From Syntrophomonas sp. DTU019 (GTDB lineage: Bacteria; Bacillota; Syntrophomonadia; Syntrophomonadales; Syntrophomonadaceae), in assembly GCA_001512785.1 (NCBI GenBank), contig LFSQ01000038.1, positions 1 through 38,831 on the forward strand: a stretch of DNA of 38,831 nucleotides. The letters run 5' to 3'. The notes under the pieces are model-generated. The model was not told where the DNA came from. It saw only the letters and a list, made by a program, of their open reading frames with translations, and searched no databases. Made by a program: the position numbers and the translations under genes. Below are positions 1 through 38,831 of the stretch, piece after piece. The stretch's first letter is position 1. The number at the start of each line of letters is the position of its first letter.

Positions 1-13
1 TGCTGAGACTAGG

Positions 14-45
14 TTGATGTTTTATAGCCTGATGGAGGCTATAAT
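14..45 (+). promoter_or_regulatory. Possible promoter with overlapping inverted repeat upstream of osmC-like gene
   Basis: A TATAAT hexamer lies at 40-45 and a TTGATG at 14-19, but the 20-bp spacing is long for a sigma-A promoter. An 8-bp inverted repeat (23-30 with 36-43, loop of five) overlaps the -10 hexamer, so it could be an operator or simply a hairpin at the 3' end of whatever lies upstream of the window. Seen directly; function is inferred and weak. Confidence 0.3.
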
Positions 46-95
46 AATATGTACACAGCAGAATAACCTGTGCCTGCAAGAAAGGAGTGAGTACC

Positions 96-539
96 ATGGA
101 TACCAACATGAAGACTATTCAAGTGAATGTCGATTGGGAACATGTCGGGGTTAAATCAATTGCCCGGGTTGGAGATCATACGGTATTGGAAATGGGCAGA
201 GGAGTACAAAGCCAGGGCGAAGATAACGGGGCTTCACCTTTTGAAGTCTTGTTGTCGGCTTTGGGCGGGTGTCTCATGATATTCTTGACCGGTTTGGCCC
301 GAAAGAAGCGTTTGACCATTAACAACATCAGGATTAATGTCGAAGGGGATTATGACCCGCGGGGGATGAGCAGTTCAAGCTCTGGCATAAGATCGGGTTT
401 TCAGCAGATCAGGTATCAGGTGGAGGTTGACTCCCCCGATAGCCCTGAAGCAGTTCGCGAGCTGATCGAACAGGCGGCCAGGATCTGCCCGATAAAAGAA
501 ACCATAATGAACGGCACTGTGGTGGTTGAAGCCCAATAG
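96..539 (+). CDS. OsmC/Ohr family redox protein
   Basis: This 147-residue protein belongs to the OsmC-like family, cytoplasmic thiol peroxidases or redox proteins that reduce organic hydroperoxides through two cysteines. One cysteine sits in the central helix (LSALGGCLMIF, near residue 69) and the second in ICPIKET near residue 131, the usual two-Cys layout. The ATG at 96 is preferred over a GTG at 87 because AGGAG (83-87) is then eight bases upstream; the GTG overlaps the Shine-Dalgarno sequence. The N-terminal segment is typical of the YhfA-like OsmC subgroup rather than Ohr. It is separated from the next gene by a strong hairpin and appears monocistronic. The substrate cannot be told from sequence. 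Confidence 0.85.
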   Translation: MDTNMKTIQVNVDWEHVGVKSIARVGDHTVLEMGRGVQSQGEDNGASPFEVLLSALGGCLMIFLTGLARKKRLTINNIRINVEGDYDPRGMSSSSSGIRSGFQQIRYQVEVDSPDSPEAVRELIEQAARICPIKETIMNGTVVVEAQ

Positions 540-587
540 GGCAAAGAAGCTCGAGCAGGATTACATAAGCACGAGCCATGGCATGCA

Positions 588-623
588 GAGAGCCAGTCAC
601 TTTTGATAAAATGACTGGCTCTC
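588..623 (+). terminator. 12-bp perfect stem-loop downstream of osmC-like gene
   Basis: GAGAGCCAGTCA at 588-599 pairs perfectly with TGACTGGCTCTC at 612-623 around a 12-nt A/T-rich loop. There is no U-tract on the 3' side, so it is not a textbook intrinsic terminator; it may be a transcript-end or processing structure. It lies in the 247-bp gap between the OsmC gene and the yyaL-like gene, which otherwise holds only a weak promoter-like TTGCGA/TATTTT pair near 690-725. Confidence 0.55.
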
Positions 624-786
624 AGGTATTAAAGGCCTGCCTTAATTGGTTGGGGACATCCGCAGGCCGGAACAAATCAGGAAAAGATCAGGTTGTTTGC
701 GACTATTATAGGTCGGGATTATTTTACCGGGCAAGCCTTAATAGAGATAGAATATTGGTAAATAATATATCCAAAAGGAGACTGAC

Positions 787-960
787 ATGACTATTCCAGA
801 CAAAGAGATTCGCAAGGCAAACCGCCTGATTCGGGAGAAATCTCCCTATCTTTTACAACATGCTTATAATCCCGTTAACTGGTATGCCTGGACCCCTGAA
901 GCCTTTCAGAAGGCTGCCAGCGAAGACAAACCAGTCTTTTTATCCATAGGCTATTCTTAG
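787..960 (+). CDS. YyaL/DUF255 thioredoxin-domain protein, N-terminal segment (57 codons) ending at UAG
   Basis: An ATG at 787 follows AAAGGAG at 774-780 and opens a 57-codon frame that matches the N-terminus of the YyaL/SSP411 family ([20 protein letters not shown], then [10 protein letters not shown]). In family members the chain continues directly into STCHWCHVM. Here a TAG stop (958-960) follows the Ser codon TCT at 955-957. The missing continuation resumes 52 nt later in a different frame at 1010. The segment holds the first strands of the thioredoxin fold and cannot be functional alone. It is either the 5' part of a broken gene or the take-off side of a translational bypass. Sequence conservation up to the stop shows decay has not begun or coding is still under selection. 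Confidence 0.85.
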
Positions 961-1009
961 CCCCTCAAGGGGCTAATGATTTTAGGGAAAGCGCAGGTAT
1001 AATTTGTCT
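958..1009 (+). other. 52-nt element interrupting yyaL: UAG-containing hairpin and matching UCU codons (bypass-like)
   Basis: Removing 958-1009 exactly restores the family sequence GYS-TCHWCHVM and joins frames that otherwise differ by one base. The element begins with the stop TAG and with a hairpin: 957-964 pairs with 969-976 (8 bp, TCAA loop), so the stop codon and the last base of the preceding TCT codon lie in the stem. The element ends with TCT (1007-1009), the same codon that precedes it (955-957). An AGG (995-997) lies ten bases upstream of the second TCT. This arrangement resembles the T4 gene 60 coding gap (identical take-off and landing codons, immediate UAG, take-off stem-loop, about 50 nt). 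Alternatively it is an insertion with a 3-bp target duplication that kills the gene. Confidence 0.6.
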
Positions 1010-2902
1010 ACCTGTCACTGGTGCCATGTAATGGAAAGGGAGTCATTCGAAGATGATGAGGTAGCCCGGTTATTAAATCAATATTTCGTAAGCATCAAGG
1101 TGGATCGCGAAGAGAGGCCGGACATTGACACTGTGTATATGAATGTCTGTCAGGGTATGACCGGCCATGGGGGATGGCCTCTCACCATTATAATGACCCC
1201 GGATAAAAAACCGTTTTTTGCCTCTACTTATTTGCCCAAACATGATCGCAGTGGCCTCGCTGGCATGATGAGTATTCTGCCGCGCATAGCTGAAATCTGG
1301 CAGACTGATAAGCTCTCCTGCTATGAGGTCGGCAATCGCATAAATGACTGGCTGAAACAGGCTGGCACATTAGCCCCAAGCCATGATAAAATCAAGGCTG
1401 ATGCTTTCGATAAAGCCTTTCAGTATTTTGCCCATGTCTATGACCCTGAGTATGGCGGATTTGGCAATGCGCCTAAATTTCCAACCCCTCATAATCTCTA
1501 TTTCCTGTTGCGTTACTGGTACTATACCGGGGAAGAATTGGCCCTGGAAATGGTGGAAAAAACCCTGCAATGCATGTACAAAGGCGGTATATATGACCAT
1601 ATAGGCTTTGGTTTTGCCCGCTACAGCACCGATAGATTCTGGCTGGTTCCTCATTTCGAAAAGATGCTTTATGATAATGCCCTTTTAGCCATTGCTTTTG
1701 TGGAGACTTATCAGGCTACCGGAAAGGAGCTATATGCCCGCATCGCCCGGGAGGTGTTTGCTTACCTTCTGCGAGAAATGACCTCGGCCGAAGGAGGCTT
1801 CTATTCAGCTCAGGATGCTGATTCGGAAGGTGAGGAGGGAAAGTTCTACCTGTGGACACCAGCCCAGGTGGTGGAGGTTCTGGGTGATTCCGCGGGTATG
1901 AAATTCTGCTCCTATTATGGCATAACCCCGCAGGGCAATTTCGAAGGCAAGAGTATACCCAATCTGCTCAATTCTGAATTTCCTGAAGAGGAACGGCAGC
2001 AAATCGAAGCTATGCGCTTAAAGCTCTTTGACTCCCGCTCGCAGCGGGTCGCTCCGTTCAAGGATGACAAGATCCTCTTATCCTGGAACGGGTTTATGAT
2101 CGCTGCCCTGGCTTTGGGCGGGAGGGCCTTCAATGAACCGTTATATATTGAGAAGGCTCAGGCGGCTTTGGCTTTCATGGAGAGCCATATGCGGGTTGGG
2201 GGGCGCTATATGCTGAGATACCGGGATGGCGAGGCGGCTCATCCTGCTCTGGCAGAGGATTATGCGGCTCTGGTATGGGGGCTGTTGGAAATGCATCGCA
2301 GCACTTTAAAACCCTCTTATTTGCAAAAAGCCCTGCAAGTCAATGCAGAAATGGTTAACCTTTTTTGGGATGAAGAGCAGTACGCTTTCTTATATTATGG
2401 TAAAGACAGTGAGCAATTGCTCATAAACCCCAGAGAGGTCTACGACGGCGCGATACCTTCGCCCAATTCGCTGGCAGCAAGGAATTTGGTGTGGCTGGGG
2501 CGGTTGACCGGCGACCAGGAAATCAACCGCCGGGCCGAGATGATATTTGCGGCCTTTTCCGAGCAGGTGAGCCATAACCCCTGGGCCCACGCCTATTTCC
2601 TGCTGGCGGCCATGGCCAACCATTATGCGGGGAAAGACATCATCATAAGAGGGGACTGGCATGAGCAAGGCACCCGGGAAATGATCTTTAGGCTAAACCG
2701 GGCATTTGTGCCGGACACCACCCTGGCGTTAAAGACCGACCAGGACGAACTGCTGAGCCAATTGATCCCTTTCAGTAAAGCAATGCACAGGGTCAACGGC
2801 CAGGTGACAGCTTATGTATGTGAGGCTTTTGCCTGCCGGGAGCCGGTATTCTCGGCGGAGCATTTATATCAAGTCGTGACCAGCAGTCAGCATGAAGCTT
2901 AG
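1004..2902 (+). CDS. YyaL/SSP411-like thioredoxin-domain protein (DUF255), main body
   Basis: This frame encodes the rest of the family: the CHWCHVMERESFED active-site helix of a thioredoxin-like fold (CxxC), followed by a long (alpha/alpha)6-barrel-like region related to N-acylglucosamine 2-epimerases, with the family blocks YGGFGNAPKFPTP, GIYDHIGFGFARYSTD, FEKMLYDNA, FYSAQDADSEGEEGKFYLW and PSPNS. With the 57 upstream codons joined at 1010, the product would be 687 residues, about the normal family length. No frameshift or stop occurs in 630 codons. A TTG at 1004 could serve as start but lacks a good ribosome binding site and would remove the N-terminal strands of the thioredoxin domain. 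Biochemical function of the family is poorly known. Whether the protein is made depends on the 52-nt interruption. Confidence 0.85.
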   Translation: MSTCHWCHVMERESFEDDEVARLLNQYFVSIKVDREERPDIDTVYMNVCQGMTGHGGWPLTIIMTPDKKPFFASTYLPKHDRSGLAGMMSILPRIAEIWQTDKLSCYEVGNRINDWLKQAGTLAPSHDKIKADAFDKAFQYFAHVYDPEYGGFGNAPKFPTPHNLYFLLRYWYYTGEELALEMVEKTLQCMYKGGIYDHIGFGFARYSTDRFWLVPHFEKMLYDNALLAIAFVETYQATGKELYARIAREVFAYLLREMTSAEGGFYSAQDADSEGEEGKFYLWTPAQVVEVLGDSAGMKFCSYYGITPQGNFEGKSIPNLLNSEFPEEERQQIEAMRLKLFDSRSQRVAPFKDDKILLSWNGFMIAALALGGRAFNEPLYIEKAQAALAFMESHMRVGGRYMLRYRDGEAAHPALAEDYAALVWGLLEMHRSTLKPSYLQKALQVNAEMVNLFWDEEQYAFLYYGKDSEQLLINPREVYDGAIPSPNSLAARNLVWLGRLTGDQEINRRAEMIFAAFSEQVSHNPWAHAYFLLAAMANHYAGKDIIIRGDWHEQGTREMIFRLNRAFVPDTTLALKTDQDELLSQLIPFSKAMHRVNGQVTAYVCEAFACREPVFSAEHLYQVVTSSQHEA

Positions 2903-2931
2903 CTGATGATGAAGAGAAGGAGGTATTATGT

Positions 2932-3495
2932 ATGGAAACGATGGAATGCATCTTAACCCGCAGGAGTATTCGCAGTTTCATCCCCGATAAGGAGATAGCA
3001 GAGGAGACTATGCGCCAGCTCATGGAAGCGGTGCGATGGGCCCCGTCCTGGGCCAACACCCAGACCTGGGAGGTAGTGGTGGTTAAAGATCGCGATTTGA
3101 AGCAAAAGCTGGTTGATGCGGCCGGTGCCAATCGTGCTGCACAGGCCATTCTCGATGCCTGTGCAGTGATGGTGTTCTGCTCCCGCCGCGGTATTGCCGG
3201 GGCCAAGCAGGGGGAGTATTCGACCAATAAGGGAGACTGGTATATGTTCGATTGCGCCCTGGCCGCTCAGAATTTCTGCCTGGCGGCGCACAGCATGGGT
3301 CTGGGGACGGTTTATATCGGCCGTTTTGAACACCGGCAGGTCGATACTTTACTGGGCTTGCCCCAGGGTATAGAATCGGTGGTCATGATACCCCTGGGCT
3401 ATCCGGCCGTTAAAGAGGTCAAAGCCCCACCCCGCAAAGCCTCGAGCGAGTTCGTGCATGCCGAAAGGTTTGGCCGCCGCTACTTCGAAGGCTGA
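2932..3495 (+). CDS. Nitroreductase family flavoprotein
   Basis: A 187-residue FMN-dependent nitroreductase-like oxidoreductase that would reduce nitro, quinone or related acceptors with NAD(P)H, usually as a dimer. The N-terminal motif ILTRRSIRSF carries the FMN-phosphate binding arginines; APSWANTQTWEVVVV supplies the Ser/Asn/Gln ring contacts, and MGLGTVYIG together with VVMIPLGYPA form the rest of the flavin pocket. The ATG at 2932 follows AAGGAGG (2917-2923); an ATG at 2928 is out of frame. The gene starts 29 bp after yyaL and may be cotranscribed. It ends before a clear terminator. Natural substrate is unknown. Confidence 0.88.
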   Translation: METMECILTRRSIRSFIPDKEIAEETMRQLMEAVRWAPSWANTQTWEVVVVKDRDLKQKLVDAAGANRAAQAILDACAVMVFCSRRGIAGAKQGEYSTNKGDWYMFDCALAAQNFCLAAHSMGLGTVYIGRFEHRQVDTLLGLPQGIESVVMIPLGYPAVKEVKAPPRKASSEFVHAERFGRRYFEG

Positions 3496-3560
3496 AATTC
3501 ACGGTTTTTCCAGGCATATTGTATTGCTGCCGGGGATATAAATAAAAAGGGATACGGTAT

Positions 3561-3587
3561 AACCAGGGTAATACCCTGGTTTTTTTA
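3561..3587 (+). terminator. Intrinsic terminator after the nitroreductase
   Basis: AACCAGGG at 3561-3568 pairs with CCCTGGTT at 3574-3581, and the 3' side runs into a T-tract up to 3586. This is a standard Rho-independent terminator. Confidence 0.9.
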
Positions 3588-3615
3588 TATAAGCAATGAT
3601 CGGGGGTTATCTGAT

Positions 3616-4581
3616 TTGTACAGACATATTTGCGTGGTGATGCTGTTAGCGGCCCTGATCTGCCATGCCGGCAGCCTGACTGCGGTAACTCAGGCCGCAA
3701 CCGAGGACTCCACATCCTCATCCGCAGCCAGGATTATTGACAGCACCGACTTTCCTTCTTTGTATTTGACCGAACCCAGCCTGCAGGGGCAGGCAATCTG
3801 GATGCTGCAGGCGCGTTTGCAGGAAATCGGTTACGAAATACAGCCCAGCGGCATATACGATGCCAGCACCAGCCATACCGTCAGCCTGTTCCAGCTGGCC
3901 AATGGTTTGGAGGCTGACGGTGTAGTAAACAAGGAGGAATGGCTGGCCTTACTGCCCCAGGAACTGGATGCCTCGCATGTCACCACTTCAGCGGCCACAA
4001 CCGACAAAATGCTGATCGTAATCGATGTGAAAAGCCGTACCCTGGTGCTTTATAAGGATAAAGAGGTAGTCTGCAAATACCCCGTGGCGGTGGGCAAATC
4101 CTCGACTCCTACGCCGCTGGGAGAATGGCGTGTGGTTCATAAATCCCTGGGATGGGGAGGCGGGTTCGGCAGCCGCTGGATGGGCCTCAATGTCCCCTGG
4201 GGTATTTATGGTATTCACGGCACCAATAAGCCGGGATCGATTGGGACTTACGCCTCGCACGGGTGTATCCGCATGTTTAACAGCGATGTGGAAAAGCTGT
4301 TCCCCTTGGTGCCTCATGGGTGCCGGGTAAAGATCGTCAACGACGGCAGCATGACCCCGCAGCAAATGAAGCCGGTAAAGATGAAGAACGGCTCCAGCGG
4401 GCAGGCGGTAGTATATGTTCAGGCCCGGCTTAAAGAACTGGGGCTTGAGTTTGGGGCAGCTGACGGGCGTTACGGCAACATGACGGAACTGGCGGTAAAG
4501 TATTTTCAGGTCTGGAATGGCCTGAACCCCAGCGGTGAAATGGATGAGGCCACCTATCGCAAGATGGGGCTGATTAAATGA
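3616..4581 (+). CDS. Exported L,D-transpeptidase (YkuD) with two peptidoglycan-binding domains
   Basis: The 321-residue product has an N-terminal signal peptide (hydrophobic VVMLLAALICHAGSL, residues 8-22). A PG_binding_1 repeat (about 50-115) precedes a YkuD domain (about 130-245) with the catalytic signature HGTNKPGSIGTYASHGCIRM, where the last His-Gly-Cys holds the nucleophile. A second PG_binding_1 repeat follows (about 258-320). The enzyme would form 3-3 cross-links or attach substrates in the cell wall. Placement of the catalytic domain between two binding repeats is less common than a single repeat. The start is a TTG at 3616 with GGGGG about ten bases upstream. No operon partner is evident. 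Confidence 0.9.
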   Translation: MYRHICVVMLLAALICHAGSLTAVTQAATEDSTSSSAARIIDSTDFPSLYLTEPSLQGQAIWMLQARLQEIGYEIQPSGIYDASTSHTVSLFQLANGLEADGVVNKEEWLALLPQELDASHVTTSAATTDKMLIVIDVKSRTLVLYKDKEVVCKYPVAVGKSSTPTPLGEWRVVHKSLGWGGGFGSRWMGLNVPWGIYGIHGTNKPGSIGTYASHGCIRMFNSDVEKLFPLVPHGCRVKIVNDGSMTPQQMKPVKMKNGSSGQAVVYVQARLKELGLEFGAADGRYGNMTELAVKYFQVWNGLNPSGEMDEATYRKMGLIK

Positions 4582-4646
4582 AGTAAATAACTGCGACCAG
4601 CCGGCAGTATGCTACAATAAGTGAAAAGACTAAAGGAGTTTGGGCC

Positions 4647-5234
4647 GTGAGGAAAACGGTGGATGGTCGCGGGCTTTCATTGCCGGAAACATGGCTGCGT
4701 ACCAGTGAAGCCCTCCTGGACCGGCATTGCCTGGAGGTTCTGGCGATTATAGATGACCCCGGAGCAATGCGGGAACTCTCCAGCCTGATCGCAGAATTGC
4801 CATATAAGACCACGGTTGAGGAAAAGCAGGGGCAATATCATATAAATATCCAAAAACATCAAGCTGCCGCGGGATTGCGCGTATCATCGGCGGAATACGG
4901 GCATACGGTTCTGATCGTCAGCAGTACTTCTCTGGGGAAAGGCGAGGATCGCTGGGGCGGGCAGCTGATGAGCAGCTTCATTTACTCACTCACGCAACTG
5001 GAAGGTTTTCTGAAAACCATTGTGTTTATAAACAGCGGGGTATTCCTGGCAACTGAGGGATCGGATGTTTTGCCTTATTTACAGCATATGCAGGAATCCG
5101 GGGTGGAGATAATCTCCAGCCACACCTGTTTGAGCTACTACCAGCTGCTGGGCAAGCTGCGGGTTGGTACGGTGAGCAATATGTTCGCTATTACCGAAAA
5201 AATTGCTGAGGCCAAGCGACTGATAGTTTTTTAA
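4647..5234 (+). CDS. YedF-like TusA/DsrE two-domain protein lacking the TusA cysteine
   Basis: The 195-residue protein aligns along its full length with the YedF-type selenium metabolism protein at 18859-19431: an N-terminal TusA-like domain (1-75) and a C-terminal DsrE-like domain (85-195). In the TusA motif the usual LNCPEP reads LSLPET, so the conserved cysteine is replaced. In the DsrE part SCGTCLDYY of the paralog reads SSHTCLSYY, keeping only the second cysteine. The GTG start at 4647 has AAAGGAG at 4632-4638. It stands alone, converging on the agr operon and ending one base before the response regulator's stop. A retained fold with lost thiol chemistry suggests a regulatory or binding role; that is inference. 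Confidence 0.75.
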   Translation: MRKTVDGRGLSLPETWLRTSEALLDRHCLEVLAIIDDPGAMRELSSLIAELPYKTTVEEKQGQYHINIQKHQAAAGLRVSSAEYGHTVLIVSSTSLGKGEDRWGGQLMSSFIYSLTQLEGFLKTIVFINSGVFLATEGSDVLPYLQHMQESGVEIISSHTCLSYYQLLGKLRVGTVSNMFAITEKIAEAKRLIVF

Positions 5235-5235
5235 T

Positions 5236-5967
5236 CTAGAATGAAGGTGTGAAGCGGTCGATGTGAATCCTAAAGCGGTTCCTGCTCATGATGGCTATTC
5301 CGTCATACCCTTCAAAATGAATGGAATAGGACTGATTACCGGCATCTTTGATTTGGGCCACCTTGTCCATATTCACTACATAGGACTTGTGAACCCGCAA
5401 GAAGTTTGGGCCCAGCAATGCTTCTAATTCATTGAAAATACAAGTGCTCTCGTGCACTCCCCCTGTTGAGTGAATAAAAGCCTTTTTGCCCTGCTTTTCA
5501 ATATAGTAGATGTCATCGATGTTAACAAACACTATGCTGTCGGCAGATTTGATAACCAGGCGATTGTTAGGGCTTTTATGCAGATTGACTCTCTGCAACT
5601 CTGCATCCAAACCGGAAATCGCCTGCATTACCTTATCCCGCCTGATCGGTTTGAGCAGATAATCATAAGGATGAACAGTGAAAGAATCCACGGCATATTT
5701 GGCGTAGCCGGTAACAAAAATGAATTCCGTGTGCGGACTAACGGTATTGATGGCCCGGGCGACATCGATACCGTTTAAATTATCCTCCGGTGCTAGTTCA
5801 ATATCCAAAAATGCAATGTCGGGAGCGATTTCGCTGGCCATACGAATCGCATCCTGACTGAGCGAGGTTCCTACTACCTGTTCAACCTTGGGGTGCTCCG
5901 CAATCAGCTTCTCGAGAAAGCGTAAGGTGTAATGTTCATCTTCTAAAACCAGTACTTTAAGCATCAT
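5236..5967 (-). CDS. LytTR-family response regulator (AgrA-like)
   Basis: The 243-residue protein has an N-terminal receiver domain with acidic residues at LEDE (9-11), phosphoacceptor Asp55 in AFLDIEL, and the conserved Lys in LLKPI (about 108). A LytTR DNA-binding domain follows (about 140-240; VFVNIDDIYYIEKQGKKAFIH and FLRVHKSYVVN). It is the last gene of the minus-strand agr-like operon; its ATG lies seven bases beyond the agrD stop, with AGGAA overlapping that stop. By analogy with AgrA it would be phosphorylated by the upstream kinase and activate its own operon and other targets. Targets are not identifiable here. Confidence 0.9.
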   Translation of the reverse strand: MMLKVLVLEDEHYTLRFLEKLIAEHPKVEQVVGTSLSQDAIRMASEIAPDIAFLDIELAPEDNLNGIDVARAINTVSPHTEFIFVTGYAKYAVDSFTVHPYDYLLKPIRRDKVMQAISGLDAELQRVNLHKSPNNRLVIKSADSIVFVNIDDIYYIEKQGKKAFIHSTGGVHESTCIFNELEALLGPNFLRVHKSYVVNMDKVAQIKDAGNQSYSIHFEGYDGIAIMSRNRFRIHIDRFTPSF

Positions 5968-5973
5968 CGATTC

Positions 5974-6111
5974 CTACTTTTTGAGACTTTCGGGAATATC
6001 CGGCTCATACCAAACCAGCCAGCACAATGGCTTGACGGCGGTCAGCACAGCCAGCATAACGGCAAAGGACGCCAGGCTGGTGTAGGCTTTGGACAACAGT
6101 TTTGATTTCAT
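5974..6111 (-). CDS. AgrD-like autoinducing peptide precursor (45 aa)
   Basis: A 45-codon gene sits between agrB and the regulator. The peptide has a basic, hydrophobic leader (residues 1-29, starting MKSKLLSKAY), then CWLVW (30-34), then a tail YEPDIPESLKK (35-45). This is the AgrD plan: amphipathic leader, a Cys-started pentapeptide that becomes a thiolactone ring, and a charged tail with the P-x-SL/EL pattern removed by AgrB. The tail lines up with known AgrD tails of staphylococci and clostridia. The start overlaps the agrB stop (ATGA), and AAGGAGG lies eight bases upstream, indicating strong coupled translation. Predicted ring: Cys-Trp-Leu-Val-Trp; any exocyclic N-terminal residues are not predictable. 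Confidence 0.88.
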   Translation of the reverse strand: MKSKLLSKAYTSLASFAVMLAVLTAVKPLCWLVWYEPDIPESLKK

Positions 6112-6737
6112 ACTGCACACCTCCTTTCCAATCTGTCAATACCTTGATCAAGGATATGAAAAAGCTTATATCCCCAGGGGGTGATAACAAATAAGCCGCA
6201 CAGGCTTCCCAGGATCATTGCATTGGCCTGTTCAAGGTAACCGCTGTAAACCAAGCCCAAAGCTGCCATACTGCCCACCAGGAGAGTCCCGGTGGTAATC
6301 CGCTTTTGCTGTTTGATTTCTTCCGGTGCGGTGACCATCTTTTTTTCGGTTCCGGCTGGTACCCAGGCTTTTATAATCCCCAGTCCCATACCGGTCAAAA
6401 CAAGGATTAATGCCAATGCCGCTGAAGCAGGCCAGCTAATCATCTCGCTAAGCTTGGCCATGCTCAGCATGACTAAGAGGCTGGCGGTCAAGCAGCGCGG
6501 GAAAGTGCTCAAATGAGCCCCTCCCCCTGGTACTCTGATCAGGGCAAAAGCTGTCAGGACCAGAAAGCACGGTAGTAAAAGGTCTGTGGCCCAGGCCAGC
6601 AGGAACAGTAACAGCAATTCTAAAAGGTTGTTGAACAAAGACTCCAGGCCATAAGCATAAACCTCAACCTCTGCCGGACTAGTTTGCAGATTTTGCCCTA
6701 AATGGGAGGCTATTTTCCATGACAGATGCTTGATCAT
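6108..6737 (-). CDS. agrB: AgrB-like membrane peptidase processing the autoinducer precursor
   Basis: The 209-residue integral membrane protein carries the accessory gene regulator B signature: N-terminal LSWKIASHL and EVYAYGLES, then GGGAHLSTFPRCLT with the catalytic His and Cys seven residues apart, followed by several hydrophobic segments. AgrB cleaves the C-terminal tail of AgrD and forms the peptide thiolactone. The ATG at 6737 has AGGAGG five bases upstream even though it lies 59 bp inside the kinase gene; the match of the first residues to the family supports this start. The 3' end overlaps agrD. Together they form the signal-production half of the system. Confidence 0.93.
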   Translation of the reverse strand: MIKHLSWKIASHLGQNLQTSPAEVEVYAYGLESLFNNLLELLLLFLLAWATDLLLPCFLVLTAFALIRVPGGGAHLSTFPRCLTASLLVMLSMAKLSEMISWPASAALALILVLTGMGLGIIKAWVPAGTEKKMVTAPEEIKQQKRITTGTLLVGSMAALGLVYSGYLEQANAMILGSLCGLFVITPWGYKLFHILDQGIDRLERRCAV

Positions 6738-7578
6738 TTATCCTCCTGCGATCGGGGAAGCTGATTATAAAAGTAGTTCTGGGATGGGTGACGATACGAA
6801 TAGTACCCCCGTATTTGCCCACCAGGCGCTTCACGATATATAAGCCGAATCCCCGACCTGCCGACCCGCTGGTAGAAAATCCCGGCGCAAACAGCAGGTT
6901 TTCTTGCTGTTTGGGGATTTTAGGACCGGTGTTGTAAACATAAATCCCATAATGAGAATTGTCGTACTTGATTTCCAGGCTCACCCGGCGCGGCTGCGAT
7001 CCTTTCAAACTGGCCTCCAGGGCGTTATCGACCAAATTGCCGATTATACTGCACAGATCCCAGGGAGGAATGGCCATTTCCTTGATGTCGCATTTGACCG
7101 CAAAATCAAAGTTGATGTTCTTGGTTTCCGCCAGCTTGCGCTTGGAGTTGACTAATGCGGTAAGGGCTGGATTGCCTACAAATACCAGATCTTGAATCTC
7201 CCAGTACTGCTCCGCCACACCGTCCAGGTAGTCGCGGGCCTGTTCCACCTCATCAAGGTATAGCATTGCCTGCACTGTTTGTATATGACGGGTATGCTCA
7301 TGTCTTTGACTGTTAAAGCTGTTAACCAGATCCTCGATATTGTTCAGATGTTCTTTGAGCAATTGCGCCTCGATGATCTGCCGGCTGTACTGCTCGACCT
7401 GGCGGATGGATATTACCGCAAAACCGCTCAGCAACACTATTACCAGATTGGCAAAAGGAAGTACTGCTTTTAATGGTTCAATATTAGGCAAATAGCCAAT
7501 CGTTATAAGGATGATGGCTATAAAGACGGTTTCGAATAATATGGTTGTAATCGCTAAAATGGGTTTATTATTATTCAT
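6679..7578 (-). CDS. AgrC-like GHKL sensor histidine kinase
   Basis: The kinase has two membrane segments near its N-terminus, a coiled linker, a phosphoacceptor region SQRHEHTRHIQ (HPK10/AgrC type), an N-box IGNLVDNALEAS and a G-box GRGFGLYIVKRLVGKYGG. The preferred ATG at 7578 overlaps the stop of the upstream membrane protein as ATGA, which indicates translational coupling and gives 299 residues; an ATG at 7620 would add 14 residues but lacks a ribosome binding site. The sensor portion has only two membrane spans, unlike the six or seven of AgrC. The missing spans may be provided by the product of 7575-8060. It should sense the AgrD peptide and phosphorylate the LytTR regulator. Confidence 0.88.
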   Translation of the reverse strand: MNNNKPILAITTILFETVFIAIILITIGYLPNIEPLKAVLPFANLVIVLLSGFAVISIRQVEQYSRQIIEAQLLKEHLNNIEDLVNSFNSQRHEHTRHIQTVQAMLYLDEVEQARDYLDGVAEQYWEIQDLVFVGNPALTALVNSKRKLAETKNINFDFAVKCDIKEMAIPPWDLCSIIGNLVDNALEASLKGSQPRRVSLEIKYDNSHYGIYVYNTGPKIPKQQENLLFAPGFSTSGSAGRGFGLYIVKRLVGKYGGTIRIVTHPRTTFIISFPDRRRINDQASVMENSLPFRAKSAN

Positions 7579-8060
7579 TGTCCAGTATTCTCTGAACCAT
7601 CGGATAAGTCGAAGATACATATCCGATTCTGCTTGAAATAAACGTATGCAATAGTTGCCGCTATGGCTTGAGCCAAAAAGATCAGGGATTCTACGCCGGG
7701 GTACAGCTTTACCGTTTCATAGCTGAACGATAATAAGGACAAACATACAGGATACCATACCGTCTGCGCAACTGCCATGAAGGCAAAGCCGGTTAAAACA
7801 GAATACAGCACTTTCTTAAAAGGATAATCGGTAAAAACGGAGCACAGTACAATCAATACTATAATCCCTATAAGAGAGTGCAATCCAAAATATATAGGCA
7901 GTTTTCTTACCAGGTATGAAGTTAATGCGCTGAGAGTAGCAATGCCTAAAGCATTTCGAAACGGTACCTCCAGGTTGTAAAGCTGAAACCCAATCAAAAC
8001 CATCAATAAAGATTCGGGAATACCGACTGTAAATACAAGGTACCAGGATATGGAAATCAA
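7575..8060 (-). CDS. Small integral membrane protein coupled to the agr-like kinase
   Basis: The 161-residue protein is almost entirely hydrophobic, with about five predicted membrane spans and a short polar tail (FDLSDGSENTGQ). It has no recognised enzymatic motif. The start is a TTG at 8060 with AGGGAAG seven bases upstream. Its stop overlaps the kinase start, so the two are made together. Five spans here plus two in the kinase match the span number of a single-chain AgrC sensor, suggesting the sensor is split into two subunits; this is inference. It is the first gene of the operon, so a promoter should lie in 8061-8500 reading leftward. Confidence 0.7.
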   Translation of the reverse strand: MISISWYLVFTVGIPESLLMVLIGFQLYNLEVPFRNALGIATLSALTSYLVRKLPIYFGLHSLIGIIVLIVLCSVFTDYPFKKVLYSVLTGFAFMAVAQTVWYPVCLSLLSFSYETVKLYPGVESLIFLAQAIAATIAYVYFKQNRICIFDLSDGSENTGQ

Positions 8061-8529
8061 CTTACTTCCCTCTCTTCAATAGCTTAGTACATAAATTGGC
8101 ATTTAATCAAATTACCACATAAAGCGTTATAATCCTGCTCAAAAGCCGAAAATAATAGGTTTTCCATCAAAAAAAACTTGCTGAGAGGGTATGAACTGCC
8201 GCAAAACATACATAAAAGACCGCTAAACGGGCATGAATGGACCTGAGCGGTAAACGACTTGTTTCCATATTTATATTGTGGGCAAGCAAACCGAACCGCT
8301 GCCAGTCTTTATGGGGGCGATGGCCTGGTAGTGCATTGCCGGGGCAGCCAATTAAATAAGCGCCTTTTAATCCTTTTGGATATGGATAAAATATTATATG
8401 AGGGCTAAAAAACAGAGCTGTGCGGTTTTGCTGTATAAAAAGGGATGATCAAACCAGCCCTGAAAACCCGGCCGGGTTTCGGGGCTTTGTCTATATAATG
8501 CAGATATGTGCTGGAATGGGGGCTACATA
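8061..8529. other. Divergent intergenic region between agr-like operon and acpS
   Basis: About 450 bp without a convincing gene. It must contain the leftward agr promoter and the rightward acpS promoter. A TATAAT at 8494-8499 lies shortly before acpS but has no good -35. An inverted repeat ACCGCT/AGCGGT occupies 8219-8224 and 8246-8251. A longer hairpin is listed separately at 8456-8486. No LytTR direct repeats could be assigned with confidence by eye. Confidence 0.5.
8456..8492 (+). terminator. GC-rich stem-loop with short T-rich 3' flank, orphan terminator-like
   Basis: AGCCC (8456-8460) pairs with GGGCT (8482-8486), enclosing the perfect palindrome AAACCCGGCCGGGTTT at 8464-8479. TTTGTCT follows on the plus strand. 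It looks like a terminator or attenuator but no annotated plus-strand gene precedes it; it may end an unrecognised small RNA or attenuate acpS transcription. Confidence 0.4.
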
Positions 8530-8895
8530 TTGTTAATCGGTATAGATATAATTGATATTGACAGGGTAAGAGATGCCATCCAGAGGACGCCGCGATTCTT
8601 AACCAGGGTCTATACGGCGGCAGAACGCGAATACTGCATGAGCAAGAAGAATCCCTATCCTTCCCTGGCGGTTCGTTTTGCTGCCAAAGAGGCGGTGCGC
8701 AAATTGCACCCGGCCCTGGCCAAATGCAAATGGCAGGAGATAGAGATCAAGATCAATGCCGACGGCAGTCCGGCCCTGTGTTTGCATGGGCAGGCCCTGC
8801 AGGCCCAAATGGATGCCGGGCTTGGCTCTCCCCGCATAAGTCTGTCCCACTCGGCTCAACAGGCTGTAGCGGCGGTAATCGCTACGAAAGGATGA
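8530..8895 (+). CDS. acpS: Holo-[acyl-carrier-protein] synthase
   Basis: AcpS transfers the 4'-phosphopantetheine arm from CoA to the serine of acyl carrier protein. The protein is about 121 residues with the Mg-binding GIDIIDIDRV start motif and RFAAKEAVRKL, both diagnostic, and a C-terminal SLSHS segment. A TTG at 8530 preceded by GGGGG at 8517-8522 gives the canonical N-terminus MLIGIDI; an ATG at 8506 would add eight residues and is not typical. It is followed four bases later by nnrD, a common Firmicutes pairing. Confidence 0.93.
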   Translation: MLIGIDIIDIDRVRDAIQRTPRFLTRVYTAAEREYCMSKKNPYPSLAVRFAAKEAVRKLHPALAKCKWQEIEIKINADGSPALCLHGQALQAQMDAGLGSPRISLSHSAQQAVAAVIATKG

Positions 8896-8899
8896 CCTT

Positions 8900-10456
8900 A
8901 TGAAACTGGTTAATTCTCGCGAGATGAAACAGATCGATGCCAGAGCGATCAATGAATATAACATTCCGGGCATAGTTTTAATGGAAAATGCCGGCATCAG
9001 AACGGTAGAAGTGATTGAAGAGATACTGCATGGTTCGGCCGGCAAAACGGTGCTCATTCTGGTGGGGAAAGGCAACAACGGCGGTGATGGGCTGGTCATC
9101 GCCAGGCATTTGATGAACGCCGGAGCACAGGTGTTGGTATTTGCCCTGTCCGGACCGGAGGTATTGCCGCCGGATGCCAGGACCAATTATGAAATCCTCC
9201 GGAAAATGGGGGGGCAGATTTGTGAACTACGGCAGGAAGCAGATCTGGATAGTTTTATGCTCGGCCTTTTAAACAGTGATTTAATTGTCGACGCTCTCTA
9301 CGGAAACGGGTTTAAAGGCAGCCTGAACGATTTCGAAGCCCGCCTGGCAGACATGGTTAACCGCAGCAAAAAACCGGTAGTAGCTGTAGATATACCCTCC
9401 GGGGTAGATGCGGACACCGGCCTGGTTAACGGCACCGCTATAAAGGCTGCCCATACGGTTTGTTTTGCCCTGCCCAAAATCGGCCTGGTACTGGAACCGG
9501 GCAAGGACTATGCCGGCAGCTTGAGAATTGCCGATATCTCTATACCGCGATCGCTGTTAAGTGACGATCAATTGAAGACCAACCTCATTACCGCAGACAT
9601 GATAAGCCCTATGATTAAACCGCGCCCGGCCGAATCGCACAAAGGCACTTATGGCCATGCCCTGGTGGTTGGCGGTTCGGCAGGCCTTACCGGCGCAGTG
9701 GTCATGGCTGCATATGCTGCCCTGCGCAGTGGCGCGGGACTGGTAACGGCTGCCCTGCCGGCTTCATTGGCGCCGGTTGTGGATGGGGTTATGACCGAGG
9801 TGATGGTTGCCCCCTTGCCGGAATCAGGCGAGGCTTTGATTGGTTTGGAGGCGGTGGCGGTTTTGCTCAACCTGATGGGCACTGTATCGGTTGCGGCCAT
9901 AGGGCCGGGCATGTCAGGGCATACCGAAGCTACGGCGGTTATGCGCCATGTTCTGGAACGAGCCGGCATACCTCTGGTAATCGATGCCGACGGTTTGAAT
10001 GCCCTGGTGGGGAATACCGATATATTCAAGGATCGCCAGGTGCCTATAGTGTTGACCCCGCATCCGGGAGAGATGGCCCGCCTGACCGGCAAAAGCATAG
10101 CTGAGATCCAGGCCAACCGTATGGAAATAGCCCGCTATTATGCAATGGAATGGGGAGTAACCCTGGTTTTAAAAGGCAACAAGACCGTAGTGGCTGATCC
10201 TTTCGGCAACCTGTACATTAATACCATCGGCAACCCGGGCATGGCTACAGCCGGAAGCGGGGACGTTTTGTGCGGCATTATAACCGGGTTGATCGCTCAG
10301 GGACTAAAGGCCTCTGAGGCTGCTATCGCCGGTGTTTACCTGCATGCCCGGTGCGGGGACCGGGTAGCTGAACAAAAGGGACAACGGGGATTGATAGCCG
10401 GGGATATGATCGCGGCGCTGCCAGAGATTCTTGGTTCCTTTGAGAAAACGCTGTAA
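8900..10456 (+). CDS. nnrD: Bifunctional NAD(P)HX epimerase / ADP-dependent dehydratase
   Basis: The 518-residue protein fuses the YjeF_N epimerase domain (1-215; VGKGNNGGDGLVIARHL, VDIPSGVDADTG) and the YjeF_C/carbohydrate-kinase-like dehydratase domain (225-515; GGSAGLTGAVVMAA, IGPGMSG, LTPHPGEMARL, VLKGNKTVV, GNPGMATAGSGDVLCGII). It repairs hydrated NADH and NADPH. The fused form is the standard bacterial layout. It lies four bases after acpS, with AAAGGATG as a ribosome binding site within the acpS end, so the two are cotranscribed. Confidence 0.95.
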   Translation: MKLVNSREMKQIDARAINEYNIPGIVLMENAGIRTVEVIEEILHGSAGKTVLILVGKGNNGGDGLVIARHLMNAGAQVLVFALSGPEVLPPDARTNYEILRKMGGQICELRQEADLDSFMLGLLNSDLIVDALYGNGFKGSLNDFEARLADMVNRSKKPVVAVDIPSGVDADTGLVNGTAIKAAHTVCFALPKIGLVLEPGKDYAGSLRIADISIPRSLLSDDQLKTNLITADMISPMIKPRPAESHKGTYGHALVVGGSAGLTGAVVMAAYAALRSGAGLVTAALPASLAPVVDGVMTEVMVAPLPESGEALIGLEAVAVLLNLMGTVSVAAIGPGMSGHTEATAVMRHVLERAGIPLVIDADGLNALVGNTDIFKDRQVPIVLTPHPGEMARLTGKSIAEIQANRMEIARYYAMEWGVTLVLKGNKTVVADPFGNLYINTIGNPGMATAGSGDVLCGIITGLIAQGLKASEAAIAGVYLHARCGDRVAEQKGQRGLIAGDMIAALPEILGSFEKTL

Positions 10457-10474
10457 AATAAATAGAGGCATTTC

Positions 10475-10489
10475 GGTAAGATACTTACC
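10475..10489. promoter_or_regulatory. Inverted repeat upstream of the CBS gene
   Basis: GGTAAG-ATA-CTTACC forms a perfect 6-bp inverted repeat in the 74-bp gap before the CBS-domain gene. It may be a protein binding site or a small hairpin; nothing identifies the ligand. Confidence 0.3.
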
Positions 10490-10530
10490 AGCCATAACAA
10501 GAAATGTCCTAATCTTAAGGAGGAAAAGCT

Positions 10531-10989
10531 ATGCTGGCTAGGGATATCATGACCCGGGAGGTTTATGTGGCCAGACCTGATGATGAGGTGGATCGCATTG
10601 CTCGCCTCATGCTGGATAACAAGATCAGCGGCGTTCCGGTTGTAGATGAAAAGGAGCATGTGGTAGGTATAATTACCGAAAAAGACCTGATAATCAGGGC
10701 CAGGGAACTGCGGGTTCCTTTTTATGTCACTTTATTTGACAGTATTATATTCTTAGAAAACCCCATAAGATTCAATAACGAAGTAAAGAAGTATATCGCC
10801 ACCAAGGTTAAGGATGCTATGACTGCCAAAGTGATAACCGTGGAAGAGGATACCCCGGTCAGTCAGGTAGTTAAGCTGATGCAGGAGAAGAAGATCAACC
10901 GCGTCCCGGTGGTGCGCAATCACAAGCTGGTGGGGATAATTACCCGCAATGACATACTGAAAGTTCTGGTAAGCAAACATGGAAATTAG
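10531..10989 (+). CDS. Tandem CBS-domain protein
   Basis: The 152-residue protein is two CBS domains and nothing else: first about 7-60 (ARDIMTREVYVARPDDEV, ISGVPVVDEKEHVVGIITEKDLI) and second about 92-148 (VKDAMTAKVITVEEDTPVSQ, INRVPVVRNHKLVGIITRNDIL). CBS pairs bind adenosine nucleotides and sense energy state or tune a partner protein. AGGAGG lies nine bases before the ATG. Its end overlaps alr by 11 bp, so it is in the acpS-alr group. The partner is unknown. Confidence 0.9.
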   Translation: MLARDIMTREVYVARPDDEVDRIARLMLDNKISGVPVVDEKEHVVGIITEKDLIIRARELRVPFYVTLFDSIIFLENPIRFNNEVKKYIATKVKDAMTAKVITVEEDTPVSQVVKLMQEKKINRVPVVRNHKLVGIITRNDILKVLVSKHGN

Positions 10990-12103
10990 ACGGCCAACCT
11001 GGGCGGAGATTGACCTCTCCGCAATAAAACACAATATTGCTGTATTACGGGCTTATCTGAAGCCTTCCACCCGGTTCATGGCAGTTGTGAAAGCCAATGC
11101 CTACGGTCATGGCGTCATGGAAGTGGCAAATGTCTGTGCCGCCAATGGGGTTGACTTTTTGGGGGTGGCAACCCTGGACGAGGCCATGCCGCTGGTTGAG
11201 GCGGGAATAAAGCTGCCCATTTTGGTCTTAGGCTATGTACCCGGCGAATTCGCTGAGCAGGTGATTGAGCATGATATTCGCACCGTGGTATATGAAGAGG
11301 GTTATGCCCGGGAACTGTCGCGAGCCGCGCAAAGGTTGGGCAAAGATGCCTTGATTCATTTTAAGATCGATACCGGCATGGGCAGGCTGGGCTTCCCGGA
11401 TGATGATGCGGGGATCGCAGCGGTGGTAGGGATCGCTGCTCTGCCGGGAATCAGAGCCGAAGGCCTGATGACTCATTTTGCCGAATCCGATTCTCCGCAA
11501 AGGGATTATACTTCTCAGCAGATCCAGCGTTTTATGGCCTTTAACCGCGAACTTGAAAAGCAGGGCCTGCATATTGCCATCAAGCACTGCGGCAACAGCG
11601 CTGCCATTGTCAGCTATCCGGAAGCCCATTTGGATATGGTGCGGGCTGGCATCATGCTCTACGGGCTTTACCCTGCTCCATCCATGAAAGCCTTGAATCT
11701 GGATATTATACCTGCCATGACCTTGAAGAGCCGGGTCAGTTTTGTTAAGACCCTGCCCTGCGGTGAATCGGTCAGTTACGGGCGCACCTATACATGCAGC
11801 GAAGACACTGAGGTAGCCACTATACCCATAGGTTATGCCGATGGCTATAACCGGCTGTTGTCCAATCGCGCCTACGCGATGATCAAGGGGATTAAAGCCC
11901 CCTTGATTGGAACCGTTTGTATGGATCAGTGCATGTTTGCCCTGCCCAAAGGCTCTAACGTCCAAACCGGGGATGAGGTCATTCTGTTCGGCAGGCCGGA
12001 AGACGGGATAACTGCCGATGATTTGGCCAACCTGATAGGCACTATCAACTATGAGATCGTAACCACTATCACCTCGCGAGTCCCCCGCACGTACAAACCC
12101 TAA
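10979..12103 (+). CDS. alr: Alanine racemase
   Basis: PLP-dependent enzyme converting L- to D-alanine for peptidoglycan. The 374-residue protein has the PLP lysine motif AVVKANAYGHG (Lys39 region), the barrel segments HFKIDTGMGRLGF and KHCGNSAAI, and the C-terminal catalytic tyrosine region PCGESVSYGRTY, plus GTVCMDQCM. The ATG at 10979 lies inside the CBS gene's last codons, implying translational coupling. Position directly upstream of mazE/mazF matches the conserved Firmicutes order. Confidence 0.96.
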   Translation: MEIRRPTWAEIDLSAIKHNIAVLRAYLKPSTRFMAVVKANAYGHGVMEVANVCAANGVDFLGVATLDEAMPLVEAGIKLPILVLGYVPGEFAEQVIEHDIRTVVYEEGYARELSRAAQRLGKDALIHFKIDTGMGRLGFPDDDAGIAAVVGIAALPGIRAEGLMTHFAESDSPQRDYTSQQIQRFMAFNRELEKQGLHIAIKHCGNSAAIVSYPEAHLDMVRAGIMLYGLYPAPSMKALNLDIIPAMTLKSRVSFVKTLPCGESVSYGRTYTCSEDTEVATIPIGYADGYNRLLSNRAYAMIKGIKAPLIGTVCMDQCMFALPKGSNVQTGDEVILFGRPEDGITADDLANLIGTINYEIVTTITSRVPRTYKP

Positions 12104-12119
12104 CTGTGTAATATTGGAT

Positions 12120-12149
12120 TTGCGAGAGAGCCAAGCCTGACCATATAAT
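12120..12149 (+). promoter_or_regulatory. Sigma-A-like promoter for mazEF
   Basis: TTGCGA (12120-12125) and TATAAT (12144-12149) are separated by 18 bp. Transcription would start near 12156. This lies after an ATG at 12150, so it supports the TTG at 12189 as the true antitoxin start. Confidence 0.7.
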
Positions 12150-12188
12150 ATGGGTAATGGGATAGGTATGCGGCGGAGGTGTTTTGTT

Positions 12189-12455
12189 TTGCCAGCCTCG
12201 AAGAGAATCATTGTTACAGTGCCGGAAACATTGCTCTTTGAAATGGACTCGGTTACTGTGTCGGAGTGCAAAAACCGCAGCGAGATCGTCCGCGAAGCGA
12301 TTCGTTTTTACCTGGGAGAGCGACGGCGCCTCTTGGTGCGTGAGCAGATGAAAAAAGGTTACCTGGAAATGGCAGAGATAAATTTAAGCCTTGCGTGTGA
12401 AAATATAGGGGAAGAAGAGGCCTTGGTGAACTGCATAGAAAAATTATTGGAGTGA
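12189..12455 (+). CDS. MazE/EndoAI-type antitoxin (ribbon-helix-helix)
   Basis: The 88-residue protein starts at TTG 12189, eight bases after GGAGGT at 12175-12180 and downstream of the promoter. Residues 4-45 form a CopG/ribbon-helix-helix DNA-binding fold (KRIIVTVPETLLFEMDSV, NRSEIVREAIRFYL), and the C-terminal half (MKKGYLEMAEINLSLA) matches the toxin-binding part of B. subtilis EndoAI. It should neutralise the MazF toxin encoded seven bases downstream and repress the module. Confidence 0.9.
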   Translation: MPASKRIIVTVPETLLFEMDSVTVSECKNRSEIVREAIRFYLGERRRLLVREQMKKGYLEMAEINLSLACENIGEEEALVNCIEKLLE

Positions 12456-12462
12456 GGCTGCC

Positions 12463-12810
12463 ATGATAAAAAGGGGCGAAATCTATTACGCTCAGCTCAA
12501 CCCGGTAGTAGGCTCGGAACAAGGCGGTATCAGGCCGGTGCTGGTAGTACAGAACGATATAGGCAATCAGTACAGCCCCACCACCATAATCCTGGCCATT
12601 ACCTCGCAGATTAACAAAGCCAAGCTTCCCACCCATGTTGAACTTAAAGGCGAAGAGTTCGGTTTAGAAAGGGATTCGGTGATTTTGGCCGAACAGATCA
12701 GGACGGTTGATAAAACCCGTTTGAAGCAGCGAATATCGGTGCTCAATGAAGATGTTATGGCCAAAGTCAATCAGGCCTTAAGTGTGAGCCTTGGTTTGAG
12801 CGAGATCTGA
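12463..12810 (+). CDS. mazF: MazF/EndoA endoribonuclease toxin
   Basis: A 115-residue PemK/MazF sequence-specific mRNA interferase. It shows KRGEIYYAQLNPVVGSEQGG, the catalytic Arg in IRPVLVVQND and the Thr in AITSQ, and the C-terminal SVILAEQIRTVDKTRL segment. Length and sequence are typical of chromosomal EndoA. It pairs with the upstream antitoxin and is followed by a terminator. In this location downstream of alr it is a core chromosomal module rather than a recent arrival. Confidence 0.95.
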   Translation: MIKRGEIYYAQLNPVVGSEQGGIRPVLVVQNDIGNQYSPTTIILAITSQINKAKLPTHVELKGEEFGLERDSVILAEQIRTVDKTRLKQRISVLNEDVMAKVNQALSVSLGLSEI

Positions 12811-12847
12811 TACATAAGCAATTGCATATGAACATATTACCAAGCTG

Positions 12848-12876
12848 CAGGTCTTATGAGAGACCTGTTTCTTTTG
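12848..12876 (+). terminator. Intrinsic terminator after mazF
   Basis: CAGGTCT (12848-12854) pairs with AGACCTG (12861-12867), loop TATGAG, followed by TTTCTTTTG. It ends the acpS-to-mazF region. Confidence 0.85.
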
Positions 12877-12942
12877 TGTACACTGGTGCATATCCTGTAA
12901 CAATGGGATACCGATTCCAAAAGCATTGTGGGAGGATATGCG

Positions 12943-13641
12943 ATGAAACCAGTTATCGGCATTACCTGCGACATATCCGGGGAAAGCGGTCAGTTGACCC
13001 TGCGCCGGCAGTACCTTGACGCGGTGATAAAAGCCGGCGGCATCCCGGTGGTTCTGCCGCCAATGCAGGAGATAGGGCTGGTCAGCGGCTGTTTTAGCAT
13101 CTGCCAGGGGTTTTTGCTGTCCGGGGGCGGGGATTTGGATCCCGGTTACTGGGGAGAATTGCCTTCGCCGGCCCTGGGGCCTATCAGCCCGGTGAGGGAT
13201 CATTTCGAGATTGTTTTGACCAGGATGGCTTTGGCCTCGGGACGACCCATTCTCGGCATATGCCGCGGCATACAGGTTTTGAATGTGGCGGCTGGAGGAA
13301 CCCTTTTTCAGGATTTGCAGACCGGAATGAGCCACCAACAAAATGCCCCGCGCAATCACCTTTTTCATGATATATTTATTGAAAAGGACAGCACTCTGGG
13401 TCGCATTTGCCATGTATCCAGGATGCGGGTCAACAGCTTTCATCACCAGGCGGTCAAACAGCTCGCTCCGGGATTCATCGCCACCGCTATGAGTCCTGAT
13501 GGGGTTGTTGAAGCCATTGAGCTGGATAGCGGCGGATTTGTAGTGGGAGTGCAATGGCACCCCGAGGATTTGGAGGATTTTGCCTCCAGGGCTTTGTTTG
13601 AAGCCCTGGTTATTTCATCCCGGCTGCAATCAAGCCGGTAA
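12943..13641 (+). CDS. Class I glutamine amidotransferase-like peptidase C26 (gamma-glutamyl hydrolase family)
   Basis: The 232-residue cytoplasmic protein resembles PuuD-type gamma-glutamyl-gamma-aminobutyrate hydrolases. Motifs: LLSGGGDLDP (oxyanion region), the nucleophile Cys107 in GICRGIQVLNVAAGG, NSFHHQAVK, and the His-x-Glu of VQWHPED near 210. The ATG at 12943 is favoured by GGAGG at 12931-12935; a GTG at 12928 overlaps that site. It would hydrolyse a gamma-glutamyl amide. No polyamine genes are nearby, so the actual substrate is open. Confidence 0.88.
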   Translation: MKPVIGITCDISGESGQLTLRRQYLDAVIKAGGIPVVLPPMQEIGLVSGCFSICQGFLLSGGGDLDPGYWGELPSPALGPISPVRDHFEIVLTRMALASGRPILGICRGIQVLNVAAGGTLFQDLQTGMSHQQNAPRNHLFHDIFIEKDSTLGRICHVSRMRVNSFHHQAVKQLAPGFIATAMSPDGVVEAIELDSGGFVVGVQWHPEDLEDFASRALFEALVISSRLQSSR

Positions 13642-13766
13642 GGTATGCTTTATAAGCCTTGCAGGCCACAGCTCCCAACCGGGGCCGGGCAGATAATGCC
13701 AGTGAGCACAGCGAACCGGCTGGGATTAGAACACATATGATATGGTGTAGGGGAAGGAGAACATTC

Positions 13767-14909
13767 ATGATAGCGTTTACCGGCGGCACCATCATAACCA
13801 TGGATGGGAAGGTATTCAGTCCCGGGACAATTCTGGTGGATGGGCCAGTTATTCACAGTGTGGGTGAAGAGTTGGAGATTCCCCCTGGCAGCAGGATCAT
13901 CGATGTTACCGGGCATTATATTATTCCGGGTTTAATTGATGCCCATACTCATCTGGGGCTGGAAGAAGAGATCTACTCCATTGAGGGCGATGATGTGAAT
14001 GAGATTGACGAACCGCTGACCCCGCAGTTGAGGGCTGCTGATGGGATCAACCTGTATGACCTGGGATTCAGCGACGCATTGCGGGGCGGTGTTACCAGAT
14101 CGCTGTGCATGCCCGGCAGCGCCAATGTGATCGGAGGTCAGGCAGTTCTGCTCAAGCACTATTCACCAGGAGCCATGCAGATGATTGACAGGAATCCCTG
14201 GGGAGTAAAAGCTGCCCTGGGGGAAAACCCCAAACGGGTTTATGGCGAACGCAAAAAGTCGCCGGTTACCAGAATGGCCAGTGCCAGTCTGCTGCGCGAG
14301 GCTTTGTATATCGCTTCACAGGCCATAGAGGATGAGCAATTGCCCGCCAAAGAACGCTTCAAATGGGAACCGCTAATGCAGGTATTGAGAAAACAACAGC
14401 CCCTGTTGGTGCATGCGCACCGTGCTGACGATATTCTTACAGCATTGCGCATCAAAGACGAGTTCGACATCAATCTGATTATACAGCATGGTACCGAGGC
14501 CTTTATGGTGGCTGAAGAATTGAAGCAACGCCAGGTACCGGTTTGTTTGGGACCGCTGCTGATCAACCGGGCCAAGGTGGAACTGAAAGAGGTTTCCTTT
14601 AAAAATGCGGCCCGACTGGCAGAAATGGGAGTACCCTTTTGCCTTATTACTGACCATCCGGTTGTACCTGTAGAACAACTCAGGGTTTGCGCTGCTCTGG
14701 CGGCCCGGGAAGGGCTGGATGAACAGCAGGCCCTTGAGGCCATTACCATCAATGCCGCTTCCATTATCGGGGTTGCTGATCGCCTGGGTTCGATCACTGC
14801 CGGCAAACGAGCCGATCTGGCTATTTTTGACGGGCACCCCCTGGACTTCCGCTCCAGGCTGGTTAAGGTCATGGTGGATGGCTTACTGTGGGGTGATAAT
14901 AATGAATAA
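13767..14909 (+). CDS. Metal-dependent amidohydrolase (imidazolonepropionase-like)
   Basis: The 380-residue protein has the amidohydrolase fold: an N-terminal beta sandwich, then the HxH of LIDAHTHLGLEEE near 60-70, metal and catalytic residues in VHAHRADDI, IIQHGTEAF and ITDHPVVP (final Asp), and the C-terminal TAGKRADLAIFDGHP typical of the superfamily. The ATG at 13767 follows AAGGAGA. Members hydrolyse C-N bonds in cyclic amides, ureas or related compounds; the reaction here is not determined. Its 3' end overlaps the small gene 14902-15093. Confidence 0.88.
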   Translation: MIAFTGGTIITMDGKVFSPGTILVDGPVIHSVGEELEIPPGSRIIDVTGHYIIPGLIDAHTHLGLEEEIYSIEGDDVNEIDEPLTPQLRAADGINLYDLGFSDALRGGVTRSLCMPGSANVIGGQAVLLKHYSPGAMQMIDRNPWGVKAALGENPKRVYGERKKSPVTRMASASLLREALYIASQAIEDEQLPAKERFKWEPLMQVLRKQQPLLVHAHRADDILTALRIKDEFDINLIIQHGTEAFMVAEELKQRQVPVCLGPLLINRAKVELKEVSFKNAARLAEMGVPFCLITDHPVVPVEQLRVCAALAAREGLDEQQALEAITINAASIIGVADRLGSITAGKRADLAIFDGHPLDFRSRLVKVMVDGLLWGDNNE

Positions 14910-15093
14910 AGGTGACATGTTTACTATATATCTCAACGGGGTCATTATGACCGTGTGCATATTGGGGGTATACAGAGAGGAATATAGCGGTGAAGAAATG
15001 GTGATCCTGGGTGTGATAGAACAGGAGAACATGATTCATGTCCCCTTAAATGAGCTGGAGTCCATATTCCAGACGAGTAAATTTATCAATTGA
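14902..15093 (+). CDS. Small conserved-looking protein of unknown function (63 aa)
   Basis: The ATG at 14902 overlaps the end of the amidohydrolase gene by eight bases and is preceded by GGGGTGAT; an alternative ATG at 14917 has AAAGGTGAC before it. The product is rich in beta-prone and acidic residues (YREEYSGEEMVILGVIEQENMIHV) with no transmembrane segment or known motif. Overlap and good ribosome binding site argue for a real, coupled gene. No function is assigned. Confidence 0.6.
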   Translation: MNKGDMFTIYLNGVIMTVCILGVYREEYSGEEMVILGVIEQENMIHVPLNELESIFQTSKFIN

Positions 15094-15101
15094 CATCATC
15101 G

Positions 15102-15131
15102 GGTGCCAGGCACCACAGTTATTCACTTATT
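15102..15131. repeat. 30-bp direct repeat, copy 1 (palindromic GGTGCC-N-GGCACC core)
   Basis: Identical at 28 of 30 positions to 16225-16254, in the same orientation. The first 13 bases are the palindrome GGTGCC-A-GGCACC, followed by ACAGTTATTCACTTATT. The two copies bracket the ketopantoate reductase-like gene. It resembles a REP-type intergenic repeat; this is inference. Confidence 0.85.
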
Positions 15132-15142
15132 ATGCTTCAGTG

Positions 15143-15165
15143 TGTCAGGGAACGCTTCCCTGACA
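15143..15165. repeat. 10-bp perfect stem-loop next to repeat copy 1
   Basis: TGTCAGGGAA pairs with TTCCCTGACA around a CGC loop. It lies 11 bp from the palindromic repeat, is absent next to copy 2, and has no T-tract on either strand, so it looks like part of a composite repeat unit rather than a terminator. Confidence 0.7.
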
Positions 15166-15251
15166 TATTGGTTTTGGTATGCTTCCTTGCGGGTTTCTTC
15201 TGCATTATAGTGAGCCAACCGTAAAACTCATTGCCGGATATGCGCATCAAT

Positions 15252-16202
15252 TCACGCCTTACTGAGTCCCAAGGCCTCTTTGCACTGGATCAGCCAGGTG
15301 ATGACGCGGTTGACCGGTGTTTCTATCCCTAAGCCTTCACCCAACCTTACTACCGCACCGTTTAAGGCCTCTATTTCGGTCTTGCGGCCTTGTTGAATGT
15401 CCTGCAGCATGGAAGCCCGGTGAGCTGCGGTGGAAGGAAGCAGCTGCTGGTAAAAGGTGCTGCGATAAGCCTCAGCATCCTCCCAGGGAACGGGCTGCTT
15501 TAGGGCTTTTAGGACCGCAAATATTTCGCTGATTATTTGGTCCATCAGCTGACGGCTCCACTCCATCTCCGCCAGTTTCCCGTAAGGTACCTCCAGAATG
15601 GCACCCAGAGGGTTTAAGGCCGAGTTATAAATGATTTTTGCCCATAAAAAATCCATGATATTGGGTGAAACCCGGGTGGGAATGCCGGCCCGGCTGAAAA
15701 CCTCAGCCAGTACCTGCAACCGGGCTGTATCCAGCAGTTGCTCCGGCTGGCCGATGAGCACATCATCAGCTATAACCGTTACTTCTGAAATACCGGGCTG
15801 TAAAGTTACCGCACCGAAAATCACCCGTCCCAGAACCAGGTGATGAGCGGCAATGTATTTACAAGCGGCTTCGTAATTGCCGTAGCCGTTTTGCGCCAGA
15901 AGCACATAGGTGGTATCCTTAATATAGGGTTTCAGCACTTGAGATACAGCATCGGTCTGGAATGCTTTAACGGTAACAATGATCAAATCAAAATCAACCT
16001 CATCCAATTGGTTGATGCAGGTTGCAACCCGGTCCAAAAATGCCTGGTGCTCACCCCAGATGCCCCGCACCTGTACACCCTGGCGATCTATACAGGACGC
16101 GACCGAAGGGATGTCGATACCAAACACTTTATGACCGGCCTTTTTTAAAAGACACGAATATACTGTTCCCAAAGCCCCCAGGCCAAATACTAAAACGTTC
16201 AT
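15252..16202 (-). CDS. Ketopantoate reductase family protein (PanE/ApbA)
   Basis: The 316-residue protein begins with the Rossmann motif VFGLGALGTVYSCLLKKAGH (residues 4-23) and continues with VKAFQTD and LLAQNGYGN, a C-terminal helical domain containing WAKIIYNSALNPLGAI (substrate Lys and Asn), and SMLQDIQQGRKTEIEALNG. It would reduce 2-dehydropantoate to pantoate with NADPH for CoA synthesis, but many clostridial paralogs act on other keto acids and no panB/panC is present. A TATAAT on the minus strand lies only seven bases before the ATG and the ribosome binding site is weak. The gene is isolated and flanked by direct repeats. Confidence 0.85.
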   Translation of the reverse strand: MNVLVFGLGALGTVYSCLLKKAGHKVFGIDIPSVASCIDRQGVQVRGIWGEHQAFLDRVATCINQLDEVDFDLIIVTVKAFQTDAVSQVLKPYIKDTTYVLLAQNGYGNYEAACKYIAAHHLVLGRVIFGAVTLQPGISEVTVIADDVLIGQPEQLLDTARLQVLAEVFSRAGIPTRVSPNIMDFLWAKIIYNSALNPLGAILEVPYGKLAEMEWSRQLMDQIISEIFAVLKALKQPVPWEDAEAYRSTFYQQLLPSTAAHRASMLQDIQQGRKTEIEALNGAVVRLGEGLGIETPVNRVITWLIQCKEALGLSKA

Positions 16203-16224
16203 TTTTCCATTATACTTTATGTGT

Positions 16225-16254
16225 GGTGCCTGGCACCACAGTTATTTACTTATT
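16225..16254. repeat. 30-bp direct repeat, copy 2
   Basis: GGTGCC-T-GGCACC followed by ACAGTTATTTACTTATT; differs from copy 1 at the palindrome centre and one other base. It sits immediately upstream of the minus-strand ketopantoate reductase-like gene and ends 40 bp before the plus-strand hydrolase. Confidence 0.85.
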
Positions 16255-16294
16255 GTGGTTGACCGCGACTTAAATTTGGGAAAGGGAGAAGGAT

Positions 16295-17068
16295 ATGCCC
16301 GATTACAGTTATGTGGACCAGCCCCAGGTGTTGCAGTATCTGTTTTACCCCCGCTACGATGCCAGTGAGAATCCCCCCGGAAGCTACGATCATTTTGTTG
16401 AGGTAGGAGATAATGTGCGGGTGGCCTGTCGTTTTTATTTGGCTGACCCGGATTGGCCGTGGATGCTGTACTTTCACGGCAACGGTGAAGTAGCCAGCGA
16501 TTATGACCAGATAGCCCTCTTTTACCAGTTCTGCAGGGTAAATCTGGCAGTGGCCGATTACCGCGGTTACGGATTGAGCCAGGGCAGGCCGACGGTGGCA
16601 GCTCTCATCAGCGATGCGGAAAAGGTCTGGACGGAAGTAAACCGGTACGTCAAGGAAAGCTATGCACAGGCGGTAAGCTGGGTTATGGGGCGCTCCATGG
16701 GCAGTATCGCAGCATTGCACCTAGCTTATCGATTCCCACAGGAGATGCAGGGTTTCATCATTGAGAGCGGCTTTGCCTGCGTAACCCGCCTTATCACCCA
16801 TTTGGGAATTATGGCCCCAAATCCACAATTAAAAAGCATCGAAGCAGAGTGTTTGGAGATGATAAAGCAAATTGAGGTGCCGGCCTTGATCCTGCACGGG
16901 GATCGCGATACCCTGGTACCCTGGTCTGAGGGCAAACTGGTATACGATACCCTTGGTTCAGCTGATAAGCAAATGCTTGCCATACCCGGAGCCAGTCACA
17001 ATGACATTATTTTCTGCGATATGCCGCGCTATTTTGGGGCTATTGAGCAGTTTGTAAACAAATGTTAA
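16295..17068 (+). CDS. Alpha/beta hydrolase
   Basis: The 257-residue protein has the alpha/beta hydrolase layout: oxyanion region LYFHGNGEVASDY, nucleophile elbow GRSMGS (Ser near 132), acid in LHGDRDTLVPW and the catalytic His of GASHND. It resembles the BEM46/YtmA-like serine hydrolases. No signal peptide is present. The ATG has GGGAGAAGG upstream. Substrate unknown; no operon partner is certain, though the HD protein starts 46 bp later on the same strand. Confidence 0.88.
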   Translation: MPDYSYVDQPQVLQYLFYPRYDASENPPGSYDHFVEVGDNVRVACRFYLADPDWPWMLYFHGNGEVASDYDQIALFYQFCRVNLAVADYRGYGLSQGRPTVAALISDAEKVWTEVNRYVKESYAQAVSWVMGRSMGSIAALHLAYRFPQEMQGFIIESGFACVTRLITHLGIMAPNPQLKSIEAECLEMIKQIEVPALILHGDRDTLVPWSEGKLVYDTLGSADKQMLAIPGASHNDIIFCDMPRYFGAIEQFVNKC

Positions 17069-17114
17069 GCATACTCTTTATACTATTTTGTCCAGGCAAG
17101 GGGAATAGTAAAGT

Positions 17115-17903
17115 ATGATAACATCGAGGTGTGGAAGGCTGATTCACCTGGATAAAGCCTGGATACACAGTGATCCCTGGGGGGCTTATCGCCTGGTGCT
17201 GCTGGCGGCGCGATTCGATATGGCAATTGCCACCGACACTGTAGAATTGATCAAGTCGGTTGATTTCACCCGGTTGGACAAAGGGCACATCTTCCCGGAA
17301 TTGAGCAAACTGCTGCTATCAGAGCGGCCCTCACAGGGTCTGCGCTATATGTTTAGATGCGGCATCCTAAAGCAGGTCCATCCCCTGCTTTTTGCCCTGG
17401 TGGGCTGCCGGCAGGAAGAAAGCCATCACCCCGAAGGCGATGCTTTTCAACATACCCTCCTGGTGGTAGAGCAATGCCGGAAGCGCTTACAGGACTCGGC
17501 CCATCCCCTGGTATTGATGTGGGCGGCTTTGCTGCACGATATCGGCAAGCCAGCAACCACCGCTTATCATAAAGGCAAGCTTACCGCTTACGGTCATGAT
17601 GTAGCCGGCAGCAGGCTGGCGGTCAGTTTTTTAACCGAGCTCAAGGCCCCGCCAGAGGTGGTAAATGCTGTGCAGCAGCTGGTCAGAGAGCATATGCAGC
17701 CGGTGTTGTTGTATAAACAAAAGGACAAGGTCAGCGATAGAGCCATTCGCCGCTTGCTGGCCAGAGTCGATATCAAAGAATTGTTGCTGCTGTCGGAGGC
17801 CGATTATACAGGCAGGGGAATCACAAGGGACTATCAACCCATAAAGAACTGGTTGTGCCGGCGCATAGAACAATTGCAAATGCCTGGTGCGGATAAATCG
17901 TAA
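17115..17903 (+). CDS. HD-domain protein resembling the C-terminal part of a CCA-adding enzyme
   Basis: The 262-residue protein starts with a segment like the neck of tRNA nucleotidyltransferases (DPWGAYRLVLLAARFDMAI and LSKLLLSERPSQGLRYMFRCGIL), then an HD phosphohydrolase domain (about 105-215) with HHPEGDAFQHTLLVV, AALLHDIGKP and HDVAGS. The nucleotidyltransferase head (GSxxRD and Asp pair) is absent and no trace of it lies upstream. The start ATG at 17115 has only GGGG at a long distance, so the exact start is uncertain. It could be a standalone HD phosphohydrolase descended from a CCA-type enzyme. Open reading frame integrity argues against simple decay. Confidence 0.75.
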   Translation: MITSRCGRLIHLDKAWIHSDPWGAYRLVLLAARFDMAIATDTVELIKSVDFTRLDKGHIFPELSKLLLSERPSQGLRYMFRCGILKQVHPLLFALVGCRQEESHHPEGDAFQHTLLVVEQCRKRLQDSAHPLVLMWAALLHDIGKPATTAYHKGKLTAYGHDVAGSRLAVSFLTELKAPPEVVNAVQQLVREHMQPVLLYKQKDKVSDRAIRRLLARVDIKELLLLSEADYTGRGITRDYQPIKNWLCRRIEQLQMPGADKS

Positions 17904-17956
17904 AACCAGTCCCCTCATAATTCAAAGCATGGCAGTATTAACTGCAACAACCTGAT

Positions 17957-18517
17957 TTAAGGCTGCCGGTATTGGTGATAGCTCATAAAATGCTTCAGCG
18001 CGATCATCGCCCCGAGTACAGCCAGCCAGGTTAAGGGACCGGTGCTCAAGGCCAGGATTGCTACGGCTATTGCCCCGCATGCTGAGGCTACGTCATCCTG
18101 CCGCCTCAGAGCATAAACCAGCAGCCATGCAATTACAAAAACCGCAATGGCTAAATGCTGGCCTGACCACAAGAGACCGCCCAAGCCGGCAGCCAGACCT
18201 TTACCACCCGAAAACTTCAGCCAAACAGGCCAGATATGGCCGCTCACCGCTGCTGCCAGCCCCAATAAAGGGTCAACCCCGCAATAGGCCGCAATACAGG
18301 CTGCGATGGCCCCTTTTCCACAGTCCACCGCAAACACCGCCACAGCGGGCAGCCAGCCCATGATCAGGCGCGTGTTCATAGTGCCTATATTGCCTGAACC
18401 ATGCTCTCGAATGTCCAGATTGTAGCAGAATTTGCCCATCAGATAAGCGCTGGGAATGCTCCCTATCAGGTAACAAAGGGCTATAACCCCAATTATCAGC
18501 CAGTAGTCATGTGCCAT
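17957..18517 (-). CDS. Glycerol-3-phosphate acyltransferase PlsY family
   Basis: The 186-residue membrane protein has the PlsY motifs GSIPSAYLMGK, HGSGNIGTMNT and KFSGGKGLAAGLG, with about five membrane spans. PlsY transfers an acyl group from acyl-phosphate to glycerol-3-phosphate, the first step of phospholipid synthesis. It stands alone on the minus strand. NIGTMN replaces the more common NxGATN, so it may be a paralog rather than the only PlsY of the cell. Confidence 0.88.
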   Translation of the reverse strand: MAHDYWLIIGVIALCYLIGSIPSAYLMGKFCYNLDIREHGSGNIGTMNTRLIMGWLPAVAVFAVDCGKGAIAACIAAYCGVDPLLGLAAAVSGHIWPVWLKFSGGKGLAAGLGGLLWSGQHLAIAVFVIAWLLVYALRRQDDVASACGAIAVAILALSTGPLTWLAVLGAMIALKHFMSYHQYRQP

Positions 18518-18858
18518 GCTTCTCTTCCCATCCTGCCTGGCATTATTTTGCCGGGATACGGGTAAATCCCCGCAGCAGTGCCAGGAAACTGCCGGTATTT
18601 CCCGGTTATATAATTCCGGCCGGTCATACTTTGTTCCGGGCTAATTGCCTTATGCCGGTGTAATTCGGCACGGGTACAGGGATAGTCCTGCACGCTCCGC
18701 GAAGTCGCACAGCAAAGCCAAATTGACTCATTGAGTCGGTCAAAAGCAGCTTCATGGCGAGGGCAGTTTTTAACATAACCAATTATTATTTAATGTATAA
18801 TCATCTATATGATATAGTAGGGTTAGACACAGATTAACAAGCCGAAAGGATGAGAGCA
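18518..18858 (+). promoter_or_regulatory. Intergenic region upstream of yedF with promoter-like elements
   Basis: About 340 bp with no gene. It contains a 13-bp palindrome GACTCA-T-TGAGTC at 18725-18737 and an A/T-rich tract with TATAAT at 18796-18801, a likely -10 for yedF; no -35 with correct spacing is clear. The palindrome could be an operator. Confidence 0.4.
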
Positions 18859-19431
18859 TTGCCGTACAAAATAGATGCCCGGGGTTTAAACTGCCCTGAA
18901 CCGGTAATTCTCACCAAGAAGGGCATAGACCTGGGTGAGGAGCATATTGAGATAGTGGTGGACAATCTGGCTGCACGGGAGAATGTCAGCAAAATGGGCA
19001 TCAGCCAGGGTTATGAGGTAAATGTTGAAGAAAAGGGTGAGGAATTCCACATCACCCTGTTGAAAAAAGCCGCTTCCCGGGTCGCCGCAGAACCGAGCCA
19101 GGAGGTTTCGATTTTGGTCAAAAGCGATCTCTTCGGGAACGGCGACGTTGAGTTGGGGCAGACCCTGATGAAAAGCTTTTTATACACCTTAAATGAGACC
19201 GCCGGGGTAAAATATGTGGTATTCATGAACCGTGGGGTCTTGCTGACCATCGCCGGCTCTCCGGTGCTGGACCATTTAGAGGCCCTGGAAGAAAAAGGGG
19301 TGTCGGTTTTGAGCTGCGGCACCTGTCTGGATTATTATCAGGTCAGGGATCAGCTGGCGGTAGGAGCGGTCACCAACATGTATTCTGCCCTGGAGATTCT
19401 GACCAGTACAGCGCGCAACCTCACCATTTAA
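18859..19431 (+). CDS. yedF: YedF-type selenium metabolism protein (TusA plus DsrE domains)
   Basis: The protein has a TusA-like domain with the conserved cysteine (IDARGLNCPEPVILTKKGI, residues 3-75) and a DsrE-like domain (85-190) with SCGTCLDYYQVRDQLAVGAVTNMY. This architecture is the YedF family, which is found with selenium-handling genes and selD. A TTG at 18859 preceded by AAAGGA gives the typical N-terminus; an ATG at 18850 sits on top of the ribosome binding site. The next gene, 19 bp downstream, is a cysteine desulfurase-like enzyme, suggesting joint sulfur/selenium transfer. A second, degenerate copy lies at 4647-5234. Confidence 0.88.
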   Translation: MPYKIDARGLNCPEPVILTKKGIDLGEEHIEIVVDNLAARENVSKMGISQGYEVNVEEKGEEFHITLLKKAASRVAAEPSQEVSILVKSDLFGNGDVELGQTLMKSFLYTLNETAGVKYVVFMNRGVLLTIAGSPVLDHLEALEEKGVSVLSCGTCLDYYQVRDQLAVGAVTNMYSALEILTSTARNLTI

Positions 19432-19450
19432 AAGAAGGCAGGTACTTTAA

Positions 19451-20590
19451 ATGATTTATATGGACAATGCCGCTACCAGTTTTCCCAAGCCGGAAGCGGT
19501 ATACCGGGCAATTGATCATTTTAACCGCAACCTCGGGGGCAGTCCGGGGCGGGGCAGTCATCAATCCACATTGAGAGCAGGGGCCATCCTGCTGGAATGC
19601 CGGGAATTGCTGGCCAGATTGTTCAATATTGGCGATGCCGCCCAAATTGCCTTTACCGCCAATATTACTGAAGCCATCAATATCGGGCTAAAAGGGGTGC
19701 TTAAGCCGGGTGATCACATCATTACCAGCAGCATGGAGCATAATGCTGTAGCCCGCCCGCTGCATGCACTGACCCGGCAGGGTATTGAATGGACCAGGAT
19801 TCCCTGTGGCCCGGATGGCAGTTTGGATCCGGCTGACATCGAGCCGGGCATCAAGGCCAATACTCGTATGATCTGCATGCTGCATGCCTCTAACCTGACC
19901 GGAACCATCCTTCCCATCGCGGAGGTGGGGAGAATCGCCGCCCGGCATGGGCTGATTTTTATGGTGGACAGCGCTCAGACCGCAGGTGTGCTCCCCATCG
20001 ATGTAGAGCAGTATCATATAGATATTCTTACCTTTACCGGCCATAAAAGCCTGTTGGGGCCTCAGGGAACAGGGGGTATTTATGTTGATCCCCGCATCGA
20101 GCTAGGCCTGCTCAAAGAAGGCGGTACGGGATCCTCTTCCGAGCTCCTGGATCAACCTGTAACCATGCCGGATCGGCTGGAATCCGGTACCCCTAATACA
20201 CCTGGTATCGCCGGGCTGGCTGCCGGGGTTAATTTCATTTTAAAAACCGGCCTGGAGGTTATTCGCCGCCATGAGCGGGAGCTTACCGATATACTGATCC
20301 GTGAGCTTAGCCGTATACCCGGTCTTTCAATCTACGGTCCGCTTGACAGCCGGCGGCAGACCGCGATAGTATCCTTCAACATCGATGGGATTGATTGCGG
20401 GGAAGTGAGTCTACGTTTGGACCAGGATTATGGCATCATAACCCGTTCGGGAATGCACTGTGCCCCATTGGCGCATCAGACCATAGGCACATTTGAGCGG
20501 GGGGCTTGTAGAATAAGCCCGGGCTTTTTCAATACTATTGATGAAGTTGAAAAGGTTATCGAGGCCGTGTGGCATATGGCCAGAACATGA
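19451..20590 (+). CDS. Class V aminotransferase, cysteine desulfurase family
   Basis: The 379-residue PLP enzyme begins MIYMDNAATSFPKPEAVY, with the PLP lysine in LTFTGHKSLLGPQGTGGIYV and the persulfide cysteine in SGMHCAPLAHQTIGT. These features fit the SufS/CsdB-like subfamily that often neighbours yedF and selD. It would release sulfur (or selenium from selenocysteine) to an acceptor, likely the YedF upstream. Transcription ends at the strong terminator at 20752. Confidence 0.9.
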   Translation: MIYMDNAATSFPKPEAVYRAIDHFNRNLGGSPGRGSHQSTLRAGAILLECRELLARLFNIGDAAQIAFTANITEAINIGLKGVLKPGDHIITSSMEHNAVARPLHALTRQGIEWTRIPCGPDGSLDPADIEPGIKANTRMICMLHASNLTGTILPIAEVGRIAARHGLIFMVDSAQTAGVLPIDVEQYHIDILTFTGHKSLLGPQGTGGIYVDPRIELGLLKEGGTGSSSELLDQPVTMPDRLESGTPNTPGIAGLAAGVNFILKTGLEVIRRHERELTDILIRELSRIPGLSIYGPLDSRRQTAIVSFNIDGIDCGEVSLRLDQDYGIITRSGMHCAPLAHQTIGTFERGACRISPGFFNTIDEVEKVIEAVWHMART

Positions 20591-20751
20591 GATTGCCTGA
20601 AAGCGTTTCAGCTGAACTAAGCTAGGCAACCACCTTCACTCGGCCGGGCTACGGATAAATTAGCCGACTGGCTAAAGATTTGGTAATTGGATGAAAGATG
20701 GTAAGCTTGTATTCTCATGTCCATCAGGAACAGTCTGTTTATAGCAAAGAA

Positions 20752-20784
20752 AAAATAAGTGGGTTTAATACCCACTTATTTTTT
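20752..20784. terminator. Strong bidirectional terminator
   Basis: AAAATAAGTGGG (20752-20763) pairs with CCCACTTATTTT (20771-20782), a 12-bp stem with a 7-nt loop and T-tracts on both strands. It separates the plus-strand desulfurase and the convergent minus-strand acetate transporter. Confidence 0.9.
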
Positions 20785-20884
20785 AAAACCATCGTTTTAC
20801 TCGAGTACCCCGATAATCTTATGAGACCTGGGGAAGCTCCATTTCCATCCTGTTACAGAATGAAAAAACAGCCCAATTCGATTA

Positions 20885-21502
20885 CTATTCGACTTTGGCT
20901 GCTGCGGGCTTGATCAAGGGACTGCCAACTGGCAGTACAACCTTCTTAAATTCTGTATTTAGTACAATCGCGGCGCTCATGTAGATACCGCATATACCAG
21001 CAATCAGCAGGAAGATACCGGCGATGGGAGCATATTGAGCTTTAGGCAGCCAAGTGCCGTCGGTCAATGCCACCAGAGGTACAGCAACGTCCAGGGCCAG
21101 TACCAGTATGGTCATCACCAGGGGAGCTTTGAAATATGATGGGGTCCACAGCCATAGTACAAACCACAGGGCCATCCACGCCCATCCGTCTATCCTAGTG
21201 TCGACCGCTATCCCGGTCAGCTTTTGGGAATAAACCTTAACAAAGAATTCTAACCCGCCAACCAGCATGAAGAATGCTGAGAAGAACAGGAAGATGTTAC
21301 CACCGGTAACTGCGCCCTCCATCAATTCAATTAAACCCACTATCAACTGTACAACGAAACCACCAATAATCCAGCATCCCAACAAAGGTGCTGCGGTCCC
21401 ATCTACCTTACCGGTCAAGATTGCATAGAAAGTGAAACACGCTACCGCCAGTGCCACCAACCCTGCAGGTGCAGGATTTGCCCAAGATGAATTACCTGAC
21501 AT
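20885..21502 (-). CDS. GPR1/FUN34/YaaH (SatP) family acetate/succinate transporter
   Basis: The 205-residue protein has six membrane spans and the family signature NPAPAGL at residues 9-15, plus GGNIFLFFSAFFMLVGGLEF. Members move acetate, succinate or related short organic acids with protons. AAAGGAGG lies just upstream of the ATG. It is monocistronic, with a roughly 480-nt leader from the promoter at 21989-22017. For an acetate-producing or acetate-using anaerobe it fits core energy metabolism. Confidence 0.92.
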   Translation of the reverse strand: MSGNSSWANPAPAGLVALAVACFTFYAILTGKVDGTAAPLLGCWIIGGFVVQLIVGLIELMEGAVTGGNIFLFFSAFFMLVGGLEFFVKVYSQKLTGIAVDTRIDGWAWMALWFVLWLWTPSYFKAPLVMTILVLALDVAVPLVALTDGTWLPKAQYAPIAGIFLLIAGICGIYMSAAIVLNTEFKKVVLPVGSPLIKPAAAKVE

Positions 21503-21988
21503 CTAAACTCCTCCTTTTTTTCCTCTTCTTAACTTTCAGGATTGCGTTAGGCTGGTTCACCTCCTTTTACAGAAATCCAATGGGCTTGCTGAAGTAAAAC
21601 CAGTTTTCCTCCCGTAAGCCCAAAACAGTGTCACCGGGTTAGAGATTTGTAGATGGTGGTGTATATTCTCTCTGCTTTCTCTATACATACACCACAGGAA
21701 GGTACTGTACCTGAAAGGTAATCAAGGTTGGGCAATTAATAGTTTGTTTTGGCTCTGCTCCCTGCTGCGTTGGCTATGACGAATACAGTATTTCCGGTTT
21801 TCTGTGATCTCCTCGGCCTATCCTTCCTGAAATCGAGGATTAAGTTGGAGGAAAACGTATAATGCTTTAGTTACAGCACATACCCGAAACCGGGCTTCAC
21901 CTGAACGCCTAAACTAAACTAATGTTCGTGCTTTGATTAAACTATTTAATATATGCAATGAGTGTAAATTCTATACATAAGTGATTTT
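21503..21988 (-). other. Long 5' leader of the acetate transporter gene
   Basis: About 480 nt lie between the predicted transcription start and the transporter ATG. The leader contains several foldable segments: TGGTGTAT (21657-21664) with ATACACCA (21687-21694), and the palindrome AGGTAC-T-GTACCT at 21700-21712. It does not match any riboswitch consensus I can recall. No protein is credible in it on either strand. Confidence 0.5.
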
Positions 21989-22017
21989 ATTGTATTGGAC
22001 ATGTAGGGTTTTGTCAA
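21989..22017 (-). promoter_or_regulatory. Sigma-A promoter for the acetate transporter
   Basis: On the minus strand, TTGACA (22017-22012) and TACAAT (21994-21989) are separated by exactly 17 bp, an almost consensus promoter. Transcription would start near 21982, far upstream of the gene. Confidence 0.75.
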
Positions 22018-22174
22018 GAACCTATGCTCCAGGCCCAGTGTGATGTTTTTATGATTATATATATGTGTGCCGCAGCAAAAATATGGACAAAAATTGTGCC
22101 GCAGTCGTTATAGCTAATCGCCTGGCCGGATTGTGCAGATAGTTCAATTCAGTGGTTATAGCTTTGGTCTACAG

Positions 22175-22228
22175 GTATAATATAAGGGTAGTGTATACAG
22201 AAATATATGCAAAATAGGAGGATATAGA
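22175..22228 (+). promoter_or_regulatory. -10 element and ribosome binding site of the TGA-containing gene
   Basis: A TATAAT sits near 22177-22182 with no good -35, and TAGGAGG at 22215-22221 lies seven bases before the ATG at 22229. The strong ribosome binding site supports translation from this ATG, upstream of the in-frame TGA. Confidence 0.55.
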
Positions 22229-22567
22229 ATGAGCTCGGAGGTCATTAGGGTTGAGGTATATCAAGGCGTATCTCCCGCTATGGGGTGAAGCTGTTCAACG
22301 GGTTGTACACTCGGAGACAGTTGTGGAGCAACTGATGCGGAAGCAGTGGAATTACTTCAGGCCGAATTACAGCGAGTATATGGAGATAGAGTACAGTTTG
22401 CCTGCATAGATACCACTCAAACCTCACTTGATTCATTCCCGCTGATATCGCGTGTAGTACAAATGGGTTACAATTTCCCCATTACAGCCATCAATGGAAA
22501 ACCGCGCCTGGCTGGAGGGATAGATATCGACCAGATTAAAAACTTGCTGGACGAGATTTTACCATAG
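22229..22567 (+). CDS. Candidate selenoprotein, thioredoxin-like (in-frame TGA at codon 20)
   Basis: Reading from ATG 22229, codon 20 is TGA (22286-22288), followed without interruption by coding sequence to TAG 22565-22567, giving 112 residues if TGA is Sec. The local motif is PAMG-U-SCSTGC, a Sec-x-Cys pair at the position expected for the redox centre of a thioredoxin-like fold. The remainder (AEAVELLQAELQRVYGD, FACIDTTQ, NFPITAINGKPRLAGGID) resembles YuzD-like small thioredoxin-fold proteins, including the cis-Pro region before a strand. The strong ribosome binding site lies before the TGA, so readthrough is needed. A GTG at 22346 would remove the redox motif. A suitable SECIS-like hairpin follows the TGA. 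Confidence 0.75.
22286..22334 (+). promoter_or_regulatory. Putative bacterial SECIS element
   Basis: After the TGA (22286-22288), CAGTTG (22318-22323) pairs perfectly with CAACTG (22329-22334) around a loop UGGAG. The loop starts 36 nt after the UGA (35 intervening), within the 16-37 nt range described for bacterial SECIS, and carries the G residues expected in the apical loop. A weaker alternative hairpin (22293-22308, loop CGGG) lies closer. Confidence 0.55.
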
Positions 22568-22578
22568 GGTGCAGCGCT

Positions 22579-23376
22579 TTGAAGCAGGAAAGAGAGGAAA
22601 AAACGGGAAAAAGTGAAGATAGCAGGCATCACCCGCTTGAGGGTCTGGTATGTCTGGTAACCGGGGCCTCCCGGGGTATCGGCAGGGCTATTGCCACGGC
22701 TGTGGCTGCTGCCGGGGCTGCGGTAGCCATAAATTACCATCATTCGGAAAAGGCTGCCTTAGCCCTGAAAGAAGAATTGACCGCCAGCGGGAGGCAGGCT
22801 ATAGCAGTTCAGGCAGACGTGAGCGATGCAGCCATGGTTGACCTTATGTTCTTGCAGGTAGAAGAGCAGCTGGGTACAGTGGACCTGCTGGTGAATAATG
22901 CCGGCATCGCTTTTAAAGCCCTGTTGACCGACACCACAGATGAGGATTGGGCCAGGTTATTGGCTGTTAACCTTACCGGGCCGTTTCTCTGTTCACGCCG
23001 GGCTTTACCCTCGATGATACGCAAGCGTTTCGGCCGCATCGTCAATATCGCCTCTATGCAGGGCGTATGTGGAGCATCCTGTGAGGCTGCCTATGCCGCT
23101 TCCAAAGGCGGGCTGATCGCTCTGAGCAAATCCCTGGCGGCGGAGGTGGGACCTTCAGGCATTACCGTAAATGCCATTGCGCCGGGGCCGGTTTTCACCG
23201 ATATGCTGTGCCAGGACCTCGATGAAGGAGAGCTGGCCGAGCTGCTATCATTGCTGCCGGTAGGGCGCTGGGGGCAGCCGGAGGACATCGCCCGGGCCTG
23301 CCTGTTTTTACTGTCGCCTCAAAATTCCTTTGTCAATGGAAGCGTACTGGCTTTAGACGGCGGCTGGAAGGCCTGA
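22579..23376 (+). CDS. Short-chain dehydrogenase/reductase, FabG-like
   Basis: The 265-residue protein has the classical SDR motifs: TGASRGIGRAIA (cofactor), NNAGIAF, the Ser of VNIASMQG and YAASKGG (YxxxK), then APGPVFTDM. It would be an NAD(P)-dependent 3-ketoacyl-ACP or other keto reductase. The TTG start at 22579, 11 bp after the selenoprotein candidate, has a weak ribosome binding site, so coupling to the upstream gene is possible. A 24-residue charged extension precedes the Rossmann fold, and the true start might lie within it. Not in a fatty-acid operon, so the substrate is open. Confidence 0.88.
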   Translation: MKQEREEKTGKSEDSRHHPLEGLVCLVTGASRGIGRAIATAVAAAGAAVAINYHHSEKAALALKEELTASGRQAIAVQADVSDAAMVDLMFLQVEEQLGTVDLLVNNAGIAFKALLTDTTDEDWARLLAVNLTGPFLCSRRALPSMIRKRFGRIVNIASMQGVCGASCEAAYAASKGGLIALSKSLAAEVGPSGITVNAIAPGPVFTDMLCQDLDEGELAELLSLLPVGRWGQPEDIARACLFLLSPQNSFVNGSVLALDGGWKA

Positions 23377-23398
23377 CAGCCGATTTGGAGGTAATCAG

Positions 23399-24271
23399 AT
23401 GTTTTTTCGACGTATAAGCAGAAACGACCCCTGCTGGTGTGGCAGTGGGAAAAAATACAAGAAATGCCACATGGAAATGGACCAAAAGCTAAATGAACTG
23501 AAAGTGCAGGGTATACCCGTGCCGGGGCCTGAGATTATAAAGAGGCCTGAACAGATTGAGGGCATTCGCCGGGCCTGCCAGGTAAGCAAAAGCATTTTGG
23601 ATAAGCTGGAACCCTTGATCAAACCGGGGGTTTTGACCATAGAAATCGATGAGTTCGTCCATGAGCAAACCATTTCTGCAGGCGGAAGACCAGCCCCATT
23701 GAATTACAAGGGTTTTCCCCGCAGCTGCTGCACTTCGGTCAATGAGGTCATTTGTCATGGCATCCCGCAGCATTATGCTTTAAAAGCAGGGGATATAGTA
23801 AATGTTGATGTCACCACCATTTTGGACGGGTATTATGGGGATATCAGCCGCATGTACTTCGTGGGCGAGCCTTCTTCAGAGGCCAGGCAGCTGGTCGAAG
23901 TAACCAAACAATGCCTTGAACTGGGTATAGCCCAGGTCAAACCCTGGAATCGCACCGGTGACATTGCATATGCTATCGAACAGCACGCCAAAAAATTCGG
24001 TTATTCCGTAGTGCGGGATTATGGCGGTCACGGTATTGGCCTGCAGTTCCATGAGGATCCCTTTGTGCCCCATTATGGCGGCCGCAACCGGGGCATGGTT
24101 TTGGTCCCTAATATGGTTTTTACCGTTGAACCGATGATAAACGCCGGCGATTACCGCTGTCGGGTCCTGGATGATGGCTGGACGGCGGTTACCCTGGATG
24201 GTTCCCTGTCCGCACAGTGGGAACACACCGTGAGGGTTACGGAAACCGGAGTAGAAGTCCTGACCGCATAA
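23399..24271 (+). CDS. map: Type I methionine aminopeptidase with N-terminal SEC-C zinc motif
   Basis: The 290-residue enzyme removes N-terminal Met. A SEC-C zinc-binding motif (NDPCWCGSGKKYKKCH, residues 9-24) precedes the peptidase. Metal ligands are visible: Asp pair in VDVTTILDGYYGD, His in YGGHGIG, Glu in FTVEPMI and Glu in QWEHTV; the catalytic His lies in EVICHG. The SEC-C extension likely aids ribosome association, as known for MetAP1c-like proteins. AGGT follows GG eight bases before the ATG (TGGAGG at 23384-23389). Confidence 0.94.
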   Translation: MFFRRISRNDPCWCGSGKKYKKCHMEMDQKLNELKVQGIPVPGPEIIKRPEQIEGIRRACQVSKSILDKLEPLIKPGVLTIEIDEFVHEQTISAGGRPAPLNYKGFPRSCCTSVNEVICHGIPQHYALKAGDIVNVDVTTILDGYYGDISRMYFVGEPSSEARQLVEVTKQCLELGIAQVKPWNRTGDIAYAIEQHAKKFGYSVVRDYGGHGIGLQFHEDPFVPHYGGRNRGMVLVPNMVFTVEPMINAGDYRCRVLDDGWTAVTLDGSLSAQWEHTVRVTETGVEVLTA

Positions 24272-24415
24272 AAGAGCCTGGTGCTGCTCCGGGCGGTGGC
24301 AGCAGGCTATGACTTGAGCGGTCACATATAATACTGGGACAAGTAGTAAATCGCTGTGTTATCATGGCCCGACTGCTTGGGCAGAAACGCTGAACAGACA
24401 GGGGGAGGGTTGACA

Positions 24416-24880
24416 TTGAAGCCTCGGCCGAGTAAAACCGACTATTATCTCAACATTGCCCTCGATGTAGCCTCCCGGGGCACCTGCTTGCGCAGGAATT
24501 ACGGGGCGGTAATAGTGAAGGACGATGCTATTGTCTCTACCGGGTACAGCGGAGCCGCGCGCGGTTTGCCCAATTGCTGCGACCTGGGGGTTTGTGAACG
24601 GGAAATCCGCAATGTGCCCCCGGGAGAGCGCTATGAGCTGTGCCGCAGCGTGCATGCTGAAATGAACGCCATAGTAAACGCAGGCAGAGACAAGACGCTG
24701 GGGGCCACCCTTTATCTGGCCGGGTATGATGTGAAGAGCGGTGAACTGGTGGATGCGGAACCCTGTTTTTTGTGCAAAAGGATCATCCTCAATGCAGGTA
24801 TATATAAAGTCATCTGCCGCAGCCAGGATGGCTCCTTCTGGGGAATCGTCCCGGAAGGGCATCCCAGCTACCATGAATAA
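24416..24880 (+). CDS. Deoxycytidylate (dCMP) deaminase
   Basis: The 154-residue protein matches the ComEB/dCMP deaminase group: zinc ligands HAEMNAI (His-Ala-Glu) and PCFLCKR (PCxxC), and substrate residues in LRRNYGAVIVKDD and GYSGAARG. It deaminates dCMP to dUMP for thymidylate synthesis. The start is likely TTG 24416 (GGGGGAGG at 24401-24408 upstream), with TTG 24410 as an alternative. The extra cysteines CCDLGVC are common in the family's zinc-binding insert. Confidence 0.9.
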   Translation: MKPRPSKTDYYLNIALDVASRGTCLRRNYGAVIVKDDAIVSTGYSGAARGLPNCCDLGVCEREIRNVPPGERYELCRSVHAEMNAIVNAGRDKTLGATLYLAGYDVKSGELVDAEPCFLCKRIILNAGIYKVICRSQDGSFWGIVPEGHPSYHE

Positions 24881-24900
24881 TATCCCTGAGCAGCCGGGAC

Positions 24901-25221
24901 TTAAGCCCGGCTGGCCCGGTAAACGCTCTGTACTTGAGCCAAAGCCTTTTCACGACTCACGAACCAGGGCTTGCGCATCAAGCTGATGGTGAGGCGTTGA
25001 GCTGAGGCATCGTGCTGCACCCGGGCCATAAAATCCAGCTTGGGCTTGCCTTTTTTGCTGGTCAAAACCACATGCCAGACCGCATCAGCGGCTTCGGGCA
25101 CTCTCCAGGTGTGGATCGCGTACCCATTTTCGCGCGCATATTGGCTCACCCGCTGTCGCATTATGGCTTTCATGGCCGCCAGGCGCCTGCGGCTGACGTT
25201 TTCAAACACCTTTGTGCTCAT
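24901..25221 (-). CDS. Hypothetical protein, 106 aa
   Basis: A small basic protein starting MSTKVFENVSRRRLAAM, with tryptophans (TWRVPEAADAVWHVV, KPWFVSRE) and no membrane segment or recognised motif. The ribosome binding site is modest (AGGATGA). It lies between convergent dCMP deaminase and the PdxR gene. Composition and even codon use look coding, and the reading frame on the other strand is shorter and broken, but no homolog is recognised. Confidence 0.55.
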   Translation of the reverse strand: MSTKVFENVSRRRLAAMKAIMRQRVSQYARENGYAIHTWRVPEAADAVWHVVLTSKKGKPKLDFMARVQHDASAQRLTISLMRKPWFVSREKALAQVQSVYRASRA

Positions 25222-25312
25222 CTATTCATCATCCTGTTCATTCCATTTATATCCAGTATATTCTTGAGGAGATATATGTGTTCACAGCAGGGTGATGCGC
25301 CTGGCCAGCCCA

Positions 25313-26803
25313 TCACAGCAAGGGGCTAAAGCGCTGGCCCGGATGATAGGCCGGGTTGTATAAATTGTTTAGCTGCTGTGCGATAATGGGTATTCCCCGG
25401 CTTATATCCTCTAATGATAAAGCCGCGAAACTGAGCCGAAAGAATCTACTGTCGCGGTTGTCGGGAAAAAAGTGACTCCCCGGGGCGATAACCACCTGGT
25501 GGGCCAGACAGGCCTCGTAAAGGCGATTGGAGGACAGGCCCGGATAGCCTTCCACCCAAAGGCACAGGCCGCCTTCCGGTGCCCGGAAACTCACTTCAGG
25601 GGGAAAGCTGTCCTGGATAGCCTGTAAAATATGATGGTAACGCTCCCGGTAGCATTCTTTCATGTATTCCAGATGAGTTTTCCACAAATCCCGGCGCAGG
25701 TACACATCAAAAACCCTCTGCACCAGTCCGGAGGTGGATATATCGGCAATGTGCTTGGCGGCCATCAGCTGCGGCAGCAGGCGCTGCGGTGCCAGCATAA
25801 AAGCCAGGCGCAATCCCGGCATGAGTATTTTGGAGAAGCTCTTGATGTAAATGACCCGGTCATCTTCATCCTGCGCTTTGATGGCCTGGCCTTGCTCACG
25901 GTTGTAAGCCAGCTCGGTAAAGGAATCGTCTTCAATCAACAGCACATCCCAACGGCGGCATATATCCAAGAGGGCTTTCTGTTTTTCAGGGCTGTAACAG
26001 ATCCCGGTGGGATTCTGAAAGTTGGTCATCACATATATCAATTTGGGCTGCTGTATTTTTAGCTGATTTTCCAGGGCTTCCAGGTCGATGCCGTCATCCT
26101 GCAGGGGGACCGCATGTATTTGTGCGCCCCGGGAGCGAAATGCAGCCATAGCTCCGGTATAAGTGGGGCTCTCGGTGAGTATTCGATCTCCCGGCATAAT
26201 GAGGGAACGAGCGATGAGATCTATGCCCTGTTGGGCTCCGGATATGACCTGTATGGTTTCAGCGCCGCATTTGATGCCTGATTGGGTGAGATAGGCGGCC
26301 GCACTGCAGCGCAGCGGATAATAGCCCTGGCTCTCCTGATAGCCGAAGGCCTCACCTCGATCGCGATTCAGCACCTGGTTTATTATGGCCTGAAAGTCAT
26401 CAACTGGAAACAATGCGGCGTCCGGGGTAAGGGTAGCGAAGTTGATGGCCTCAGGCGGCAGCGCTACCTGCCAGCTATCGGGGAGATCCAGGCCTGGCTG
26501 ATCGGGTTCAACTGTTCCCGGCGGGACGGGTTGGTCCGGAATAGCCTTCCTTTGGTAAGCAACAAAAGTGCCGCTGCCTACACGGGCTGCTGCCAGCCCG
26601 GCTCTTTCCAGGCAGCGGTAAGCCTGCACTACGGTTACCGTATTGACCCCTAACCTGGCGGCCAGCCGGCGAATGGGGGGCAGCTTTTGGCCGGGCTCGA
26701 GCCGTCCCGAGAGTATTGCTTTTTCAATGTGAAGATAAAGCTGCCGGTACAGCGGCAGCGGATCATCGCGCTGCAATTGTATCGAAACAAAAGGGTCTGA
26801 CAT
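25313..26803 (-). CDS. pdxR: MocR-family transcriptional regulator, PdxR-like
   Basis: The 496-residue protein joins an N-terminal GntR winged-helix domain (1-75; YRQLYLHIEKAILSGRLEPG, LAARLGVNTVTVVQAYRCLE) to a fold-type I aminotransferase domain (about 125-485) with a PLP lysine in YIKSFSKILMPGLR. It is transcribed divergently from pdxS-pdxT, the arrangement of PdxR, which senses PLP and controls PLP synthesis. The identification rests on family plus context. Its own ATG is 141 bp from pdxS. Confidence 0.9.
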   Translation of the reverse strand: MSDPFVSIQLQRDDPLPLYRQLYLHIEKAILSGRLEPGQKLPPIRRLAARLGVNTVTVVQAYRCLERAGLAAARVGSGTFVAYQRKAIPDQPVPPGTVEPDQPGLDLPDSWQVALPPEAINFATLTPDAALFPVDDFQAIINQVLNRDRGEAFGYQESQGYYPLRCSAAAYLTQSGIKCGAETIQVISGAQQGIDLIARSLIMPGDRILTESPTYTGAMAAFRSRGAQIHAVPLQDDGIDLEALENQLKIQQPKLIYVMTNFQNPTGICYSPEKQKALLDICRRWDVLLIEDDSFTELAYNREQGQAIKAQDEDDRVIYIKSFSKILMPGLRLAFMLAPQRLLPQLMAAKHIADISTSGLVQRVFDVYLRRDLWKTHLEYMKECYRERYHHILQAIQDSFPPEVSFRAPEGGLCLWVEGYPGLSSNRLYEACLAHQVVIAPGSHFFPDNRDSRFFRLSFAALSLEDISRGIPIIAQQLNNLYNPAYHPGQRFSPLL

Positions 26804-26944
26804 AATAAAATCCCCTCGTTGACACCCAATAAGTGGTGTGCAATAATTTATTACGTCATAAACAGGTCACAAAAAGTGTATCGATACAGTAGAATCGCTA
26901 CACACAGTATATCATAAGTATTGGCATAAAAGGGAGGAAGCAAG
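26804..26944. promoter_or_regulatory. Divergent pdxR-pdxS regulatory region with palindrome and direct repeat
   Basis: The 12-bp palindrome TGTATCGATACA occupies 26877-26888, and TATCGATACA (26879-26888) recurs as AATCGCTACA (26893-26902) with a 14-bp period. AAAGTG precedes the palindrome. MocR/PdxR proteins bind such paired sites between regulator and target, so this is a likely operator. A TATATC at about 26908-26914 may be the pdxS -10. Confidence 0.5.
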
Positions 26945-27817
26945 ATGGAGGATAGGTACAGCCTCAACAAGAATCTGGCCCAAATGCTCAAAGGCGGGGT
27001 CATAATGGATGTCACCAATGTGGAACAGGCCCTGATCGCCGAAAAGGCCGGCGCAGTGGCGGTTATGGCATTGGAACGGGTGCCGGCCGATATTCGCAAA
27101 CAGGGTGGAGTGGCCCGCATGTCCGATCCGGCCATGATAAAGCAGATAAAAGCCGCGGTGAGCATACCGGTGATGGCCAAGGTAAGGATCGGGCATTTTG
27201 TGGAAGCCCAGATACTGGAAGCCATCGGCATTGATTTTATAGATGAGAGCGAAGTATTGACCCCGGCTGACGAGATGTTTCACATTGACAAGCGCAGCTT
27301 TAAGGTTCCTTTTGTGTGCGGGGCCAGAGACCTGGGCGAGGCCTTGAGGCGCATCGGCGAAGGGGCTGCCATGATCCGCACCAAAGGCGAAGCCGGCACC
27401 GGCAATGTAGTGGAAGCAGTGCGCCACATGCGCCAGATAATGGCGGAGATAAGGCAGGTGCAAATGCTCCCCAGAGAAGAGCGCATGTCCTTTGCCAAAC
27501 AGATCGGTGCGCCTTTTGAGCTGGTGGAATATGTTGCCGAACACAAGAAACTGCCGGTGGTAAACTTCGCTGCAGGCGGGATCGCTACCCCGGCGGATGC
27601 AGCCTTGATGATGCAGTTGGGTTGTGATGGCATCTTTGTCGGCTCCGGCATTTTTAAATCAGAAGATCCGGCCAAAAGGGCCCAGGCCATAGTCAAGGCC
27701 ACGGCTCATTACAATGATCCGGCGGTGCTGGCCGAGGTATCGGCCGGTCTGGGCGAAGCCATGGCCGGGCTGGAAATTGACAAGCTGCAGGATCAATATG
27801 CACAGCGGGGATGGTAA
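26945..27817 (+). CDS. pdxS: Pyridoxal 5'-phosphate synthase subunit PdxS
   Basis: The 290-residue synthase subunit joins a pentose phosphate, glyceraldehyde 3-phosphate and ammonia to make PLP. It is near-canonical in length and sequence: [40 protein letters not shown] (Lys of imine), [41 protein letters not shown] and [25 protein letters not shown] lies before the ATG. It is cotranscribed with pdxT one base downstream and uses ammonia from PdxT. Confidence 0.97.
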
Positions 27818-27818
27818 G

Positions 27819-28400
27819 ATGGCCACTATTGGGGTGCTGTCCCTGCAGGGAGCGGTGACCGAACACCTGGCCTGTCTCAACCAACTTGAAATTGTACGGG
27901 GTGTGGCGGTCAAAACCAGGCCACCGCTGGAAAAAGTCGATGCCCTGATCATACCCGGCGGAGAGAGCACCGCCATAGGCAAGCTGCTTAAGGAGTACGA
28001 TCTGATAGCTCCCCTGCAAGAGCGCATCAAAGGTGGTATGCCGGTATGGGGCACCTGCGCCGGCATGATACTTTTGGCCAATAGAATCGTGAATCAGGAC
28101 ACAACCTACTTGAATGTGCTCGATGTGGCCGTGCGCCGCAATGCCTATGGCAGCCAGCTGGACAGCTTTCAGGCTCAGGCGGTAGTGGAAAAAGTATCCC
28201 CTGAGCCTTTTCCGCTGGTTTTTATCCGCGCCCCTTATATCGAACAGGTCGGCCCTGAGGTAGAAGTCCTGCTGTGTTTGCACGGCCATATTGTGGCGGT
28301 ACAGCAGCAGCACATCCTGGCCACTGCTTTTCATCCCGAACTGACCGGCGATTTGCGATTTCACCGGTTCTTTGTCAATATGCTGAATGAAGCTGCTTAG
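27819..28400 (+). CDS. pdxT: Pyridoxal 5'-phosphate synthase glutaminase subunit PdxT
   Basis: The 193-residue glutaminase begins MATIGVLSLQGAVTEH. Motifs: GGESTAIGKLL, nucleophile Cys in WGTCAGMIL, and the His/Glu pair in AFHPELTGD. It frees ammonia from glutamine and channels it to PdxS. The ATG at 27819 follows the pdxS stop by one base; earlier in-frame starts fall inside pdxS. Confidence 0.96.
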   Translation: MATIGVLSLQGAVTEHLACLNQLEIVRGVAVKTRPPLEKVDALIIPGGESTAIGKLLKEYDLIAPLQERIKGGMPVWGTCAGMILLANRIVNQDTTYLNVLDVAVRRNAYGSQLDSFQAQAVVEKVSPEPFPLVFIRAPYIEQVGPEVEVLLCLHGHIVAVQQQHILATAFHPELTGDLRFHRFFVNMLNEAA

Positions 28401-28696
28401 TCATCTGCTTGTCAGCCGCCGGTTCATCAAAACCAAGCCTTTGGCGCACATCGATTTAGCCCTCCAATTTTTTATAAGCCAAGTATACTTAATCCTTTGC
28501 ACTATTTTCTTGTTCATTTGTGATAGAATGCTTGTATAATGACAAATAACGACATTTTTTCAAAACCATGTGAAATACTTGGAATAACAGGTTGAATTTA
28601 AACATTAGAACAATTGCAGAACAATGCTAATACTAGGACTGATTGCTTTTTGCATTTATGGGCGGATAACAAGCAGTTTGAAGGAGGCCTGAATAG
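28401..28696 (+). promoter_or_regulatory. Region upstream of the nuo operon with -10 element
   Basis: A consensus TATAAT sits at 28535-28540, with a TTGTTC at about 28510-28515 at non-ideal spacing. Transcription near 28547 would give a leader of about 150 nt before nuoA. AAGGAGG lies at 28681-28687. No hairpin terminator for pdxT is evident in 28401-28500. Confidence 0.5.
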
Positions 28697-29053
28697 ATGT
28701 CCGATCATGCCACCCTGGGGGTATTCTTGCTGCTCACCCTGGTTTTCCCGCTGGGAGCAATGCTGGCAGCCTGGCTTTTTCGCCCCAAGCCCAGGCCGTC
28801 TGAGGAAAAACTGTTGCCCTATGAGTGTGGGGTAGACACCAAGGGACCTACCTGGATCCGCTTCCGGGTCAACTATTTTCTCTATGCCCTGGTATTTCTG
28901 GCCTTCGATATTGAAACCATTTTCCTCTTTCCCTGGGCGGTAAAGTTCCAGCAGTTGGGCTTATTCGCCTTTGTAGAGATGATTATCTTCATAGCCATTT
29001 TATTGATAGGCCTGTGGTACGCCTGGAAGGAAGGTGCCTTGAAATGGTATTAA
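28697..29053 (+). CDS. nuoA: Complex I subunit NuoA
   Basis: A 118-residue membrane subunit with three spans. The loop motif [10 protein letters not shown] (residues 36-45) and [26 protein letters not shown] are diagnostic. It sits at the quinone-binding interface of the membrane arm. First gene of the 11-gene operon; AAGGAGG lies ten bases before the ATG. Its end overlaps nuoB by ten bases. Confidence 0.96.
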
Positions 29054-29550
29054 ACGAGGCTGATAACCGGGATGACAGCGCTGATGTTGAACTGCTGGAG
29101 AAGCACAATATCATTGTTACCACCCTGGAGAAGATATGGAACTGGAGCCGGGCCAGGTCTTTTTGGCCTTTATCCTACGGCTGCAACTGCTGCCCGATAG
29201 AATTGATGGCCGCCGGTACGGCCCGCTTTGATATAGCCCGCTACGGTTACGAGGTTTTCCGGGCTTCACCCCGGCAGGCTGACCTGCTCATTGTGGCCGG
29301 CCCGATCACATTAAAGATGGCCTCGGTAGTAAAAAGGGTCTATGAGCAAATGCCCGGCCCCAAGTGGGTACTGGCGATGGGCAACTGCGCCGCCAGCGGG
29401 GGACCGTTTCGGGATGGATACAGCGTTCTTCCCGGAGCTGATGCCTTGTTTAAAGTGGACATGTATGTGCCCGGATGCCCTCCCCGTCCGGAAGCCCTGT
29501 TCCACGGGCTTTTGGAATTAAAAAAGAAGGTTGAGCGGGGTGATTACTGA
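29044..29550 (+). CDS. nuoB: Complex I subunit NuoB (N2 cluster)
   Basis: The 168-residue peripheral subunit carries the terminal [4Fe-4S] cluster N2 that reduces quinone. Ligand cysteines are in YGCNCCPIE, the GNCAASGG motif and [10 protein letters not shown]. The ATG at 29044 lies inside the nuoA end with GGAAGG upstream. Confidence 0.96.
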
Positions 29551-29551
29551 A

Positions 29552-30019
29552 ATGGCAAAGCAGCCTGACACTGTGCGGGACAACCCCATGGGAGAGCTGG
29601 CCAACCGGCTCAATGAGCGCTTTAAGCCGCTTGAGGTCAGCTATGATCAGTATTTCGTCTACCTAAAAGTAGAGCCTCAGGCGCTGGTCTCGGTTATGCA
29701 AAGCCTTTACGAGGATTGGGGCATGAACTATCTGGGCAATTTGGATGCCGTGGACTATGGGGAAGAATTCGAAGTGGTATATCACCTCTACGGTATTCCA
29801 GCCCATAATAAAAAGATCGCGGTTAAGGTGAGGGTTCCGCGCCACACCCCGAGTGTGCCCTCATTAACCTCTATATACCCTACCGCCGACTGGCAGGAGA
29901 GAGAGGCTTATGATCTGATGGGGATTCAATTTGCCGGCCATCCCAACCTGGTCAGGGTTTTGCTGCCCGATGGTTTTACCGGCCACCCTCTGCGCAAAGA
30001 TTTCGGGAAGGGGGCTTAA
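29552..30019 (+). CDS. nuoC: Complex I subunit NuoC (30 kDa type)
   Basis: The 155-residue subunit contains the signature block SLTSIYPTADWQEREAYDLMGIQFAGHPNLVRVLLPDGFTGHPLRKDF near its C-terminus (split here only for description). The ATG at 29552 is one base after the nuoB stop with GGGGTGAT upstream. NuoC and NuoD are separate, unlike the fused form of enterobacteria. Confidence 0.95.
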   Translation: MAKQPDTVRDNPMGELANRLNERFKPLEVSYDQYFVYLKVEPQALVSVMQSLYEDWGMNYLGNLDAVDYGEEFEVVYHLYGIPAHNKKIAVKVRVPRHTPSVPSLTSIYPTADWQEREAYDLMGIQFAGHPNLVRVLLPDGFTGHPLRKDFGKGA

Positions 30020-30022
30020 GGC

Positions 30023-31123
30023 ATGATCGAAACGCAGACCTACACCATCAATATCGGCCCACAGCACCCCAGCACTCACGGCGGCCTGCATGTGGAAGCC
30101 ATCATGGACGGTGAGGTGGTCAAAGATGCCATTGTGCATGTGGGCTATGTGCACCGCTCGGTGGAAAAGATAGCCGAAAGCCGTACCTATGCGCAGTTTG
30201 TGCCTTATGCCTCGCGGCTGGATTATCTGGCCTCACATCTTCCCACCCTGGGATATGTTCAGGCAGTGGAAAAACTGGCAGGGATCACTGTTCCGGAAAG
30301 GGCCGAATATATCCGCATAATACTGGCTGAACTGTCAAGGATCGCCTCGCATATGATTTTCGTCGGCAGTCTGGCCATCGACCTGGGGGCCACCACCGGT
30401 TTGGTTTACTGCTTTCGTGACCGGGAGCGCATCATGGATATGTTTGAGATGAGCAGCGGGCAGCGCCTGATTGCTTCTTATATGCGCATCGGCGGAGTGG
30501 CGGCGGATCTGCCGGAGGAGTTTTATCCCGCCGTAGAGAGCTTTCTTAATGATCTGCCGGGGATGATAGCGGAGTATCACGGGCTTCTCAGCGGCAACGA
30601 GATCCTGCAGCAGCGCTGCAAAGGCGTGGGCATACTGCCTGCTGAAGATTCCGTGGCTTATGGGGTAACCGGCCCCAATTTACGGGCCAGCGGGGTCGAT
30701 TACGACCTGCGCCGCGATGAGCCCTACGGCATATACTCCCGCTTTGATTTTAAGGTGCCCGTAGGACAGAACGGGGATTCCTGGGATCGCTTCATGGTAA
30801 GAATCGAGGAAATGGAGCAATCCGGGCGGATCATAAAACAGGCCCTGAAGGATATGCCTTCCGGGGAGATCCTGGCCAAAGTGCCGCGAATCCTCAAACC
30901 CGCGAAAGGCCGTGAGGTGTATCACCGCATCGAGTCCGCCAAAGGCGAGTTGGGCTTCCATCTGGTCAGCGATGGCAGTGACAGGCCTTACCGCTTGCAT
31001 ATACGCGCCCCGTCGTTTATCAATCTGATGGTGCTTCCGCTGATCTGCAAAGGCGGCACACTGCAGGACGTCATCACCAATATCGCCACCCTTGATCCGG
31101 TTTTGGGCGAGTCAGACCGTTAA
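30023..31123 (+). CDS. nuoD: Complex I subunit NuoD (49 kDa type)
   Basis: The 366-residue subunit lines the quinone pocket. Motifs: [14 protein letters not shown] (quinone His), [47 protein letters not shown] and [20 protein letters not shown] near the C-terminus. GGGAAGGGGGC lies before the ATG. Confidence 0.96.
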
Positions 31124-31142
31124 GGGAAGGGGGCTTTATACC

Positions 31143-32180
31143 TTGGAACACCTGTTTACCGATACGGCCTATATGCTGACCTCCTGGATGGTGGGTTTGG
31201 GGATCAAACCAGTTTGGGCTGATTTGATACTGCTGGTCGTGCAGTGGGCAATTATCATCGCCATAGTTACAGTCAACGTTATCATCCTCATATGGCTGGA
31301 GCGCAAGGTATCGGGTTTTATTCAGGAAAGGCTGGGCCCCAACCGCCTGGGGCCTTTTGGCGCCTTTCAGACCATTGCCGATGCCATGAAACTGCTGACC
31401 AAGGAGGATATTATCCCCTCGCGGGCGGATCGCTGGATTTTTATGAGCGCACCGCTGCTTTTCATTGTGGTGGCGGTCATGCTTTATGCGGTCTTGCCCC
31501 TGGGAAAGGACATGGCGGTGGTGGATCTGAATGTAGGCCTTTTTTATTTTATTTCCCTGGGATCGCTTTCCACCATCTGCCTTTTGATGGCGGGTTGGGG
31601 TTCTAACAACAAATGGTCGCTTTTGGGCGCGATGCGCTCGGTGGCGCAGATGATCAGCTACGAAATCCCCCTGGCTTTTTCCCTGCTGGGGGTGGTGATG
31701 ATAGCCGGTTCCCTTAATCTTGGGGAGATAGTGAACGCGCAGAACCGGTACTGGTTCATCCTCCTGCAGCCAGTGGCCTTCCTGGTCTATTTTATCGCGG
31801 CCACTGCCGAACTGAACCGGGGGCCTTTTGACATGCCTGAAGCCGAGCAGGAACTGACCGCAGGTGTATATACCGAGTACACCGGAATGCGCTGGGCGCT
31901 GTTCTTCCTGGCTGAATATACCAATTTGGTGGCCGTATCCGCCCTGGCAGCCACATTGTTCTTCGGCGGCGGTCAGGGGCACTGGCTGCCTTCCTGGATA
32001 TGGATAATTATCAAAACCTATTTGATCATGCTGGTATTCATGTGGATGAAATGGACTTTCCCCCGCATCCGCATGGATCACCTGATGGCTTTCAGCTGGA
32101 AGGTGCTTATCCCGGTAAGTCTGGCCAATATACTGGTAACCGGGCTGGGAATCGAGTTCTTCCGCGGGATGGGGTGGTGA
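31143..32180 (+). CDS. nuoH: Complex I subunit NuoH
   Basis: The 345-residue membrane subunit links the peripheral and membrane arms. It has eight spans and the loops WLERKVSGFIQERLGPNRLG, RSVAQMISYEIPL and DMPEAEQELTAGVYTEYTG. The likely start is TTG 31143 (nine bases after AAGGGAAGGGGG); longer in-frame starts would run into nuoD. Confidence 0.95.
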   Translation: MEHLFTDTAYMLTSWMVGLGIKPVWADLILLVVQWAIIIAIVTVNVIILIWLERKVSGFIQERLGPNRLGPFGAFQTIADAMKLLTKEDIIPSRADRWIFMSAPLLFIVVAVMLYAVLPLGKDMAVVDLNVGLFYFISLGSLSTICLLMAGWGSNNKWSLLGAMRSVAQMISYEIPLAFSLLGVVMIAGSLNLGEIVNAQNRYWFILLQPVAFLVYFIAATAELNRGPFDMPEAEQELTAGVYTEYTGMRWALFFLAEYTNLVAVSALAATLFFGGGQGHWLPSWIWIIIKTYLIMLVFMWMKWTFPRIRMDHLMAFSWKVLIPVSLANILVTGLGIEFFRGMGW

Positions 32181-32896
32181 TGAAAATGTTTGGCAAAGGG
32201 CTTTTGAAGGGTTTGGGGATAACCCTGAAACATGGGGTGGAAAAACCCAGGACCATTCAGTATCCGGAACAGCGGCCGTTTTTGCACCAGCGTTTTCGGG
32301 GCTGCCTGGAGTTCGATTATAGGAATTGCATTGTTTGCGGTATGTGCATCAAAGCCTGCCCCAATCGTGTGCTCAGCTTTGAAACCGCGCCTATCGAGGG
32401 ATCCAAGAAAAAACGGCTGCTTAGCTACACCATCGACCTGCAGTACTGCCTGTTCTGCAACCTGTGCGTGGAGGCCTGCCCGACTCATACGTTGTTTTTT
32501 GTGCACAATTTCGAGCTGAGCACCGACCGGCGCGAGCAGATCAAAAGGGTTTATACCCCGCCGGCCGGTGTACAGGTACCGGTTGCCGCGGCAGGAGCAG
32601 AGCTGATACCCCCGGAGGCCCTTGAGCCGGAAGTGGACGCCGCAGCCGAAGCCAAACGCCGCAAACAGATTGAGGCCATTAAGACCGCTTTATCCAAAGG
32701 AGGCCAGAAGGTACTGGCCAAATATGTGGACACAGAAGAGGATGCGGCTATACTGGCGGAGCTGCTGCAGGCTGATGAAAAGAAACGGGACAAGGTGGCC
32801 GCCTTGATAGTGGATGATAAGGAAAAAGCCCGCAAAGCGGCGCAGGCCCTGGTAGCCAAAGAGAAAAGCCGGCCCGCCGGAGGTGAGACGCAGTGA
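32180..32896 (+). CDS. nuoI: Complex I subunit NuoI with a long C-terminal extension
   Basis: The 238-residue subunit has two [4Fe-4S] motifs, CIVCGMCIKACP (about 53-64) and CLFCNLCVEACP (about 93-104), bringing electrons to NuoB. The usual protein ends near residue 140. Here about 95 extra residues follow, rich in Ala, Lys and Glu (AEAKRRKQIEAIKTALSK, VDTEEDAAILAELLQADE, KKRDKVAALIVDDKEKARKA), likely a helical tail. The ATG overlaps the nuoH stop by one base. The tail has no cysteines; its role is unknown. Confidence 0.93.
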   Translation: MKMFGKGLLKGLGITLKHGVEKPRTIQYPEQRPFLHQRFRGCLEFDYRNCIVCGMCIKACPNRVLSFETAPIEGSKKKRLLSYTIDLQYCLFCNLCVEACPTHTLFFVHNFELSTDRREQIKRVYTPPAGVQVPVAAAGAELIPPEALEPEVDAAAEAKRRKQIEAIKTALSKGGQKVLAKYVDTEEDAAILAELLQADEKKRDKVAALIVDDKEKARKAAQALVAKEKSRPAGGETQ

Positions 32897-33411
32897 GTAT
32901 GGTGACCATCAATGATATGGCATTCGTTTGCATCGCCCTGTTTACGATCTTAAGCGCCCTGGGAATGGTGTTGAGCCGCAACATAGTGCACAGCGCCCTT
33001 GCCTTAATCATGACCTTTATCGGCGTGGCCATGCTGTTTTTCCACCTTGACGCCGGCTTTCTGGGCCTGGTACAGATTCTGGTCTATGCCGGCGCTATCT
33101 CGGTATTGATCATATTTGCCATCATGCTGGTGATGCATGGTGAGCCCAATCAGACCAATCGCTTCAACCCCAGTTTGGGAACGCACCTCTGGGGGGCATA
33201 TATTGCCCTGCTGATGACCGCAGGTCTGGTTGCCGCCATCTGGTTCAGCGGGCTGCCCGAGGTCAAAGGCCGAACGGTTGAGGATGCGGTAGGCCTCTTG
33301 GCTGAATTGTTACTGGGCAAATATGTCATCGCCTTCGAAGTGGCCGCGGTGCTTTTGCTCCTGGCGGTAGTAGGGGCTATTATACTGGCGAGGGGGGTTG
33401 AAGAAAAGTGA
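32893..33411 (+). CDS. nuoJ: Complex I subunit NuoJ
   Basis: The 172-residue membrane subunit has five spans and the conserved [25 protein letters not shown] and [16 protein letters not shown] (with the pi-bulge helix). The GTG start overlaps the nuoI stop (GTGA), with GGAGGTGA seven bases upstream. Confidence 0.94.
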
Positions 33412-33716
33412 TTGGGCTGACGCATTATATGATCCTGTCCAGCTTGCTTTTTGGCATCGGGGTTTATGGGGTGTTGTCCAAACGCAACGCAGTGGCTATT
33501 CTGATGTCGGTGGAATTGATGCTGAATGCCGTAAATATCAATTTTGTCGCCATCAATCGCTTTATCAACCCTGATCAGGTGGTTGGCCAGCTGTTTGCTA
33601 TCGTGGTCATAGTGGTGGCAGCTGCTGAGGTCTCAGTGGGTTTGGCCTTGATCATATCCATATACCGGCACAGGAAATCAGTTAATTTAAGCGACTTCAA
33701 CCTGCTGAAATGGTGA
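33408..33716 (+). CDS. nuoK: Complex I subunit NuoK
   Basis: The 102-residue subunit has three spans with the key glutamates in [15 protein letters not shown] and [16 protein letters not shown]. The GTG start overlaps the nuoJ stop as GTGA. Confidence 0.95.
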
Positions 33717-33732
33717 GGAGGGGGAACAGCAC

Positions 33733-35607
33733 ATGAACCAAATACTTCAGGGAGCCTGGATCATACCTGTCCTGCCCCTGCTCGCTTTTGTGATCATAGG
33801 TATGTTTTTGCATCGCTGGCCCAAATGGGCAGCAACTGTCTCTATACTGGCGATTGGACTGGCAATGCTGTACTCTCTCTTGGTGGCGTTGGAGGTTTTC
33901 AGCGCTCAGCCCGGAGAAGTGTTCGTAATGGCTGTGCCCTGGCTCAATATGCCGGGTTTGCAGGTGAACATGGGTATTTTGATCGATCCTTTGAGCACGG
34001 TGATGCTTTTGGTGGTAACCATCGTAGCATTGCTGGTACAGGTCTATTCTTTGGGGTATATGGAGGGCGACCCGGGGTTTGCCAGTTATTTCGCCTACCA
34101 GAGCATTTTTGCCGGTTCCATGCTGGGCCTGGTCTTATCCAGCAATTTCGGACAGGTTTTTGTCTTCTGGGAATTGGTGGGGCTCTGCTCCTATTTGCTG
34201 ATCGGCTTCTGGTTTGAGCGTGAAAGTGCCAAAGAGGCAGCCAAAAAGGCCTTCATTACCAACCGGGTGGGGGATTTCGGCTTCCTTTTGGGCATACTGT
34301 TTTTGGCAGTATTGTTCGGCAATCTGGATTATGCGACACTGGAAGCCAGGCTGGCAAATTATCAAAACCTGGCGGTATTAATCCCCATAGCATTCTTGCT
34401 GTTCGCCGGCCCGATCGGCAAATCGGCCCAGTTTCCCCTGCATGTATGGCTGCCTGATGCCATGGAAGGCCCTACCCCGGTCAGCGCATTGATACACGCC
34501 GCAACCATGGTAGCCGCAGGTGTATATCTTTTGGCCCGGGCCTTTTTCATCTTCAGCGCGGTTCCGCAGGCTATGCTGTTCATAGCGGCGGTGGGCGGTT
34601 TTACCGCTTTGTTTGCGGCCAGCATCGCCCTGGTGCAAGACGACATCAAGCGCATCCTGGCCTATTCCACCCTGAGCCAGCTGGGTTACATGGTCATGGC
34701 CTTAGGCATCGGCGCTATGACGGCTGGCATGTTCCACCTCATGACTCATGCCTTTTTCAAGAGCCTGTTGTTTTTAGGGGCGGGCAGTGTGATCCATGCC
34801 CTTAACGGTGAGCAGAATATCTGGAAGATGGGGGGCCTGGCTCCTAAAATGCCGGTGACCACCTGGACGTTTGTCATCGGCGCCCTGGCTTTAGCCGGGA
34901 TTCCGCCCTTATCAGGGTTCTGGAGCAAAGACGAGATACTTCTCGGGGCTTATGCCAGCGGAAATATGCTGCTGTATGGCCTGGGATCAATAGTAGCCTT
35001 TATGACGGCCTTCTATATGTTCAGGCTTATATTTGTGGCCTTCTTCGGCTCAAGTAAGCATGACCGGCATGCTCATGAATCAAAGCCGGTGATGACAGTC
35101 CCCCTGCTGGTACTGGCCGTACTGTCTTTCGGGGCCGGATTTGTCGGCTCTCCATTGATGGGCAACGTTTTTGCCCATTATATTACCGCCCCCGGGGTGC
35201 TGCATCATCAGCCCAATGTGAGTATAATGGCGATTTCCTCGCTCCTGGCTATGGCCGGCATAGCATTGGCCTGGATCATTTACCAGAAACAGGCCATATC
35301 CCATCTCAGCCTGCGCCGGCGCTGGGCCGGGGTCTACCAGCTGCTGTACCACAAATACTATATCGATGAGCTCTATGCCCGCCTGGCAGCGGTGTTTGTC
35401 GATGGCACGGCCCGGGTCCTGGAGTGGGTGGACTTGAGAATCGTCAACGGAGCGGTAAACGGCCTGGCCTACTTGACCGCATGGACGGGGAGAACCCTGC
35501 GCTACACCGAGGATGGACAGGTACAAACCTATGCGCTCTACCTGTTTGCCGGGGTGGTAGTGATTCTGATCAGCGCCCTGCTGGTCGTCTATACAGCCCT
35601 GGCTTGA
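33733..35607 (+). CDS. nuoL: Complex I subunit NuoL
   Basis: The 624-residue antiporter-like subunit has about 16 spans, with the core Lys/Glu/His channel residues in VFWELVGLCSYLLIGFW, KSAQFPLHVWLPDAMEGPTPVSALIHAATMV and THAFFKSLLFLGAG. The C-terminal lateral helix is present. GAGGAGGGGG precedes the ATG. Confidence 0.96.
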   Translation: MNQILQGAWIIPVLPLLAFVIIGMFLHRWPKWAATVSILAIGLAMLYSLLVALEVFSAQPGEVFVMAVPWLNMPGLQVNMGILIDPLSTVMLLVVTIVALLVQVYSLGYMEGDPGFASYFAYQSIFAGSMLGLVLSSNFGQVFVFWELVGLCSYLLIGFWFERESAKEAAKKAFITNRVGDFGFLLGILFLAVLFGNLDYATLEARLANYQNLAVLIPIAFLLFAGPIGKSAQFPLHVWLPDAMEGPTPVSALIHAATMVAAGVYLLARAFFIFSAVPQAMLFIAAVGGFTALFAASIALVQDDIKRILAYSTLSQLGYMVMALGIGAMTAGMFHLMTHAFFKSLLFLGAGSVIHALNGEQNIWKMGGLAPKMPVTTWTFVIGALALAGIPPLSGFWSKDEILLGAYASGNMLLYGLGSIVAFMTAFYMFRLIFVAFFGSSKHDRHAHESKPVMTVPLLVLAVLSFGAGFVGSPLMGNVFAHYITAPGVLHHQPNVSIMAISSLLAMAGIALAWIIYQKQAISHLSLRRRWAGVYQLLYHKYYIDELYARLAAVFVDGTARVLEWVDLRIVNGAVNGLAYLTAWTGRTLRYTEDGQVQTYALYLFAGVVVILISALLVVYTALA

Positions 35608-35621
35608 GGAGGTAGCATGAC

Positions 35622-37130
35622 ATGCAATCATTCCCGGTATTGACAGTGACACTATTGGTTCCCGTGATCGGGGCGGCTTGCATTATGCTGCTGTCCGCGG
35701 ATAACAGGAAAACCATCAAATATATCGCGGCATCCAGTACCTTTATCAGCCTAGTGCTGACCCTGGTGGTGTTCTTCGCTTTCGACCGCAGCCAGCCGGG
35801 CATGCAGTTCGTGGAAAGCATTCCCTGGGTAAAGGATCTGGGGGTTGCTTACGCCCTGGGGGTTGATGGCATCAGTATCCCCATGCTGCTGCTCACCAAC
35901 CTGATCGGTTTCAGCGCGGTTTATGCCAGCTGGCAGGTTGAGGAGCGGGCTAAAGAATTCTTCGCCCTGCTGCTCTTGCTCATTACCGGGGTTATGGGTA
36001 CCTTTGTGGCCACCGACTTATTCATCTTCTTCCTCTTCTATGAGGTGGTAGTCATACCGATATACCTCCTGATAATAATGTTTGGATCATCCAAACGGGT
36101 TACTAGGGAATACGCCGGGATGAAGCTGACCATTTACCTCTTGATCGGGAGCGCCTTTTTGCTGGTCGGCCTGATCTCACTGTTCATCAAAGCGCAGGCC
36201 ATCCTGGGCTTTCCCACTATGGATATCAGTACCCTGGCCGCGGTGGATTTCCCGGTGTGGTTCCAGGTTTTTGTCTTTGCTCTAATGGCTTTGGGCTTCG
36301 GCACACTCCTGTCCATGTTCCCATTTCACGCCTGGTCACCGGATGGCTACGCCGGGGCGCCGACAGCGGTCAGCATGATACATGCCGGGGTGTTAAAGAA
36401 GATCGGGGGCTATGGGCTGATCCGCATCGGTCTTTATATACTGCCCCTGGGCGCCAAATATATTGCGCCGTTAATAGCGGTGCTGGCCATCGCCAACGTG
36501 GTCTATGCGGCTTTTATATGCGTGAGTCAAAAGGATTTGAAATACATTGTGGGCTACTCATCGGTCAGCCATATGGGTTATGTGTTGATTGGCATCGCGG
36601 CCTTAAACCTGATAAGTTTAAATGGGGCGGTGATGATGATGTACGCCCACGGGGTCATGGCGGCACTGTTCTTCGCCATGATCGGCAATCTCTATGAAAA
36701 GAGCCATACCCGCGAGGTGACCGATTTCGGCGGGCTGGCGCACCAGATGCCCCGCCTGGCCACCGGGCTTATGCTGGCAGGCCTGGCCTCACTGGGGCTT
36801 CCCGGCCTGGTGAACTTCATCGGTGAGTTTACTATCTTTGTCGGTGCTTTTCGGGAGTACCAGATTTTAACCATAGTGGCGGTCTCCGGGATCGTTCTCA
36901 CCGCGGTTTATATCCTGCGTACCCTGGGGGATGTATTGTTCGGGCCCCGCAAAGCGCAGTGGGACCACCTGGCGGATTTGAGAGGCGTGGAGATGGTGCC
37001 TTTAATAGTACTGGGAGGGGCTATTGTCATAGGGGGCATACTGCCCTTCACGCTCATGGAGCTGATCAACAGCGGCATGGGCCAGCTGCTGGCCCATGCC
37101 AGCCTTACACAGATGGGAGGGGGCCTGTAA
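35622..37130 (+). CDS. nuoM: Complex I subunit NuoM
   Basis: The 502-residue antiporter-like subunit has GVDGISIPMLLLTNLI, FFLFYEVVVIPIYLLI (glutamate), FPFHAWSPDGYAGAPTAVSMIHAGVLKKIGGYG and SVSHMGYVLIG. GAGGAGGT lies before the ATG. The 3' end overlaps nuoN by one base. Confidence 0.96.
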   Translation: MQSFPVLTVTLLVPVIGAACIMLLSADNRKTIKYIAASSTFISLVLTLVVFFAFDRSQPGMQFVESIPWVKDLGVAYALGVDGISIPMLLLTNLIGFSAVYASWQVEERAKEFFALLLLLITGVMGTFVATDLFIFFLFYEVVVIPIYLLIIMFGSSKRVTREYAGMKLTIYLLIGSAFLLVGLISLFIKAQAILGFPTMDISTLAAVDFPVWFQVFVFALMALGFGTLLSMFPFHAWSPDGYAGAPTAVSMIHAGVLKKIGGYGLIRIGLYILPLGAKYIAPLIAVLAIANVVYAAFICVSQKDLKYIVGYSSVSHMGYVLIGIAALNLISLNGAVMMMYAHGVMAALFFAMIGNLYEKSHTREVTDFGGLAHQMPRLATGLMLAGLASLGLPGLVNFIGEFTIFVGAFREYQILTIVAVSGIVLTAVYILRTLGDVLFGPRKAQWDHLADLRGVEMVPLIVLGGAIVIGGILPFTLMELINSGMGQLLAHASLTQMGGGL

Positions 37131-38554
37131 TGCCGTATCAATTGCTGGCTCCGGAAATCCTGGTGGCTTCGCTGGGCTTGATCATACTGATGGCCGGTCT
37201 GCTATTGCCACCTCAAGGCCAAAAAGCCGCCGGATGGTTGGCCATTTGCGGGGTTTTGTTAACCTTAGTGGTGGTGATCCGGCAATTCAGCCAGGAAGCG
37301 GTGTTTTTTGCGGGTATCTATCAGGTGGACAGCTATAGCAGCTTTTTTAAGCTGCTGTTCCTGAGCGCGGCGGTGCTGATTTTTGCAATGGCGGGCAGAT
37401 ATGCCGATTGGTTTGGCCGGCGCAAGAGCGAATGGTTCAGCTTTATGCTCTTCGCTACCCTGGGCATGATGTTAATGGCATCATCCGGGGATTTGATAAC
37501 TTTATATATCAGCCTGGAACTGATGACCATCAGCTTCTATATATTAAGTGCATATCTGCTCAATGACGGGCTTTCGGCTGAAGCCGGGCTTAAATACCTG
37601 ATATTGGGAGCCCTGTCGTCAGCGGTTTTGCTTTTTGGCATGAGCCTGATTTATGCTTCCAGCGGTTCCACGGTTTTTGCCCGGATTTATGAGGCTTTGC
37701 AGCTGCTGCCTGCAACCCCGCCGGTGCTGTTTGCGGGAATTATCCTAGTAATTGCCGGATTCGGCTTTAAGATGGCCCTGGTGCCTTTCCATATGTGGGC
37801 TCCGGACATTTATCAGGGCGCTCCGACTCCGGTCACCGCCTATCTGGCGGTCGGTTCCAAAGCCGCAGCTTTTGCCGCCTTGTTGCGCATGCTTATCTTT
37901 GCCCTGCCGGTGGAGCATTATGACTGGACATCGCTGATGGCCATTCTGGCCGCGGTCACCATAGTTGTGGGCAATCTGATAGCACTGGCCCAGAGCAATG
38001 TCAAACGGCTCCTGGCCTATTCCAGCATCGCGCAGGCGGGGTATATACTGGTTGGCCTGGCTGCCGCCAATGCGTACGGCTTCAAAGGGGTTTTGTTCTA
38101 CGCCATGCTCTATGTGTTCAGCAATGTAGGGGCTTTTGCGGTGACTGCTGTGGTGGAGACGCAAAACGGCAGTTCCGATCTTGGGGCCTTCAGCGGTCTG
38201 GCCAAACGAGCCCCGATGCTGGCCGCTGTTATGACCATCTGTATGCTGTCCCTGGCGGGGATACCGCCCATGGCAGGATTTGCCGGTAAATTCTATCTTT
38301 TCTCCGGAGCCATACAGGCCGGTTATGTATGGCTGGCTTTTGTGGGACTGATAATGAGCATGGTCTCGGTGTATTATTACCTGAATGTATCCCGGGTAAT
38401 GTATATTGGCAATAGTAACGGCAGCCAGGCGGTGGCAGTACCGCTCATGGCACGGTTGGCTCTGGCAGTCTGTGTAGCCGGCACGCTTTTAATCGGTATA
38501 TATCCGGAACCGCTGTCACAGCTGGCTGAATTGGCGGTACAGGTGCTGCGCTAG
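37130..38554 (+). CDS. nuoN: Complex I subunit NuoN
   Basis: The 474-residue antiporter-like subunit contains LITLYISLELMTISFYILSAY, KMALVPFHMWAPDIYQGAPTPVTAYLAVGSKAA and SSIAQAGYILVG. The ATG at 37130 overlaps the nuoM stop. It closes the operon; no nuoE, nuoF or nuoG follows before the terminator. Confidence 0.96.
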   Translation: MPYQLLAPEILVASLGLIILMAGLLLPPQGQKAAGWLAICGVLLTLVVVIRQFSQEAVFFAGIYQVDSYSSFFKLLFLSAAVLIFAMAGRYADWFGRRKSEWFSFMLFATLGMMLMASSGDLITLYISLELMTISFYILSAYLLNDGLSAEAGLKYLILGALSSAVLLFGMSLIYASSGSTVFARIYEALQLLPATPPVLFAGIILVIAGFGFKMALVPFHMWAPDIYQGAPTPVTAYLAVGSKAAAFAALLRMLIFALPVEHYDWTSLMAILAAVTIVVGNLIALAQSNVKRLLAYSSIAQAGYILVGLAAANAYGFKGVLFYAMLYVFSNVGAFAVTAVVETQNGSSDLGAFSGLAKRAPMLAAVMTICMLSLAGIPPMAGFAGKFYLFSGAIQAGYVWLAFVGLIMSMVSVYYYLNVSRVMYIGNSNGSQAVAVPLMARLALAVCVAGTLLIGIYPEPLSQLAELAVQVLR

Positions 38555-38612
38555 CTGATTGGAGCCGGCCTGACCTCAAAAGATGTAAAATAACCTCTAC
38601 AAGTCATCCTTG

Positions 38613-38653
38613 AGGCTCAAGTTGCAGCATAAGCTCGAATTTGGGCCTTTTTT
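38613..38653 (+). terminator. Intrinsic terminator after nuoN
   Basis: AGGCTCAA (38613-38620) pairs with TTGGGCCT (38641-38648, one G-T wobble), followed by a run of T to 38653. The loop is about 20 nt. It ends the nuo operon. Confidence 0.75.
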
Positions 38654-38721
38654 ATGCGTAAGCCTGTTCCATCATGGAGTGCTTTGAATAAGAAAATAGT
38701 TTAAAATGGAACCATATCGCC

Positions 38722-38795
38722 AAGCCTTATAATTTTTCCCCTAAATTGGGGAAAGATTCTGGGACATTGAGCGTCATAATTAATAAGGCTTTTTT
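38722..38795 (+). ncRNA. Unassigned structured RNA candidate with terminator-like 3' end
   Basis: AAGCCTTAT (38722-38730) pairs with ATAAGGCTT (38783-38791), closing over an inner hairpin TTTCCCC (38735-38741) with GGGGAAA (38748-38754), and the 3' side ends in T residues to 38795. This nested shape with a terminator is typical of an attenuator or riboswitch-like leader ahead of a gene, but no known class is recognised. Confidence 0.45.
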
Positions 38796-38822
38796 GTCCG
38801 GGTTTTTTGTGGTGTAATTTAA

Positions 38823-38831
38823 TAAAAGGAG
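38823..38831 (+). promoter_or_regulatory. Ribosome binding site of a gene starting beyond the window
   Basis: The window ends in AAAAGGAG, a strong Shine-Dalgarno sequence with no start codon yet, implying a plus-strand gene just beyond the edge, possibly controlled by the structure at 38722-38795. Confidence 0.5.

Follow-up and report, generated by a model that had tools for sequence, protein, structure and literature searches.

In the window, the 38,831-nucleotide stretch of Syntrophomonas DNA analyzed here, the yyaL gene (DUF255/Thioredox_DsbH, PF03190) is split at Ser57|Thr58 by 52 nt (958–1009). Comparison with its relatives makes it very likely that a large serine recombinase (LSR) element left this insert behind as an attP half-site and that ribosomes bypass it, making a joined YyaL. 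It is likely, too, that phages and integrative elements hide an attachment half-site in a bypassed gap and that ribosome hopping keeps the host gene alive, an arrangement by which the integrase could use a conserved protein-coding site and the host could keep the gene. Read directly from sequence are the junction, its stop, the matched codons, selection, the LSR neighbors, the 5′ fragments of yyaL, the palindromic attP sites and the mosaic ancestry of the gene.

The window junction, on the forward strand like all features given here, reads GGC TAT TCT TAG ... TCT ACC TGT CAC TGG, with the proposed take-off codon TCT (Ser57) at 955–957, an in-frame TAG directly 3′ of it at 958–960 and the proposed landing triplet TCT at 1007–1009. 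An earlier note on this DNA had described a UAG directly after one UCU and a second UCU at the insert end, and had claimed that deleting the insert restores the family sequence; both descriptions are borne out, and omission of 958–1009 regains GYS-TCHWCHVM. Its statement that the two parts remain intact in different frames also holds: the 5′ half (787–957, 57 codons) and the 3′ half from Thr58 (1010–2902, 630 codons) are both open, they match PF03190 profile positions 2–47 and 48–160, respectively, and 52 mod 3 is 1. The source genome (assembly 92.8% complete) contains no second copy of the 52-mer, further copies of which the note had thought worth seeking, and no second PF03190 gene or intact covering paralogue. 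By the look of their sequence, the genes flanking yyaL at 87–539 and 2932–3495 are of the OsmC and nitroreductase types.

At least 71 Bacillota yyaL genes, duplicates removed, are interrupted at the identical Ser|Thr junction. Their inserts are 11–58 nt long (one of 59 nt occurs in viral contigs), and every insert found begins with a stop, TAG, TGA or TAA, as in TAGTGTAGTTTATCG of L064. The genes were collected with a degenerate pattern, proven on known cases and then applied to genome contigs, which returned at least 120 stretches. Roughly half were true yyaL genes; going by their titles, those among the matches listed are all from Bacillota. Within the order, a stop-independent pattern found inserts in 9 and an uninterrupted match in 29 of 63 genomes; within the phylum, 24 of 399 genomes had inserts, and all inserts in both sets were stop-led. 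Because the sample is pattern-based and the gene count a lower bound, these frequencies are rough. The comparison with related genomes that the note had proposed thus yields independent genomes, belonging to other genera and families, whose yyaL is interrupted at this very junction, and two uninterrupted genomes of the same genus (G002, G003). Assembly error, another reading the note had allowed for, is not the explanation, since the same structure is present in single-contig genomes (G023, G184, G239, G260, G435) and in isolates. On a tree of the 3′ half, well-supported branches require at least 10 changes of insert state, and parsimony counts 18–19. The interrupted gene is usually the sole copy; among 25 genomes, a complete additional yyaL occurs only in G026. 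One genome, G449, has two yyaL genes, both interrupted, whose inserts differ (L211, G449:C27, and L212, G449:C28).

The note had offered a plainer alternative, an insertion that inactivates yyaL; the interrupted copies would then be pseudogenes, and a 3-bp target duplication would account for the matched triplets. It is true that LSR elements insert into the gene and that a few copies are broken, with fragments at L054, L060, L064 and L115. Nevertheless, both halves are otherwise open, and dN/dS is about 0.1 in pairs with a common insert (3′ half, 0.12 for L011/L014 and 0.11 for L085/L123) and 0.06–0.15 for the 3′ part in interrupted pairs. As read from such comparisons, purifying selection is acting on both yyaL halves. 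Nor would inactivation place a stop first in every insert or keep the codons on its two sides matched. The landing triplet and the take-off codon agree at 70% of bases; at other offsets within the insert, agreement is about 22% (16–26%). At the middle and third bases, the match has a permutation p = 1e-5. TCG is paired with xxG in 23/23 cases, TCA with xxA in 4/4 and AGC with xGx in 10/11, and the matching persists at saturated divergence. The window pair is exact (TCT/TCT), the sole Gly case is Bacillus xiamenensis (take-off GGT, landing GGA), and poorly fitting landing triplets include TGA or TGT for AGC and TAG for TCG. Synonymous codon choice ahead of the stop is locked, too. We distinguish a short class of inserts of 15–25 nt, which holds most members, from a long class of 30 nt or more; in the short class, TCT, ATT and GGG are used in 42, 41 and 41 of 50 genes, compared with 6, 15 and 9 of 34 uninterrupted ones, and in the long class GGC is used in 17 of 19. 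Inactivation, a poor fit to the stop, the codon match, the selection and the synonymous lock, is thus very unlikely. The matched codons, locked synonyms and low dN/dS instead fit programmed ribosome bypassing, a reading that the note had put forward and that the comparison strongly supports; it is further favored by the leading stop and by the use of all frames: insert lengths are evenly spread over the three residues modulo 3, and nearly all downstream frames are open.

The frame of resumption bears on two further alternatives, the first being a programmed +1/−1 frameshift or stop readthrough at the Ser-stop site. The RF2 (prfB) site combines a stop after the P-site codon with a G-rich motif three bases 5′ of that codon, and the ribosome slips by one base there. 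The GGG-UAY-NNN-stop arrangement of the short class resembles that site, and the resume frame is open throughout 21 of 71 inserts. However, the other 50 contain a stop in that frame, among them all 25 inserts whose length is a multiple of three (0/25 open); moreover, reading through the insert would set variable residues beside the active site and would not need the landing match, and yyaL would have to skip 11–58 nt rather than one base. We regard a frameshift or readthrough as extremely unlikely. The second alternative is that two polypeptides are made, by termination at the stop and re-initiation within the gap. Long inserts do have a Shine-Dalgarno (SD)-like motif before the landing triplet, and an in-frame TTG or ATG lies near it in the window and in L140, but an in-frame ATG, GTG or TTG is present in only 14 of 71 inserts, in several inserts an in-frame stop falls exactly where reading would resume, the next ATG comes after the CHWC motif, and the short inserts have no SD-like motif. 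Re-initiation, which would also leave the match to the take-off codon unexplained, is very unlikely. With the resume frame closed in 50 of 71 inserts and starts in 14, we reject frameshifting, readthrough and internal initiation as general explanations.

Two signals that could assist bypassing are confined to the long class, to which the window belongs. The 8-bp, stop-containing stem-loop with a UCAA loop that the earlier note had drawn is present at 957–976 (957–964 paired with 969–976), although the 67-nt fold around the junction is unexceptional as a whole (z −0.84). Most long inserts likewise hold the stop in a hairpin stem, with TAG pairing to CTA and TGA to TCA. We found no hairpin in the short class (mean fold z +0.16) and reject it as a general feature; the T4-like hairpin architecture that the note had proposed therefore stands for the long class but not for most members. 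The AGG that it had noticed before the second UCU is at 995–997, within an SD-like AGGU (995–998), and lies nine bases from the landing codon rather than ten. In 18 of 20 long inserts, where 4.7 were expected (P = 3.5e-11), an SD-like 8-mer precedes the landing triplet at a fixed distance; short inserts lack it. Since this motif lies inside the recombinase arm described below, both recoding and recombination may hold it in place. In the short class, UCU-AUU-GGG-UAY is locked before the stop, and GGG is not favored in uninterrupted homologues; by analogy with prfB, it may serve here as a miniature Shine-Dalgarno sequence.

The source of the insert is suggested by its neighbors. An LSR gene or remnant lies within 1.4 kb upstream of 18 of 65 interrupted yyaL genes and of 0 of 29 uninterrupted ones (p = 0.001), with the available upstream length varying; an LSR was found, then, beside only 28% of interrupted genes. 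In G239, a 519-aa LSR (PF00239, PF07508, PF13408) ends 171 nt before the take-off region, and the same domain set is present at the element end in L184 and L188. Some genomes have extra yyaL 5′ fragments that end directly after TGGTG, on the same strand and upstream of the full gene, at distances of ~2.4 kb in B. xiamenensis, 8.4 kb in Paenibacillus spiritus and 94 kb in G239; Alicyclobacillus ALC3 has two, 165 and 387 kb upstream. The window contig ends 786 nt upstream of yyaL, and the evidence of displaced fragments comes from other genomes. Annotated phage records hold one yyaL 5′ fragment only.

When the insert side is joined to the other end of the element, the reconstructed attP sites are palindromes with the common center CAYT|GG. 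Matching outer bases number 15/20 in G239 (p 2e-4), 13/20 in Anaerocolumna G447 (ACTTGCTTTTA..TAAAAGCAAGT), 12/20 in P. spiritus G455 (TTGATTCACA..TGTGAATCAA) and 17/20 in ALC3; one pair from Petroclostridium X23 is also palindromic, G457 has two palindromic pairs, and palindromes recur in the viral contigs L218, L219 and L224 (free phage or proviral ends). Viral L219 carries AGGTATAATCT, the same motif as AGGTATAATTT of the window insert. Matching motif and center mark 994–1019 of the window (AGGTATAATTTGTCT + ACCTGTCACT, center between 1019 and 1020) as a putative attP arm, and the conserved TCHWCH codons (1010–1027), within which the truncated copies end after TGGTG and the palindromes have their center, as the putative core of the recombinase target (attB). 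Palindromes reach p < 0.05 in about half of 18 junction pairs, some of which represent one element family; they are not significant in G464, G460, G063, two X23 pairs, one of two Sporomusa pairs, L215 and L223, and in non-palindromic pairs the fragment and gene ends may come from different elements. The palindromic attP with its common center therefore identifies the insert as a recombinase arm, and on this reading of the junctions it would be, in the window too, the attP half-site of LSR elements that swap the 5′ half of yyaL. Of the bacterial bypass element that the note had envisaged, the bypass itself finds support, but the insert, unlike the yeast byps, is no mobile unit in its own right. 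Group I or II introns and inteins are ruled out by inserts of 11–58 nt that begin with a stop.

Removal of the gap from RNA or DNA, by splicing or developmental excision, has a precedent in LSR elements such as SPbeta in spsM, which excise in sporulation (PMC4191935). We nevertheless hold it to be most improbable in yyaL: gaps of 11–58 nt are too small for intron features, and excision by an LSR would return the displaced 5′ half, not take out the arm alone. Bypassing of the attP arm is the reading that we favor, although some elements manage without it. In G024, G033 and G065 (L254, L255, L256), elements of 1.3–7.7 kb lie between a 5′ fragment and a full, insert-free yyaL, and in G065 the other arm resembles coding sequence (GGTTTATTTGGCC vs GGTTATTCGAC). 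Since these elements restore yyaL without an insert, the bypassed gap is one of two solutions. Elements may also be stacked. X23 has three 5′ fragments upstream of full yyaL and ALC3 has two (L185, L203, L197, L199–L201). These fragments suggest that elements have integrated successively at the same point, which would make the yyaL CHWC site a repeated landing place. In G239, the left end of the ~94-kb element (L183:2328–7278) has methylase-like and helicase-like ORFs that look by eye like a restriction-modification system.

The ancestry of the window gene differs between its halves. The 5′ half is 88–94% identical in amino acids to interrupted genes of other genera and of another family and 72–74% identical to its own genus, whereas the 3′ half is 75–79% identical to its own genus and 52–55% to the others. 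By this identity pattern, the window yyaL is a mosaic of a foreign-like 5′ half (787–957), which would be an element-borne replacement module, and an own-genus 3′ half (1010–2902), which would be host-derived. A parallel case is Clostridium tagluense and Clostridium sp. CF012, whose 3′ halves are 93.5% identical in nucleotides; in the 5′ half, the present C. tagluense copy is only 69% identical to that of CF012, and its displaced fragment is 86% identical. Upstream of the window gene, 672–761 encodes a C-terminal remnant of a decayed LSR, ~29 codons long (TNQEKIRLFATIIGRDYFTGQALIEIEYW, followed by a stop), that aligns with the C-terminus of the LSR upstream of yyaL in L193 with a score of 68 (shuffles 19.3 ± 3.9, 0/2000 as good) and also with L189 (49) and L010 (48). 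An LSR HMM gave no match to this remnant; only aligning it directly with the nearest related sequences brought it to light.

We propose that an LSR element integrates at the yyaL codons for CHWC and supplies its own upstream region together with a yyaL 5′ half that ends in a Ser take-off codon followed by a stop. Integration would place this element-borne half before the host 3′ half and move the old 5′ half to the far end of the element. Once Ser57 has been added and UAG occupies the A site, not every ribosome would terminate; in some, peptidyl-tRNA-Ser would release UCU, and the ribosome would slide across the gap, aided in the window by the stop-containing hairpin and by the AGG nine bases before landing. 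Re-pairing at the second UCU and resumption at Thr58 would then produce the intact TCHWC active site. We infer the hopping, its efficiency and the roles of the hairpin and AGG from the sequences.

Apart from yeast mitochondria, efficient bypassing is so far known from essentially a single case of bacterial type, T4 gene 60, and more are called for in a major review (PMC5009743); the cases reviewed also include a probable Streptomyces phage and an unconfirmed Prevotella report (PMC5009743). In gene 60, 50 nt are bypassed in a programmed manner (PMC5009743, PMC11194080), and the gap has been linked to a mobile nuclease. The yyaL junction shares with gene 60 a stop after the take-off codon, matched codons, a gap of ~50 nt and resumption that may fall in any frame, and its long class shares the take-off stem-loop and the SD-like motif before landing. 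It differs in being a bacterial chromosomal gene of many species, in using a Ser (once Gly) rather than a Gly tRNA, in having a hairpin-free class of 15–25 nt, in a gap that would be a recombinase attachment arm, and in being known from sequence alone. The nascent-peptide stimulator of gene 60 is KKYK, whereas the peptide upstream of the yyaL gap is the conserved DUF255 N-terminus. The byps of Magnusiomyces capitatus mitochondria (PMC5009743) are likewise coding-gene inserts tolerated by translation, with imperfect codon matches allowed, but the yyaL inserts occupy one fixed site in one bacterial gene, would be moved by a serine recombinase and are each stop-led.

With respect to origin, the closest parallels are islands and prophages that rebuild their target by carrying a replacement gene end and leaving the displaced fragment at their far end (PMC12884075); in yyaL, by contrast, the ribosome would complete the reconstitution and the attachment arm stays in the reading frame. 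SPbeta in Bacillus subtilis spsM (PMC4191935) is also a prophage in a Bacillota protein-coding gene, but spsM is cut until excision in sporulation, whereas yyaL would stay usable with the element integrated. Among open-licence papers, we found no earlier report of yyaL/DUF255 as a bypass site or LSR target, and none of a target-rebuilding island that relies on the ribosome to complete the repair. The combination of a bypassing-like mechanism with an origin as an integrase attachment site appears to be new. If correct, it would make yyaL a widespread, repeatedly acquired natural bypass site in which one short sequence is both recombinase arm and recoding signal. Annotation tends to call such genes broken or two ORFs, and similar cases are therefore possibly hidden among pseudogenes. 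The dozens of natural variants, with two signal architectures, make the rules of take-off and landing testable by comparison, and the carriers include cultured organisms: Clostridium ljungdahlii (with the junction AGC-TGA..19 nt..ACA), Paenibacillus, Sporomusa, Desulfosporosinus, Anoxybacillus and Bacillus xiamenensis.

Follow-up and report, generated by a model that had tools for sequence, protein, structure and literature searches.

A probable selenoprotein gene of thioredoxin-like fold in Syntrophomonas, with homologs elsewhere in the Bacillota

The reading frame at 22229-22567 and its neighbors

We analyzed a stretch of 38,831 nucleotides from Syntrophomonas sp. DTU019 (contig LFSQ01000038.1, forward strand), here called the window. 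The window contains a frame that runs from ATG to TAG (22565-22567) and has an in-frame TGA at codon 20 (Table 1). A sequence-only reading had pointed to this frame as a candidate selenoprotein gene, citing a strongly primed ATG, the TGA, several Cys codons next to it, and a perfect 6-bp stem with the loop TGGAG beginning 35 nt past the TGA. All of these are present. The residues around the TGA are G-U-S-C-S-T-G-C in the translation that spans it. Gene finders end such genes at the TGA, so that the proteins are missing from annotation or are truncated.

Table 1. Features of the window at and near the proposed selenoprotein gene
Feature	Position	Strand	Basis or remark
yedF, selenium-metabolism protein	18850..19431	+	TIGR03527, 199 bits vs cut-off 110
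EF2568-type PLP cysteine desulfurase-like protein	19451..20590	+	TIGR01977, 485 bits vs cut-off 377
Shine-Dalgarno-like AGGAGG	22216..22221	+	before ATG 22229; read directly
Selenoprotein gene (proposed)	22229..22567	+	112 codons, ATG to TAG; TGA-spanning translation, full-length homolog alignment
In-frame TGA, codon 20, proposed selenocysteine	22286..22288	+	column is Cys in 37/38 Cys-form genes, TGA in 36
Cys22 codon	22292..22294	+	possible partner of Sec20 (Sec-x-Cys); not conserved family-wide
Bacterial SECIS candidate CAGTTG-TGGAG-CAACTG	22318..22334	+	6/6 pairs, covariation in Sec homologs
Cys32 codon, second conserved Cys column	22322..22324	+	in at least 90% of 52 sequences; Sec in GGUGP group
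Pro84 codon, probable cis-proline place of thioredoxin fold	22478..22480	+	invariant in alignments A1, A3 and A10
SDR/3-oxoacyl-ACP-reductase-like gene	22579..23376	+	PF13561, PF00106; 11 nt after selenoprotein stop

The YedF-type protein that had been reported from the window is encoded upstream of the frame, followed by a PLP-dependent desulfurase-like gene. This pair (18850-20590) is syntenic in four genomes of the genus. The desulfurase-like protein also resembles the selenocysteine lyase SclA (389 bits, below the cut-off of 525). The copy of the family with the TGA (Sec copy) lies, in the genus, downstream of yedF and the PLP enzyme gene, between a yaaH-type gene and fabG-/M24-type genes, and the same SDR-type gene follows it in two other genomes of the genus. 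A scan of the window found no tRNA and no Rfam family.

Conservation of the TGA, decoding machinery and hairpin

Homologs were found in 42 of 63 genomes of the order (protein search) and in 81 of 399 genomes sampled from the phylum (profile search). Those with names belong to Syntrophomonas and other Syntrophomonadaceae, and include S. wolfei subsp. methylbutyratica, S. palmitatica and S. zehnderi. S. wolfei has a TGA form, in the genome to which locus L015 belongs. A distant homolog beyond the Bacillota, in a Chloroflexi MAG, is 31% identical over residues 21-110. A search of a viral collection gave one short, marginal match.

Translation of about 100 loci gave a mixture of Cys forms and TGA forms. 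Among 95 aligned family genes there were 57 in-frame TGAs and a single TAA or TAG. All 57 TGAs fall on columns that are Cys in homologs. Four columns are used in this way: 36 TGAs are on the column of the window TGA (alignment column 41) and 17 are on the second Cys column. This count is slightly low because two further loci (L121 and L154), not scored as Sec, carry a TGA shortly before the part that was matched. The Cys forms have Cys at both main columns in nearly all cases, and the one that lacks Cys at the column of the window TGA has a gap there. In a tree of the family 20 changes between Sec and Cys are needed, at least five of them forced by well-supported branches (the tree was built on 103 columns, and many of its forks are unresolved).

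In S. palmitatica, Sec and Cys copies of the family lie in tandem (L038 and L180). One Cys form (L017, genome G030) has an in-frame TAG ahead of its Cys motif, and is either a broken gene or a sequence error.

The DNA downstream of the TGA is under purifying selection. The dN/dS after the TGA, computable for eleven pairs of Sec genes, ranged from 0 to 0.23, and it was 0.23 for the window gene and its nearest homolog (L003). Substitutions after the TGA are concentrated at third codon positions. In the standard bacterial code TGA ends translation, and the frame could in principle be a pseudogene or an unused open reading frame that ends at codon 20. The dN/dS values and the retention of the TGA at a single Cys column in many genera contradict this, as does the near lack of other stops among the 95 genes. 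In addition, the gene is present in Syntrophomonas isolates as well as in MAGs. We regard an ordinary stop as extremely improbable.

The machinery for selenocysteine insertion is present in the source genome. The 2.17 Mb assembly encodes SelB and SelA, a tRNA-Sec (74 bits vs a cut-off of 47), and a SelD that has an in-frame TGA of its own. Within the order, SelB was found in 30 of 31 genomes with a TGA form; the exception (G050, with the TGA form L053) has no SelB match and is 92% complete. Outside the order, all 25 of the TGA-bearing genomes tested have SelB. Nine genomes tested there that lack SelB have only forms without a TGA. The proposal that the frame encodes a selenoprotein is thus supported both by the machinery in its genome and by the Cys in its homologs.

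The frame is open whichever residue is inserted at the TGA, and a reassigned code or plain readthrough could place some other amino acid there. However, TGA forms track SelB and none occurs in the tested genomes that lack it, the TGA exchanges with Cys codons, and the neighbors of the gene in the window translate into complete known proteins with the usual code. The covarying hairpin described below also matches the layout of a bacterial SECIS. Insertion of a residue other than selenocysteine is very unlikely.

The window hairpin agrees in layout with a published model of the bacterial SECIS (a stem no shorter than 4 bp, a loop of 3-9 nt with a G among its first two bases, and a spacing of 16-37 nt; PMC13188914). 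Its predicted free energy (-7.1 kcal/mol for 20 nt) falls just short of the published limit of -7.5 kcal/mol or lower, and a different fold is predicted for a longer stretch around it. The hairpins of four near Sec homologs (L003, L004, L005 and L007) have values from -8.8 to -10.2 kcal/mol. By itself, a hairpin of this quality is unremarkable, a point in favor of an ordinary stop: of the 1,360 TGA triplets in the window, 6.9% score as well with the bacterial SECIS model. Across the family, 39 of 59 Sec genes have a model hairpin at or below -5 kcal/mol; the share for the TGAs of the window as a whole is 10.3%.

We compared pairing in a fixed register, anchored at the C-G codons so that there was no freedom of search, with the pairing expected from synonymous recoding. 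In 40 Sec genes the mean was 5.0 of 6 pairs, and 3.1 were expected. In contrast, the mean in 37 Cys genes was 3.1 pairs, and 3.0 were expected. The covariation score of the Sec genes (0.319) was reached by none of 500 shuffles. Kinship among genes can inflate such a score; the Cys genes, a control taken from the same family, had hairpin covariation that was not significant relative to shuffles. Sec and Cys genes differed less clearly in the simple free energy of the 48 nt that follow the TGA, and we therefore used the measure of the hairpin in register. Some Sec homologs (for example L031 and L038) have no hairpin in this register. What goes beyond chance is the conservation of the TGA on Cys columns together with hairpin covariation confined to Sec genes, and not the hairpin alone.

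A Cys form from S. zehnderi OL-4 (L010 and L162) has a perfect SECIS-like hairpin, TAGTTG-TGGAA-CAACTA. It looks like a relic, as if Sec had recently been swapped for Cys.

A second group of homologs, with the motif GGUGP, has a covarying hairpin of its own. Comparison of profiles from this group and from the window group gave a probability of 99.7, with the first and second Cys columns of both aligned alike; Cys32 of the window group is paired with the Sec column of the GGUGP group. The Sec-x-Cys motif proposed in the sequence-only reading therefore holds for the window protein and not for the family as a whole, because the family places Sec at either of the two conserved Cys columns, in one group at the second.

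Based on these results, the window gene is very likely a genuine selenoprotein gene. The case is computational, and combines conservation of the TGA, exchange of Cys and Sec, selection, the covarying hairpin, the machinery, and the predicted fold. We put the probability that selenocysteine is inserted at the TGA, and that the product is a thiol protein with a thioredoxin fold, at roughly 0.85, a figure that does not extend to the reductant role considered below. The UGA at codon 20 would be decoded as selenocysteine by tRNA-Sec and SelB, presumably assisted by the hairpin whose loop starts 35 nt downstream.

Predicted fold and possible functions

The model of the window protein has the order b-a-b-a-b-b-a (pLDDT 79), in agreement with the earlier suggestion that the protein is thioredoxin-like. 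Residue 20 is placed in the loop that leads into helix 1, and Pro84 directly precedes the strand at residues 85-88. The active loop (residues 17-34, including the Sec) was modeled with low confidence. The best match in the PDB is 1xg8 (E 1.8e-4, probability 1.00, TM 0.57-0.59), which is also the best sequence-profile match (E 1.3e-6). For the GGUGP group, 1xg8 was again first, with the model as well as with the profile, and ArsD structures were among the next matches to the model.

The product would be a protein of 112 residues with the thioredoxin fold, in which an active loop between strand 1 and helix 1 carries Sec20, Cys22, Cys26 and Cys32. Sec20 would most likely form a reversible selenenylsulfide with Cys22 or Cys32, and the protein may act as a small thiol-disulfide reductant or as a thiol-based carrier. 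The fold, the cysteines and the neighbors of family genes suggest thiol/selenol redox chemistry or metalloid handling. We hold a reductant role, as opposed to metalloid or sulfur handling, tentatively, at somewhat less than an even chance.

The neighbors of homologs are diverse. In 16 of 29 fetched loci a family gene precedes miaB in the same orientation, and in 13 of them the two are 23-335 nt apart; in most of these 16 loci a ylbF/ymcA-type gene and then a mutS-like gene follow (mutS was named by position and sequence, with no profile search). Elsewhere, family members adjoin genes for ACR3, ArsP-like proteins, ArsR or ArsA, thioredoxin reductase, or queC. Thiol, sulfur and metalloid chemistry are each compatible with these contexts, which do not choose among them.

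The link to miaB, together with a distant member (L131) that is followed by an MtaB-like gene, could mean that the selenoprotein works for MiaB and other radical-SAM methylthiotransferases, as a reductant, a sulfur donor or an Fe-S helper. In the genus of the window, however, the copy linked to miaB is a Cys paralog and the Sec copy is elsewhere, and genes that are neighbors in an operon may have only expression in common. We think that such a role is unlikely.

A further reading, less likely than not but more probable than service to MiaB, is that the selenoprotein binds a metalloid such as arsenite and passes it on, in the manner of ArsD. ArsD (PF06953, NF033727) resembles the family in its thioredoxin-like fold, its N-terminal cluster of Cys, and the arsenic genes beside some members (the ACR3 arsenite efflux protein, an ArsP-like permease, ArsR regulators and ArsA ATPases), and the family has a cluster of at least three Cys or Sec residues. 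The structural matches of the GGUGP model to ArsD are accompanied by weak matches of that group to the ArsD profile. In contrast to ArsD, the window gene is outside any arsenic operon. The window protein has no match to NF033727, the best family member among those shown is far under the cut-off (24.4 bits vs 90), and other members adjoin thioredoxin reductase or miaB. We favor, slightly, the redox role over metalloid or sulfur handling.

Relation to known families

The family is probably an unlisted one. Neither Pfam nor NCBIfam has a model that matches the window protein at its cut-off, and matches across the family are weak only (judged by score against cut-off for the first member, and for the rest by E-values and by ten proteins scored separately). 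A 2026 catalog of prokaryotic selenoproteins has 119 families or subfamilies (PMC13188914), and its table lists no family with these features; its entries consist of names, domains and motifs and include no alignments, and absence from the catalog is therefore likely and not proven. A 2006 survey described ten selenoproteins of S. wolfei, none of them as this one. Besides peroxiredoxin, the only thioredoxin-like candidate there is a 'distant Prx-like thiol:disulfide oxidoreductase', which we set beside the window protein by description alone. Searches of the literature on YuzD and DUF1462, on ArsD with selenoproteins, and on S. wolfei with selenocysteine found no report of the family among the papers that were listed.

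A broader notion, for which we would give slightly less than even odds, is that thioredoxin-fold selenoproteins across the Bacillota form a large superfamily, unlisted and sister to YuzD and ArsD, that has Sec on either member of one conserved Cys pair and connects selenium with the handling of arsenic and with the methylthiolation of tRNA. If the proposed selenoprotein family is real, anaerobic Bacillota, syntrophs among them, gain a common selenoprotein. The family would also be a natural case of Sec on opposite members of one Cys pair, of use in studying what selenium contributes to a thioredoxin fold.

Among known proteins, YuzD (DUF1462, PF07315; S. aureus SA0789, the protein of 1xg8) has the same thioredoxin-like fold and a similar length, and a Cys of YuzD aligns with Cys32 of the window protein. 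The window protein scores 16.8 bits with PF07315, under the gathering cut-off of 25. We know of no selenoprotein in DUF1462, and a search of the literature on YuzD and DUF1462 found no report of one. DUF1462 and ArsD were earlier assigned to the thioredoxin-like clan (PMC3091736). The HUIPC thioredoxin-like selenoprotein (NF047660) is also small and thioredoxin-like, and 18 of 52 family members have weak matches to it (best E 0.0094). However, the window protein has no match, and the HUIPC motif is absent from the sequences that we read. The Brachyspira proteins Sec.1 and Sec.2 (PF13192) likewise have a thioredoxin domain and Cys or Sec near the N terminus, and the motif of Sec.2 is listed as UxC. 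PF13192 has matches in 10 of 52 family members (best E 0.037) and none in the window protein. In the Brachyspira proteins the Sec is in an extension that precedes the thioredoxin domain, whereas in the window protein it is predicted to be within the fold, between strand 1 and helix 1.
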